Shown here: piece after piece, positions 1 through 38,759 of the stretch
Layout: each line of letters opens with the position of its first letter
Numbering within the stretch: the first letter of the stretch is position 1
Assembly (NCBI GenBank): GCA_030596125.1
Contig: JAUVKT010000017.1
Span: forward strand, 1 to 38,759
Direction of reading: 5' to 3'
DNA: 38,759 bases
DNA from: Bacteroidales bacterium
GTDB lineage: Bacteria > Bacteroidota > Bacteroidia > Bacteroidales > VadinHA17
The notes under the pieces: model-generated
Seen by the model: only the letters and a program-made list of their open reading frames with translations
The model's database searches: none
What the model was told of the DNA's origin: nothing
Position numbers and translations under genes: made by a program

Positions 1-162
1 AAATGGAATGTATTTCTGAACCCGTTTGAGTTACCCGATAATGTATCAGAAACCGCATGGTCCAATATTGTTGTTGAAAACCGGATAATACTTCTGGTTG
101 TAACAATTCTGTTTCTCCTCTCAGGGTTATATAACCTCCAAAAACGTGAAAAGTTTATTTAA
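1..162 (+). CDS. C-terminal end of a membrane protein, possibly an ABC-2 type permease (partial)
   Basis: An open frame enters from the left edge and stops with TAA at 160-162, giving 53 residues. The fragment has a short polar stretch (NVVSETAW-like context around residues 15-24) and then one strongly hydrophobic helix of about 20 residues (IILLVVTILFLLSGLYNL). It ends in a basic tail, QKREKFI. This layout of last transmembrane helix plus short cytoplasmic KREKFI-type tail is what I expect at the end of ABC-2 type permeases in Bacteroidota, but so little is visible that another polytopic protein is possible. The start and most of the protein lie outside the window. Confidence 0.5.
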   Translation, partial: KWNVFLNPFELPDNVSETAWSNIVVENRIILLVVTILFLLSGLYNLQKREKFI

Positions 163-172
163 TTATGGTATC

Positions 173-212
173 AGGTACCTGGTACCGGGTGGCAGGTACC
201 GGGTACAGGGTG
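173..212. repeat. GGTACC-type degenerate heptamer repeat
   Basis: Five consecutive 7-bp units start at 173: AGGTACC, TGGTACC, GGGTGGC, AGGTACC, GGGTACA, followed by a partial GGGTG. Every unit has GG at the same phase. GGTACC words also open the second heptamer locus near 15611-15623, which ties the two loci together. No gene is supported here: an open frame crosses it but its translation is low complexity. Confidence 0.7.
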
Positions 213-223
213 TTTCCGTGGGT

Positions 224-258
224 GTCATCCCGAATCCGGCTTCGCCGGAGAGGGATCT
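224..258 (+). repeat. 35-bp palindromic intergenic repeat, copy 1
   Basis: The element begins GTCATCCC and ends AGGGATCT. Outer arms ATCCC (227-231) and GGGAT (252-256) can pair, and inner arms TCCGG (235-239) and CCGGA (245-249) close a small CTTCG loop. A second 35-bp copy lies in the opposite orientation at 15784-15818. It sits among heptamer repeats, not directly after a gene, and has no T tract, so I read it as a dispersed palindromic repeat and not a terminator. Confidence 0.75.
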
Positions 259-283
259 AAATCTTTTTTCTCTTTTCTCCCAT

Positions 284-590
284 GACCCACCCTACGCCCT
301 ACGCCTTATGCCTTACGCCTTTCCCCTCCGTTTTATGTCAAATGTCAGATGCAAATGGCAAATGTTTCTAAATAACAACAGTCCACTATTATTATCGATA
401 ACATTCACCCTTCCATTCTCCTCTTCTCCCACTCTCCCACTCCTCTTCGCCTTCCGCCCTCAGCCTACAGCCTATTGCCTTTCCCTTTTTCCCTACACCT
501 TACGCCTTTTCTCTCATCTCTCACCTCTCATTTCTCTTTACTCCCTACTTTCTCCCCCTCATCTTTTCCTCAACCCGGCACCCGGCACCT
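284..590. repeat. Low-complexity intergenic block of mixed 7-bp repeats
   Basis: The plus strand is pyrimidine-rich. Read on the minus strand it resolves into runs of 7-bp words with GG at a fixed phase: GGCGTAG/GGCATAA words at 291-325, GGCAATA and GGCTGTA words near 460-480, and GAGAGGT-like words near 510-540. Two CCCGGCA units lie near 574-587. Runs are interrupted and degenerate. The open frame at 146-604 only reflects this composition: it has no domain, signal peptide or normal amino-acid balance, so no CDS is called. Confidence 0.6.
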
Positions 591-619
591 TTTCGGTTAA
601 ATAACAAGTAATAAAACAG

Positions 620-650
620 TTGCACAATTAGAGACTATTACTTAAATTTG
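620..650 (+). promoter_or_regulatory. Bacteroidota-type promoter ahead of the cassette-like array
   Basis: TTG at 620-622 is followed by 20 bp and then TAAATTTG at 643-650, an exact match to the Bacteroidota sigma-ABfr consensus (TTG, about 19-20 bp, TAnnTTTG). The next rightward gene starts at 790, giving a leader of roughly 130 nt. It is the best full-consensus promoter I found in the window. Confidence 0.65.
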
Positions 651-675
651 GTATTGCAATATAAAAGACAATACC
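650..675. promoter_or_regulatory. 7-bp inverted repeat over the expected transcription start
   Basis: GGTATTG (650-656) and CAATACC (669-675) form a perfect inverted repeat separated by 12 bp. The left arm begins at the last base of the -7 element, so the repeat spans the expected start of transcription. It could be an operator for a dimeric repressor or a small hairpin at the 5' end of the transcript. Confidence 0.4.
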
Positions 676-789
676 AATCATATGATACACGACACGATAC
701 TCTAGAGGTACACATATAACCCCGTTTTGGATATATTATAATGATGCATATACACATACGCCGTAAGCAATAGCAAAAACACCCTACAT

Positions 790-1854
790 ATGAAAAAAAT
801 AATTAACATATTATTGACAGTTTCTTTGATAATTTCATGTTCAAATGAAAAAACTAAGGAAAATAAGGAGTTTTTCATTTTTGAGCCTGATGTTAGATTA
901 TTTACTACATACGCATTTATGAATGCTGCTGGATTTAGTTTTGACTGGAATGAAAAAATGCACCCAATACGTGTTGAAGTTCGAACTTATCTTGATTCAA
1001 TCTTGGACAGTGATTATAAAATAAAGATTAATAATTACTACAAAAAACTTGGTGGCGGAGTCTTTTACGGTTACGGTGCATTTGCTTTAAATACCGGCTT
1101 GCCCCCTGATTTTAAAATAATATGTGACACCTGCGAAAATGAATATCTAAAAAAATTTAATGGATATGATACTATCCTTCAAGATTTTTATAAAAAAGCT
1201 AAAATTGACATATTATGGGAGTTATATAAAGATAGACTTGAAGAAATTAACCTACAATATAAACCTTATGCTGAACTTGCACTCAAACAGATAACAGATT
1301 ATTGCAGAGTTGATTCAAATTATTACCACAATATAGTCGGACACTTTCATTATCAACAAATACCTCTAATGTCTCATTTTACTGCCTTTTTTCATGAAAC
1401 TGGCAATGATTATTGGGTAATTAGTGGACCTTCAACAGGAGAACCAGGACCGAGTGCTTTTTATCATGAATCGCTTCACAGGATAATTAATCCAATAGTT
1501 GAAAATAATTCAGAAATAAATAAAAGAATTAATGATTTAATTCCTTTGTCCCAAGAAAAATTAAAAGGTGACTATAATAGTGAAACGGCAGTTCTTTGTG
1601 AATCCTTTGTTCGTACAATTGACAAAATACTATCAGCGCAGTATTACAAAAGCTCTGATGATGACCTATATAGAATGATTGAAAATGAATATAAACTTGG
1701 GCATATATTAAGCTTTTATCTTTTGGAGAATTTGCCTAAATATGAGTACAGCAGCAAAACATTAAAAGACTATTATCCAGCTTTGATTACAAACATTGAT
1801 ATTAATTTTGAAAAGAATAGATGGATTGAATACTGGAAAAATAAAAAGCAATAA
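790..1854 (+). CDS. Lipoprotein with HExxH motif, DUF4932-like putative metallopeptidase
   Basis: The 354-aa product starts with a lipoprotein signal peptide: a basic N-terminus, a hydrophobic core and Cys17 in a lipobox-like LIISC. It is therefore probably anchored to a membrane facing the periplasm or the cell surface. Residues 226-230 read HESLH, an HExxH zinc motif, in the context FYHESLHRIINP. A downstream Glu271 in CESFVR could be the third ligand, which would make it a gluzincin. The HE(S/F)xHxxxNP pattern with a later E..VR segment resembles what I recall of DUF4932 proteins of Bacteroidota. Substrate and activity are unknown. It is the first gene of the A+T-rich cassette-like array and is followed by repeated spacer sequence. 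The ATG at 790 is the first in frame and gives an intact signal peptide. Confidence 0.7.
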   Translation: MKKIINILLTVSLIISCSNEKTKENKEFFIFEPDVRLFTTYAFMNAAGFSFDWNEKMHPIRVEVRTYLDSILDSDYKIKINNYYKKLGGGVFYGYGAFALNTGLPPDFKIICDTCENEYLKKFNGYDTILQDFYKKAKIDILWELYKDRLEEINLQYKPYAELALKQITDYCRVDSNYYHNIVGHFHYQQIPLMSHFTAFFHETGNDYWVISGPSTGEPGPSAFYHESLHRIINPIVENNSEINKRINDLIPLSQEKLKGDYNSETAVLCESFVRTIDKILSAQYYKSSDDDLYRMIENEYKLGHILSFYLLENLPKYEYSSKTLKDYYPALITNIDINFEKNRWIEYWKNKKQ

Positions 1855-1880
1855 TATTACTACTTCTTACAACAATAACC

Positions 1881-1959
1881 AAATTGCTAATGAACACTTT
1901 ATCTGTCGCCTGAAACTCGTATCTTAACGCCCTTAACTCCGTTTAGTGCGGCATTAAGT
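1881..1959 (+). repeat. attC-like spacer repeat A
   Basis: The left part (1881-1929) recurs at 2962-3009 with two substitutions and one single-base indel over 49 bp; the last 24 bases are identical. The right part (1935-1959) matches the right parts at 3070-3103 and 4121-4154. Arms CTTAACGCC (1923-1931) and GGCATTAAG (1950-1958) form an imperfect inverted repeat with one mismatch. This resembles the paired R''/R' core sites (YYYAAC and GTTRRRY) of integron attC sites, although the right core has ATTAAGT and not GTTAAGT. It lies just downstream of the 790-1854 gene, where a cassette attC would be. Confidence 0.5.
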
Positions 1960-1995
1960 GAAATTACAAAAATTACCAAGTAAAGTCAAAGTCAT

Positions 1996-2925
1996 ATGTA
2001 TGGATTTTATACACGACCACCATTTTGGGTTGGAGACTTAGATGAAATTCTTAAAATATCTAAAGGGGAACTAGATTATAGGGATTTAACTAAGCAGCCT
2101 ATATTGACAAATAAGATAAATGCAATAACTCTTTCAATATTCAAAGATGGATTAATTGCTTTTGAGTTTGACACAGATCAAGATAGTACATTGAGAGATA
2201 CCTTAAAGCTTCTTGAGTATTTTAATTCTTTCATGTTTGTAATTTATAATAACATAAATGTAGATTATTCGGGCAAAAAATGTATGCTTGATCCATATGT
2301 TATATTAGATAATGATTTTATTGCCATTTCTAAATCAAGTGTAGGATTTGGAGATGGGACTTCTCGAAATATTAAATATTTTAATGATCGATACAAATCA
2401 AATCCTATTATACAAAGAGTGTTGTTTTTTTCTAAGAGTGAATTGGAAGGTATTATTAATAATTTTAAATTTTATGTTAATGCCGATAAAACGTGGTTAT
2501 TAAGTTATCTAAACAGGTTTGTCTCTCATTATAAGGATCATCTATTTTTGGAAGCGTTTGTTACTTCTTTTTTTCTTGTTGAGGTCTTAATTAATGAATT
2601 ATGGGATCGTTATCTGATTGAGAATAATGAAAGATTGAACAAGAAACGAAAAGAATACCTCAAAGGAAGGGATATCACATTAGCAATCAAAACCAATATT
2701 TTGGAATTAAACAATAAGATCTCATCTACATTATTCCAAAGAATTGATAACCTAAGAGGGAAAAGAAATAAAATCGTGCATGATATTGAAAAACTAGCAC
2801 TGAAGGGAGAGTTATATAGTGATGACTTTGAGGATATGTTTGAAACAACTAATGAGTTATTGTTTCTTGTGGAAGGTTTCAAAACACGCTTAATTGGAGG
2901 GTATTCATTTAGGACAATAAGATGA
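1996..2925 (+). CDS. Hypothetical protein with C-terminal HEPN-like RX4H motif
   Basis: The 309-aa product has no signal peptide or transmembrane helix. Residues 1-150 are a mixed alpha/beta region I do not recognise. The C-terminal half (about 170-300) is predicted to be mostly helical and contains R257-N-K-I-V-H262 followed by Asp263, an RX4H motif of the kind that marks the RNase active site of HEPN domains, including Apea-type HEPN proteins. HEPN proteins often act as toxins or in phage defence. Here that is inference from a motif and from position in a cassette-like array. No antitoxin-like partner is next to it. The ATG at 1996 follows directly on spacer A, and spacer B follows the stop, so the gene is a single unit between repeats. 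Confidence 0.6.
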   Translation: MYGFYTRPPFWVGDLDEILKISKGELDYRDLTKQPILTNKINAITLSIFKDGLIAFEFDTDQDSTLRDTLKLLEYFNSFMFVIYNNINVDYSGKKCMLDPYVILDNDFIAISKSSVGFGDGTSRNIKYFNDRYKSNPIIQRVLFFSKSELEGIINNFKFYVNADKTWLLSYLNRFVSHYKDHLFLEAFVTSFFLVEVLINELWDRYLIENNERLNKKRKEYLKGRDITLAIKTNILELNNKISSTLFQRIDNLRGKRNKIVHDIEKLALKGELYSDDFEDMFETTNELLFLVEGFKTRLIGGYSFRTIR

Positions 2926-2961
2926 CCATCTATAAAAATAACTTCACTTAACATGCAAGCC

Positions 2962-3103
2962 AAATTGCTATGAACGCTTTATCTATCGCCTGAAACTCGT
3001 ATCTTAACGTCGCGAACACGTGCCAGAATCCTGAGTACCCGGAAAATACCATACCTGCAGGCAGGCAGGAAGTGAGTAAACTTCGCTTAGAGCGGCGTTG
3101 TGC
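2962..3103 (+). repeat. attC-like spacer repeat B
   Basis: The left part (2962-3009) is the second copy of the 49-bp sequence at 1881-1929. The right part (3070-3103) is closely related to 4121-4154, with the first 16 bases identical, and ends GCGGCGTTGTGC. Outer arms AACGTCGC (3006-3013) and GCGGCGTT (3092-3099) can pair with one mismatch. The middle is different from spacer A and holds the palindrome CCTGCAGG (3054-3061) followed by GCAGG repeats. Conserved ends with a variable centre are typical of attC sites. It lies between the HEPN-like gene and the YitT-family gene. Confidence 0.5.
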
Positions 3104-3130
3104 ACTATTGAGTAACAAAAACGCCAAAAT

Positions 3131-4078
3131 ATGAACTCGATTTTTCAGTATATAATCTCAGAGATTGTAAAGCGTAGACTTAAAAAGAAAAAATATCAGT
3201 CAACGCAATTTGAGAAGGCAATAAAAAATACAAAAGTTGAATTTTCACATTTAATTCGTGACAGCTTTTTTATTTTATTGGGAGTATTATCAGCTGGTTT
3301 TGGATTAAAAGGTTTTTTACTGCCAAATATGTTTATAGATGGTGGTGTAATGGGAATTTCTCTTACAATAGCTGAACTGACAGAAATACCATTATCAGTA
3401 TTAATAGTTGTAATAAACCTTCCATTTTTAATTATGGGTTTTTCTACAATCAGTAAACAATTTGCGTTCAAAAGCATTATTGCAATTGTATTACTTGCTA
3501 TCGTAGTTCATTTTATACCATTTCCTATTATAACTAATGACAAATTACTAATTGCAATTTTTGGTGGTTTCTTTTTAGGATTAGGGATTGGATTAGCCAT
3601 CCGGGGAGGTTCAGTTATTGATGGAACTGAGGTGTTGGCAATTTTTGTAAGTAAAAAAACTTCATTGACAATTGGAGATGTAATTTTATTATTTAATGTT
3701 CTTATTTTTTTAGTTGCAGCATATGTGTTTACAATTGAAATATCATTATATGCAATGTTGACATATCTTGCAGCATCCAAAACTGTTGATTTTGTTGTAT
3801 CAGGAATAGAAGAATATATAGGAGTAACAATTATATCGGATTATAGTGAAGAAATCAGACTGGCTATAATTGAAAAACTTGGAAGAGGTTGTACTATTTA
3901 TTCTGGTAGAAGAGGTCAATCATTAAAGCAAACTGAGATTGTTTATACATTAATAACAAGGTTAGAATTGGCAAAACTGAATACAGAAATAGATAAAATA
4001 GATAAGGATGCATTTGTCGTAATGCACAGTATAAAAGATGCCAAAGGAGGCATGATAAAAAAAAGAAAGCTGAAATGA
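3131..4078 (+). CDS. YitT family membrane protein
   Basis: The 315-aa product matches the YitT layout. It has a basic cytoplasmic N-terminus (about 45 aa), five or six hydrophobic helices between residues 45 and 225 with many glycines (GGGVMG-like, GGFFLGLGIGLA and RGGS segments), and a soluble C-terminal domain of about 90 residues that corresponds to DUF2179 (IGVTIIS...GRGCTIYSGRRG). Family members are inner-membrane proteins of poorly known function. The protein is complete and of normal length. It is the third gene of the cassette-like array and has an A+T-rich composition like its neighbours. The ATG at 3131 lies 27 bp after spacer B. Confidence 0.85.
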   Translation: MNSIFQYIISEIVKRRLKKKKYQSTQFEKAIKNTKVEFSHLIRDSFFILLGVLSAGFGLKGFLLPNMFIDGGVMGISLTIAELTEIPLSVLIVVINLPFLIMGFSTISKQFAFKSIIAIVLLAIVVHFIPFPIITNDKLLIAIFGGFFLGLGIGLAIRGGSVIDGTEVLAIFVSKKTSLTIGDVILLFNVLIFLVAAYVFTIEISLYAMLTYLAASKTVDFVVSGIEEYIGVTIISDYSEEIRLAIIEKLGRGCTIYSGRRGQSLKQTEIVYTLITRLELAKLNTEIDKIDKDAFVVMHSIKDAKGGMIKKRKLK

Positions 4079-4098
4079 TAACAACAACCCACAATAAA

Positions 4099-4154
4099 TG
4101 CCCGAAAACAAGCGGGCAGTAAGTGAGTAAACTTCGTTTAGCGCAGCATTAAAG
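4099..4154 (+). repeat. attC-like spacer repeat C
   Basis: The block 4121-4154 shares its first 16 bases exactly with 3070-3085 and continues with a related end, GCGCAGCATTAAAG, like the end of spacer A. Just upstream a 6-bp hairpin, TGCCCG (4099-4104) and CGGGCA (4113-4118), takes the place of the variable centre. I cannot find a clear left arm complementary to the right core, so this copy may be degenerate. It separates the YitT-family gene from the acetyltransferase gene. Confidence 0.45.
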
Positions 4155-4190
4155 CAAATATACATAGATCAAAACCAGGTAAATTGATAC

Positions 4191-4724
4191 ATGAAAAACA
4201 GATTAAATATAATAATTCGGGAAATCAAGCCGGATGAAGTGAGCATTCTTGAGGACATGCTTTATGAGTCAATTTATCAACCAGACGAAACAAATCCTAT
4301 TTCAAGAGAAGTGATCAATGTTCCAAAAGTTCGTGTATACATTGATAATTTTTTACAAAAGAAAGATGATTATTGTTTGGTTGCAGATTTGAACGGTCAT
4401 ATAATCGGAGCAGTTTGGGTTAGAATATTGGCCGGTGAAATCAAAGGTTATGGAAACGTTAACGGCAAAACTCCTGAATTTGCTATTTCTTTGTTCAAAG
4501 AATATCGGAAACAAGGAATTGGAACAATGTTAATGAAAAAGATGATTTCATATTTGGTAGAAAAGGACTATTACCAAACGTCTTTGAGTGTTCAGAAAGA
4601 AAATTATGCTGTGAGAATGTATCAAAAACTTGGGTTTGAAATAATTGGTGAAAACAGGGAAGATTATCTAATGTTGCTAAAATTAAAAACCATAGAAAAC
4701 ATGAAATTTTATGAAGTTCAATAA
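4191..4724 (+). CDS. GNAT family N-acetyltransferase
   Basis: This 177-aa protein is a complete GNAT domain. It has an N-terminal strand-helix (IIIREIKPDEVSILEDML), a central sheet (CLVADLNGHIIGAVWVRI) and the acetyl-CoA pyrophosphate-binding loop at R106-K-Q-G-I-G-T. A C-terminal segment, ENYAVRMYQKLGFEIIGE, is typical of the fold. GNAT enzymes transfer acetyl groups from acetyl-CoA to amines; the substrate here cannot be inferred. The gene follows spacer C and may be the last cassette of the array or the first resident gene after it. Its stop lies 16 bp before the start chosen for the next gene. Confidence 0.85.
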   Translation: MKNRLNIIIREIKPDEVSILEDMLYESIYQPDETNPISREVINVPKVRVYIDNFLQKKDDYCLVADLNGHIIGAVWVRILAGEIKGYGNVNGKTPEFAISLFKEYRKQGIGTMLMKKMISYLVEKDYYQTSLSVQKENYAVRMYQKLGFEIIGENREDYLMLLKLKTIENMKFYEVQ

Positions 4725-4740
4725 ATCAAAGCATAGTATC

Positions 4741-6186
4741 ATGATTAATCAAATACGGATTACAAAGTTTTTCAGCTTTTTAGTATTATTTGCAACTCTT
4801 CAATTCGGATGTACAAACACCGGATGGATTGACCTTTATGATGGTAGAACAATGAACGGTTGGGAACCTTCAGAAAACAGGTCATCATGGCAAATCGAAG
4901 ATGGCGCTCTTGTTACCAAAGGGAGCAGGTCTCACCTGTTTTATGCCGGGGATGTCAAAAATCACGAATTTAAAAATTTTGAGTTTATGGCAGATGTTAA
5001 AGCAGATTCCGGCTCGAATTCAGGAATTTATTTCCATACACAATATCAGGAATCAGGATGGCCGGAGAAGGGTTATGAATGTCAGGTTATTAATTCAATT
5101 CGCCATACTGAGGATGGCAAATATACTGAACAAAAAATGACCGGAAGTTTATATGCTATCCGCAACATTTGTAAATCTCCTGTTAAGGACGGTGAATGGT
5201 TCAATTATCATATAATCGTGCGGGGCAGGACTATTCAGACCTATATTAATGGTGAACTGATTGTAAATTATACCGAGCCCGAAAATCCATTTCGGACTGA
5301 AGACAAAAAAGGACGCATACTATCTTCCGGAACTTTTGCTCTTCAATGCCACGATCCGCAAAGCAAAGTGTATTATAAAAATATTAAGGTAAAGCCTTTA
5401 CCTGATGACACCCCCACAATTGGCCATCCAATCGATGATTTAGAATATGAATCCAGGCTAATTAATCTTTCAGGCCATATTCCATTAATGGACCTGCATG
5501 TCCATTTGAAAGGTGGTTTAACTGTGGATGAAGCCTTGGAAAACGCACGTAAATATGGATTTACTTATGGCATTGCTTTCAATTGTGGATTACAAATGGG
5601 GTTTGAGACGGATGCTTCACTGCAGAATTTCTTATCTACCTATAATAAACCACAACAGACTTATCTTGCAATGCAGGCTGAAGGACGCGAATGGGTTGAC
5701 TTGTTCTCTAAAGAGACCATTGATCAATTCGATTACGTATTTACTGATGCTATGACATGGACTAATGACAACGGCAAGCGTATGCGACTATGGATTAAAA
5801 ATGAAACTGAAGTGGGGGATCCTGAGAATTTCATGGATCAACTTGTAAATCGTATAGAAAACATTGTAGAAAACGAACCTATCGATATTTATGTAAACGC
5901 AACATATCTTCCCGATGAAATAAACAATATGTATGATGAATTATGGACGAAAGAACGAATGGACAAGGTAATAAGCGTTTTGGCAAAGAATAATGTTGCT
6001 TTGGAAATTAGTGCCAGGTATAAGATTCCAAGTGCAAGTTTCATAAAACGAGCTAAAGAAGCTGGTGTGAAATTTACTTTTGGCACAAATAATATGAGTT
6101 CGACTGACTTAGGCAGACTGGAATACTGCATTGAAATGGTCGAAGAGTGTAATTTAACCCGCTATGATATCTGGAGTCCGGAATAA
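4741..6186 (+). CDS. Lipoprotein with DUF1080 (3-keto-disaccharide hydrolase-like) domain and PHP/amidohydrolase-like domain
   Basis: I chose the ATG at 4741 because it gives a clean lipoprotein signal peptide (hydrophobic core then FGC, Cys24). The in-frame ATG at 4711 would overlap the acetyltransferase gene and add ten polar residues. Residues 27-215 fit DUF1080/PF06439, a concanavalin-like fold found in 3-keto-glycoside hydrolases and many Bacteroidota and Planctomycetota secreted proteins (WIDLYDGRTMNGWE, NSGIYFHTQ, YECQVI). Residues about 245-480 form a second domain beginning MDLHVHLKGG, with H253-V-H255 as a likely metal-binding HxH of a PHP or amidohydrolase barrel, and ending in FGTNNMSS...LGRLEYCIEM. 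The combination suggests a secreted carbohydrate-related enzyme, but substrate and reaction are not visible. Length with this start is 481 aa. Confidence 0.75.
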   Translation: MINQIRITKFFSFLVLFATLQFGCTNTGWIDLYDGRTMNGWEPSENRSSWQIEDGALVTKGSRSHLFYAGDVKNHEFKNFEFMADVKADSGSNSGIYFHTQYQESGWPEKGYECQVINSIRHTEDGKYTEQKMTGSLYAIRNICKSPVKDGEWFNYHIIVRGRTIQTYINGELIVNYTEPENPFRTEDKKGRILSSGTFALQCHDPQSKVYYKNIKVKPLPDDTPTIGHPIDDLEYESRLINLSGHIPLMDLHVHLKGGLTVDEALENARKYGFTYGIAFNCGLQMGFETDASLQNFLSTYNKPQQTYLAMQAEGREWVDLFSKETIDQFDYVFTDAMTWTNDNGKRMRLWIKNETEVGDPENFMDQLVNRIENIVENEPIDIYVNATYLPDEINNMYDELWTKERMDKVISVLAKNNVALEISARYKIPSASFIKRAKEAGVKFTFGTNNMSSTDLGRLEYCIEMVEECNLTRYDIWSPE

Positions 6187-6222
6187 TTTTTAACAGGAAA
6201 CAATATCAATGAGAAATATTAA

Positions 6223-6357
6223 GATCAGCTACAAGCAATTACAATTTGGAAAAACGCCCTTGATGAATCATCCGATAATAAAAAGGCCAGGATCAATGAA
6301 GCGATCGAAGATATGAGCGATCATGAGAAACGGTTGAAAGTGCACGGTAAATTGTAA
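6223..6357 (+). pseudogene. C-terminal gene remnant of unknown family
   Basis: After an in-frame TAA at 6220-6222 a 44-codon frame runs to TAA at 6355-6357 without an ATG near its beginning. It reads as normal coding sequence (ITIWKNALDESSDNKKARIN... ending KRLKVHGKL), helical and charged like the end of a soluble protein. I do not recognise the family. Immediately downstream, 6375-6442, a different frame reads LVLVLPVVVANKTGLMK then stop, which also looks like the tail of a protein. Together 6187-6442 looks like debris of deleted genes. Confidence 0.35.
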
Positions 6358-6493
6358 AAATACTTATTACTGCGTAAGCTCATCCGGCAAGCTGGTACTG
6401 GTTCTGCCTGTCGTTGTGGCGAATAAAACAGGCCTGATGAAATAATATACCCAATTGACAAAACATTTTAAGTAGTTATTGAGTTTGCTATTA

Positions 6494-6523
6494 TTGACAT
6501 CAATTGTTTTATTCTTACTTTTA
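6494..6523 (+). promoter_or_regulatory. Candidate promoter for the YjbR-like gene
   Basis: TTG at 6494-6496, a 19-bp spacer and TACTTTTA at 6516-6523 match the Bacteroidota promoter pattern except for the last base of the -7 box (A for G). It lies 30 bp before the ATG at 6554, a normal distance. Confidence 0.45.
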
Positions 6524-6553
6524 CAGACATTCTCGAATTAATACAGATCACTT

Positions 6554-6910
6554 ATGAATATAGAAGAATATAGATCTTTTTGCTTGTCTTTAAGAGAAGC
6601 TAAAGAAGGACTGCCATTTGACGAGAAGACTTTGGTTTTTACAATCAAAGGAAAAATGTTTGGTTCAACAAATATTGAAACCTTTGAACTAATTAATGTT
6701 AAGTGTAAACCCGAAGAAGCAATAGTCTTACGAGAGCAATTTGAAGCTGTTATTCCCGGTTATTATATGAACAAGAAGCATTGGAATAGTATTAAAATGG
6801 ATGGAACAATTTCTGACAAGCAAATCAAAGAATGGATTAATAATTCATACAATTTAGTTATTTCCACACTTCCAAAGAAAATCCAGAAAGAACTGACAGG
6901 CAAGGAATAA
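6554..6910 (+). CDS. MmcQ/YjbR family protein
   Basis: This 118-aa protein has the size and layout of the MmcQ/YjbR family (PF04237), with a CyaY-like fold. The N-terminal helix MNIEEYRSFCLSLREAKEGLPFD is followed by the family's strand pattern: TLVFTIKGKMFGSTN, INVKCKPEEA and PGYYMNKKHWNSIKMDG. It ends with a helix, IKEWINNSYNLVISTLPKKIQ. Some family members bind DNA, but the general role is not established. It stands alone, with its own candidate promoter just upstream. Confidence 0.85.
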   Translation: MNIEEYRSFCLSLREAKEGLPFDEKTLVFTIKGKMFGSTNIETFELINVKCKPEEAIVLREQFEAVIPGYYMNKKHWNSIKMDGTISDKQIKEWINNSYNLVISTLPKKIQKELTGKE

Positions 6911-7005
6911 CTACCGGCAAAAATTCCAATTTGAATTATATGAACTTGTCAATTGTAATCTTAATTGGAATGTTATCCATTATGCAAAACTAAAAATATA
7001 ACAAA

Positions 7006-7944
7006 ATGTATAAGTATTTATTTGGGCCTGTACCTTCAAGACGCTTAGGAATGTCTTTAGGCGTTGATTTAGTTCCCAAAAAAGTATGCTCACTCGATTG
7101 TGTTTATTGTGAAGTAGGCAAAACGACAAAATTAACAGTCGAAAGAAAAGAATATATTCCATACGACAAAGTTGCAGAAGAATTGATGCACTATTTTAAG
7201 AATAGCCCGAACCCTGATTATATTACATTTTCAGGAGCAGGAGAACCAACACTAAATTCACGGATAGGTGATGTTCTTCAATTCATAAAACAAAATGAAC
7301 CAAATATCCCGGTAGCTGTTTTAACAAATGGAACCCTGTTTTATGATAAAAAAGTTCGAAGAGAATTAAAAGATGCTGACATTGTGCTTCCTTCACTTGA
7401 TGCAGCTACTGAAGCTACATTTCAAAAAATCAACCAACCGGCTTTACAACTTACCAGTGAAAAACAGATTCAAGGTTTGGTAGATTTCAGAAAAGAATTT
7501 ACAGGAAAAATCTGGCTTGAAATTTTTATCCTTCCTGAGTATAATTATAATGATAATGAACTGTTAAAATTGAAAAAAACAATTGATAAGATAAAACCCG
7601 ATTCTATTCAACTAAATACACTTGACAGACCTGGTACTGTAATGAATCTTCATTCGGCAACTATAGCAGAATTAAAACGAATAATTAATTTCTGGAATCT
7701 AAATAATGTTGAAATTATCGCTGCTGCACCACAAAGAAAGAGTATTCAATCCTATAGAAACGATGCTGAAACTGCAATTTTAGAAACAATTTCAAGAAGG
7801 CCCTGCACTACTGATGATCTTAAAGAAATATTAGGGATGCATATAAATGAAATTAATAAATATCTTGATGTGTTAGAAGCAGAGAATAAAATCAGGCCCG
7901 TTCGCCAGGAAAGGGGTATTTTTTATCAAAAAAAAGATAATTAA
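7006..7944 (+). CDS. Radical SAM protein, COG0731-like Fe-S oxidoreductase
   Basis: The 312-aa protein carries the radical SAM motif CSLDCVYC (Cx3Cx2C) near residues 29-36, which binds the 4Fe-4S cluster that cleaves S-adenosylmethionine. The N-terminus FGPVPSRRLGMSLGVD is characteristic of the COG0731 group, distantly related to the wyosine synthase TYW1. Further motifs are TFSGAGEPTLN (glycine-rich SAM-binding strand) and PSLDAAT. The last 70 residues (ISRRPCTTDDLKEILGMHINEINKYLDVLE) look like a winged-helix domain. The substrate is unknown. The start at 7006 gives the conserved N-terminus directly. Confidence 0.88.
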   Translation: MYKYLFGPVPSRRLGMSLGVDLVPKKVCSLDCVYCEVGKTTKLTVERKEYIPYDKVAEELMHYFKNSPNPDYITFSGAGEPTLNSRIGDVLQFIKQNEPNIPVAVLTNGTLFYDKKVRRELKDADIVLPSLDAATEATFQKINQPALQLTSEKQIQGLVDFRKEFTGKIWLEIFILPEYNYNDNELLKLKKTIDKIKPDSIQLNTLDRPGTVMNLHSATIAELKRIINFWNLNNVEIIAAAPQRKSIQSYRNDAETAILETISRRPCTTDDLKEILGMHINEINKYLDVLEAENKIRPVRQERGIFYQKKDN

Positions 7945-7991
7945 AAATATTATAGATAACTATATTCAATAAAATTAACCAGGTACCATAA

Positions 7992-8891
7992 ATGATAAAA
8001 TCCGATCAGGCTAAAGGATATCTTTTTTCCTTTATTGCTACAGTTGCATTAGCCAATGTGTATATCTTCAGTAAAGCAGCACTGAATGAATTAAACCTAT
8101 TCCAGTTTGGATTTTTTTGGTTTGGCCTGGCAATTGTCTGGAATGTACTATATGGTATTTCTGCAGGAAAAATTAAAGTAGCCAGAGATCTGAAAACTAA
8201 AGAATACAGGATATTAGCTATTATTGGAATTCTCGAAGTAATCGGAACTATACTTTTCTTTACTTCCATAAAAAAGACAACCGACCCGGCAGTAATGTCA
8301 TTCCTGCAAAACCTTGTTCCGCTATTTGTTTTAATGATGGGGGTAACGATACTGAAAGAGTCGTTTTCACTGCTGCAGGTTACAGGAATGGTAATAACTC
8401 TGGCAGGTGCTATAGTAACAAGTTTTACAGGCAATCTGGCTCAATCCGGATTTTTTGTTCCGGGAACCAGCTATATGATAGCTGCAACATTCTTTATTGC
8501 CCTTACAACCATAATATCACGTAGGAATATCAGAAGACTCGATCCGGGATTGCTCTCACTTAACAGGGCGGTATATCTTTTTGTTTTCGCAGCAATTTTC
8601 CTGTTATTCAGAGGAGATTCTATTATTATCTCCAAAAAAGCTCTCTTAAATGTTATTATAGGATCAATGGCTGGTCCGTTTCTAACAGCTCTCACCTCCT
8701 ACACCGCACTCAAGTATATTGAGGCATCCAAAACTACAATTATACAGAGTGCAAGAGGGTTGTTCGTTATTATAGGAGCATGGATCTACTTTAATTCAGT
8801 ACCGGCCTCCTTCCAGGTTGCAGGTGGCATAATTACAATTGTTGGTGTGATAGTCCTTATATCTGCAAAAAATATCAGGAAAAAGGAATAA
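7992..8891 (+). CDS. EamA/DMT superfamily transporter
   Basis: The 299-aa protein has about ten hydrophobic helices in two repeated halves, the pattern of EamA-domain drug/metabolite exporters. The first half runs through IILFFTSIKKTTDPAVMSFLQNLVPLFV and a GMVITLAGAIV segment. The second half repeats the scheme, with SYTALKYIEASKTTIIQSARGLFVIIG and a final helix with IITIVGVIVLIS. It sits in the inner membrane; the transported compound cannot be inferred. The gene is 47 bp after the radical SAM gene in the same direction and may share its transcript. It converges with the DhaL-DegV gene. Confidence 0.9.
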   Translation: MIKSDQAKGYLFSFIATVALANVYIFSKAALNELNLFQFGFFWFGLAIVWNVLYGISAGKIKVARDLKTKEYRILAIIGILEVIGTILFFTSIKKTTDPAVMSFLQNLVPLFVLMMGVTILKESFSLLQVTGMVITLAGAIVTSFTGNLAQSGFFVPGTSYMIAATFFIALTTIISRRNIRRLDPGLLSLNRAVYLFVFAAIFLLFRGDSIIISKKALLNVIIGSMAGPFLTALTSYTALKYIEASKTTIIQSARGLFVIIGAWIYFNSVPASFQVAGGIITIVGVIVLISAKNIRKKE

Positions 8892-8936
8892 GAATCCGTC
8901 TGTTAAGATTATCAGAGAAGAGGAATAAGTGACTTC

Positions 8937-10715
8937 TCAATTGGTAACAAAAGTTATTGCAACTGTCCCTTTGCCGGTATGCACCCCAAGAGCAGGGCTT
9001 ACACTACTGATGAAATCAGGTTCTTTGCCTGTTATCTTTTTCATCTGTTCGACAAAATAATCAGCTTCATCAGGACTTGAAACATGATTAATAGAGTACC
9101 CATAAATGTCACGGTCGCCAATTGTGCTAATAATATTTGATAAAACTTTACGTCTGTGAGCTTTATAGGTAATAGCCTTATCAAGTAAAACTGTTTTTCC
9201 ATCTTCAAGCACAGAGATGACAGGCTTTATCTTCAATAACTGTGCTATGAGACCCTTCACAGGGCTAACCCTGCCACTCCTGACTAAATATTTAAGCGTT
9301 CTTACACTTACAAATATTTTTGCATTCAATGTGTTCTTCACACTTTTTCGTACTATATCATCGTGGCTCAATCCTGTATCTATCATCTCTGCTATTCGCT
9401 TAACCTGCAATCCAACTGCTCCGGAGATCGAAACCGAATCGATAACATCAATTTTCTTCCCTGACTCAGCAGCTACCTTTTTAGCAGCATTCAAACTTGT
9501 TGAATACGTGCCGCTTAATCCTCCGGAGATATGAATAGCTATTACCGAATCATAGTATGTAACCAATTGTGAATAAAGGTTTACAAATGATGCCGGTGAA
9601 GGTTGTGAAGTAGAGGACAAGTTAGAGGGCTCCTCCTGCAACCTGTAAAATTCATCTGCCTTTAAGGTCAGGCCGTCAAGATAGTTGTTGTCATTTACAA
9701 CCATATTAATAGGTACCACATTTATCTGGTACTTCTCAATAATATATTCAGGAAGGTCACATGTCGAATCTGTTACAAGTGCAATTTTATATTTTCTTTT
9801 ATGAGCCGACTCAAACTGTCTGAACATATCCTCAACCTTCTGGAATGCAATCTTTCCATGGGCTCTTAACTTTGTGAAAAGAGTTGCCGGTTCATTTGTA
9901 TGAACATGCAATCTCATTCTGTTTGACGAACCGGCCACAACTACCGAATCACCAAACTTTTTAAGAAGTTCAAGCAAAACCGGCCGGTCCATTTGTTGTC
10001 CGGTAAGCATTGCTTCAGTACAATATCTTACAATTGGTTTTTCAGAAGGTATATCATGTACCAGATCTGTTGATAATTCTCTGGAAAGTTCAACAACTTT
10101 TCTAATATCCTTTCCCTGTATCACCTCCTTCATCCCCTCCAGGAATAGTACAAATCCCTTTGCTCCCGCATCCACAACGTTTGCCTTGGCAAGTACTGCC
10201 AGTTTATGAGTAGTCTCCGACAGCGATATTTTTGCAGCCTCATATGAATTTACCATCAACTTGGTAAAGTCATCAAACAGATGGTTGTGATCATGAATAT
10301 ATTCAACCCATTCCCTTATAACTGTAAGAATGGTTCCCTCCACCGGGTCGGCCACCGACTCATAAAGGTATTTTACTGATCTTTTAAGCGATTCGGAGAA
10401 CTCCTTAATAGTGATTTCGGTACAATCCTCAATCTCCTCGCTAAGCCCATACAGGAACTGGGCAAATATTATCCCGGAATTACCTCGTGCACCTGCAAGA
10501 GCTGCTTCCCCTATTGAGTCAACAGTTGTTTTGAATGATTTAACCGGTTCAATGTTATCTACAACCATCCTGATAGTAGATGCCATATTGGTTCCCGTAT
10601 CACCATCTGCAACCGGGAATACATTAATCATGTTTACATCAGCCTGGTAATCAATAAGATTCTTAGCCCCGGCTAAAAACATATAATACAAATTCTTCCC
10701 GTTCAGTTTTTCCAT
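8937..10715 (-). CDS. DhaL-DegV fusion protein, fatty acid kinase FakA/FakB-like
   Basis: I start at the ATG at 10715 (MEKLNG), where family similarity begins; an upstream in-frame ATG at 10763 adds 16 unrelated residues. The 592-aa product joins three regions. Residues 1-200 are a DhaL (DAK2) ATP-binding domain with NVFPVADGDTGTNM (Asp37, Asp39) and GARGNSG. Residues about 225-305 match the later part of FakA (YCTEAMLTG and LHVHTNEP). Residues about 305-590 are a DegV/FakB fatty-acid-binding domain (ALVTDSTCDLP, TSQPSPASF, ISGGLSGTY). FakA and FakB are separate proteins in Firmicutes and phosphorylate exogenous fatty acids; here kinase and carrier are one chain. It is the last gene of the minus-strand operon starting at 15319, 72 bp after tex. 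Confidence 0.85.
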   Translation of the reverse strand: MEKLNGKNLYYMFLAGAKNLIDYQADVNMINVFPVADGDTGTNMASTIRMVVDNIEPVKSFKTTVDSIGEAALAGARGNSGIIFAQFLYGLSEEIEDCTEITIKEFSESLKRSVKYLYESVADPVEGTILTVIREWVEYIHDHNHLFDDFTKLMVNSYEAAKISLSETTHKLAVLAKANVVDAGAKGFVLFLEGMKEVIQGKDIRKVVELSRELSTDLVHDIPSEKPIVRYCTEAMLTGQQMDRPVLLELLKKFGDSVVVAGSSNRMRLHVHTNEPATLFTKLRAHGKIAFQKVEDMFRQFESAHKRKYKIALVTDSTCDLPEYIIEKYQINVVPINMVVNDNNYLDGLTLKADEFYRLQEEPSNLSSTSQPSPASFVNLYSQLVTYYDSVIAIHISGGLSGTYSTSLNAAKKVAAESGKKIDVIDSVSISGAVGLQVKRIAEMIDTGLSHDDIVRKSVKNTLNAKIFVSVRTLKYLVRSGRVSPVKGLIAQLLKIKPVISVLEDGKTVLLDKAITYKAHRRKVLSNIISTIGDRDIYGYSINHVSSPDEADYFVEQMKKITGKEPDFISSVSPALGVHTGKGTVAITFVTN

Positions 10716-10787
10716 CCTTAACAATATTCCAACATCAGGATGTAAAGATAGTACAATTAACAAGTAAGATCGGCAACCTGTTAAAAA

Positions 10788-12917
10788 TCACTTAACGTCC
10801 CTGAGAGAGAGCTGTATCCTTTTTCTCTCAAGGTCAACTCCGGTAATCTTTACTTTAATATGCTGGTGAAGTTTTACTATATCATTGGGATCACTGACAA
10901 ACCTGTCACTCATATTAGAAATATGAACCAAACCATCCTGCTTGACACCAATATCCACAAAAGCGCCAAATTTAGTAATATTGGTTACTATGCCCGGTAC
11001 AACCATACCTTCAGAAAGGTCTTCAATAGAACGAACATCTGCAAAGCTGAATTCCCTGATTTTTGATCTGGGGTCTCTTCCGGGTTTTTTAAGTTCATCC
11101 ATAATATCCCGGAGTGTAGGTAAACCACGATTCCCCTCAATATATCGTTCGAGTATTATCTTCTCCCTGTTTTTTTCTTCAGCCAAAAGATCGGCAAGAG
11201 TAATTCCCATATCACCGGCCATTCTCTCAACTATATGGTAACTTTCTGGATGAACAGCACTACTATCAAGAGGATTCTCAGCATTCCTGATTCTAAGGAA
11301 CCCGGCACATTGCTCAAATGCCTTTTCTCCCATTAGCTTCACTTTCAACAACTCCTTCCTGGATATAAATGGTCCGTTTTCGGCCCTGAACTCAACAATA
11401 TTAGAGGCAAGCTGCGAACCAAGACCTGAAACGTATGTCAGCAGATGTTTACTGGCAGTATTAACCTCAACACCCACAGCGTTAACACTGCTCATAACAA
11501 CCTCATCAAGAGTTGTATGTAATTTACCCTGGTCTACATCATGCTGGTATTGTCCTACACCTATCGATTTAGGATCAATCTTTACCAGTTCAGACAACGG
11601 ATCCATTAGCCTGCGTCCTATTGATACTGCTCCCCTTACTGTAACATCATAATCAGGGAACTCTTCCCTTGCTGTTTTTGACGCCGAATAGATGGAAGCA
11701 CCCGACTCATTAACCACGAAAACCTGTATCTCATTATCAAATTTAATCCACTTTATAAAATCTTCTGTTTCCCGGCTGGCCGTACCATTTCCTATAGCTA
11801 TTGCTTCAATTTTATAGGCATCTGCCAGACTCGATATTTTTCTAACAGATATGGCTGTCTCATTCTGGGGCGGATGAGGAAAAATAGTCTCATTATGAAC
11901 AAGATTACCCTGTTTATCGAGACAGACCACTTTGCATCCTGACCGGAACCCCGGGTCGATGGCAAGCACACTCTTTTCGCCAAGGGGAGCAGCAAGCAGC
12001 AATTGTCTGAGATTCTCAGAAAATACCTTTATCGCTTCATCGTCAGCAGTTTCTTTGGACCTGTTTCTGAATTCTGTTTCCATAGAGGATGACAATAATC
12101 TTTTCCATGAATCTTTTATTGCCAATCCTATCTGCCGTGCCGATTCACTCCTGCTCTTCAGGAACAGATCTTCAAGGAGTTCTATTGCCTTATCATTGTC
12201 AGGTGTAACAGAAAGTTTTAAATACCCTTCATCTTCGCCTCTTCTCATAGCCAGAAGCCTGTGGGAAGGACACTTCTTTAATAACTCGTTCCAATCAAAA
12301 TAGTCGCGGAATTTTGCACCTTCCACATCTTTACCCTTTACGACCCTGGATGTAATAACCGCATCTTTTTCAAAGAGTTTTCGAATTCTTTTACGGGCTT
12401 GCTCATCCTCATTGATCCATTCGGCAATAATATCCCTCGCACCCTGTAAAGCTGATTCAATATCTTCAATCTCATCAGACAGGAATTCTTCGGCACTCAA
12501 CCCGGGATCCTTTTCCTGCTGATCAAAAATTAATCTGGCTAAAGGCTCAAGTCCCCTTTCCCTGGCAACCGACGCCCTTGTCTTGCGCTTTGGACGGAAA
12601 GGAAGATAAATATCTTCCAGTTCTGCCATTGTTACAGTATTATTAATCTTTTCAAGTAGCTGAGGAGTCATCATCTCCTGCACTTCAATTGATTTGATTA
12701 TTGCTTCGCGCCTTTTATCAAGTTCAACCAGTTTTTCGTACTCATCTTTTATATGACCTATCTGCACTTCATCAAGACTACCGGTTATCTCCTTCCTGTA
12801 TCTGCTTATAAATGGAATCGTAGCTCCATCATCTATCAGCCTGATAGTATTTTCAACCTGCCACTCGTGATGTCCCAGTCTGGAGGCAATAACTGATATG
12901 TATCTTTTCTTATCCAT
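10788..12917 (-). CDS. tex: Tex family S1 RNA-binding transcription accessory protein
   Basis: The 709-aa product is a complete Tex protein. It has the helical N-terminal region (ISRYRKEITGSLDEVQI, YLPFRPKRKTRA), a YqgF-like RNase H fold (SVLAIDPGFRSGCKVVCLD, about residue 320), and the conserved GQYQHDVDQ and SVNAVGVEVNTAS segments. Helix-hairpin-helix motifs follow, and a C-terminal S1 RNA-binding domain (VPGIVTNITKFGAFVDIGV...GLVHISNM) covers about residues 635-705. Tex is a widely conserved cytoplasmic RNA-binding protein linked to transcription elongation. It starts 2 bp after the stop of the methyltransferase gene, so the two are likely translationally coupled. No key motif is missing. 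Confidence 0.95.
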   Translation of the reverse strand: MDKKRYISVIASRLGHHEWQVENTIRLIDDGATIPFISRYRKEITGSLDEVQIGHIKDEYEKLVELDKRREAIIKSIEVQEMMTPQLLEKINNTVTMAELEDIYLPFRPKRKTRASVARERGLEPLARLIFDQQEKDPGLSAEEFLSDEIEDIESALQGARDIIAEWINEDEQARKRIRKLFEKDAVITSRVVKGKDVEGAKFRDYFDWNELLKKCPSHRLLAMRRGEDEGYLKLSVTPDNDKAIELLEDLFLKSRSESARQIGLAIKDSWKRLLSSSMETEFRNRSKETADDEAIKVFSENLRQLLLAAPLGEKSVLAIDPGFRSGCKVVCLDKQGNLVHNETIFPHPPQNETAISVRKISSLADAYKIEAIAIGNGTASRETEDFIKWIKFDNEIQVFVVNESGASIYSASKTAREEFPDYDVTVRGAVSIGRRLMDPLSELVKIDPKSIGVGQYQHDVDQGKLHTTLDEVVMSSVNAVGVEVNTASKHLLTYVSGLGSQLASNIVEFRAENGPFISRKELLKVKLMGEKAFEQCAGFLRIRNAENPLDSSAVHPESYHIVERMAGDMGITLADLLAEEKNREKIILERYIEGNRGLPTLRDIMDELKKPGRDPRSKIREFSFADVRSIEDLSEGMVVPGIVTNITKFGAFVDIGVKQDGLVHISNMSDRFVSDPNDIVKLHQHIKVKITGVDLERKRIQLSLRDVK

Positions 12918-12919
12918 AA

Positions 12920-14107
12920 CTATTCAACATATAAAACAAGTCCCTTAAGATATTCACTTTCAGGATGGTAAATATTCACCGGATGATCAGGTGGCTGACT
13001 CAGCTGGTGCAAGATCCTTACCCTGCGACCGGTATTGGCAGCCGCTACAAAAACTGATTTCCTGAAATTATCCCTGCTTACTACCTGGGAGCAGGAGAAT
13101 GTAAATATTATACCCCCTGGCTTTATCTGTTCGATTGCCTTAAGATTCAGTCTCTTGTAGCCCTGCAGGGCATTATGCAATACATTATTACGTTTAGCAA
13201 AAGCCGGCGGATCGAGAATAATAAGATCATACTCATCTCCTGTATCTTCCAGAAATTTAAATGCATCCTTAACCACACCCTGATGCCTGTTATCTCCGGG
13301 GAAATTCAGGTCTGCATTCTCATTGGCGAGTTTAACAGCCCTGGAAGAAACATCTACAGTGTGAACAAGAGAAGCATTCTTCATTGCGTAAACTGAAAAG
13401 CCACCGGTATAACCAAACATATTCAGTACGCGCCGTTCTGAAGAATAATTCTGCAGCAGCTTTCTGTTCTCTCTCTGATCGATAAAAAAACCTGTTTTCT
13501 GTCCATTTATCCAGTCAACCTTAAACCTGTACCCATACTCTTTAACAATACCAGGTTCTCCCGTACCGGTAAGATATCCGTTTTCCGGAGATATATCAGC
13601 CTTTTGAGGAAGAGTTGATTCGCTTTTATCATAAACCGACTCAAGCCTTTTGCCTAATATTTCATGCAACAATGAGGCTATGATTTCCCTGTTATTATAA
13701 AGGCCTACCGAATAATACTGAGTAACTGCCACGCCATTGTAAAAATCTACTATCAATCCGGGCAAACCATCTCCTTCACCGTGTATAAGGCGGTAAACAT
13801 TGGTGGCATGATTATTTGTAAGATCTAATTTTTTTCTTAACAGTAATGCTGCTTCGATTCTTTCCCTGAACAGACTCTCATCAATTGGTCTGTTAACAAA
13901 ATCCATTACTCTTACAGCAATTGATCCGGTCTGATAATAACCAACTGCCAGGAAGTTATCCTTATTATCATAAAGTTCGACCTGCTCACCCTCAACAGGC
14001 ACCCGGTCCATCTTTTTAATAGCTCCCGAGAAAACCCATGGGTGGTAGCGATGAAGTGACTGATCTTTCCCCGATTTAAGAATTATTTTCACTCTGTGTA
14101 ACATCAT
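12920..14107 (-). CDS. Class I rRNA (cytosine-C5-)-methyltransferase, RlmI/RlmK-like
   Basis: The 395-aa protein starts with a PUA domain (VKIILKSGKDQSLHRYHPWVFSGAI...VELYDNKDNFLAVGYY), followed by a short RlmI-type middle region. The Rossmann methyltransferase domain has FIDQRENR, VLNMFGYTGGFSVYA for SAM binding and LIILDPPAFAK as the catalytic-site motif. It resembles RlmI, which methylates a cytosine of 23S rRNA using SAM; the exact target nucleotide here is inferred. The gene begins MM, so the start may be one codon downstream. It lies 11 bp after the exonuclease gene and 2 bp before tex in the same operon. Confidence 0.9.
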   Translation of the reverse strand: MMLHRVKIILKSGKDQSLHRYHPWVFSGAIKKMDRVPVEGEQVELYDNKDNFLAVGYYQTGSIAVRVMDFVNRPIDESLFRERIEAALLLRKKLDLTNNHATNVYRLIHGEGDGLPGLIVDFYNGVAVTQYYSVGLYNNREIIASLLHEILGKRLESVYDKSESTLPQKADISPENGYLTGTGEPGIVKEYGYRFKVDWINGQKTGFFIDQRENRKLLQNYSSERRVLNMFGYTGGFSVYAMKNASLVHTVDVSSRAVKLANENADLNFPGDNRHQGVVKDAFKFLEDTGDEYDLIILDPPAFAKRNNVLHNALQGYKRLNLKAIEQIKPGGIIFTFSCSQVVSRDNFRKSVFVAAANTGRRVRILHQLSQPPDHPVNIYHPESEYLKGLVLYVE

Positions 14108-14118
14108 TTTAAGATCAA

Positions 14119-14700
14119 TTAGGCGCCATTAATAAGTTTACTGTATATCATGTTACAGACCCAGGCATCAGTTGCAGCGTAAATTAACTGACCATCTGAC
14201 AATTGTTCCTTTTCCCAATTTGTCACCTGTTGTCTCTTTGAAATGGTAAATCCCAGGATGATAGCAGATAGTTTTTTCAGACCGGCACTCTTTATCCCAA
14301 AATCTTTTACCATATCCTGCAGTTCAATAAACCCTGCCGGTGTAAAATCTGCCCACTCTCTTAGCCCTTTAATATCATCCCTGATTGCAACTCCTGGTTT
14401 TATTATATTCTTGTCAGACAAGATAGATATGAGCTGTATCGGGAGTCCGATCTTATTAATGCGAAAAAGATATGCTTTGGTAGCTGTAGATAATTGCAGC
14501 ATTGCTATCTTGTTATATTTACCTTTCCTGAATGTGGGACGTGTCTCTGTATCAAAACCAACTATACTGTTATTCTTCAGGTCCTCAAAAATGCTATCGA
14601 GGTTATTCATATTCTCTACTACTACAATTTCACCCTCAAAATGCTCTACCCCAAACTCCGTTAGCTCCTCTTTGGATACCTCCTCCCTATAATTCATCAT
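14119..14700 (-). CDS. DEDD-type 3'-5' exonuclease, RNase D-like
   Basis: The 193-aa protein is a stand-alone DEDD exonuclease domain. Exo I is VGFDTETRP with the catalytic Asp and Glu. Exo II is a conserved Asp in the RDDIKGL segment. Exo III is the YAATDAWVCNMIYSKL end motif with a catalytic Asp and a nearby Tyr. Such proteins remove nucleotides from 3' ends of RNA or DNA; the substrate is unknown for this short form without HRDC domains. The start MMNY overlaps the 3' end of the DUF5063 gene by 14 bp, or 11 bp if the second Met is used, which suggests translational coupling. Confidence 0.9.
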   Translation of the reverse strand: MMNYREEVSKEELTEFGVEHFEGEIVVVENMNNLDSIFEDLKNNSIVGFDTETRPTFRKGKYNKIAMLQLSTATKAYLFRINKIGLPIQLISILSDKNIIKPGVAIRDDIKGLREWADFTPAGFIELQDMVKDFGIKSAGLKKLSAIILGFTISKRQQVTNWEKEQLSDGQLIYAATDAWVCNMIYSKLINGA

Positions 14701-15319
14701 CGTTATTCTTTTTAAAATCAGACATTCGTTTTGATATTATCCAGCCGGAAGTATCTCTCCCTTCCGAATCAATCTGTTTATGCTCACCTTCTTTTCCTAT
14801 TAATTCGGGATTTAGAAGTGCATTATGTATTGCACGTAAAGCACTTAACAGTTTTTGTCCCCAGTAAAGCCTGGAATTCTCCCTGCATTCCCAGAGGGCA
14901 TCATTCATCAAATCGACAGTTCCCATACTGTAAACAATAAGATAATCCTTCATATCCTGGAATATATCAGCAAGATTCTCCGCAATTGAGCCTATCACAG
15001 GAAGTTCACTATCAGAAACAGAATTATCAAATGCCTCTGGAAAATCGTTAGCTTCTCCAAGCTTAACCACTATCATTTCATCTATTTCCTTCCACTTCTC
15101 TTCTGTAACAAATTTTTCAGGTGACTCTTCCATCACGGGTTCAACCTCAGGCAGACTGAGACTCTTTGAATACAGAAGCGGCAGCAAACGTTGCATAAAA
15201 ACCAATATCTGCTCTCCTTTATATTTGGAAGAAGTTTCAATAAAATTGCAATACTCGTTTGCAACAGCTGTAAATTCAATTACCTCTTTGGAATATACTA
15301 TATGTTCGAGATTTTTCAT
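14687..15319 (-). CDS. DUF5063 domain-containing protein
   Basis: The 210-aa soluble, acidic and mostly helical protein fits the DUF5063 family, which in Bacteroidota commonly sits directly upstream of a 3'-5' exonuclease, as it does here. The N-terminus (LEHIVYSKEVIEFTAVANEYC) and the central IVYSMGTVDLMNDALWECRENSRLYWGQKL segment are the most family-like parts. No catalytic motif is visible and function is unknown. The ATG at 15317-15319 lies within a CATATG hexamer that can pair with another CATATG 23 bp upstream in the transcript, the last hairpin of an unusual leader. It is the first gene of the operon. Confidence 0.75.
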   Translation of the reverse strand: MKNLEHIVYSKEVIEFTAVANEYCNFIETSSKYKGEQILVFMQRLLPLLYSKSLSLPEVEPVMEESPEKFVTEEKWKEIDEMIVVKLGEANDFPEAFDNSVSDSELPVIGSIAENLADIFQDMKDYLIVYSMGTVDLMNDALWECRENSRLYWGQKLLSALRAIHNALLNPELIGKEGEHKQIDSEGRDTSGWIISKRMSDFKKNNDDEL

Positions 15320-15514
15320 ATGTTTATAATTTAATTTTTATTGGTCATATGCAGCTCTCATGACAAAATTTAATCATACCACTGTGTGTTAAAATAGAAT
15401 AAATTTTGTCATGTTCGGTTCATGTGTTTATAATTTATTTTCAATGGTCACATGGAACCGCATTAAATGAATAATCATTCCCCTGTGTGAAAAAAATAAT
15501 TATTCTTTTAATGC
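15317..15514 (-). promoter_or_regulatory. Structured leader: two copies of a two-hairpin unit before the DUF5063 operon
   Basis: Read on the minus strand, each unit of about 101-104 nt has a 55-nt hairpin (b) then a shorter hairpin (a). Hairpins b2 (15514-15460) and b1 (15413-15359) are both exactly 55 nt and align without gaps. Their central segment, CACACAG(G/T)GG(A/T)ATGATTA, is the same at 16 of 18 positions, while the stems differ and still pair: b1 has a perfect 14-bp stem, b2 pairs at 18 of 20 positions. Hairpins a2 and a1 have 6-bp ends, CATGTG/CACATG and CATATG/CATATG, around an A-rich loop containing ACCA and AAATTATAAA. The last stem contains the operon start codon. A -7 box lies 27 bp upstream. 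Confidence 0.6.
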
Positions 15515-15540
15515 TTGTTTCATAACAATAATTCAGAGTG

Positions 15541-15548
15541 CAAAATTA
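15541..15548 (-). promoter_or_regulatory. Candidate -7 element for the DUF5063-exonuclease-rlmI-tex-fak operon
   Basis: On the minus strand this octamer reads TAATTTTG, an exact match to TAnnTTTG. Transcription would begin near 15534, so the leader would be about 215 nt and include all four hairpins. No clear TTG was found at the -33 position. Confidence 0.5.
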
Positions 15549-15625
15549 GACATTTAAAAATAACTAATGAACTCATTTAATAATTGGGAGGATTATTAGT
15601 TTTTGTACCATGGGTACCAAGGTAT

Positions 15626-15722
15626 TAGGCAGTAGGCAGTTGGCAGTTGGCAGTTGGCAAAGGCAGTTGGCAGTTGGCAATTGGCAGTTGGCAATAGGCA
15701 ATAGGCAGTTGGCAGTTGGCAA
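15626..15722. repeat. Tandem heptamer array (T[T/A]GGCA[G/A])
   Basis: Fourteen consecutive units follow the pattern TTGGCAG, TTGGCAA, TAGGCAG or TAGGCAA. Thirteen are 7 bp and one (15661-15666) is 6 bp, 97 bp in all. GGTACC words immediately upstream (15611-15623) continue the same GG phase. It lies between recQ and the DUF5063 leader and codes for nothing that I can support. Confidence 0.9.
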
Positions 15723-15783
15723 AAGGTGTTAGAAACGGGGAGAAACGGGAAACGAAGAAGAAAAATCTGTTCTATAAATCAAC

Positions 15784-15818
15784 AGATCCCTCTCCGGCAA
15801 CTGCCGGATCGGGATGAC
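15784..15818 (-). repeat. 35-bp palindromic intergenic repeat, copy 2
   Basis: This is the second copy of the element at 224-258, in reverse orientation. It begins AGATCCCTCTCCGG and ends CGGGATGAC on the plus strand. Arms CTCCGGCA and TGCCGGAT pair around a very small loop, with outer GATCCC/GGGAT pairing. The loop and inner arms differ from copy 1 but the ends match closely. As at the first copy, a heptamer array is next to it. Confidence 0.75.
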
Positions 15819-15872
15819 AATTCAACGATTCAACAATTTTTAACTTCTTCCCACTTTAGTCACTTTTAACTT

Positions 15873-15898
15873 TAGAAGTACGGACTACGTCCCTTCTA
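15873..15898 (-). other. Stem-loop overlapping the recQ stop codon
   Basis: TAGAAG (15873-15878) and CTTCTA (15893-15898) pair, with an inner GGAC/GTCC stem. The recQ TAG stop is in the right arm. No T tract follows on the minus strand, so it is a weak candidate terminator at best; it could belong to the same low-complexity repeat region. Confidence 0.3.
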
Positions 15899-17815
15899 GC
15901 TATTCCAGGATAACAGATTATTTTCATCACTCCGGATTTTGTCGTGATCGAGTAACCATCGTACTACCTTAATCGTTTTCTGATCATCTCCTCCAACCAT
16001 CCTGACAATTTCATCAATTGCGATACTGGTGCTTCCGAGCAGACGTTTAACCTCTCCCAGGATCATATCAAATTCATACTTGCTAAGATCAAGTTCGTTC
16101 CTGCTCAGACATACATCACACTTTCCACAACGTTCCGAATCCTGTCCAAAATAATCAAGGATCAATGAGGGCCTGCATCTTGTTTCTGAGCCAACATAAC
16201 CGAGCATCCTCCCAAGCCTTATTTCAAACTTGTCTTTCACACCGGAATGATTTTCAGGACTGATACGTAATGATTTACGATCGAGTCGTTCCTCTGAAAA
16301 TATTATCAGGGCACTCTTTTTGCCGGGAATGTATTTTATAATATCGTGAGAACTGAGGTGAGTCATAAATTTATATACTGCATCGCGGGTTAATCCCGAC
16401 TTTTTGGATAAAAAGTCTTCATTTACAGCAACATAATCGGTAAAAAGTCCGGTATATGATCTCAGGATCAACTTGATAAAACCATCGAGGGCAACATTTG
16501 CTACCTGGAATTTATAAAGATCATCTCTGTTAACAATAAAATTTACCCTTGAAGGATTATTAAGTTCTTCGGTAAGTTCCAGGTAACCCTCCTTTTCAAG
16601 GAACCTAATACTGTTATATACTTCACTAACAGAAAGTCTGTAGTGTGTTACAAACCTACCAAGATCAAAATCATACACATTATTTTTTCCGCCACCGATA
16701 GGAATTTTAAGATAATTACAAAGCATTTCATAAATATCTTTGATCTTATCAACCGGAGGAAAGCTGGTACGCACCCTGTCTTTTGCCCTGCTGATATCAG
16801 AATTGTTATAAAGCAGTACCGCCCATGCCTTCTTACCATCCCTGCCGGCTCTACCGCTCTCCTGATAATAAGATTCTATAGAGTCAGGTATATCCCAGTG
16901 TATAACAAAACGTACATCCTCTTTATCGATACCCATTCCAAATGCATTGGTCGATACAATGATCCTTGTTTTTCGTCCCATCCATTCATTCTGCCTGGCA
17001 TCCCTTAATTCCCTGCTCAGGCCTGCATGATAGAAACCGGCAGATATTTTATTGGTCATAAGAAACTGTGCTATCTCTTTCGATTTTTTACGGCTCCTGA
17101 CATAAATGATACCCTGCCCTTTAACTTTCTCAACTGTTCTCAGGATATATGACTCCTTATCTTCTATCTTCCTTACCAGATAAACAATATTCTCTCTTTC
17201 AAAACCCGACTTAAAAACAGTTGTCCCCCTGAACTTAAGTTTACTTAGAATATCTTCAACAACCGGAGGAGTAGCGGTTGCCGTAAGTGCAAGGAAAGGA
17301 ACCTTTTCGGGTAATAACTCCCTCAAATCGGAAATTTTTAAATAAGAGGGTCTGAAATCATAACCCCATTGAGATATGCAGTGAGCCTCATCTACTGCTA
17401 CAAGGGTAATATTCATCCTTACTACCCTGTTTCTGAACATCTCAGAAGATATCCTCTCAGGGGAGATATAAAGGAATTTATAATCACCATAGATACAGTT
17501 ATCAAGTGCAATACTAATCTCATCCTTCATCATTCCTGAATGAACCATTACTGCCCTGATGTCCATCTTCTTAAGCTTATCAACCTGATCTTTCATTAAG
17601 GCAATCAATGGAGTGATAACCAGGCATATACCATCTGAACCGAGAGCAGGCACCTGGAAAGTAATCGATTTTCCCCCTCCGGTAGGTAACAGTCCCAGAG
17701 TATCTTTCCCAGCCTCTACTGATCTTATTATTTCTTCCTGCAGCGGACGGAAAGAGGTAAATCCCCAATACCTGGTCAGTATTCTCTTATGATCATCAGT
17801 ATTACCCATAACCAT
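15896..17815 (-). CDS. recQ: ATP-dependent DNA helicase RecQ
   Basis: The 639-aa product has the helicase core of RecQ: the Q-motif region SFRPLQEEII, Walker A LPTGGGKS (Lys49), DEAH in VAVDEAHCISQWGYDFRPSY, LTATATPP and the motif VI segment YYQESGRAGRDG. The Zn-binding RecQ-Ct region is present with Cys residues in CRPSLILDYFGQDSERCGKCDVC, followed by a winged-helix-like part and a short C-terminus. No HRDC domain is evident, which is common in Bacteroidota RecQ. It unwinds DNA 3' to 5' in recombination and repair. The ATG at 17815 is first in frame; Met3 is an equally possible start. It is divergent from guaB. Confidence 0.95.
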   Translation of the reverse strand: MVMGNTDDHKRILTRYWGFTSFRPLQEEIIRSVEAGKDTLGLLPTGGGKSITFQVPALGSDGICLVITPLIALMKDQVDKLKKMDIRAVMVHSGMMKDEISIALDNCIYGDYKFLYISPERISSEMFRNRVVRMNITLVAVDEAHCISQWGYDFRPSYLKISDLRELLPEKVPFLALTATATPPVVEDILSKLKFRGTTVFKSGFERENIVYLVRKIEDKESYILRTVEKVKGQGIIYVRSRKKSKEIAQFLMTNKISAGFYHAGLSRELRDARQNEWMGRKTRIIVSTNAFGMGIDKEDVRFVIHWDIPDSIESYYQESGRAGRDGKKAWAVLLYNNSDISRAKDRVRTSFPPVDKIKDIYEMLCNYLKIPIGGGKNNVYDFDLGRFVTHYRLSVSEVYNSIRFLEKEGYLELTEELNNPSRVNFIVNRDDLYKFQVANVALDGFIKLILRSYTGLFTDYVAVNEDFLSKKSGLTRDAVYKFMTHLSSHDIIKYIPGKKSALIIFSEERLDRKSLRISPENHSGVKDKFEIRLGRMLGYVGSETRCRPSLILDYFGQDSERCGKCDVCLSRNELDLSKYEFDMILGEVKRLLGSTSIAIDEIVRMVGGDDQKTIKVVRWLLDHDKIRSDENNLLSWNS

Positions 17816-17871
17816 TAACTGAAGCTATCCAAAATTTTGTGAAACAACTAATTGGTGCAATGCTTCCTATA

Positions 17872-17879
17872 CAAAAATA
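17872..17879 (-). promoter_or_regulatory. Candidate -7 element for recQ
   Basis: On the minus strand the octamer reads TATTTTTG, matching TAnnTTTG, 56 bp before the recQ start. No TTG lies at the usual distance upstream. Confidence 0.4.
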
Positions 17880-17929
17880 GTAACTGTATTTCAATTTTTT
17901 ATACAGATTCAAAAATTAAAATCTCTTTT

Positions 17930-17958
17930 CTGGCTGTCGCTATTTTTTTGTAACTTTG
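17930..17958 (+). promoter_or_regulatory. Candidate guaB promoter
   Basis: TAACTTTG at 17951-17958 is a perfect -7 box, followed by GCC and a start near 17965. A partial -33 (CTG at 17930-17932, spacer 18) is present. The guaB ATG is 28 bp downstream of the box. I see no riboswitch-like fold in the short leader. Confidence 0.55.
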
Positions 17959-17986
17959 CCCATCAAAAATTAAAACAATTCCGGCT

Positions 17987-19453
17987 ATGTCGTTTATTGA
18001 TGATAAGGTACAAATGGAAGGTATTACTTTTGATGACGTACTGCTTATTCCATCCTATTCAAATGTACTTCCAAGAGAGGTAGATTTAAGGACCAGATTT
18101 ACAAAGAATATTGAGATCAACACACCTATCGTTTCAGCAGCCATGGATACTGTCACTGAAGCTGACCTGGCAATAGCAATTGCCCGTGAAGGTGGTATAG
18201 GTGTTATTCATAAGAATATGTCGATTGAGAAACAGGCTCAGCATGTGAAAAGGGTAAAAAGAGCTGAAAATGTTATGATCCACGACCCTGTAACAATCGG
18301 AAAGAAAGAAACTGTTTCGGATGCCATTAACCTTATGACAGAGTTTAAGATAGGAGGCATACCGGTAATTGACAGCAATGGAGTGCTTATAGGTATTGTA
18401 ACGAACAGGGACCTCAGGTTTGAAAATGATATGACAAAAAAGATCTCCGAAATTATGACGGTTGATCTGATTACTACAAACCAGGCTGCAAATCTTGCTG
18501 ATGCATCAGCTATTCTTCAAAATCACAAGATAGAAAAGCTGCCTATCGTTGATGAAAAGGGCAAACTAGCCGGACTAATAACATATAAAGACATAACTAA
18601 AGCTAAAGACAGGCCAATTTCCAGTAAAGATGCACAGGGCAGACTGAGGGTTGCTGCAGCAATCGGGATTGCAGCCGACACTCTTGACAGGGCAAAAGCC
18701 CTGATAGAAGTACATGTTGATGCTCTTTCAATAGATACAGCCCATGCTCACACCGAAAATGTAATTAAAGTCCTGAAAGCTGTCAAAAAAAATCATCCTG
18801 AGATAGATGTAATTGCAGGTAATGTTGGAACTGCTGAGGCAGCTTTGATGCTTGCAGCTGAGGGCGCTGATGCAATAAAAGTTGGTATCGGTCCGGGATC
18901 AATTTGTACAACACGTATAATTGCCGGAGTTGGAGTCCCTCAGCTTTCTGCCATATATGAGGTCGCCAAAGCACTTAAAGGATCAGGTATTCCGGTGATT
19001 GCTGATGGAGGGATCAGATATTCCGGGGATATGGTTAAAGCTTTCGCAGCAGGTGCCGACTCAATTATGGCAGGATCACTCTTTGCCGGTGTTGAGGAAT
19101 CGCCCGGAGAAACTATTATTTTTAGCGGCAGAAAATTCAAATCATACAGGGGTATGGGTTCTATAGAGGCTATGCAACATGGTTCAAAAGACAGATATTT
19201 TCAGGATATTGAAGATGATATTAAGAAACTTGTTCCTGAAGGTATTGCTGCCAGAGTTCCGTATAAAGGAACACTTAATGAAGTGATTTACCAGCTGACA
19301 GGCGGACTGAGAGCAGGAATGGGCTATTGTGGTTCTAAAAATATGGAAAAGCTGAAAGAGGCTAAATTTATCAGAATTACACAATCAGGGGTAATTGAAA
19401 GTCACCCACATGATGTAACAATTACAAGGGAAGCACCTAACTACAGCCGATAA
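17987..19453 (+). CDS. guaB: Inosine-5'-monophosphate dehydrogenase
   Basis: The 488-aa product is a full-length IMPDH, which oxidises IMP to XMP with NAD+, the committed step of GMP synthesis in the cytoplasm. The N-terminus [23 protein letters not shown] is diagnostic. Two CBS domains occupy about residues 95-205 and probably bind purine nucleotides as regulators. The catalytic loop GPGSICTTR has Cys307, and the phosphate-binding region [10 protein letters not shown], the GSLFAG motif and the flap (RYFQDIE...[13 protein letters not shown]) are all present. No truncation is seen. The parvulin gene starts 21 bp after the stop and may be co-transcribed. Confidence 0.97.
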
Positions 19454-19474
19454 ACCGCATAAATCATACAAGTT

Positions 19475-21442
19475 ATGAGAACCAAATCGCCACTGATTAC
19501 TATCCTCATATCAGTAATAGTAATTCCCTGTTTATTTGGCCAGGAAAACAATGACAGAAAAATTCTGCTTGACATTAATGGCAACAAGATTACAAGGGGT
19601 GAATTCATGTGGTTGTATGAAAAGAATAATTCAGGAGGTACTCATAGCAGTATTGATGACTATCTCCAGATGTTTATAAATTTCAAACTGAAGGTTGAAG
19701 CTGCCAATGAGGCCGGAATTGACAAAAGTGTAAGTTTCAAACGCGAATTAACAGGATACAGAAAACAGCTGGCCCGAAACTACCTTACTGATCAGGATAT
19801 AAAGGAAGAATTGCTCAAAAAAGCCTATGAGAGATCGAAAGAAGAGATAAATGCTTACCACATTCTGATTAAATGTCCGGCTGATGCCAGCCCCGCTGAT
19901 ACTATGAGTGCATGGAGTAAAGCAGGAAATATAAGAGAACGTATCCGCCTTGGCGAACCATTCGAAGCAGTTGCGAGAGGAGCATCAGACGATCCTTCAG
20001 TAAGAATTAACGGAGGAAATCTTGGATACTTCACCGTATTCCAGACTCCAATTACATTTGAAAATAAAGTCTACGGAATGAAGCCCGGAGCACTCTCAAA
20101 ACCAATACGCACTGCAGACGGCTATCATATCATAAAAGTTCAGAACAGAAGACAAAACAGCGGTAGAATAAAAACAGCACATATAATGAAGGTAACTCCT
20201 CCGGGCATAACACCCGGACAGAAGGAAAAAGCCAGTGAACAGATTGATAGTCTGTACAAAATGTTACTTTCAGGTGCCGACTTCTCAAAACTGGCAAAGG
20301 AGTTCAGTGATGATAAAGGAACCTCCGGGAATGGAGGTAAGTTACCCTGGTTTGGCACAGGAGAAATGATTTTTGAATTTTCCGAAGAGGCATTCAGACT
20401 GATGCATAACGGTGATTTTTCACAACCGGTTCAGACTGTTTACGGATGGCACATTATAAAAAGAATTGATAAACAATCACCCCTACCCTACAGCGAGGCC
20501 CGAAAAAATCTTGAAAGTAAGCTAAGTCAGTCATATCTTGCATCAGTTACGAGAAAATCTTTTGCTACCCGCCTTAAAACCGAATATAACTACAAGGTTA
20601 ATAATGTAATACTTGAATGGTTTAATACGATAGCAGACTCAACATTCAGGTCGGGAACCTACAACTGGAATACGAAACATATCCCCACAGAAACTCTGTA
20701 CAGTTTTGCCGGAGTAACCTGTAGTGCTGCAGATTTTGCCGATTATATCAACAGAGTTGGAAACAGGGCCCCATTATCTGATTCAATATCATTTATTAAT
20801 TCCCTGCTTGATCAAAAATCATACGATGATCTTATTAAGTATGAAGACTCCATTCTCGAAACCAAATACAGCGATTTTGGATACCTTATTAATGAGTTCC
20901 ACGACGGAATCCTTCTTTTTGAGATTTCTGACTCTATGATATGGTCAAGATCAATGAATGATACTTCTGGTCTGATGAAATACTATGAGACACGTAAAAA
21001 CGAATTTATGAGAGATGAGGCTATTAAAGCCAAAATATACACCATTTCAAACAAAGCCGGAAAAAACAGAACTAAAAAACTGATCAAAACGGTAAAAAAA
21101 TATTATCACAGGGATAATGGCGACCATACAATAATTGAACTTTCAATATTTAACACTGATACACTTATTTCTATTACAGAGGACGTTTATACAAAAGGAT
21201 CAAACCATCTGACAGACCAGGTAAAATGGACAAAAGGATTAAGTCAGGTGACAGACAAAACAGGGACTCATGAGATCTATATTTCATCTGTAACTGAAGC
21301 TAAACCGGTTGAATTTGAAGAGGCAAAACCGCTTATCATTGATGGCTACCAGAAATTTCTTGAATCGGAATGGCTGAAACAATTACATTTGAAATACAAC
21401 GTTATAGTTTACGATGATGTACTGAAAACAATTAAACATTAA
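19475..21442 (+). CDS. Periplasmic parvulin-type peptidyl-prolyl isomerase with two PPIase domains
   Basis: The 655-aa protein starts with a signal peptide (LITILISVIVIPCLFGQ). Residues about 30-120 resemble the SurA N-terminal chaperone region. A first parvulin domain spans about 127-228 (AYHILIKCPADA ... GGNLGYFTVFQ ... DGYHIIKVQNRR). A second spans about 235-345 (KTAHIMKVTPPG ... SDDKGTSGNGGKLPWFGTGEM ... YGWHIIKRID). The remaining 300 residues are mostly helical. Such proteins fold outer-membrane proteins in the periplasm. It heads a run of three SurA-like genes and an OstA-like gene, which supports an outer-membrane biogenesis role. The stop is 5 bp before the next start. Confidence 0.9.
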   Translation: MRTKSPLITILISVIVIPCLFGQENNDRKILLDINGNKITRGEFMWLYEKNNSGGTHSSIDDYLQMFINFKLKVEAANEAGIDKSVSFKRELTGYRKQLARNYLTDQDIKEELLKKAYERSKEEINAYHILIKCPADASPADTMSAWSKAGNIRERIRLGEPFEAVARGASDDPSVRINGGNLGYFTVFQTPITFENKVYGMKPGALSKPIRTADGYHIIKVQNRRQNSGRIKTAHIMKVTPPGITPGQKEKASEQIDSLYKMLLSGADFSKLAKEFSDDKGTSGNGGKLPWFGTGEMIFEFSEEAFRLMHNGDFSQPVQTVYGWHIIKRIDKQSPLPYSEARKNLESKLSQSYLASVTRKSFATRLKTEYNYKVNNVILEWFNTIADSTFRSGTYNWNTKHIPTETLYSFAGVTCSAADFADYINRVGNRAPLSDSISFINSLLDQKSYDDLIKYEDSILETKYSDFGYLINEFHDGILLFEISDSMIWSRSMNDTSGLMKYYETRKNEFMRDEAIKAKIYTISNKAGKNRTKKLIKTVKKYYHRDNGDHTIIELSIFNTDTLISITEDVYTKGSNHLTDQVKWTKGLSQVTDKTGTHEIYISSVTEAKPVEFEEAKPLIIDGYQKFLESEWLKQLHLKYNVIVYDDVLKTIKH

Positions 21443-21447
21443 ACTCT

Positions 21448-22296
21448 ATGAAGAATTACCTTACTATACTTATTCTTCTAATAATCAGTGCCAGCTGTTC
21501 CAATTTTAATGGCAACAGTAACAGGCAGGCAGTTGCCAGAGCTGATGAAGAATATCTCTACAGGGATGAACTACCTCCTCTCTTCAATAACGGTATAACC
21601 AGGGAAGACAGCATAAGTATAGTCAGAAATTATATCGACAGGTGGATAAAGCGTCAATTAATACTTTCACGGGCTGAGATCAACCTGACAGAAGAGTATA
21701 AGTCGGAAATGGATCAGAAAATTGAGGAGACCAGGGAAAATCTGCTTATATATCAGTATCAGCAACAGATGATGTTGCAGAGGATGGACACAACAGTTAC
21801 CGAAGAGAAGATTCAGTCATATTATGACGAAAATATTCAAAACTTCAACCTTTCCTACCCGCTTGTTAAGGCACTTTTTATCAAAATCCCCATAGAGGCA
21901 CCAAATATCGACAGGGTAAGAGTATGGTATAAGTCTTACAACCAGGAAAATCTTCAAAACCTTGAGAGTTATTGCTATCAGTTTGCCGATAAATTTGATG
22001 ACTTCGGGGAAAACTGGATTAATATATCACATCTTTTAAGGGTATTACCTGAAGATATTGGCAGAAGTGATCGCTTTCTAAGGAATAATTCACATTTTGA
22101 AACCTCAGATTCACTATACTACTATTTTGTAAATATCAGGGATTTCAGGTTACGTGGGGCTGTGGCTCCTATAGAGTATGTGAGCGGTGATATTAAAAAT
22201 ATCATACTTAATAACCGTAAAATAGATTTTCTGCAGATCCTTGAAAATGGAATATATAACGAGGCACTTAAAGATAACTCTTTTAAAATATACTAA
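21448..22296 (+). CDS. Lipoprotein related to SurA-type chaperones, no PPIase domain visible
   Basis: The 282-aa protein has a lipoprotein signal peptide ending in ISASC (Cys17). The region from about 30 to 130 follows the SurA/PpiC N-terminal layout: VARADEEYLYRDELPPLF, then a helical stretch with WIKRQLILSRAEINL and NLLIYQYQQQMM, and a YYDENIQNF segment. After that, the parvulin motifs (HIL..., GG.LG, GFHII) that the neighbours carry are absent. I infer a chaperone-type partner without isomerase activity. It is sandwiched between two parvulin genes, 5 bp after the first. Confidence 0.7.
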   Translation: MKNYLTILILLIISASCSNFNGNSNRQAVARADEEYLYRDELPPLFNNGITREDSISIVRNYIDRWIKRQLILSRAEINLTEEYKSEMDQKIEETRENLLIYQYQQQMMLQRMDTTVTEEKIQSYYDENIQNFNLSYPLVKALFIKIPIEAPNIDRVRVWYKSYNQENLQNLESYCYQFADKFDDFGENWINISHLLRVLPEDIGRSDRFLRNNSHFETSDSLYYYFVNIRDFRLRGAVAPIEYVSGDIKNIILNNRKIDFLQILENGIYNEALKDNSFKIY

Positions 22297-22375
22297 GCAG
22301 GCAATATACTATATAGTAGTAAAATAGAAAAATATTATTAACTGACACTGTTAACAAACAAGATTTAAGGTACAG

Positions 22376-23728
22376 ATGAAAAAGACTATACAGATTTTTA
22401 TAAGTAGCATTATACTATCCGTGATTATTACCTCCAATGTCAATTCACAACAGGTTGTAGATGCTGTAACATGTATTATTGGAGATGAGATAATATTGCT
22501 GTCTGAAATTGAGAGCCTGGTTCTGACCCAAAGAAGCATGGGAGACAAAACACCTGCAAACAAGTTAAGATGCATAATACTGGAAGATATGATGATACAG
22601 AAACTATTCCTCGACCAGGCCAGGCTGGATAGTATCATAGTAACCCAGGATGAGGTTGACAGAAGTCTCAATATGAGGCTTAATGAATTTGTTATGAGAG
22701 CAGGCTCCGAAGAGAATCTTGAGGAATACTATAATAAAAGTATGATTGAGATTAAGCGTGATTTGAGGAAAATGATGGAAAATGAACTTCTGACTCAACA
22801 GATGCAACAATCCCTCGCCAGTGATATTTCTTCTACACCTGCTGAGGTAAGGAGGTTCTTTAACAGGCTAAGCAGTGATAGTGTACCACTAATACCTGCA
22901 AAAGTGCAAATAAGCATAATTCAGATCGACCCACCTGACAATGAAGAAAACATACTTGAGGTACGTCAGAGATTACTGAATCTGCGACGCAGGATCATTG
23001 AAGGAGAAAGCTTCAGAGCACTTGCCATATTATATTCCGAAGATGATGGCTCAGCTACCCGCGGAGGAGAAATTGGCTTTATGCCACGTTCAAACCTCGA
23101 TAAAGCTTATGCTGATGAAGCTTTCAGCCTGAAAAAGAACAGTGTTTCGAGAGTGGTTGAGTCTCAGTTCGGTTTTCATATTATTGAACTTATCGCCAGG
23201 AACGGAGATTTGGTAAACACCAGGCATATTCTTATGAAACCCAAGGTTAAACCAGGGCAGATTACCGAGGCAATAAACAGACTCGACAGTATTGCAGTTC
23301 TTATCAGGAAAGACAGTCTCTCATTTGAACTGGCAGCAATCAGGTTCTCAACAGATAAAGATAGCCGACTGAACGGAGGTAGATTTGTTACAGGAGATAC
23401 CCGGGAGAATCTGATAATGATTGATAATCTTCCTCCTGATACTTACAAGGTAGTAAGGGATCTGAAAATAGGAGAAATATCGGAGGCTTTCCAGACTACA
23501 GATTCAAAAGGTAATACCATTTTCAGAATAGTAAGGCTTGATTCCCGTACTGAACCACACAGGGCAAACCTTAAAAATGATTTCACATATATTCAGGATT
23601 TGTCGCTCTCAAACAAGAGGAATGATGTTTACAACGACTGGATATTTGAAAAAATGGAAAATACATATATAAAGATCAGTGATAGTTTTAAAACATGCCA
23701 ATTCTTCAATAAAGGATGGCTGAAGTAG
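22376..23728 (+). CDS. surA: SurA-like periplasmic peptidyl-prolyl isomerase
   Basis: The 450-aa protein has a signal peptide (IQIFISSIILSVIITSNVNSQ) and then the SurA N-terminal chaperone domain (VVDAVTCIIGDEIILLSEIES ... LEDMMIQKLFLDQARLDSI). Two parvulin-like domains follow, at about 178-275 (AKVQISIIQIDPP, GGEIGFMPRSNL, FGFHIIELIAR) and 282-390 (NTRHILMKPK, LNGGRF). The length and order agree with SurA of E. coli (about 430 aa), which chaperones beta-barrel proteins to the outer membrane. The 3' end overlaps the OstA-like gene by 13 bp, a sign of co-translation. Confidence 0.88.
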   Translation: MKKTIQIFISSIILSVIITSNVNSQQVVDAVTCIIGDEIILLSEIESLVLTQRSMGDKTPANKLRCIILEDMMIQKLFLDQARLDSIIVTQDEVDRSLNMRLNEFVMRAGSEENLEEYYNKSMIEIKRDLRKMMENELLTQQMQQSLASDISSTPAEVRRFFNRLSSDSVPLIPAKVQISIIQIDPPDNEENILEVRQRLLNLRRRIIEGESFRALAILYSEDDGSATRGGEIGFMPRSNLDKAYADEAFSLKKNSVSRVVESQFGFHIIELIARNGDLVNTRHILMKPKVKPGQITEAINRLDSIAVLIRKDSLSFELAAIRFSTDKDSRLNGGRFVTGDTRENLIMIDNLPPDTYKVVRDLKIGEISEAFQTTDSKGNTIFRIVRLDSRTEPHRANLKNDFTYIQDLSLSNKRNDVYNDWIFEKMENTYIKISDSFKTCQFFNKGWLK

Positions 23729-25257
23729 GAAGGATACAGATATTAGTAATCTTAGCATTACTCTTTTTTTCTACCTCCGGACAGGTCTCTTCTCAGCAGG
23801 CAGAAAACAGTAAAAAGAAAAGGGTAGAAATCCTTCATGCCGATGAAATGATCGCCGAAGGAACCCTTAAACGCCTGGTAGGAAATGTATTTCTGAGACA
23901 TAAGGAGACTTTAATGACCTGTGACAGCGCTCACTATTTTGAAAGCGCCAACCTTGTTAATGCATTCAGCAACGTTCATATATATAAGGGAGACACACTG
24001 CACATTTATGGAGACTATCTGATATATGATTCTGATGCCGAAAATGCTGAAATAATCGATAGCGTTATCCTGATAGACAACGACACCTACCTGTACTCCG
24101 ATCATATCTTTTATAACATGATCACTGATGTTGCCGATTATAAAGATGGTGGCAGGATTATAGATGGAGAAAACCAGCTCACAAGTAAAATAGGTCTATA
24201 TTTAATAATAACTGAAATATTTCATTTTAAGGATAGTGTTAAACTGGTAAACCCCGACTATACGATGTATTCCGATACCCTTATTTACGATACAAAAACT
24301 GAGATAGCATACTTCACCGGGCCGACCGAGGTGATAGGTGACAGCCTTTATATAAAATGCGAAGAGGGGTGGTATGATACCAAACAGGATATATCACTGC
24401 TGGAAAAAGACGCTATGATTAACAATGAAAAACAGATTATCACCGGTGATTCTCTCTATTATGAGAGCGAGGAAGGGTATGGAACAGCTTTCTTCGATGT
24501 AACAATCTCAGACCTTACAAGGGATATTGTTGTAAAAGGAAATAAAGCATGGTTCTATAAAGAGCCTGAACAGTTTATGATAACCGACAGTGCACAATTT
24601 ATTCAAAAAAGTAATGATGATTTTCTATATCTTCACTCAGACACATTATGGTCGGTTACAGTTTCAGACACGATTGGTGAATTCAGGCTCCTGAAATCTT
24701 TTTTCGGATGCAGAATTTTCAGCGATGGACTCCAGGCTCAATGTGATTCTCTCTCATACTCTTTCCGGGACTCAGTTATCCGTATGTACCACCAACCAGT
24801 AATATGGTCTGATGGCGAACAGCTTACATCAGACTCGATAGCCCTCTTTACAAAAAACAGCGATATGGACCGTATGGAGTTATATAATAGTGCATTTATT
24901 ATAGAACAAGTTGATTCTATGAGGTATAATCAGATAAAGGGAAAGAATCTTTTTGGTTATTTCAGGGATAACTCCCTCTACAAGCTAGAGGTGAGGGGAA
25001 ATAGTGAAAATATCTACTTCGCTATTGAAGAGAATGAGCTGGTGAGTGTAAACCAGGCGAAATGTTCAAATATGGACATTTATCTGGAAGAGGGAGAAAT
25101 TAAGAAGATATATATGCTTCAGACCCCGGATGGGACCCTTGACCCTCCGCTACATATTATTCCGCTACTGCGCAGGCTCGAAAATTTTAAATGGTTGGAG
25201 TCAATCAGACCTAAAGACAGGTATGATATTTTCAGGAGACCGGGTGCAGACAAATAA
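23716..25257 (+). CDS. OstA-like (LptA/LptD N-domain type) LPS transport protein
   Basis: The 513-aa product begins with a signal peptide (IQILVILALLFFSTSGQVSSQ). From residue 40 it is built of repeated beta-strand pairs of the OstA/LptA jellyroll type: ILHADEMIAEG, LVGNVFLRH, MTCDSAHYFES, NVHIYKGDTLHIYGDYLIYD. It is longer than LptA and lacks the LptD barrel, the arrangement called OstA-like (OstA_2) in Bacteroidota. It probably helps carry LPS across the periplasm. The gene overlaps surA by 13 bp, and a strong hairpin follows its stop. Confidence 0.85.
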   Translation: MAEVGRIQILVILALLFFSTSGQVSSQQAENSKKKRVEILHADEMIAEGTLKRLVGNVFLRHKETLMTCDSAHYFESANLVNAFSNVHIYKGDTLHIYGDYLIYDSDAENAEIIDSVILIDNDTYLYSDHIFYNMITDVADYKDGGRIIDGENQLTSKIGLYLIITEIFHFKDSVKLVNPDYTMYSDTLIYDTKTEIAYFTGPTEVIGDSLYIKCEEGWYDTKQDISLLEKDAMINNEKQIITGDSLYYESEEGYGTAFFDVTISDLTRDIVVKGNKAWFYKEPEQFMITDSAQFIQKSNDDFLYLHSDTLWSVTVSDTIGEFRLLKSFFGCRIFSDGLQAQCDSLSYSFRDSVIRMYHQPVIWSDGEQLTSDSIALFTKNSDMDRMELYNSAFIIEQVDSMRYNQIKGKNLFGYFRDNSLYKLEVRGNSENIYFAIEENELVSVNQAKCSNMDIYLEEGEIKKIYMLQTPDGTLDPPLHIIPLLRRLENFKWLESIRPKDRYDIFRRPGADK

Positions 25258-25281
25258 AAAAAGAGGCCGCAGCCTCATTTC
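25254..25281. terminator. Bidirectional intrinsic terminator between the OstA-like and DUF2795 genes
   Basis: GAGGC (25263-25267), a CGCA loop and GCCTC (25272-25276) form a hairpin between two convergent stop codons. On the minus strand it is followed by TTTTTTTATTTG, a good U-tract for the DUF2795 gene; on the plus strand the tract ATTTC is weaker. Confidence 0.7.
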
Positions 25282-25502
25282 TAATACTCTTCTTCATTAA
25301 AAAAGAAATCCTCTTTACTGGGATAATCAGGCCAAATATCTTCAATACTCTCATAAATATCGCCTTCATCTTCAATCTCCTGAAGATTTTCAATAACTTC
25401 CATAGGAGCTCCGGAACGTATTGCATAATCAATAAGTTCATCTTTAGTTGCCGGCCAGGGGGCATCTTCAAGTTTAGAAGCTAACTCGAGTGTCCAATAC
25501 AT
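25281..25502 (-). CDS. DUF2795 domain-containing protein
   Basis: The 73-aa acidic protein (MYWTLELASKLEDAPWPATKDELIDYA...) is a small protein I recognise as highly conserved in Bacteroidota. The DELIDYAIRSGAPMEVIENLQEI part matches DUF2795, and the end SIEDIWPDYPSKEDFFFNEEEY is strongly conserved too. The function is unknown. It is a single gene with its own intrinsic terminator. A near-consensus -7 box (TTTATTTG on the minus strand) lies upstream near 25535-25545. Confidence 0.88.
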   Translation of the reverse strand: MYWTLELASKLEDAPWPATKDELIDYAIRSGAPMEVIENLQEIEDEGDIYESIEDIWPDYPSKEDFFFNEEEY

Positions 25503-25594
25503 CTTATCCTGATTTATTGTTTAAATTTAGGTCTGCAAATAAATAGTAATTTATTCAAAAAAACAATAGGAATATTCGTTTTTTTTCAAGGAAT

Positions 25595-25705
25595 TCATCT
25601 TGTTTCTTCAAAACCCGCATCAGATGCGGCTTTCCTACCCAAAACAAACAGAAAATCAGATAATCTGTTAATATATTTCACCACCCCATCATCCCCCGTT
25701 AGATC
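25595..25705 (-). pseudogene. C-terminal remnant of a PduO-type cob(I)alamin adenosyltransferase gene
   Basis: On the minus strand an uninterrupted frame reads DGVVKYINRLSDFLFVLGRK and continues AASDAGFEETR before TGA (25597-25595). The segment YxNRLSDxLFVLxR is the characteristic C-terminal motif of PduO-type ATP:cob(I)alamin adenosyltransferases, which make adenosylcobalamin. The rest of the gene is missing: the frame runs straight into the 3' end of the ABC ATPase gene, with no start or upstream family sequence. I therefore call a remnant. A CCGCAT/ATGCGG hairpin (25615-25629) lies within it and could serve as terminator for the ABC gene. Confidence 0.55.
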
Positions 25706-25706
25706 T

Positions 25707-26399
25707 TCATTGATGCTTGTTAGGTTTATCACTGGCGATCTCACCATCCAGCAAACGAATTATACGATGGGCATTCTTGGCAATATCCTCCTCGTGGGTA
25801 ACAAGAATCACAGTATTACCCTTACTGTGAATATCCTTTAACAGGTTTAGAATATCAATAGATGTCTTACTGTCCAGATTCCCTGTTGGCTCATCAGCCA
25901 GAATAATTGACGGATTGTTTATCATAGCCCGTGCAATTGCAACACGCTGTCTCTGCCCTCCCGAAAGCTCATTTGGTTTATGTTTCATACGATCACCAAG
26001 CCCCACAAGATCAAGCATATCTGAAGCGAGCTTCTCCCTTTCAACCTTTGGAACTCCCGCGTAAATCAGAGGCAACATTACATTTTCATGTGCAGTATAT
26101 CTTGGAAGCAGATTAAAAGTCTGGAAAATAAACCCTATCTCCTTATTCCTTATCTCTGCGAGCTGATTATCTTCAAGTTTGCTGACATCAGTCCCATTTA
26201 GAATGTATTTACCTTTAGTCGCTGTATCCAAACAGCCAAGAATGTTCATAAGTGTAGATTTTCCTGACCCCGACGGTCCCATTAACGCTACAAATTCATT
26301 CTTGTTAATGTCAAGTGATATAGTTCTGAGAGCTCTTACAATTACCGTCCCAACCTGGTAATTCTTTACAATATCTTTAATCTCAATTATCTTGCTCAT
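25707..26399 (-). CDS. ABC transporter ATP-binding protein, MacB/LolD type
   Basis: The 230-aa protein is a complete ABC ATPase with Walker [10 protein letters not shown], a Q-loop in [12 protein letters not shown], signature [14 protein letters not shown], Walker [14 protein letters not shown] and an H-loop in [11 protein letters not shown]. The size and the phrase [18 protein letters not shown] place it in the MacB/LolD/FtsE group, which powers lipoprotein release or export of small molecules and peptides. No permease gene lies next to it in the window, so it may work with a distant partner. It may be transcribed with the methyltransferase gene 73 bp upstream. Confidence 0.93.
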
Positions 26400-26429
26400 A
26401 TCTTATCTTTAAAAATTACCCGAAAATAG

Positions 26430-26467
26430 TTTAATAAATTCAGTTTTTAATAATTCAGTTTATTAAA
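26430..26467. other. 9-bp A+T inverted repeat between methyltransferase and ABC genes
   Basis: TTTAATAAA (26430-26438) and TTTATTAAA (26459-26467) form a perfect inverted repeat separated by 20 bp. AATTCAGTTT occurs twice in and near the loop. All A/T pairing makes a terminator unlikely; it may be an operator ahead of the ABC gene or chance in A+T-rich DNA. Confidence 0.25.
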
Positions 26468-26472
26468 TTTTG

Positions 26473-27261
26473 TTAATATCTTATAACGAAATCCTGTTTA
26501 TCAATTCCTTCCCTGTAAAAAATCAGGCCAAACTGGAAAAGATCAATTGTAACAGTTACATCCTTCAATGCCTTTATGCCCCCCCAGGCATGACCCATTT
26601 CCCGTGAGTGATAAATATCATCCAGTACTATTAAGGTATCTTTATCGATATGTTCGCGTATTATCGACAAATACCGCAATACAGCTACTCTCCTGTGATT
26701 TCCATCAATAAAAATCATCCCGGGTGTACCAGATCGCGATAATATTTCAGGCAGTGCCATATCAAAATCACTATTCATAAGGTGTATATTCCCTGCATCT
26801 GCCCGCTGAAAGACACTCTTTGCAATTGCTGACCTGTTACCGCATCCCTCTATTGTAAAAACCTCTGAAGACTTTGCTGATAATGCCATATAAAGAGTGC
26901 TTATACCAAAAGAGGTACCCAATTCAATAATTGGTTTCCCGTTATTCTGCATAGCCAATCTGGATAGTAAACCACCATACTTTGCACTTACCGACGATCT
27001 CCTTGTAAGTTCTGAGACCCTCTGTTTACTTCTCCTCCTATTTAAAGAACCTGCTCCAAGATCTGTTATTTCTATCTCCTCCCCGGTACTTAAAAGTTCT
27101 GTTCTGATCTTCTCTACCTTACTGACAACTGAAAGATCACTTTTATTCAGAAAAACTTCTGTTATCATCTTATATACAAAGGGACTATGAATACCATGAC
27201 CTTTTCTGTGCCGGGAAAAGAGATAATACCTGACCGCCATAATAACCCTGTAGAAATTCAT
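26473..27261 (-). CDS. Class I SAM-dependent methyltransferase
   Basis: The 262-aa protein has the Rossmann methyltransferase pattern. Motif I is IIELGTSFGISTLYMAL, an acidic residue follows in VFTIEGCG, motif IV-like FIDGNHRR and VLDDIYHS come later, and a GIKALKD helix follows. The FIDGNH and LDDIYHS motifs are those of O-methyltransferase-like proteins with metal-binding acidic residues. The N-terminus (RHRKGHGIHSPFVYKMITEVF) is typical of a Bacteroidota group of unknown substrate. It is divergent from recG with 97 bp between the starts. Confidence 0.85.
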   Translation of the reverse strand: MNFYRVIMAVRYYLFSRHRKGHGIHSPFVYKMITEVFLNKSDLSVVSKVEKIRTELLSTGEEIEITDLGAGSLNRRRSKQRVSELTRRSSVSAKYGGLLSRLAMQNNGKPIIELGTSFGISTLYMALSAKSSEVFTIEGCGNRSAIAKSVFQRADAGNIHLMNSDFDMALPEILSRSGTPGMIFIDGNHRRVAVLRYLSIIREHIDKDTLIVLDDIYHSREMGHAWGGIKALKDVTVTIDLFQFGLIFYREGIDKQDFVIRY

Positions 27262-27309
27262 TTAAGCTTTTTGGAATAGTAAATATTAGGTGAACACTCT
27301 AAAAATAGT

Positions 27310-27336
27310 TATTTTCGGTATGGTAACGAAAATACC
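27310..27336. promoter_or_regulatory. Inverted repeat in the divergent recG/methyltransferase promoter region
   Basis: TATTTTCG (27310-27317) and CGAAAATA (27327-27334) form a perfect 8-bp inverted repeat with a 9-bp centre. An alternative pairing, GGTAT (27317-27321) with ATACC (27332-27336), overlaps it. TATTTTCG differs from the -7 consensus TAnnTTTG by one base and occurs facing both genes, so the repeat may hold both -7 elements. Confidence 0.35.
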
Positions 27337-27358
27337 ATTTTTATAATAAAATTAAGCG

Positions 27359-29464
27359 ATGCCGGAGATTATTAATACTGAAATTACTTACCTGACAGGA
27401 GTAGGTCCTAAAAGAGCTGAACTACTGGGAAAAGAGATTGGTGTAAAAACCATCAGTGACCTGCTCTATTATTTCCCATATAAATATATCGACCGTACAC
27501 AATTTCATAATATTGCCGACCTAAGCTCAGATATGCCATACATACAGATTAGCGGGGTTATCGAAAGGTTTTTCACAGAAGGGGGAGGAAGAAGTAAAAG
27601 ACTTGCTGCCAGTTTCAGGGATGATACCGGTACCATAAAGCTGGTATGGTTTAAAGGCATAAACTGGATAACCAACAGTTACACTGTGAATAAAAAGTAT
27701 ATCGTTTTCGGGAAACCGGGAATCTTCAATGGTATGCTCAATATCATTCATCCTGAGATAGAAGATCCCGGAAAAAAAGAAAAAAAGATCACTTCAGGGA
27801 TACAGGCTCAGTACAATACAACCGAAAAGCTTAAAAGTAGCTATATCACATCAAGGACTATTAATAAACTGTTGAGCAATATCTATACCCAGTTCGATTT
27901 CAGGGTCAAGGAGACTCTTCCCGGATGGATGATACACAAGTATAACCTGATGCAGCTTCATGATGCCCTTTTTACTATTCATTTCCCCAACAACAACCGG
28001 GATGTTGAAAAGGCAAGATACCGGCTTAAATTTGAAGAACTTTTTTATATACAGCTTAACCTCCTCAGGTTTAAGGTTCGCAGGGCCAACCAGTACAAAG
28101 GATTTATTTTTAGCACTGTAGGAGATAAATTCAATAACTTCTACTATAAAAACCTGCCATTTGAACTTACGGATGCACAAAAAAAGGTGATGCGGGAGAT
28201 AAGGAAAGATATCGGTTCAGGTAAGCAGATGAACCGGTTACTACAGGGGGATGTAGGTAGCGGTAAAACACTCGTTGCCTTAATGAGTATGTTAATTGCA
28301 AATGATAATGGATACCAGGCATGCCTGATGGCACCCACCGAGATACTTGCGATACAGCATTACAATACTATAGAAAGTTTTGTTGCAGGACTTGATCTGG
28401 AGGTAAGATTATTGAGAGGATCGACAAAAAAATCTGAAAGGAGCGAGATCTCCGAAATGCTTGGGGATGGCAGACTTAATATTCTGATAGGCACCCACGC
28501 TCTGATCGAAGATACTGTTCAGTTTTCACGTCTTGGATTGGTAATTATTGACGAGCAGCACAGGTTTGGTGTCGCCCAGCGTGCCCGTCTATGGGAGAAA
28601 AGCAGTAAACCACCACATATCCTTGTAATGACTGCCACCCCTATCCCCCGTACCCTGGCTATGACCCTCTATGGAGATCTGGATGTTTCTGTAATCGATG
28701 AACTGCCACCCGGCAGAAAACCTGTAAAAACACTCCATTATACCGACTCAGCCCGCCTCCGTTTGTTCAGGTTTATGAAAAAAGAGATAGAAGCAGGGCA
28801 ACAGATCTATATTGTCTATCCTCTGATAAAAGAGTCGGAAAAAATGGATTATAAAAATCTTGAAGAGGGTGTAGAGGCAATTACCAGAGATTTTCCCGCT
28901 CCCCGGTACGTTATAAGCATTGTACACGGCCAAATGAAATCCAGGGAAAAGGACTATTCAATGCGCCTGTTCAAAGAGGGCAAGGCACATATTCTTATTG
29001 CTACGACAGTTATTGAGGTAGGAGTCGATATTCAGAACGCCTCAGTCATGATTATTGAAAGTGCAGAAAGATTTGGGCTGTCACAGTTACACCAACTGCG
29101 GGGACGTGTTGGAAGAGGAGCATCACAGTCGTATTGCATATTAATGAGTTCAGATAAATTGTCCGGGGAAGCCAGTAAGCGACTGGAAATAATGATATCA
29201 TCTTCAGATGGATTTGAAATTGCAGAGGCTGATCTCCGTATTAGAGGTCCGGGCGATATTGAAGGCACGCAACAGAGCGGAATAGGCTTCAATCTGAAAA
29301 TTGCTGACCTTGGTCGCGACGGACAGATTCTGGAATACGTCAGGCGAATTGCAGGAGATATAATTGAGAAAGATCCCGATCTTAAAAATGATGATAATAC
29401 TATTTTAAAGAATGAGATAGTCAGACAAGCAAAAACCGGTTTCGATTGGAGCTCTATCAGCTGA
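27359..29464 (+). CDS. recG: ATP-dependent DNA helicase RecG
   Basis: The 701-aa product has the RecG order: an N-terminal helical region with LTGVGPKRAELLGKEIG, and the wedge OB-fold (about 60-160). The helicase domain carries Walker A LLQGDVGSGKT, DEQHRFGVAQR, MTATPIPRTLAMTLYGDLDVSVIDELPPGRKP, and ATTVIEVGVDIQNA. The motif VI region is LHQLRGRVGRG, and the C-terminal TRG-type segment contains DLRIRGPGDIEGTQQSG. RecG reverses stalled replication forks and processes recombination intermediates. The length is normal. The ATG at 27359 gives the conserved start and is 25 bp after the inverted repeat upstream. Confidence 0.96.
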   Translation: MPEIINTEITYLTGVGPKRAELLGKEIGVKTISDLLYYFPYKYIDRTQFHNIADLSSDMPYIQISGVIERFFTEGGGRSKRLAASFRDDTGTIKLVWFKGINWITNSYTVNKKYIVFGKPGIFNGMLNIIHPEIEDPGKKEKKITSGIQAQYNTTEKLKSSYITSRTINKLLSNIYTQFDFRVKETLPGWMIHKYNLMQLHDALFTIHFPNNNRDVEKARYRLKFEELFYIQLNLLRFKVRRANQYKGFIFSTVGDKFNNFYYKNLPFELTDAQKKVMREIRKDIGSGKQMNRLLQGDVGSGKTLVALMSMLIANDNGYQACLMAPTEILAIQHYNTIESFVAGLDLEVRLLRGSTKKSERSEISEMLGDGRLNILIGTHALIEDTVQFSRLGLVIIDEQHRFGVAQRARLWEKSSKPPHILVMTATPIPRTLAMTLYGDLDVSVIDELPPGRKPVKTLHYTDSARLRLFRFMKKEIEAGQQIYIVYPLIKESEKMDYKNLEEGVEAITRDFPAPRYVISIVHGQMKSREKDYSMRLFKEGKAHILIATTVIEVGVDIQNASVMIIESAERFGLSQLHQLRGRVGRGASQSYCILMSSDKLSGEASKRLEIMISSSDGFEIAEADLRIRGPGDIEGTQQSGIGFNLKIADLGRDGQILEYVRRIAGDIIEKDPDLKNDDNTILKNEIVRQAKTGFDWSSIS

Positions 29465-29541
29465 TTCTTATTTAAACTCATATTAAATTACTTTTAAACA
29501 AAAAAACTGACTAATCTTATATTTTTTTCAACTGGTAATTC

Positions 29542-29549
29542 TAATTTTG
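29542..29549 (+). promoter_or_regulatory. Candidate -7 element for the rnf operon
   Basis: TAATTTTG followed by C is a perfect TAnnTTTG box, 27 bp before the rseC-like ATG. No TTG stands at -33. This position also argues against using the TTG at 29547 as a translation start. Confidence 0.5.
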
Positions 29550-29576
29550 CATCCTGATTCTAAGGAAACATCCAAG

Positions 29577-29996
29577 ATGGAGAACAATAATACCATAGAG
29601 CATACAGGCATAGTTAAATCAATTGAAAACAATTATGTTAACATCGCCATATCATCTCATCCATCATGTACAGGATGTGCAGCATCAGGTATATGTGATG
29701 TTTCCGGCGAAAACGAAAAGTTAATTCGTGCCGGCAGGAATATCGATCTGTCGCCCGGCGACAGGGTTATGGTAGTAATGGAGCAATCATTGGGTTACCG
29801 GGCCCTGCTTCTCGGATACATACTTCCATTTATTACAGTACTGATTATACTCATAACACTTACCTCACTTTCAGTTCACGAACTGTTAGCAGGGCTTATA
29901 TCCATCGGGGCAATGGCGGTTTACTATCTGGTGATTTATCTGAATAAAGAGAAAATTAGCAGGAAGTTTTCATTTACAATAAAAAAGCAGATCTAA
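29577..29996 (+). CDS. RseC/MucC-like protein, first gene of the rnf operon
   Basis: I start at the ATG at 29577 (MENNNTIEH), giving 139 aa. A longer frame from a TTG at 29547 would begin inside the -7 box. The N-terminal soluble part has a Cys motif, SHPSCTGCAASGIC, that may bind a metal or Fe-S centre. Two hydrophobic helices follow (ALLLGYILPFITVLIILITL and LLAGLISIGAMAVYYLVIYL). This is the layout of RseC proteins, which in other bacteria help the SoxR-reducing Rnf/Rsx system. Its TAA shares one base with the ATG of rnfB, so the two are tightly coupled. Confidence 0.85.
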   Translation: MENNNTIEHTGIVKSIENNYVNIAISSHPSCTGCAASGICDVSGENEKLIRAGRNIDLSPGDRVMVVMEQSLGYRALLLGYILPFITVLIILITLTSLSVHELLAGLISIGAMAVYYLVIYLNKEKISRKFSFTIKKQI

Positions 29997-30859
29997 TGAG
30001 TTCGACAGTTTTAATTACAATATTATCATTAAGCATACTCGGTTTGATAGCTGCTCTGATCCTGTATTTTGTAGCACAGAAGTTTAAGGTTTTTGAAGAT
30101 CCGAAGATTAATGAAGTTGAAGTTGCATTGCCTGCCGCCAACTGTGGAGGATGTGGATTTCCCGGTTGTCGTAATTTTGCGGAAGCGCTGGTAAAAGCTG
30201 AAAATTTTGATGGTTTATACTGTCCGGTCGGAGGAGCTGATACAATGGCAAATGTGGCTCAGATACTGGGGAAAACTGCTCCGGAAGTAGAACCAAGAGT
30301 AGCGGTAGTACGATGTAATGGTACTCCTGAATTCCGGGCCAGAACATCAATTTATGAGGGCGCTCCAAATTGCACAATAGTACACAACCTGTATTCTGGC
30401 GAAACAAACTGTGCGTATGGCTGCCTGGGACTCGGAGAATGTGTTGATGCTTGCGAATTTGATGCAATGTATATGGACAAAGTAACGGATCTGCCGGTAA
30501 TTATTGACGACAAATGTGTAGCCTGTGGTGCCTGTGTGAGAGCCTGTCCGAAAGATATTATTGAGCTGCGTAAGAAAGCCAAAAGAGATCGGCAGATTCA
30601 TGTCGCCTGTGTTAATAAAGATAAAGGTGGGCCGGCAGTTAAAGCGTGTAAAGTAGCATGTATCGGATGTGGCAAATGTGAAGAGGTATGTAATTTTGAA
30701 GCTATCACAATCGAAAACAATCTTGCATTTATTGATTCTGACAAATGCACGCTATGCAGGAAATGTGTAGTAGTTTGTCCGACCAATGCGATACATGAAA
30801 TAAATTTTCCGCCACGAAAACCAAAGGTAGAAATCAAACCACAAAATGCAGAAGCGTAA
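29996..30859 (+). CDS. rnfB: Rnf complex subunit RnfB (ferredoxin-like electron entry)
   Basis: The 287-aa protein has an N-terminal membrane helix (residues about 5-27) and then the RnfB Fe-S domain with CGGCGFPGC (Cys50, 53, 58) and a fourth Cys in LYCPVGG. Further cysteine clusters follow (CAYGCLGLGECVDAC, CVACGACVRACP, CIGCGKCEEVC, CTLCRKCVVVCP), giving several 4Fe-4S centres, as in the longer RnfB of Bacteroidota and Clostridia. RnfB takes electrons from reduced ferredoxin and passes them into the membrane-bound Rnf complex that pumps Na+ or H+. The start overlaps the rseC stop. Confidence 0.96.
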   Translation: MSSTVLITILSLSILGLIAALILYFVAQKFKVFEDPKINEVEVALPAANCGGCGFPGCRNFAEALVKAENFDGLYCPVGGADTMANVAQILGKTAPEVEPRVAVVRCNGTPEFRARTSIYEGAPNCTIVHNLYSGETNCAYGCLGLGECVDACEFDAMYMDKVTDLPVIIDDKCVACGACVRACPKDIIELRKKAKRDRQIHVACVNKDKGGPAVKACKVACIGCGKCEEVCNFEAITIENNLAFIDSDKCTLCRKCVVVCPTNAIHEINFPPRKPKVEIKPQNAEA

Positions 30860-30883
30860 TTCAAATATAACTAAAAGTATAAA

Positions 30884-32218
30884 GTGTTGAAGACATTCCC
30901 AAAGGGAGGTGTTCATCCCTCCGAAAATAAAATTACAGCCGGTACGGCAATAGAAGTCTTACCTCTGCCAAAACAGGTAATAATACCATTGTCACAACAT
31001 ATTGGAGCACCTGCTAAACCAGTGGTGGCCAAAGGTGATAAGGTTAAGACCGGACAGGTTATTGCCAGTAGCCAGGGTTTTGTTTCTGCCAATATACACT
31101 CATCAGTATCAGGTAAAGTGTTAAAAATTGATAAAGCAATTAACTCATCGGGGTATAAACAAGTCTCTGTAATTATTAATGTCGAAGATGATGAATGGCT
31201 CGACACCATAGACCGTACAGGTAAACTGAAAACTGAAATTGTACTGACAGGGGAAGAGATAGTAAAAAAATGTGCCGAAAACGGCATTGTCGGAATGGGC
31301 GGAGCTACCTTCCCTACTCATATAAAACTCACTGTTCCACCCGGAAAAAAATGTGATGTGCTTATTATCAATGGTGTTGAATGTGAACCTTATCTGACAT
31401 CCGACCACCGTATAATGATTGAAAAAGGTCGCGAGATGCTTACCGGCACCAGGATACTTATGAAAGCTCTTGGTGTTTCAAAGGGGATGATTGGGATAGA
31501 AAGTAATAAACCTGATGCAATTGCACATCTTAACTCTATAGCATCCGGGTTTGAAGGCATTACCGTTCATCCGCTGAAAGTAAAATATCCTCAGGGTGGA
31601 GAAAAACAACTTATTAAAGCACTTACTAATCGCGAAGTACCATCAGGCAAACTTCCTGTTGATGTAGGAGCTGTAGTACATAACGTTGGTACGGCATACG
31701 CAGTTTATGAAGCTGTACAGTTAAATAAACCACTGATCGAAAGAGTAGTAACCGTTACCGGCAAGGATATTGAAAAGCCGGGTAATATGCTGGTAAGAAT
31801 CGGCACACCCCTCAGATCAGTTGTTGATGCTGCCGGAGGTGTTCCTGAAAATACGGGCAAAATTGTGAATGGCGGACCGATGATGGGTAAAGCCATCAAC
31901 TCTCTTGACGTTCCGGTAACAAAAGGAACATCAGGAGTCATTCTTTTCAGTGTAGATGAATCGAAACGGAAAGCTACGAATCCCTGTATAAGGTGTGGGA
32001 AATGTGTGTCGGTTTGTCCCCTCGGACTTGAGCCTTACCTCCTTATGACACTCACTGAAAAGGAGTTTTATGACAGAGTTGAAAAAGAAAAAGTTATGGA
32101 CTGCATCGAATGCGGATCTTGCAGCTATATCTGCCCTGCCGACAGGCCTCTCCTTGACTATATCAGGCTTGGCAAAAGCGAAACAGGAAAAAGGATTCGT
32201 GAGCGTAAACAAAAATAG
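30884..32218 (+). CDS. rnfC: Rnf complex subunit RnfC (NADH-binding)
   Basis: The 444-aa protein starts with a GTG codon at 30884 (MLKTFPKGGVHPSENK), directly before the conserved GGVHP sequence, so an upstream ATG is not needed. The N-terminal barrel-sandwich segment, the flavin/NADH-binding region resembling complex I 51-kDa subunit (GIVGMGGATFPTHIK, NGVECEPYLTSDHRIM) and the SLBB-type part are followed by two 4Fe-4S motifs, CIRCGKCVSVCP and CIECGSCSYICP. RnfC is the peripheral subunit where NAD+ is reduced. It lies 24 bp after rnfB. The length is typical. Confidence 0.96.
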   Translation: MLKTFPKGGVHPSENKITAGTAIEVLPLPKQVIIPLSQHIGAPAKPVVAKGDKVKTGQVIASSQGFVSANIHSSVSGKVLKIDKAINSSGYKQVSVIINVEDDEWLDTIDRTGKLKTEIVLTGEEIVKKCAENGIVGMGGATFPTHIKLTVPPGKKCDVLIINGVECEPYLTSDHRIMIEKGREMLTGTRILMKALGVSKGMIGIESNKPDAIAHLNSIASGFEGITVHPLKVKYPQGGEKQLIKALTNREVPSGKLPVDVGAVVHNVGTAYAVYEAVQLNKPLIERVVTVTGKDIEKPGNMLVRIGTPLRSVVDAAGGVPENTGKIVNGGPMMGKAINSLDVPVTKGTSGVILFSVDESKRKATNPCIRCGKCVSVCPLGLEPYLLMTLTEKEFYDRVEKEKVMDCIECGSCSYICPADRPLLDYIRLGKSETGKRIRERKQK

Positions 32219-32246
32219 AGATTTTTTTTAAGATAAATATTTTCAA

Positions 32247-33257
32247 ATGAATGAATTACTAAAAGTATCACCATCTCCCCATGTATATAGCAGGGAATCA
32301 AGTCCCCGATTGATGTATGGGGTGGTGATTGCTCTTATGCCGGCTCAGCTCGCCATGATATGGTTTTTTGGCTGGGCTGCAATAATAGTTACTGCTATTT
32401 CAGTTACCTCAACAGTGATATTTGAGTACCTTATTCAAAAATTTCTGTTTAAGCAAACACCGTCAATAAAAGATGGTTCAGCCATTGTTACAGGATTGTT
32501 ATTAGCATTCTGTCTGCCTGTAAACCTGCCGGCAGGCCTGATAATTCTTGGTGCATTGGTTGCTATTGGTATCGGAAAACTCACTTTCGGAGGGTTAGGT
32601 AATAACCCCTTTAACCCTGCACTGGTTGGCCGTGTTTTTCTTTTCCTTTCATTTCCTGTACAGATGACAACATGGCCGGTACCAAATGGTTTTAAAACAA
32701 GCTTCACTGATGCAACTACAGGCGCTACACCACTAAGTATATTAAACGAAAATTACGACAAGATCCCTATCGATCAGTTAATGACAGACCAGACATTTAA
32801 TATGCCCGGCTACAGAGATATTTTCTGGGGTAATATGGGAGGGTCAGCTGGTGAGATTGCTGCCTTTGCATTAATAGCAGGACTTGCATATCTGCTTATC
32901 AGAAAAATCATTTCATGGCATATACCGGCTTCGATTTTAGTAACAGTTTTACTGTTTACAGGTATTCTGTGGCTTGCCAATCCTGGAAATAATGCAGATC
33001 CTCTGTACCATTTGATGACCGGAGGACTATTACTGGGTGCAATATTCATGGCAACCGATTATGTAACATCACCAATGTCAGCTAAAGGAATGGTAATATA
33101 TGGTATAGGCATAGGTGTTCTAACTGTACTCATTAGGAGGTTCGGAGCATATCCCGAAGGTATTCAGTTTGCAATACTTATAATGAACGCCGTTACGCCA
33201 TTGATAAACATATACATTAAACCATCAAGGTTTGGAGAGGAGGTTAAGCATGTCTAA
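32247..33257 (+). CDS. rnfD: Rnf complex subunit RnfD (membrane, covalent FMN)
   Basis: The 336-aa integral membrane protein has many hydrophobic helices and the RnfD/NqrB pattern LTFGGLGNNPFNPALVGRVF. The flavinylation motif is T158-G-A-T161, where Thr161 would carry FMN, in the context DATTGATPLS. A second conserved part is GGLLLGAIFMATDYVTSPMS. The C-terminus overlaps the next gene: the rnfG ATG lies 8 bp before the end of the rnfD stop codon. Confidence 0.95.
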   Translation: MNELLKVSPSPHVYSRESSPRLMYGVVIALMPAQLAMIWFFGWAAIIVTAISVTSTVIFEYLIQKFLFKQTPSIKDGSAIVTGLLLAFCLPVNLPAGLIILGALVAIGIGKLTFGGLGNNPFNPALVGRVFLFLSFPVQMTTWPVPNGFKTSFTDATTGATPLSILNENYDKIPIDQLMTDQTFNMPGYRDIFWGNMGGSAGEIAAFALIAGLAYLLIRKIISWHIPASILVTVLLFTGILWLANPGNNADPLYHLMTGGLLLGAIFMATDYVTSPMSAKGMVIYGIGIGVLTVLIRRFGAYPEGIQFAILIMNAVTPLINIYIKPSRFGEEVKHV

Positions 33258-33822
33258 TAAAGAATCTACCCTGGGTAATATGGTGATTGCGTTACTCGTG
33301 ATTACTTTTGTGGCATCCGCCTCATTAGGAGGTGTTTATGAAATAACTAAAGAGCCGATAGCAGCTGCGAAGCTGGCAAAAAAAAACAGCGCAATAAGCC
33401 AGGTCATACCCGAATTTACAAATAATCCGGGTGATGAAGAGTATAAAATTCCTGTGGATGGGGATACACTCTATTTTTACCCCGGGAGGAATGGAGATCA
33501 GTTGATCGGAACAGCTATTGAGACTTTTACAGGAATGGGATTTACCGGAAAGATAAAAGTGATGGTTGGATTACTGCCCGACGGCACTATTAATGATGTT
33601 GCTGTTCTTGAGCATGCTGAGACACCCGGGTTGGGAGATAAAATGGAAAGGAAAAAATCAGACTGGAGTCTTCAGTTTCAGGGAAAAAACCCTGCTGAAT
33701 TTAAGATTGCAGTCACCAAAGATGGTGGTGATATAGATGCCATCACCGCATCAACTATCAGCTCGAGGGCTTTCTGCGATGCTGTGGAAAAAGCTTATAA
33801 GGCATATATGAATAATAAATAA
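33250..33822 (+). CDS. rnfG: Rnf complex subunit RnfG (periplasmic, covalent FMN)
   Basis: I start at the ATG at 33250 (MSNKEST), preceded by GGAGAGGAGG about 7 bp upstream, one of the very few real Shine-Dalgarno sequences in the window. A longer frame from a TTG at 33232 is less likely. The 190-aa protein has one N-terminal membrane helix ([22 protein letters not shown]), then the FMN-binding domain with ETPGLGDKM and the flavin site [13 protein letters not shown]. The expected Thr acceptor is Thr169. Compared with the usual S/T-G-A-T the motif reads T-A-S-T. Confidence 0.92.
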
Positions 33823-33839
33823 CAGGTAAATTCAATAGT

Positions 33840-34427
33840 ATGAACCAGATAAAGAATTTTACAAAAGGTTTTATTAAGGAGAACCCTGTTTTTGTTCTCT
33901 TCCTCGGCCTTTGTCCGGTACTTGGCGTTACAACCTCCGCTATTAATGGAATAGGGATGGGACTGGCAACTACCTTTGTTCTTGTGATGTCAAATTTTGT
34001 AGTATCACTTATCAAGAATTTTGTTCCGGATAAGGTTAGAATACCTTCATTTATCGTGATAATCGCTTCATTCGTTACAATAGTTGAACTGACTATGCAG
34101 GCTTACCTGCCCTCTCTTTTTGAAGCACTTGGACTTTTTATTCCACTTATCGTTGTTAACTGTGTAGTACTCGGGCGGGCAGAAGCATTTGCCTCTAAAA
34201 ACAACATTTTCTCATCGATAATTGACGGACTTGGAATTGGACTTGGTTTTACATTCGCTCTGTTTTTGCTTGGCTCGGTAAGGGAGATTCTTGGATCAGG
34301 ATCGATCTTCAATTTCAAATTCATAGAAGGTGACGGAATACTCATTTTTATACTTTCCCCCGGCGCTTTTATCGCCCTTGGATACCTGATAGTACTGGTT
34401 AATAAACTCAAAAAGAAAGGAGCCTGA
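33840..34427 (+). CDS. rnfE: Rnf complex subunit RnfE (membrane)
   Basis: The 195-aa protein is almost entirely hydrophobic with about six helices and the RnfE/NqrD pattern: [21 protein letters not shown] near the N-terminus, [20 protein letters not shown] in the middle and [19 protein letters not shown] later. RnfA and RnfE are homologous subunits inserted in opposite orientation, and they hold an Fe-S centre between Cys residues of the LCP and NCVVLG motifs; both are present. It is 17 bp after rnfG and 2 bp before rnfA. Confidence 0.95.
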
Positions 34428-34429
34428 TT

Positions 34430-35002
34430 ATGGAATATATTATTATTGTTATATCAGCGATCTTTGTAAATAACATCGTACTCAGCAAGTTCCTGGGGAT
34501 TTGTCCGTTTATAGGCGTATCTGCCCGTATTGAGACCTCTATCGGAATGTCAGGAGCAGTGATGTTTGTAATGACCATTGCCACCCTTGTAACCTATCTT
34601 ATCCAGACCTATCTGCTTGATAAACTTGGAATAGGATTTATGCAGACAATCACCTTTATCCTCGTTATTGCTTTTCTGGTACAACTTGTCGAAATAATCC
34701 TAAAAAAGGTCAGTCCCTCTCTTTACCAGGCCCTTGGCATATTCCTCCCGCTCATAACAACAAACTGTGCAGTACTTGGAGTAGCTCTGATGTCGGTACA
34801 GAATAACTTCAACCTGATGGAAAGCGTTGTATTTGCCATAGCCAACTCAATTGGCTTTGGGCTGGCACTAATTATATTTGCAGGATTAAGGGAGCATCTC
34901 GAACTTGCTGATGTTCCTGAACCTTTCAGGGGAGTACCAATTGCCTTCGTAGTAGCTGGATTACTCGCAATGGCATTTATGGGATTTGCAGGTATCGTTT
35001 AG
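34430..35002 (+). CDS. rnfA: Rnf complex subunit RnfA (membrane)
   Basis: The 190-aa polytopic protein has the RnfA/NqrE pattern: ILSKFLGICPFIGVSARIETSIG-type N-terminus, ITTNCAVLGVALM in the centre and FGLALIIFAGLREHLEL near the C-terminus. The Cys residues of ICP and NCAVLG are conserved. It ends the operon. Its TAG stop (35000-35002) is separated by a single base from the stop of the convergent carbamate kinase gene, so there is no room for a terminator between them. Confidence 0.95.
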   Translation: MEYIIIVISAIFVNNIVLSKFLGICPFIGVSARIETSIGMSGAVMFVMTIATLVTYLIQTYLLDKLGIGFMQTITFILVIAFLVQLVEIILKKVSPSLYQALGIFLPLITTNCAVLGVALMSVQNNFNLMESVVFAIANSIGFGLALIIFAGLREHLELADVPEPFRGVPIAFVVAGLLAMAFMGFAGIV

Positions 35003-35003
35003 G

Positions 35004-35960
35004 TCAATCTTCATATTCCATTGTGATCTTTGTTCCGTATGATTTATCCTCGAGCTTAAATGCCTCGGTAATAACACTTTTGCCTCCTCCATTTTCCAGA
35101 AAACAGAGGCATGCCTGTATTTTTGGCGCCATACTTCCTTTTGTAAACTGTCCCTCTTCAAGATACCTGAGTGTATCCTTATAATTAAGAAACTCCTTTA
35201 TCTCCTGGTTTGGTTTTTTATAGTTAATGTATACATACGGAACATCTGTAAGAATATAAAATTCATCTGCACCGATATCAGATGCCAGAAGTGATGATGC
35301 CATATCCTTATCAATAACCGCCTCAACCGGTCTTACATTACTATTCTTATCGATATATACCGGAACTCCTCCTCCCCCTGCAGCAATAACGATATTCCCT
35401 TTCCGGGCAAGATCTTCAATAATCTTTTCGTTCATTACCCTAATTGGTTTTGGTGAAGGAACAACTCTCCTGAAGCCACTATCCTCCTTAACCTCTTCAA
35501 GAAATTTCCATCCCTTTTTTTCTTCCAGTTCCTTTGCCTGCAACTCACTATATATCTTCCCAACTCTCTTTTGCGGATCTTTAAAAGCCTGATCATTCTC
35601 ATTAACCACAACCTGTGTTACCAGGCAAACAACATTTTTCTCAATACCATGCTTAAAAAGTATATTCCTGAACATACGCTCTATCATGTATCCAATCCCT
35701 CCCTGAGTATCAGCAACACATATATCAATTGGCATTTGTGCAATATTGTAAACCTGCTCACCTGCATCATTACGCATTAACACATTACCAACCTGGGGTC
35801 CGTTTCCATGAGTGATAACAATATCGTATCCTGCCTTGATAAGAAATATTAAATTTTCAAGGGTATCGGTAGTATTCTGCTCCTGTTCTTCAATAGTTCC
35901 CACCTGGTTGCCTCGCAAAAGTGCGTTGCCACCTAAAGCTATTACTGCCAGTTTTTTCAT
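35004..35960 (-). CDS. arcC: Carbamate kinase
   Basis: The 318-aa protein is of normal length for carbamate kinases of the amino acid kinase family, which form ATP from carbamoyl phosphate and ADP. The motifs are VIALGGNALL at the N-terminus, ITHGNGPQVGN, VVPSPKPIRV, IAAGGGGVPV, DKDMASSLLASDIGADEFYILTDV-type nucleotide-binding part, and GSMAPKIQACLCFLENGG. In many anaerobes it ends arginine or agmatine fermentation, but no arginine deiminase or carbamoyltransferase gene is in the window. It is transcribed alone, toward the rnf operon. Confidence 0.95.
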   Translation of the reverse strand: MKKLAVIALGGNALLRGNQVGTIEEQEQNTTDTLENLIFLIKAGYDIVITHGNGPQVGNVLMRNDAGEQVYNIAQMPIDICVADTQGGIGYMIERMFRNILFKHGIEKNVVCLVTQVVVNENDQAFKDPQKRVGKIYSELQAKELEEKKGWKFLEEVKEDSGFRRVVPSPKPIRVMNEKIIEDLARKGNIVIAAGGGGVPVYIDKNSNVRPVEAVIDKDMASSLLASDIGADEFYILTDVPYVYINYKKPNQEIKEFLNYKDTLRYLEEGQFTKGSMAPKIQACLCFLENGGGKSVITEAFKLEDKSYGTKITMEYED

Positions 35961-35995
35961 TCCGTAATAAAATATTTATGTCTGAATAAGCTTAT

Positions 35996-36003
35996 CAAAA
36001 TTA
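35996..36003 (-). promoter_or_regulatory. Candidate -7 element for the carbamate kinase gene
   Basis: On the minus strand the octamer reads TAATTTTG, a perfect TAnnTTTG, 35 bp before the ATG at 35960. A -33 TTG at the usual distance was not found. Confidence 0.5.
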
Positions 36004-36148
36004 TGTAATAATAAATTATTGAGGCTCCTTTGAACAAATATATTAATCAATAAACAGCTCTTTATTAAAGGGAAATCACAAATTTATTATTTTAAATATT
36101 AATTTATTACATTTACAATCATTAAATAAACCTATTTTAGCAGCGAGG

Positions 36149-36832
36149 GTGAAGAATTATATTGTATCTCTTTTTTCAATTATCACTCTTCTTGGATTGG
36201 CCGGTTGTAAAAAATCATCAGTCAAAACAATTGATGAAGGTGAAATTCATTATAAAATAATCTATAATGGCAGACAGGGCACCATCCCTGAGGAGCTTAT
36301 GCCTAATACTCTTATCGTAAAATTTAAGAATGACAAATCCATTATGGAAATAACAGCTCCTATTGGTAATAACGGCATCTATAATCTATTTGATACCGAC
36401 AATAATATAAACCATACCTATATCAGTTTTCTCGGCCTCAAATACTATTACATTGGTGAGACCGGTGAGATACCTCCCGGTATTGATCCCATGGAAGATA
36501 TGGTTCTGAAAAAGACAGATAAAGTTAAAGACATTGGAGGCTTACTATGTAAACACGCAACTGCTAAGCTCGATGGGATTGAACGCACTTTTGATATATG
36601 GTATACATCAGAGATCTATCTTACAGACCCAAATTGTTCCACTCCTTTCAAGGAACTTGACGGGGTTCTGCTAAATTTTTTCTACCGAATGGGAGATATG
36701 ATCGTTGAGTTCGAGACAGAAGGTATTTATCAGCGACCTGTCGCTGATAAGGATTTTATTAAGGATAATAAATACAGGAGGATCAAACGTGAGGATATGG
36801 ACTCAATCATCTCCAAAATGATGAGTTTATAG
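36149..36832 (+). CDS. Lipoprotein of unknown function, DUF4412-like
   Basis: The frame starts with a GTG at 36149; this codon directly precedes a well-formed lipoprotein signal peptide (KNYIVSLFSIITLLGLAGC, Cys20), so I accept it. The 227-aa product then has beta-rich sequence (EGEIHYKIIYNG, TLIVKFKNDKSIMEITAP, YYIGETGEIPPG) and a DIGGLLCKHATAKLDGIERTFDIWYTSEI segment. That segment resembles DUF4412-type Bacteroidota lipoproteins that contain an ag.kC..A.v..dG pattern. The function is unknown. A weak -7 box (TACATTTA, 36108-36115) lies upstream. A perfect 11-bp inverted repeat lies inside the gene at 36727-36750. Confidence 0.7.
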   Translation: MKNYIVSLFSIITLLGLAGCKKSSVKTIDEGEIHYKIIYNGRQGTIPEELMPNTLIVKFKNDKSIMEITAPIGNNGIYNLFDTDNNINHTYISFLGLKYYYIGETGEIPPGIDPMEDMVLKKTDKVKDIGGLLCKHATAKLDGIERTFDIWYTSEIYLTDPNCSTPFKELDGVLLNFFYRMGDMIVEFETEGIYQRPVADKDFIKDNKYRRIKREDMDSIISKMMSL

Positions 36833-36867
36833 CAAACCCTACCGTTTTAACATACATTAAATTTTAT

Positions 36868-36875
36868 TACCTTTA
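36868..36875 (+). promoter_or_regulatory. Weak candidate -7 element for ftsK
   Basis: TACCTTTA matches TAnnTTTG except for the last base and is 75 bp before the ftsK ATG. No -33 TTG is visible. Confidence 0.25.
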
Positions 36876-36950
36876 TCATTCGTAAATCCAAAGTGATTTT
36901 AGCATAATCATTTATTAAACAATTTTTTACAAAGCTATCTACGTTATCTG

Positions 36951-38759
36951 ATGAGTGGAAAAATAAAGAGAGTAAAAAAGAAAATATCCGAAAAAAAGAA
37001 GAACGAACAGGGATCTTCTTACTCCCTCATAGGAGATGAGAGGTTTAAATTTATTATCGGTTTACTAATAACCGGATTTGCAGTATATCTCTTCTTTGCT
37101 TTTATTGCCTATCTGTTCTGGTGGAAGGCAGATCAGAGTTTCGATACATCCATGGTTATTTCAGGTGCTGAAATTGAGGTAAAAAACTGGTCAGGGAAAA
37201 GCGGAGCATGGTTTGCAGATATTTTTGTTAATAAGGGTTTTGGTCTGGCTGCTTTTTTTATACCTGTTATGTTTGCGGCAATAGGACTCCGACTCCTCAA
37301 CCTCAGGAGGATAAAGGCAGGAATCATAAGCAGGAATATGATCCTCGGGATTATTATTATCTCCATCGCGCTTGGTTATATTTTTGGTCCGGCCGGCGGC
37401 ATATTCGGTAGCGGGCCTGGTGGGTCGCACGGCTATTTTGTAAGCAGATGGCTGAATGCATTTATTGGAAAACTGGGCACAGGTATTTTTGTCGCAGTAC
37501 TGCTGTTGTCCTACCTGATGATAGTGTTTAAACTGAATCCTGTAACATTAAAAAATTGGTTCGCCAAAAGGGAAAAAGCGAGTTCTGACCAACCCGATAG
37601 CACACAAATGAATGATCCGGTTGAGGCAGACGATAAAAACCATTCTGAAGCCTTCGGAGGTATTACAACTATAAGCAATACCGGTGAGGATGAGGGGAAA
37701 CAAGACGAGTTCAAAATTATTAACACCCTTAACGAAAAGAACCCATCCAGGAATAACGTGGAAGATAAATCCGGCAATGGAAATTCTCAGACAATAATAA
37801 ATGATATCGATGAAAAGAACGGTGATAGTGAAAATGGTGTAACAATCTCCATCACCAAAGCTGAGGAAGGAGAGCAGCTTACCGATAAGGAGATGAAAAA
37901 AATAACTGAAAATTATGACCCTAAACTTGACCTCTCCAATTTCCAGATGCCACCTCTTTCACTGCTTGAAGAATACAGGTCAGACACCACCTTTGATGAT
38001 ACAGAGATAATCGAAAAAAAAGAGACTATAGTAAAAACTCTTTCAGACTACAACATAAATATCAAGCATATCTCGGCTACGGTAGGGCCTACAGTAACCC
38101 TTTACGAAATTGTTCCTGAAAAAGGTGTCAGGGTCGCCAAGATAAAATCACTCGACAATGATATAGCTCTCAGCCTTTCAGCCTTTGGAATAAGGATTAT
38201 TGCACCAATACCTGGCAGAGGGACCGTAGGTATAGAGGTGCCGAACAAAATGCCTGAGACTGTATCAATGAAATCACTAATTTCCTCAAAAGTATTCCAG
38301 GAAAGTAAATTTGAACTGCCAATTGCTATCGGCCGTACAATTACGAATGAGCCCCTCATGATGGATCTTGCCAAAATGCCTCACCTGCTTGTAGCAGGGG
38401 CTACAGGTCAGGGGAAATCAGTTGGATTGAATGTAATTATCAGCTCTCTTATTTACCGCAAACATCCTGCTGAATTAAAATTTGTACTGATAGACCCCAA
38501 GATGGTTGAGCTAACTATGTATTCACGGATTGAGAAACATTACCTTGCAAAGTTACCTGACGCCGAAAACCCAATTATAACAGATTCCAGAAAAGTGGTT
38601 AACACCCTTAACTCACTGATAATTGAAATGTTAAGCAGATACGAACTTCTCCGTAAGGGCGAAGTGAGAATTATTAAAGAGTATAATGATAAGTTCAAAG
38701 CACGAAAACTGAATCCTGAGAACGGACACCGCTTCCTGCCCTACATTGTACTTATTATT
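36951..38759 (+). CDS. ftsK: DNA translocase FtsK (N-terminal 603 residues, cut by window end)
   Basis: An open frame starts at ATG 36951 and runs off the right edge after 603 codons. Residues 1-30 are very basic. About four membrane helices follow between residues 40 and 195 (FIIGLLITGFAVYLFFAFIAYLF, GFGLAAFFIPVMFAAIGL, MILGIIIISIALGYIFG, GIFVAVLLLSYLMIVF), then an acidic, low-complexity linker (about 200-300). The FtsK alpha/beta motor begins near residue 340 (DYNINIKHISATVGPTVTLYE), with Walker A GATGQGKS (Lys489) and VLIDPKMVELTMY. FtsK pumps DNA at the division septum for chromosome segregation. Walker B and the gamma DNA-recognition domain lie beyond the window. Confidence 0.94.
   Translation, partial: MSGKIKRVKKKISEKKKNEQGSSYSLIGDERFKFIIGLLITGFAVYLFFAFIAYLFWWKADQSFDTSMVISGAEIEVKNWSGKSGAWFADIFVNKGFGLAAFFIPVMFAAIGLRLLNLRRIKAGIISRNMILGIIIISIALGYIFGPAGGIFGSGPGGSHGYFVSRWLNAFIGKLGTGIFVAVLLLSYLMIVFKLNPVTLKNWFAKREKASSDQPDSTQMNDPVEADDKNHSEAFGGITTISNTGEDEGKQDEFKIINTLNEKNPSRNNVEDKSGNGNSQTIINDIDEKNGDSENGVTISITKAEEGEQLTDKEMKKITENYDPKLDLSNFQMPPLSLLEEYRSDTTFDDTEIIEKKETIVKTLSDYNINIKHISATVGPTVTLYEIVPEKGVRVAKIKSLDNDIALSLSAFGIRIIAPIPGRGTVGIEVPNKMPETVSMKSLISSKVFQESKFELPIAIGRTITNEPLMMDLAKMPHLLVAGATGQGKSVGLNVIISSLIYRKHPAELKFVLIDPKMVELTMYSRIEKHYLAKLPDAENPIITDSRKVVNTLNSLIIEMLSRYELLRKGEVRIIKEYNDKFKARKLNPENGHRFLPYIVLII

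What the first reader, a model, noticed from the sequence alone, without database searches (positions are those of the whole stretch)
15317..15534. Possible new structured leader RNA: tandem two-hairpin units with covarying stems
Seen directly: on the minus strand two 55-nt hairpins (15514-15460 and 15413-15359) align without gaps and share the central segment CACACAG(G/T)GG(A/T)ATGATTA. Their stem sequences are almost unrelated, yet both arms change together so that pairing is kept (14 of 14 and 18 of 20 pairs). Each is followed by a smaller hairpin whose 6-bp ends also covary (CATGTG/CACATG, CATATG/CATATG) around a shared A-rich loop. Conserved loop plus covarying stems is the usual mark of a selected RNA or single-stranded DNA structure. 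It lies between a TAnnTTTG box and the DUF5063-exonuclease-rlmI-tex-fak operon, and the last stem contains the operon start codon. Inference: a tandem cis-regulatory RNA (ligand, protein or autoregulation by an RNA-processing product of the operon). A mobile palindromic element is the main alternative.
Basis: partly seen in the sequence, partly recalled or inferred. Interest (0 to 1): 0.82.

Follow-up and report, generated by a model that had tools for sequence, protein, structure and literature searches.

The report
Start-codon-targeting mini IS110-like mobile elements
The two hairpin units are not a leader RNA of one operon but two nested copies of a roughly 105-base mobile element that lands on the start codon of many unrelated genes, keeps that start codon intact, and appears to be a satellite of an RNA-guided IS110 transposon.

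Summary
In detail: two hairpin units (15419-15523, 15315-15423, minus strand) with a conserved core and covarying stems. They do not belong to this operon: a model of the unit matches 35 places in the host draft genome, 85-141 in three other Bacteroidota, and 50 of 119 genomes of the order (host included). It is absent upstream of all 24 DUF5063 homologs that could be checked. Units are bounded by ATGAA; of 69 sampled units not followed by another element, 51 end on the start codon of an ORF of at least 100 codons. The window pair is one unit inserted at the ATG left by another. The left half matches left ends of IS110 transposons that insert at the same ATGAA; a model built only from such left ends ranks these two units first and second in the window. 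The host carries broken pieces of such an IS110, including its bridge/seekRNA-like region, whose two loops read (A/G)TGAAA in 19 of 19 aligned relatives. Best reading: non-autonomous, start-codon-targeted IS110 satellites; movement in trans is inferred, not shown, and IS110 presence did not track units. IS900 is a precedent for start-codon targeting; my searches found no such satellite family.

The parts
15419..15523 (-). Unit 1 (105 nt): ATGAA, large hairpin around CACACAGGGGAATGATTA, small hairpin, ATGAA; inserted at the inferred original start codon
   Evidence: covariance-model match E 3.4e-19 (the unit is one of the 30 the model was built from); 99% copy elsewhere in the genome, L003
15315..15423 (-). 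Unit 2 (109 nt), inserted at the ATGAA left by unit 1; its terminal ATG is the DUF5063 start codon
   Evidence: covariance-model match E 1.6e-20 (likewise part of the model); 99% copy elsewhere, L002
15460..15514 (-). Large hairpin of unit 1
   Evidence: unit 1 folds with z -7.3
15359..15413 (-). Large hairpin of unit 2
   Evidence: unit 2 folds with z -3.3
15472..15489 (-). Core CACACAGGGGAATGATTA of unit 1, matching IS110 left ends
   Evidence: nhmmer with a model of six IS110 left ends: 15489-15470, E 1e-4, best of the window
15371..15388 (-). Core CACACAGTGGTATGATTA of unit 2
   Evidence: same model: 15414-15371, E 0.0012, second best; third best E 4.4
15421..15454 (-). Small right hairpin of unit 1, CATGTG...CACATG, holding the terminal ATG
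   Evidence: covarying middle base, 35 of 41 units Watson-Crick
15317..15351 (-). Small right hairpin of unit 2, CATATG...CATATG, holding the DUF5063 start codon
15519..15523 (-). Left ATGAA: inferred original start codon of the DUF5063 gene; now opens a 7-codon uORF (15523-15500)
   Evidence: sequence; in 89 of 91 units the leftover start codon meets a stop inside the unit
15541..15548 (-). TAATTTTG, presumed native Bacteroidota-type promoter box outside the units
   Evidence: sequence; similar boxes lie close to the start in several DUF5063 homologs without units, e.g. L210, L213-L215; promoter type recalled
14687..15319 (-). DUF5063 gene whose start codon is the units' right end
   Evidence: PF16702, E 4.1e-41

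Best explanation
The region holds two nested copies of a ~105-nt non-autonomous mobile element related to a Bacteroidota group of IS110 insertion sequences. Shown: the units are dispersed, are bounded by ATGAA, sit mostly on start codons, and share a left-end core, the terminal ATGAA and an A/T-rich right end with IS110s that insert at the same site, several of them directly beside a unit. Inferred: an IS110 DEDD recombinase supplied in trans, guided by its bridge/seekRNA whose two loops carry ATGAAA, recombines a circular unit (right end joined to left end at ATGAA) into an ATGAA in the chromosome. The left ATGAA is the old start codon and the right end supplies a new ATGAA, so the gene keeps its start codon and gains a 5' UTR ending like AAATTATAAACANATGAA. 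Covarying stems would be kept because the fold matters for mobility and/or because insertion at a start must leave translation working. In the window this happened twice.
For: Dispersal: 70 stretches in the host at E<=10; 50 of 119 order genomes, host included; 141, 138 and 85 matches in Labilibaculum sp. K2S, Carboxylicivirga sp. M1479 and a Lutibacter MAG (names). Target: of 40 units bounded by the model rather than by my pattern, 39 begin and 40 end with ATGAA. Of 82 distinct sampled units, 13 are followed by another unit or IS110 left end (the script said 15; L301 and L305 re-read as starts of RuvA and ABC-transporter genes), and 51 of the other 69 end on the ATG of an ORF of >=100 codons; in the window 11 of 167 ATGAA sites are gene starts and 15 more are intergenic (Fisher p 1e-25 against all sites, 0.007 against intergenic plus start sites). 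Link to IS110: the left-end model from six IS110s has the two units as the top two hits in the window, 18.1 and 14.7 bits, against 10.4 for the best of 20 shuffles; the unit model has hits at the left-end position of IS110 loci L181, L184, L180 (E 0.00014-0.016) and weakly of L163, L164 (E 0.35); IS110s sit at ATGAA junctions beside units. The host's own IS110: left ends after a unit at two contig ends, L011 and L014; right end plus guide-RNA region at the start of contig C81 (E 1.3e-6), ending ATAATAAACAT|ATGAA on the start codon of a 279-codon Pterin_bind ORF. Guide region: ATGAAA in loop 1 and (A/G)TGAAA in loop 2 in 19 of 19 aligned Bacteroidota relatives; also in L138, L168, L178, not in L136, L137, L140 (targets of these three not examined).
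Against: No transposition was observed. IS110 transposase (PF01548) was found in only 5 of 12 unit-rich genomes, 4 above the curated cut-off, and not in the host. In the 22 genomes common to it does not track units: 3 of 10 with units, 6 of 12 without. The guide-RNA model hits only 6 of 119 genomes, 5 of them with units. Drafts break inside these IS110s, so absence is weak evidence, but the association is unproven. The units' CATNTG arm was not seen in the IS110 right ends read. The unit core resembles its own genome's IS110 most in only one of four genomes tested, G114. Start-codon preference is partly what ATGAA plus loss from genes would give.
Confidence: 0.75

Rival explanations
1. REP/BIME-type palindromes moved by a RAYT (Y1 tyrosine transposase); IS110s merely use them as landing sites, as IS621 and ISPa11 do with REPs.
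For: Short, palindromic, high-copy, covarying stems; six Y1_Tnp matches in the host; IS110-family insertion into REPs is known (reference list of PMC11208160; passage of PMC11187229). IS110 presence does not track units.
Against: None of the six Y1_Tnp loci (about 1.5 kb each side where the contig allows) carries a unit; only matches of 11-28 nt, best E 0.002, at the CCCGATTTATCGGG palindrome. Landing alone does not explain why IS110 left ends share the units' core and why IS110s and units share both junctions.
Confidence: 0.13
2. A cis-regulatory leader RNA (riboswitch, protein-binding leader or autoregulation) of the DUF5063-exonuclease-rlmI-tex-fak operon.
For: Structured, in the 5' UTR, start codon inside the last stem.
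Against: Absent upstream of 24 of 24 checkable DUF5063 homologs in relatives; same element at many unrelated genes; no Rfam match at gathering score.
Confidence: 0.04
3. Domesticated elements: once mobile, now kept as a dispersed translational control module at many start codons (small hairpin plus uORF).
For: Start codon held in the covarying small hairpin; leftover start codon gives a short uORF in 89 of 91 units.
Against: The target genes looked at share no theme that I could see (PGK, RuvA, isocitrate/isopropylmalate dehydrogenase family, amino acid kinase and others; not tested systematically). Copies 99% alike at unrelated loci speak for recent movement; tandem arrays look like insertion.
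Confidence: 0.08

Closest known systems
IS110/IS1111 insertion sequences with bridge RNA / seekRNA (IS621, ISEc21, ISEc11; PMC11208160, PMC11208158, PMC11187229: passages read)
   Same: Same transposase family in the related autonomous elements (PF01548 and PF02371); site-specific insertion; a noncoding region with two loops that hold target-like sequence.
   Different: The units have no transposase and no such region (no ORF of 80 aa or more within them; no NCR-model hit in the window). In this Bacteroidota group the region lies downstream of tnp, while it is upstream in L141, L175 and L182 from other phyla.
IS900 of Mycobacterium (title of Doran 1997 seen in the reference list of PMC8141618; target details recalled)
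   Same: IS110-family element that targets translation start signals.
   Different: Different phylum; I recall no satellite family of ~105 nt with covarying hairpins for it.
Bacterial MITEs, e.g. MITECca01 from IS982 in Cardinium (PMC9769881, passages read)
   Same: Short non-autonomous repeats sharing ends with an autonomous IS; Cardinium is also Bacteroidota (recalled).
   Different: Parent is an IS982 element with terminal inverted repeats; the term 'start codon' does not occur in that paper's text.
REP/BIME with RAYT (PMC2817692, start of abstract seen in the search listing only)
   Same: High-copy palindromic repeats.
   Different: No Y1 transposase found beside units in the host.

Membership tests
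Non-autonomous derivative of IS110 | Left end shared with an autonomous IS110 | tested here: met
   IS110 left-end model ranks the two units first and second, E 1e-4 and 0.0012, next 4.4
Non-autonomous derivative of IS110 | Right end shared with the autonomous IS110 | tested here: inconclusive
   Host IS110 right end ..AATAATAAACATATGAA resembles unit ..AATTATAAACATATGAA over ~20 nt by eye; the CATNTG arm of the unit was not seen in IS110 right ends
Non-autonomous derivative of IS110 | Same insertion target | tested here: met
   ATGAA at the junctions of units (40 model-bounded units: 39 left, 40 right; the other 42 were extracted with ATGAA in the pattern) and of IS110s (script found an A/T-rich end followed by [A/G]TGAA in 18 of 26, two of these doubtful (L142, L154), 8 of 26 not resolved)
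Non-autonomous derivative of IS110 | No transposase of its own | tested here: met
   No ORF of 80 aa or more between 15320 and 15895
Non-autonomous derivative of IS110 | Moved in trans by the IS110 recombinase | not testable with these tools
   needs an experiment; presence of IS110 did not track units
Autonomous IS110 | DEDD transposase plus noncoding guide-RNA region | tested here: not met
   No ORF of 80 aa or more in the units; NCR model gives no hit in the window at E<=0.1
REP/RAYT | Cognate Y1 transposase gene flanked by the repeats | tested here: not met
   0 of 6 host Y1_Tnp loci have a unit
cis-regulatory leader RNA | Conserved upstream of orthologous genes | tested here: not met
   0 of 24 checkable DUF5063 homologs; 25 relatives gave a match, one without upstream sequence
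cis-regulatory leader RNA | Member of a curated Rfam family | tested here: not met
   0 matches at gathering score in the window and in 15 loci

The most novel reading that the evidence does not exclude
The unit hairpin is a miniature guide loop: its core (CACACAG-NGGN-ATGATTA) copies both strands of the second loop of the IS110 bridge/seekRNA (5' strand CACACAGG.. or CACCAACCG.., 3' strand ..ATGAAAATTT) without the apical stem, between covarying stems as in that loop. The units would then be satellite guide-RNA elements that bind the IS110 recombinase as RNA and ride it to start codons, and the left end of IS110 would itself be such a mini loop in the transposase mRNA leader. Evidence: IS110 left ends share 7-10 nt with the 5' strand of their own NCR loop in 17 of 22 elements, in three classes (CACACAGG, CACCAACCG, ACAAAAG); mean longest match 7.6 for own against 5.1 for loops of other classes, but those also reached 9. 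Five elements shared 5 nt or fewer, three of them because the script took no region or the wrong one.
Probability: 0.2. Interest if true: 0.86.

Novelty: new variant of a known kind. Interest (0 to 1): 0.63.

Why it matters
If right, a bridge-RNA recombinase group has evolved to use the start codon itself as its address: a motif found in every genome, where insertion can be nearly harmless because the start codon is rebuilt. An IS110 copy rebuilds the start of a phosphoglycerate kinase gene (L184), and a unit ends on the start of a cytidylyltransferase-like gene that I would call CoaD (L124). More than a hundred natural insertions per genome in two genomes would give a ready data set on how these recombinases choose targets and tolerate divergent donor ends, and would show satellites for IS110, which my literature searches did not turn up. 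It also warns that structured 5' UTRs with covariation can be mobile elements rather than riboswitches.

Tried and rejected
Operon-specific leader RNA: rejected and by dispersal. Rfam families: no match at gathering score. RAYT: six Y1_Tnp matches in the host, none beside a unit. IS110 Pfam searches in the host gave nothing, and the pieces were found only by reading contig ends and with the NCR model. Unit core against the same genome's IS110 core: clear only for G114, not for G000, G158, G159. NCR folding alone is not convincing: z -0.06 to -2.97 in four sequences. Consensus folding of the unit alignment captured only 11 pairs because the long stems differ in length between subfamilies, so arms were tested directly; a first version mis-split units and its pairing figures are not used (its uORF counts are). 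still truncates some right arms, including unit 2 of the window. ORF length from the unit's ATG misses genes starting a few bases further on, e.g. L015, L115, L301 and L305. The samples of units are not random: 42 were extracted with a pattern that demands ATGAA on the left and ATG on the right, 40 are high-scoring model hits of three genomes. Guide assignment (which loop strand is which guide, which DNA strand is transcribed) could not be settled: in IS621 the order within the target loop is stem, left guide, stem loop, right guide (PMC11208158 passage), while here ATGAAA is on the 3' side. Literature: nine searches; none listed a report of IS110 satellites at start codons; of six papers only passages were read; the library lacks most subscription papers.

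Full report
OBSERVATION. The sequence is as described. Unit 1 spans 15523-15419 and unit 2 15423-15315 on the minus strand; they overlap only in a shared ATGAA. Each has a large hairpin around CACACAG(G/T)GG(A/T)ATGATTA, then a 6-bp hairpin around an A-rich loop whose 3' arm holds an ATG. Folding beats shuffles for both (z -7.3 and -3.3).

IT IS A DISPERSED REPEAT. The 218-nt region matches 70 stretches of the host draft (G000, 2.7 Mb, 165 contigs) at E<=10. Units 99% identical lie at other genes: L002 for unit 2, L003 for unit 1. A covariance model from 30 units of the host and relatives (A1, R1) gives 35 matches in the host, 141 in Labilibaculum sp. K2S, 138 in Carboxylicivirga sp. M1479, 85 in a Lutibacter MAG and 3 in a Lentimicrobium MAG (150 candidates scored per genome; names), and at least one match in 50 of 119 order genomes of at least 90% completeness, the host among them (32 candidates scored per genome).

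COVARIATION. Across 22 representatives (below 80% alike, from 80 usable of 91 units; of the 11 dropped, 9 carry an extra inserted palindrome) own arms pair at mean -10.9 kcal/mol, swapped arms at -6.4; 0 of 10,000 permutations reached the own total, and own was the best partner in 6 of 22. In the small hairpin CATNTG..CAN'ATG, N and N' are Watson-Crick in 35 of 41 units (C-G 16, G-C 14, A-T 5; one further unit could not be parsed), against at most 27 in 20,000 permutations. Neither test removes relatedness between units. Selection on the fold is the usual reading; hairpin-templated correction of imperfect palindromes during replication (recalled) could give the same pattern and was not excluded.

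WHERE UNITS LIE. Of 40 units whose bounds were set by the model, 39 begin with ATGAA (one with GTGAA) and 40 end with it; the other 42 were extracted with a pattern that demands it. Of these 82 distinct units, not a random sample, the script called 15 'followed by the next element'; I re-read two of these as starts of RuvA (L301) and ABC-transporter (L305) genes, leaving 13. Of the other 69, 51 end on the ATG of an ORF of at least 100 codons. In the window outside the units, 11 of 167 ATGAA sites are gene starts and 15 others are intergenic. Start codons are therefore enriched strongly against all ATGAA sites (p 1e-25) and modestly against intergenic plus start sites (p 0.007): much of the preference may come from the ATGAA motif itself plus loss of insertions inside genes. 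In the window the TAATTTTG box (15548-15541) lies outside the units, 17 nt before the left ATG. None of 24 DUF5063 homologs with upstream sequence has the core or the small hairpin. The simplest history is one insertion at the original start codon followed by a second insertion at the ATGAA so formed.

LINK TO IS110. At two host contig ends a unit is followed, after ATGAA, by a left end with the same core and then an ORF beginning MPKKNQYIEYEQVIER that is cut by the contig end. A related full transposase (L066, 413 aa) is PF01548 plus PF02371. A genome scan with it gave 78 loci, of which I read the flanks of 27. In the Bacteroidota members of the ATGAA type the left junction is ATGAA followed by a left end with a core, and the right end is A/T-rich and closes with [A/G]TGAA; a script resolved 18 of 26 right ends (L142 and L154 doubtful), 12 of them, not counting L154, opening an ORF of at least 100 codons or open to the contig end for 65 codons or more; 8 of 26 unresolved. 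One of them (L184) restores the start of a phosphoglycerate kinase gene (PF00162). IS110s sit after a unit in L134, L151, L160, L163, L164 and, as left ends at broken contigs, in L325, L326, L337, L338, L342 and, with 8 nt visible, L329. A profile of six IS110 left ends from other genomes, ATGAA excluded, ranks the two window units first and second of the 38.8 kb (E 1e-4, 0.0012; third 4.4); best of 20 shuffles 10.4 bits against 18.1 and 14.7. Conversely the unit model has matches at the left-end position of L181, L184, L180 (E 0.00014-0.016) and, weakly, of L163 and L164 (E 0.35).

THE GUIDE-RNA REGION. These IS110s have a ~150-nt noncoding region after the transposase with two hairpins. In an alignment of 19 (A2), the first loop carries ATGAAA and the second (A/G)TGAAA in 19 of 19. 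Of other Bacteroidota regions read, L138, L168 and L178 carry it and L136, L137 and L140 do not. Relatives from other phyla have the region upstream of the transposase with other letters there (L141, L175, L182). This fits the published bridge/seekRNA logic, in which a loop strand copies the target (PMC11208160 and PMC11187229, passages), but guide roles are inferred, and folding energy alone is weak (z -0.06 to -2.97 in four sequences; 1 to 88 of 200 shuffles as good). A model of this region (R2) finds it at the start of a host contig (C81:25-86, E 1.3e-6). That contig reads on through ATAATAAACAT|ATGAA into a 279-codon ORF (PF00809), so the host genome holds an ATGAA-type IS110 right end, cut by assembly.

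MECHANISM. Proposed: IS110 recombinase and guide RNA in trans, a circular unit as donor, ATGAA as shared core and target; orientation and start-codon restoration follow. Shown: shared left-end core, shared target, tandem nesting, presence of IS110 pieces in the host. Not shown: trans-mobilisation, circles, RNA binding. The leftover start codon opens a uORF stopped within the unit in 89 of 91; in the window it is 7 codons.

RESULTS AGAINST. PF01548 was found in 5 of 12 unit-rich genomes, 4 above the cut-off, and did not track units in the 22 genomes common to (3 of 10 with units against 6 of 12 without, one of the six below the cut-off). R2 hit 6 of 119 genomes, 5 of them with units. The unit's CATNTG arm has no counterpart in the IS110 right ends read. 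Unit cores were closest to their own genome's IS110 only in G114. The test of shared letters between left end and NCR loop gave 7 nt or more in 17 of 22, five failing or mis-parsed, and comparisons across classes also reached 9 nt.

NOVELTY. IS110 members aimed at start signals are known (IS900: title of Doran 1997 seen in a reference list; details recalled). MITEs of other IS families are known (PMC9769881). Nine literature searches listed no report of IS110 satellites at start codons. I class it as a new variant of a known kind.

Noticed in passing
window 15600-15740, minus strand: Head-to-tail heptamers (GCCAACT/GCCTACT types) just upstream of the units; similar heptamers stand upstream of the unit in L011.
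   Followed up: no
L009, L012-L018, L048, L127, L304, L336: Smaller palindromes (TCCCGATTTATCGGGA, CCGATAACTATCGG, GGCAGGCAGGC types) inside units, several at the same place in different units: nested palindromic repeats.
   Followed up: no
L049, L052, L053, L054, L055: Shortened forms at start codons: the small right hairpin alone (L049, L052, L054), or with the large hairpin replaced by a short G+C palindrome (L053, L055).
   Followed up: partly
IS110 loci L131-L197: Left-end core and the 5' strand of the second NCR loop share letters within three classes (CACACAGG, CACCAACCG, ACAAAAG).
   Followed up: partly
L141, L175, L182 against Bacteroidota IS110 loci: The same two-hairpin NCR lies upstream of the transposase in other phyla and downstream in the Bacteroidota loci read.
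   Followed up: partly
L040-L045: Six Y1_Tnp matches in the host; whether they have REPs of their own was not examined.
   Followed up: no
L327, L328, L330, L331 (G114): Units fused head to head with an inverted partial unit near contig ends.
   Followed up: no
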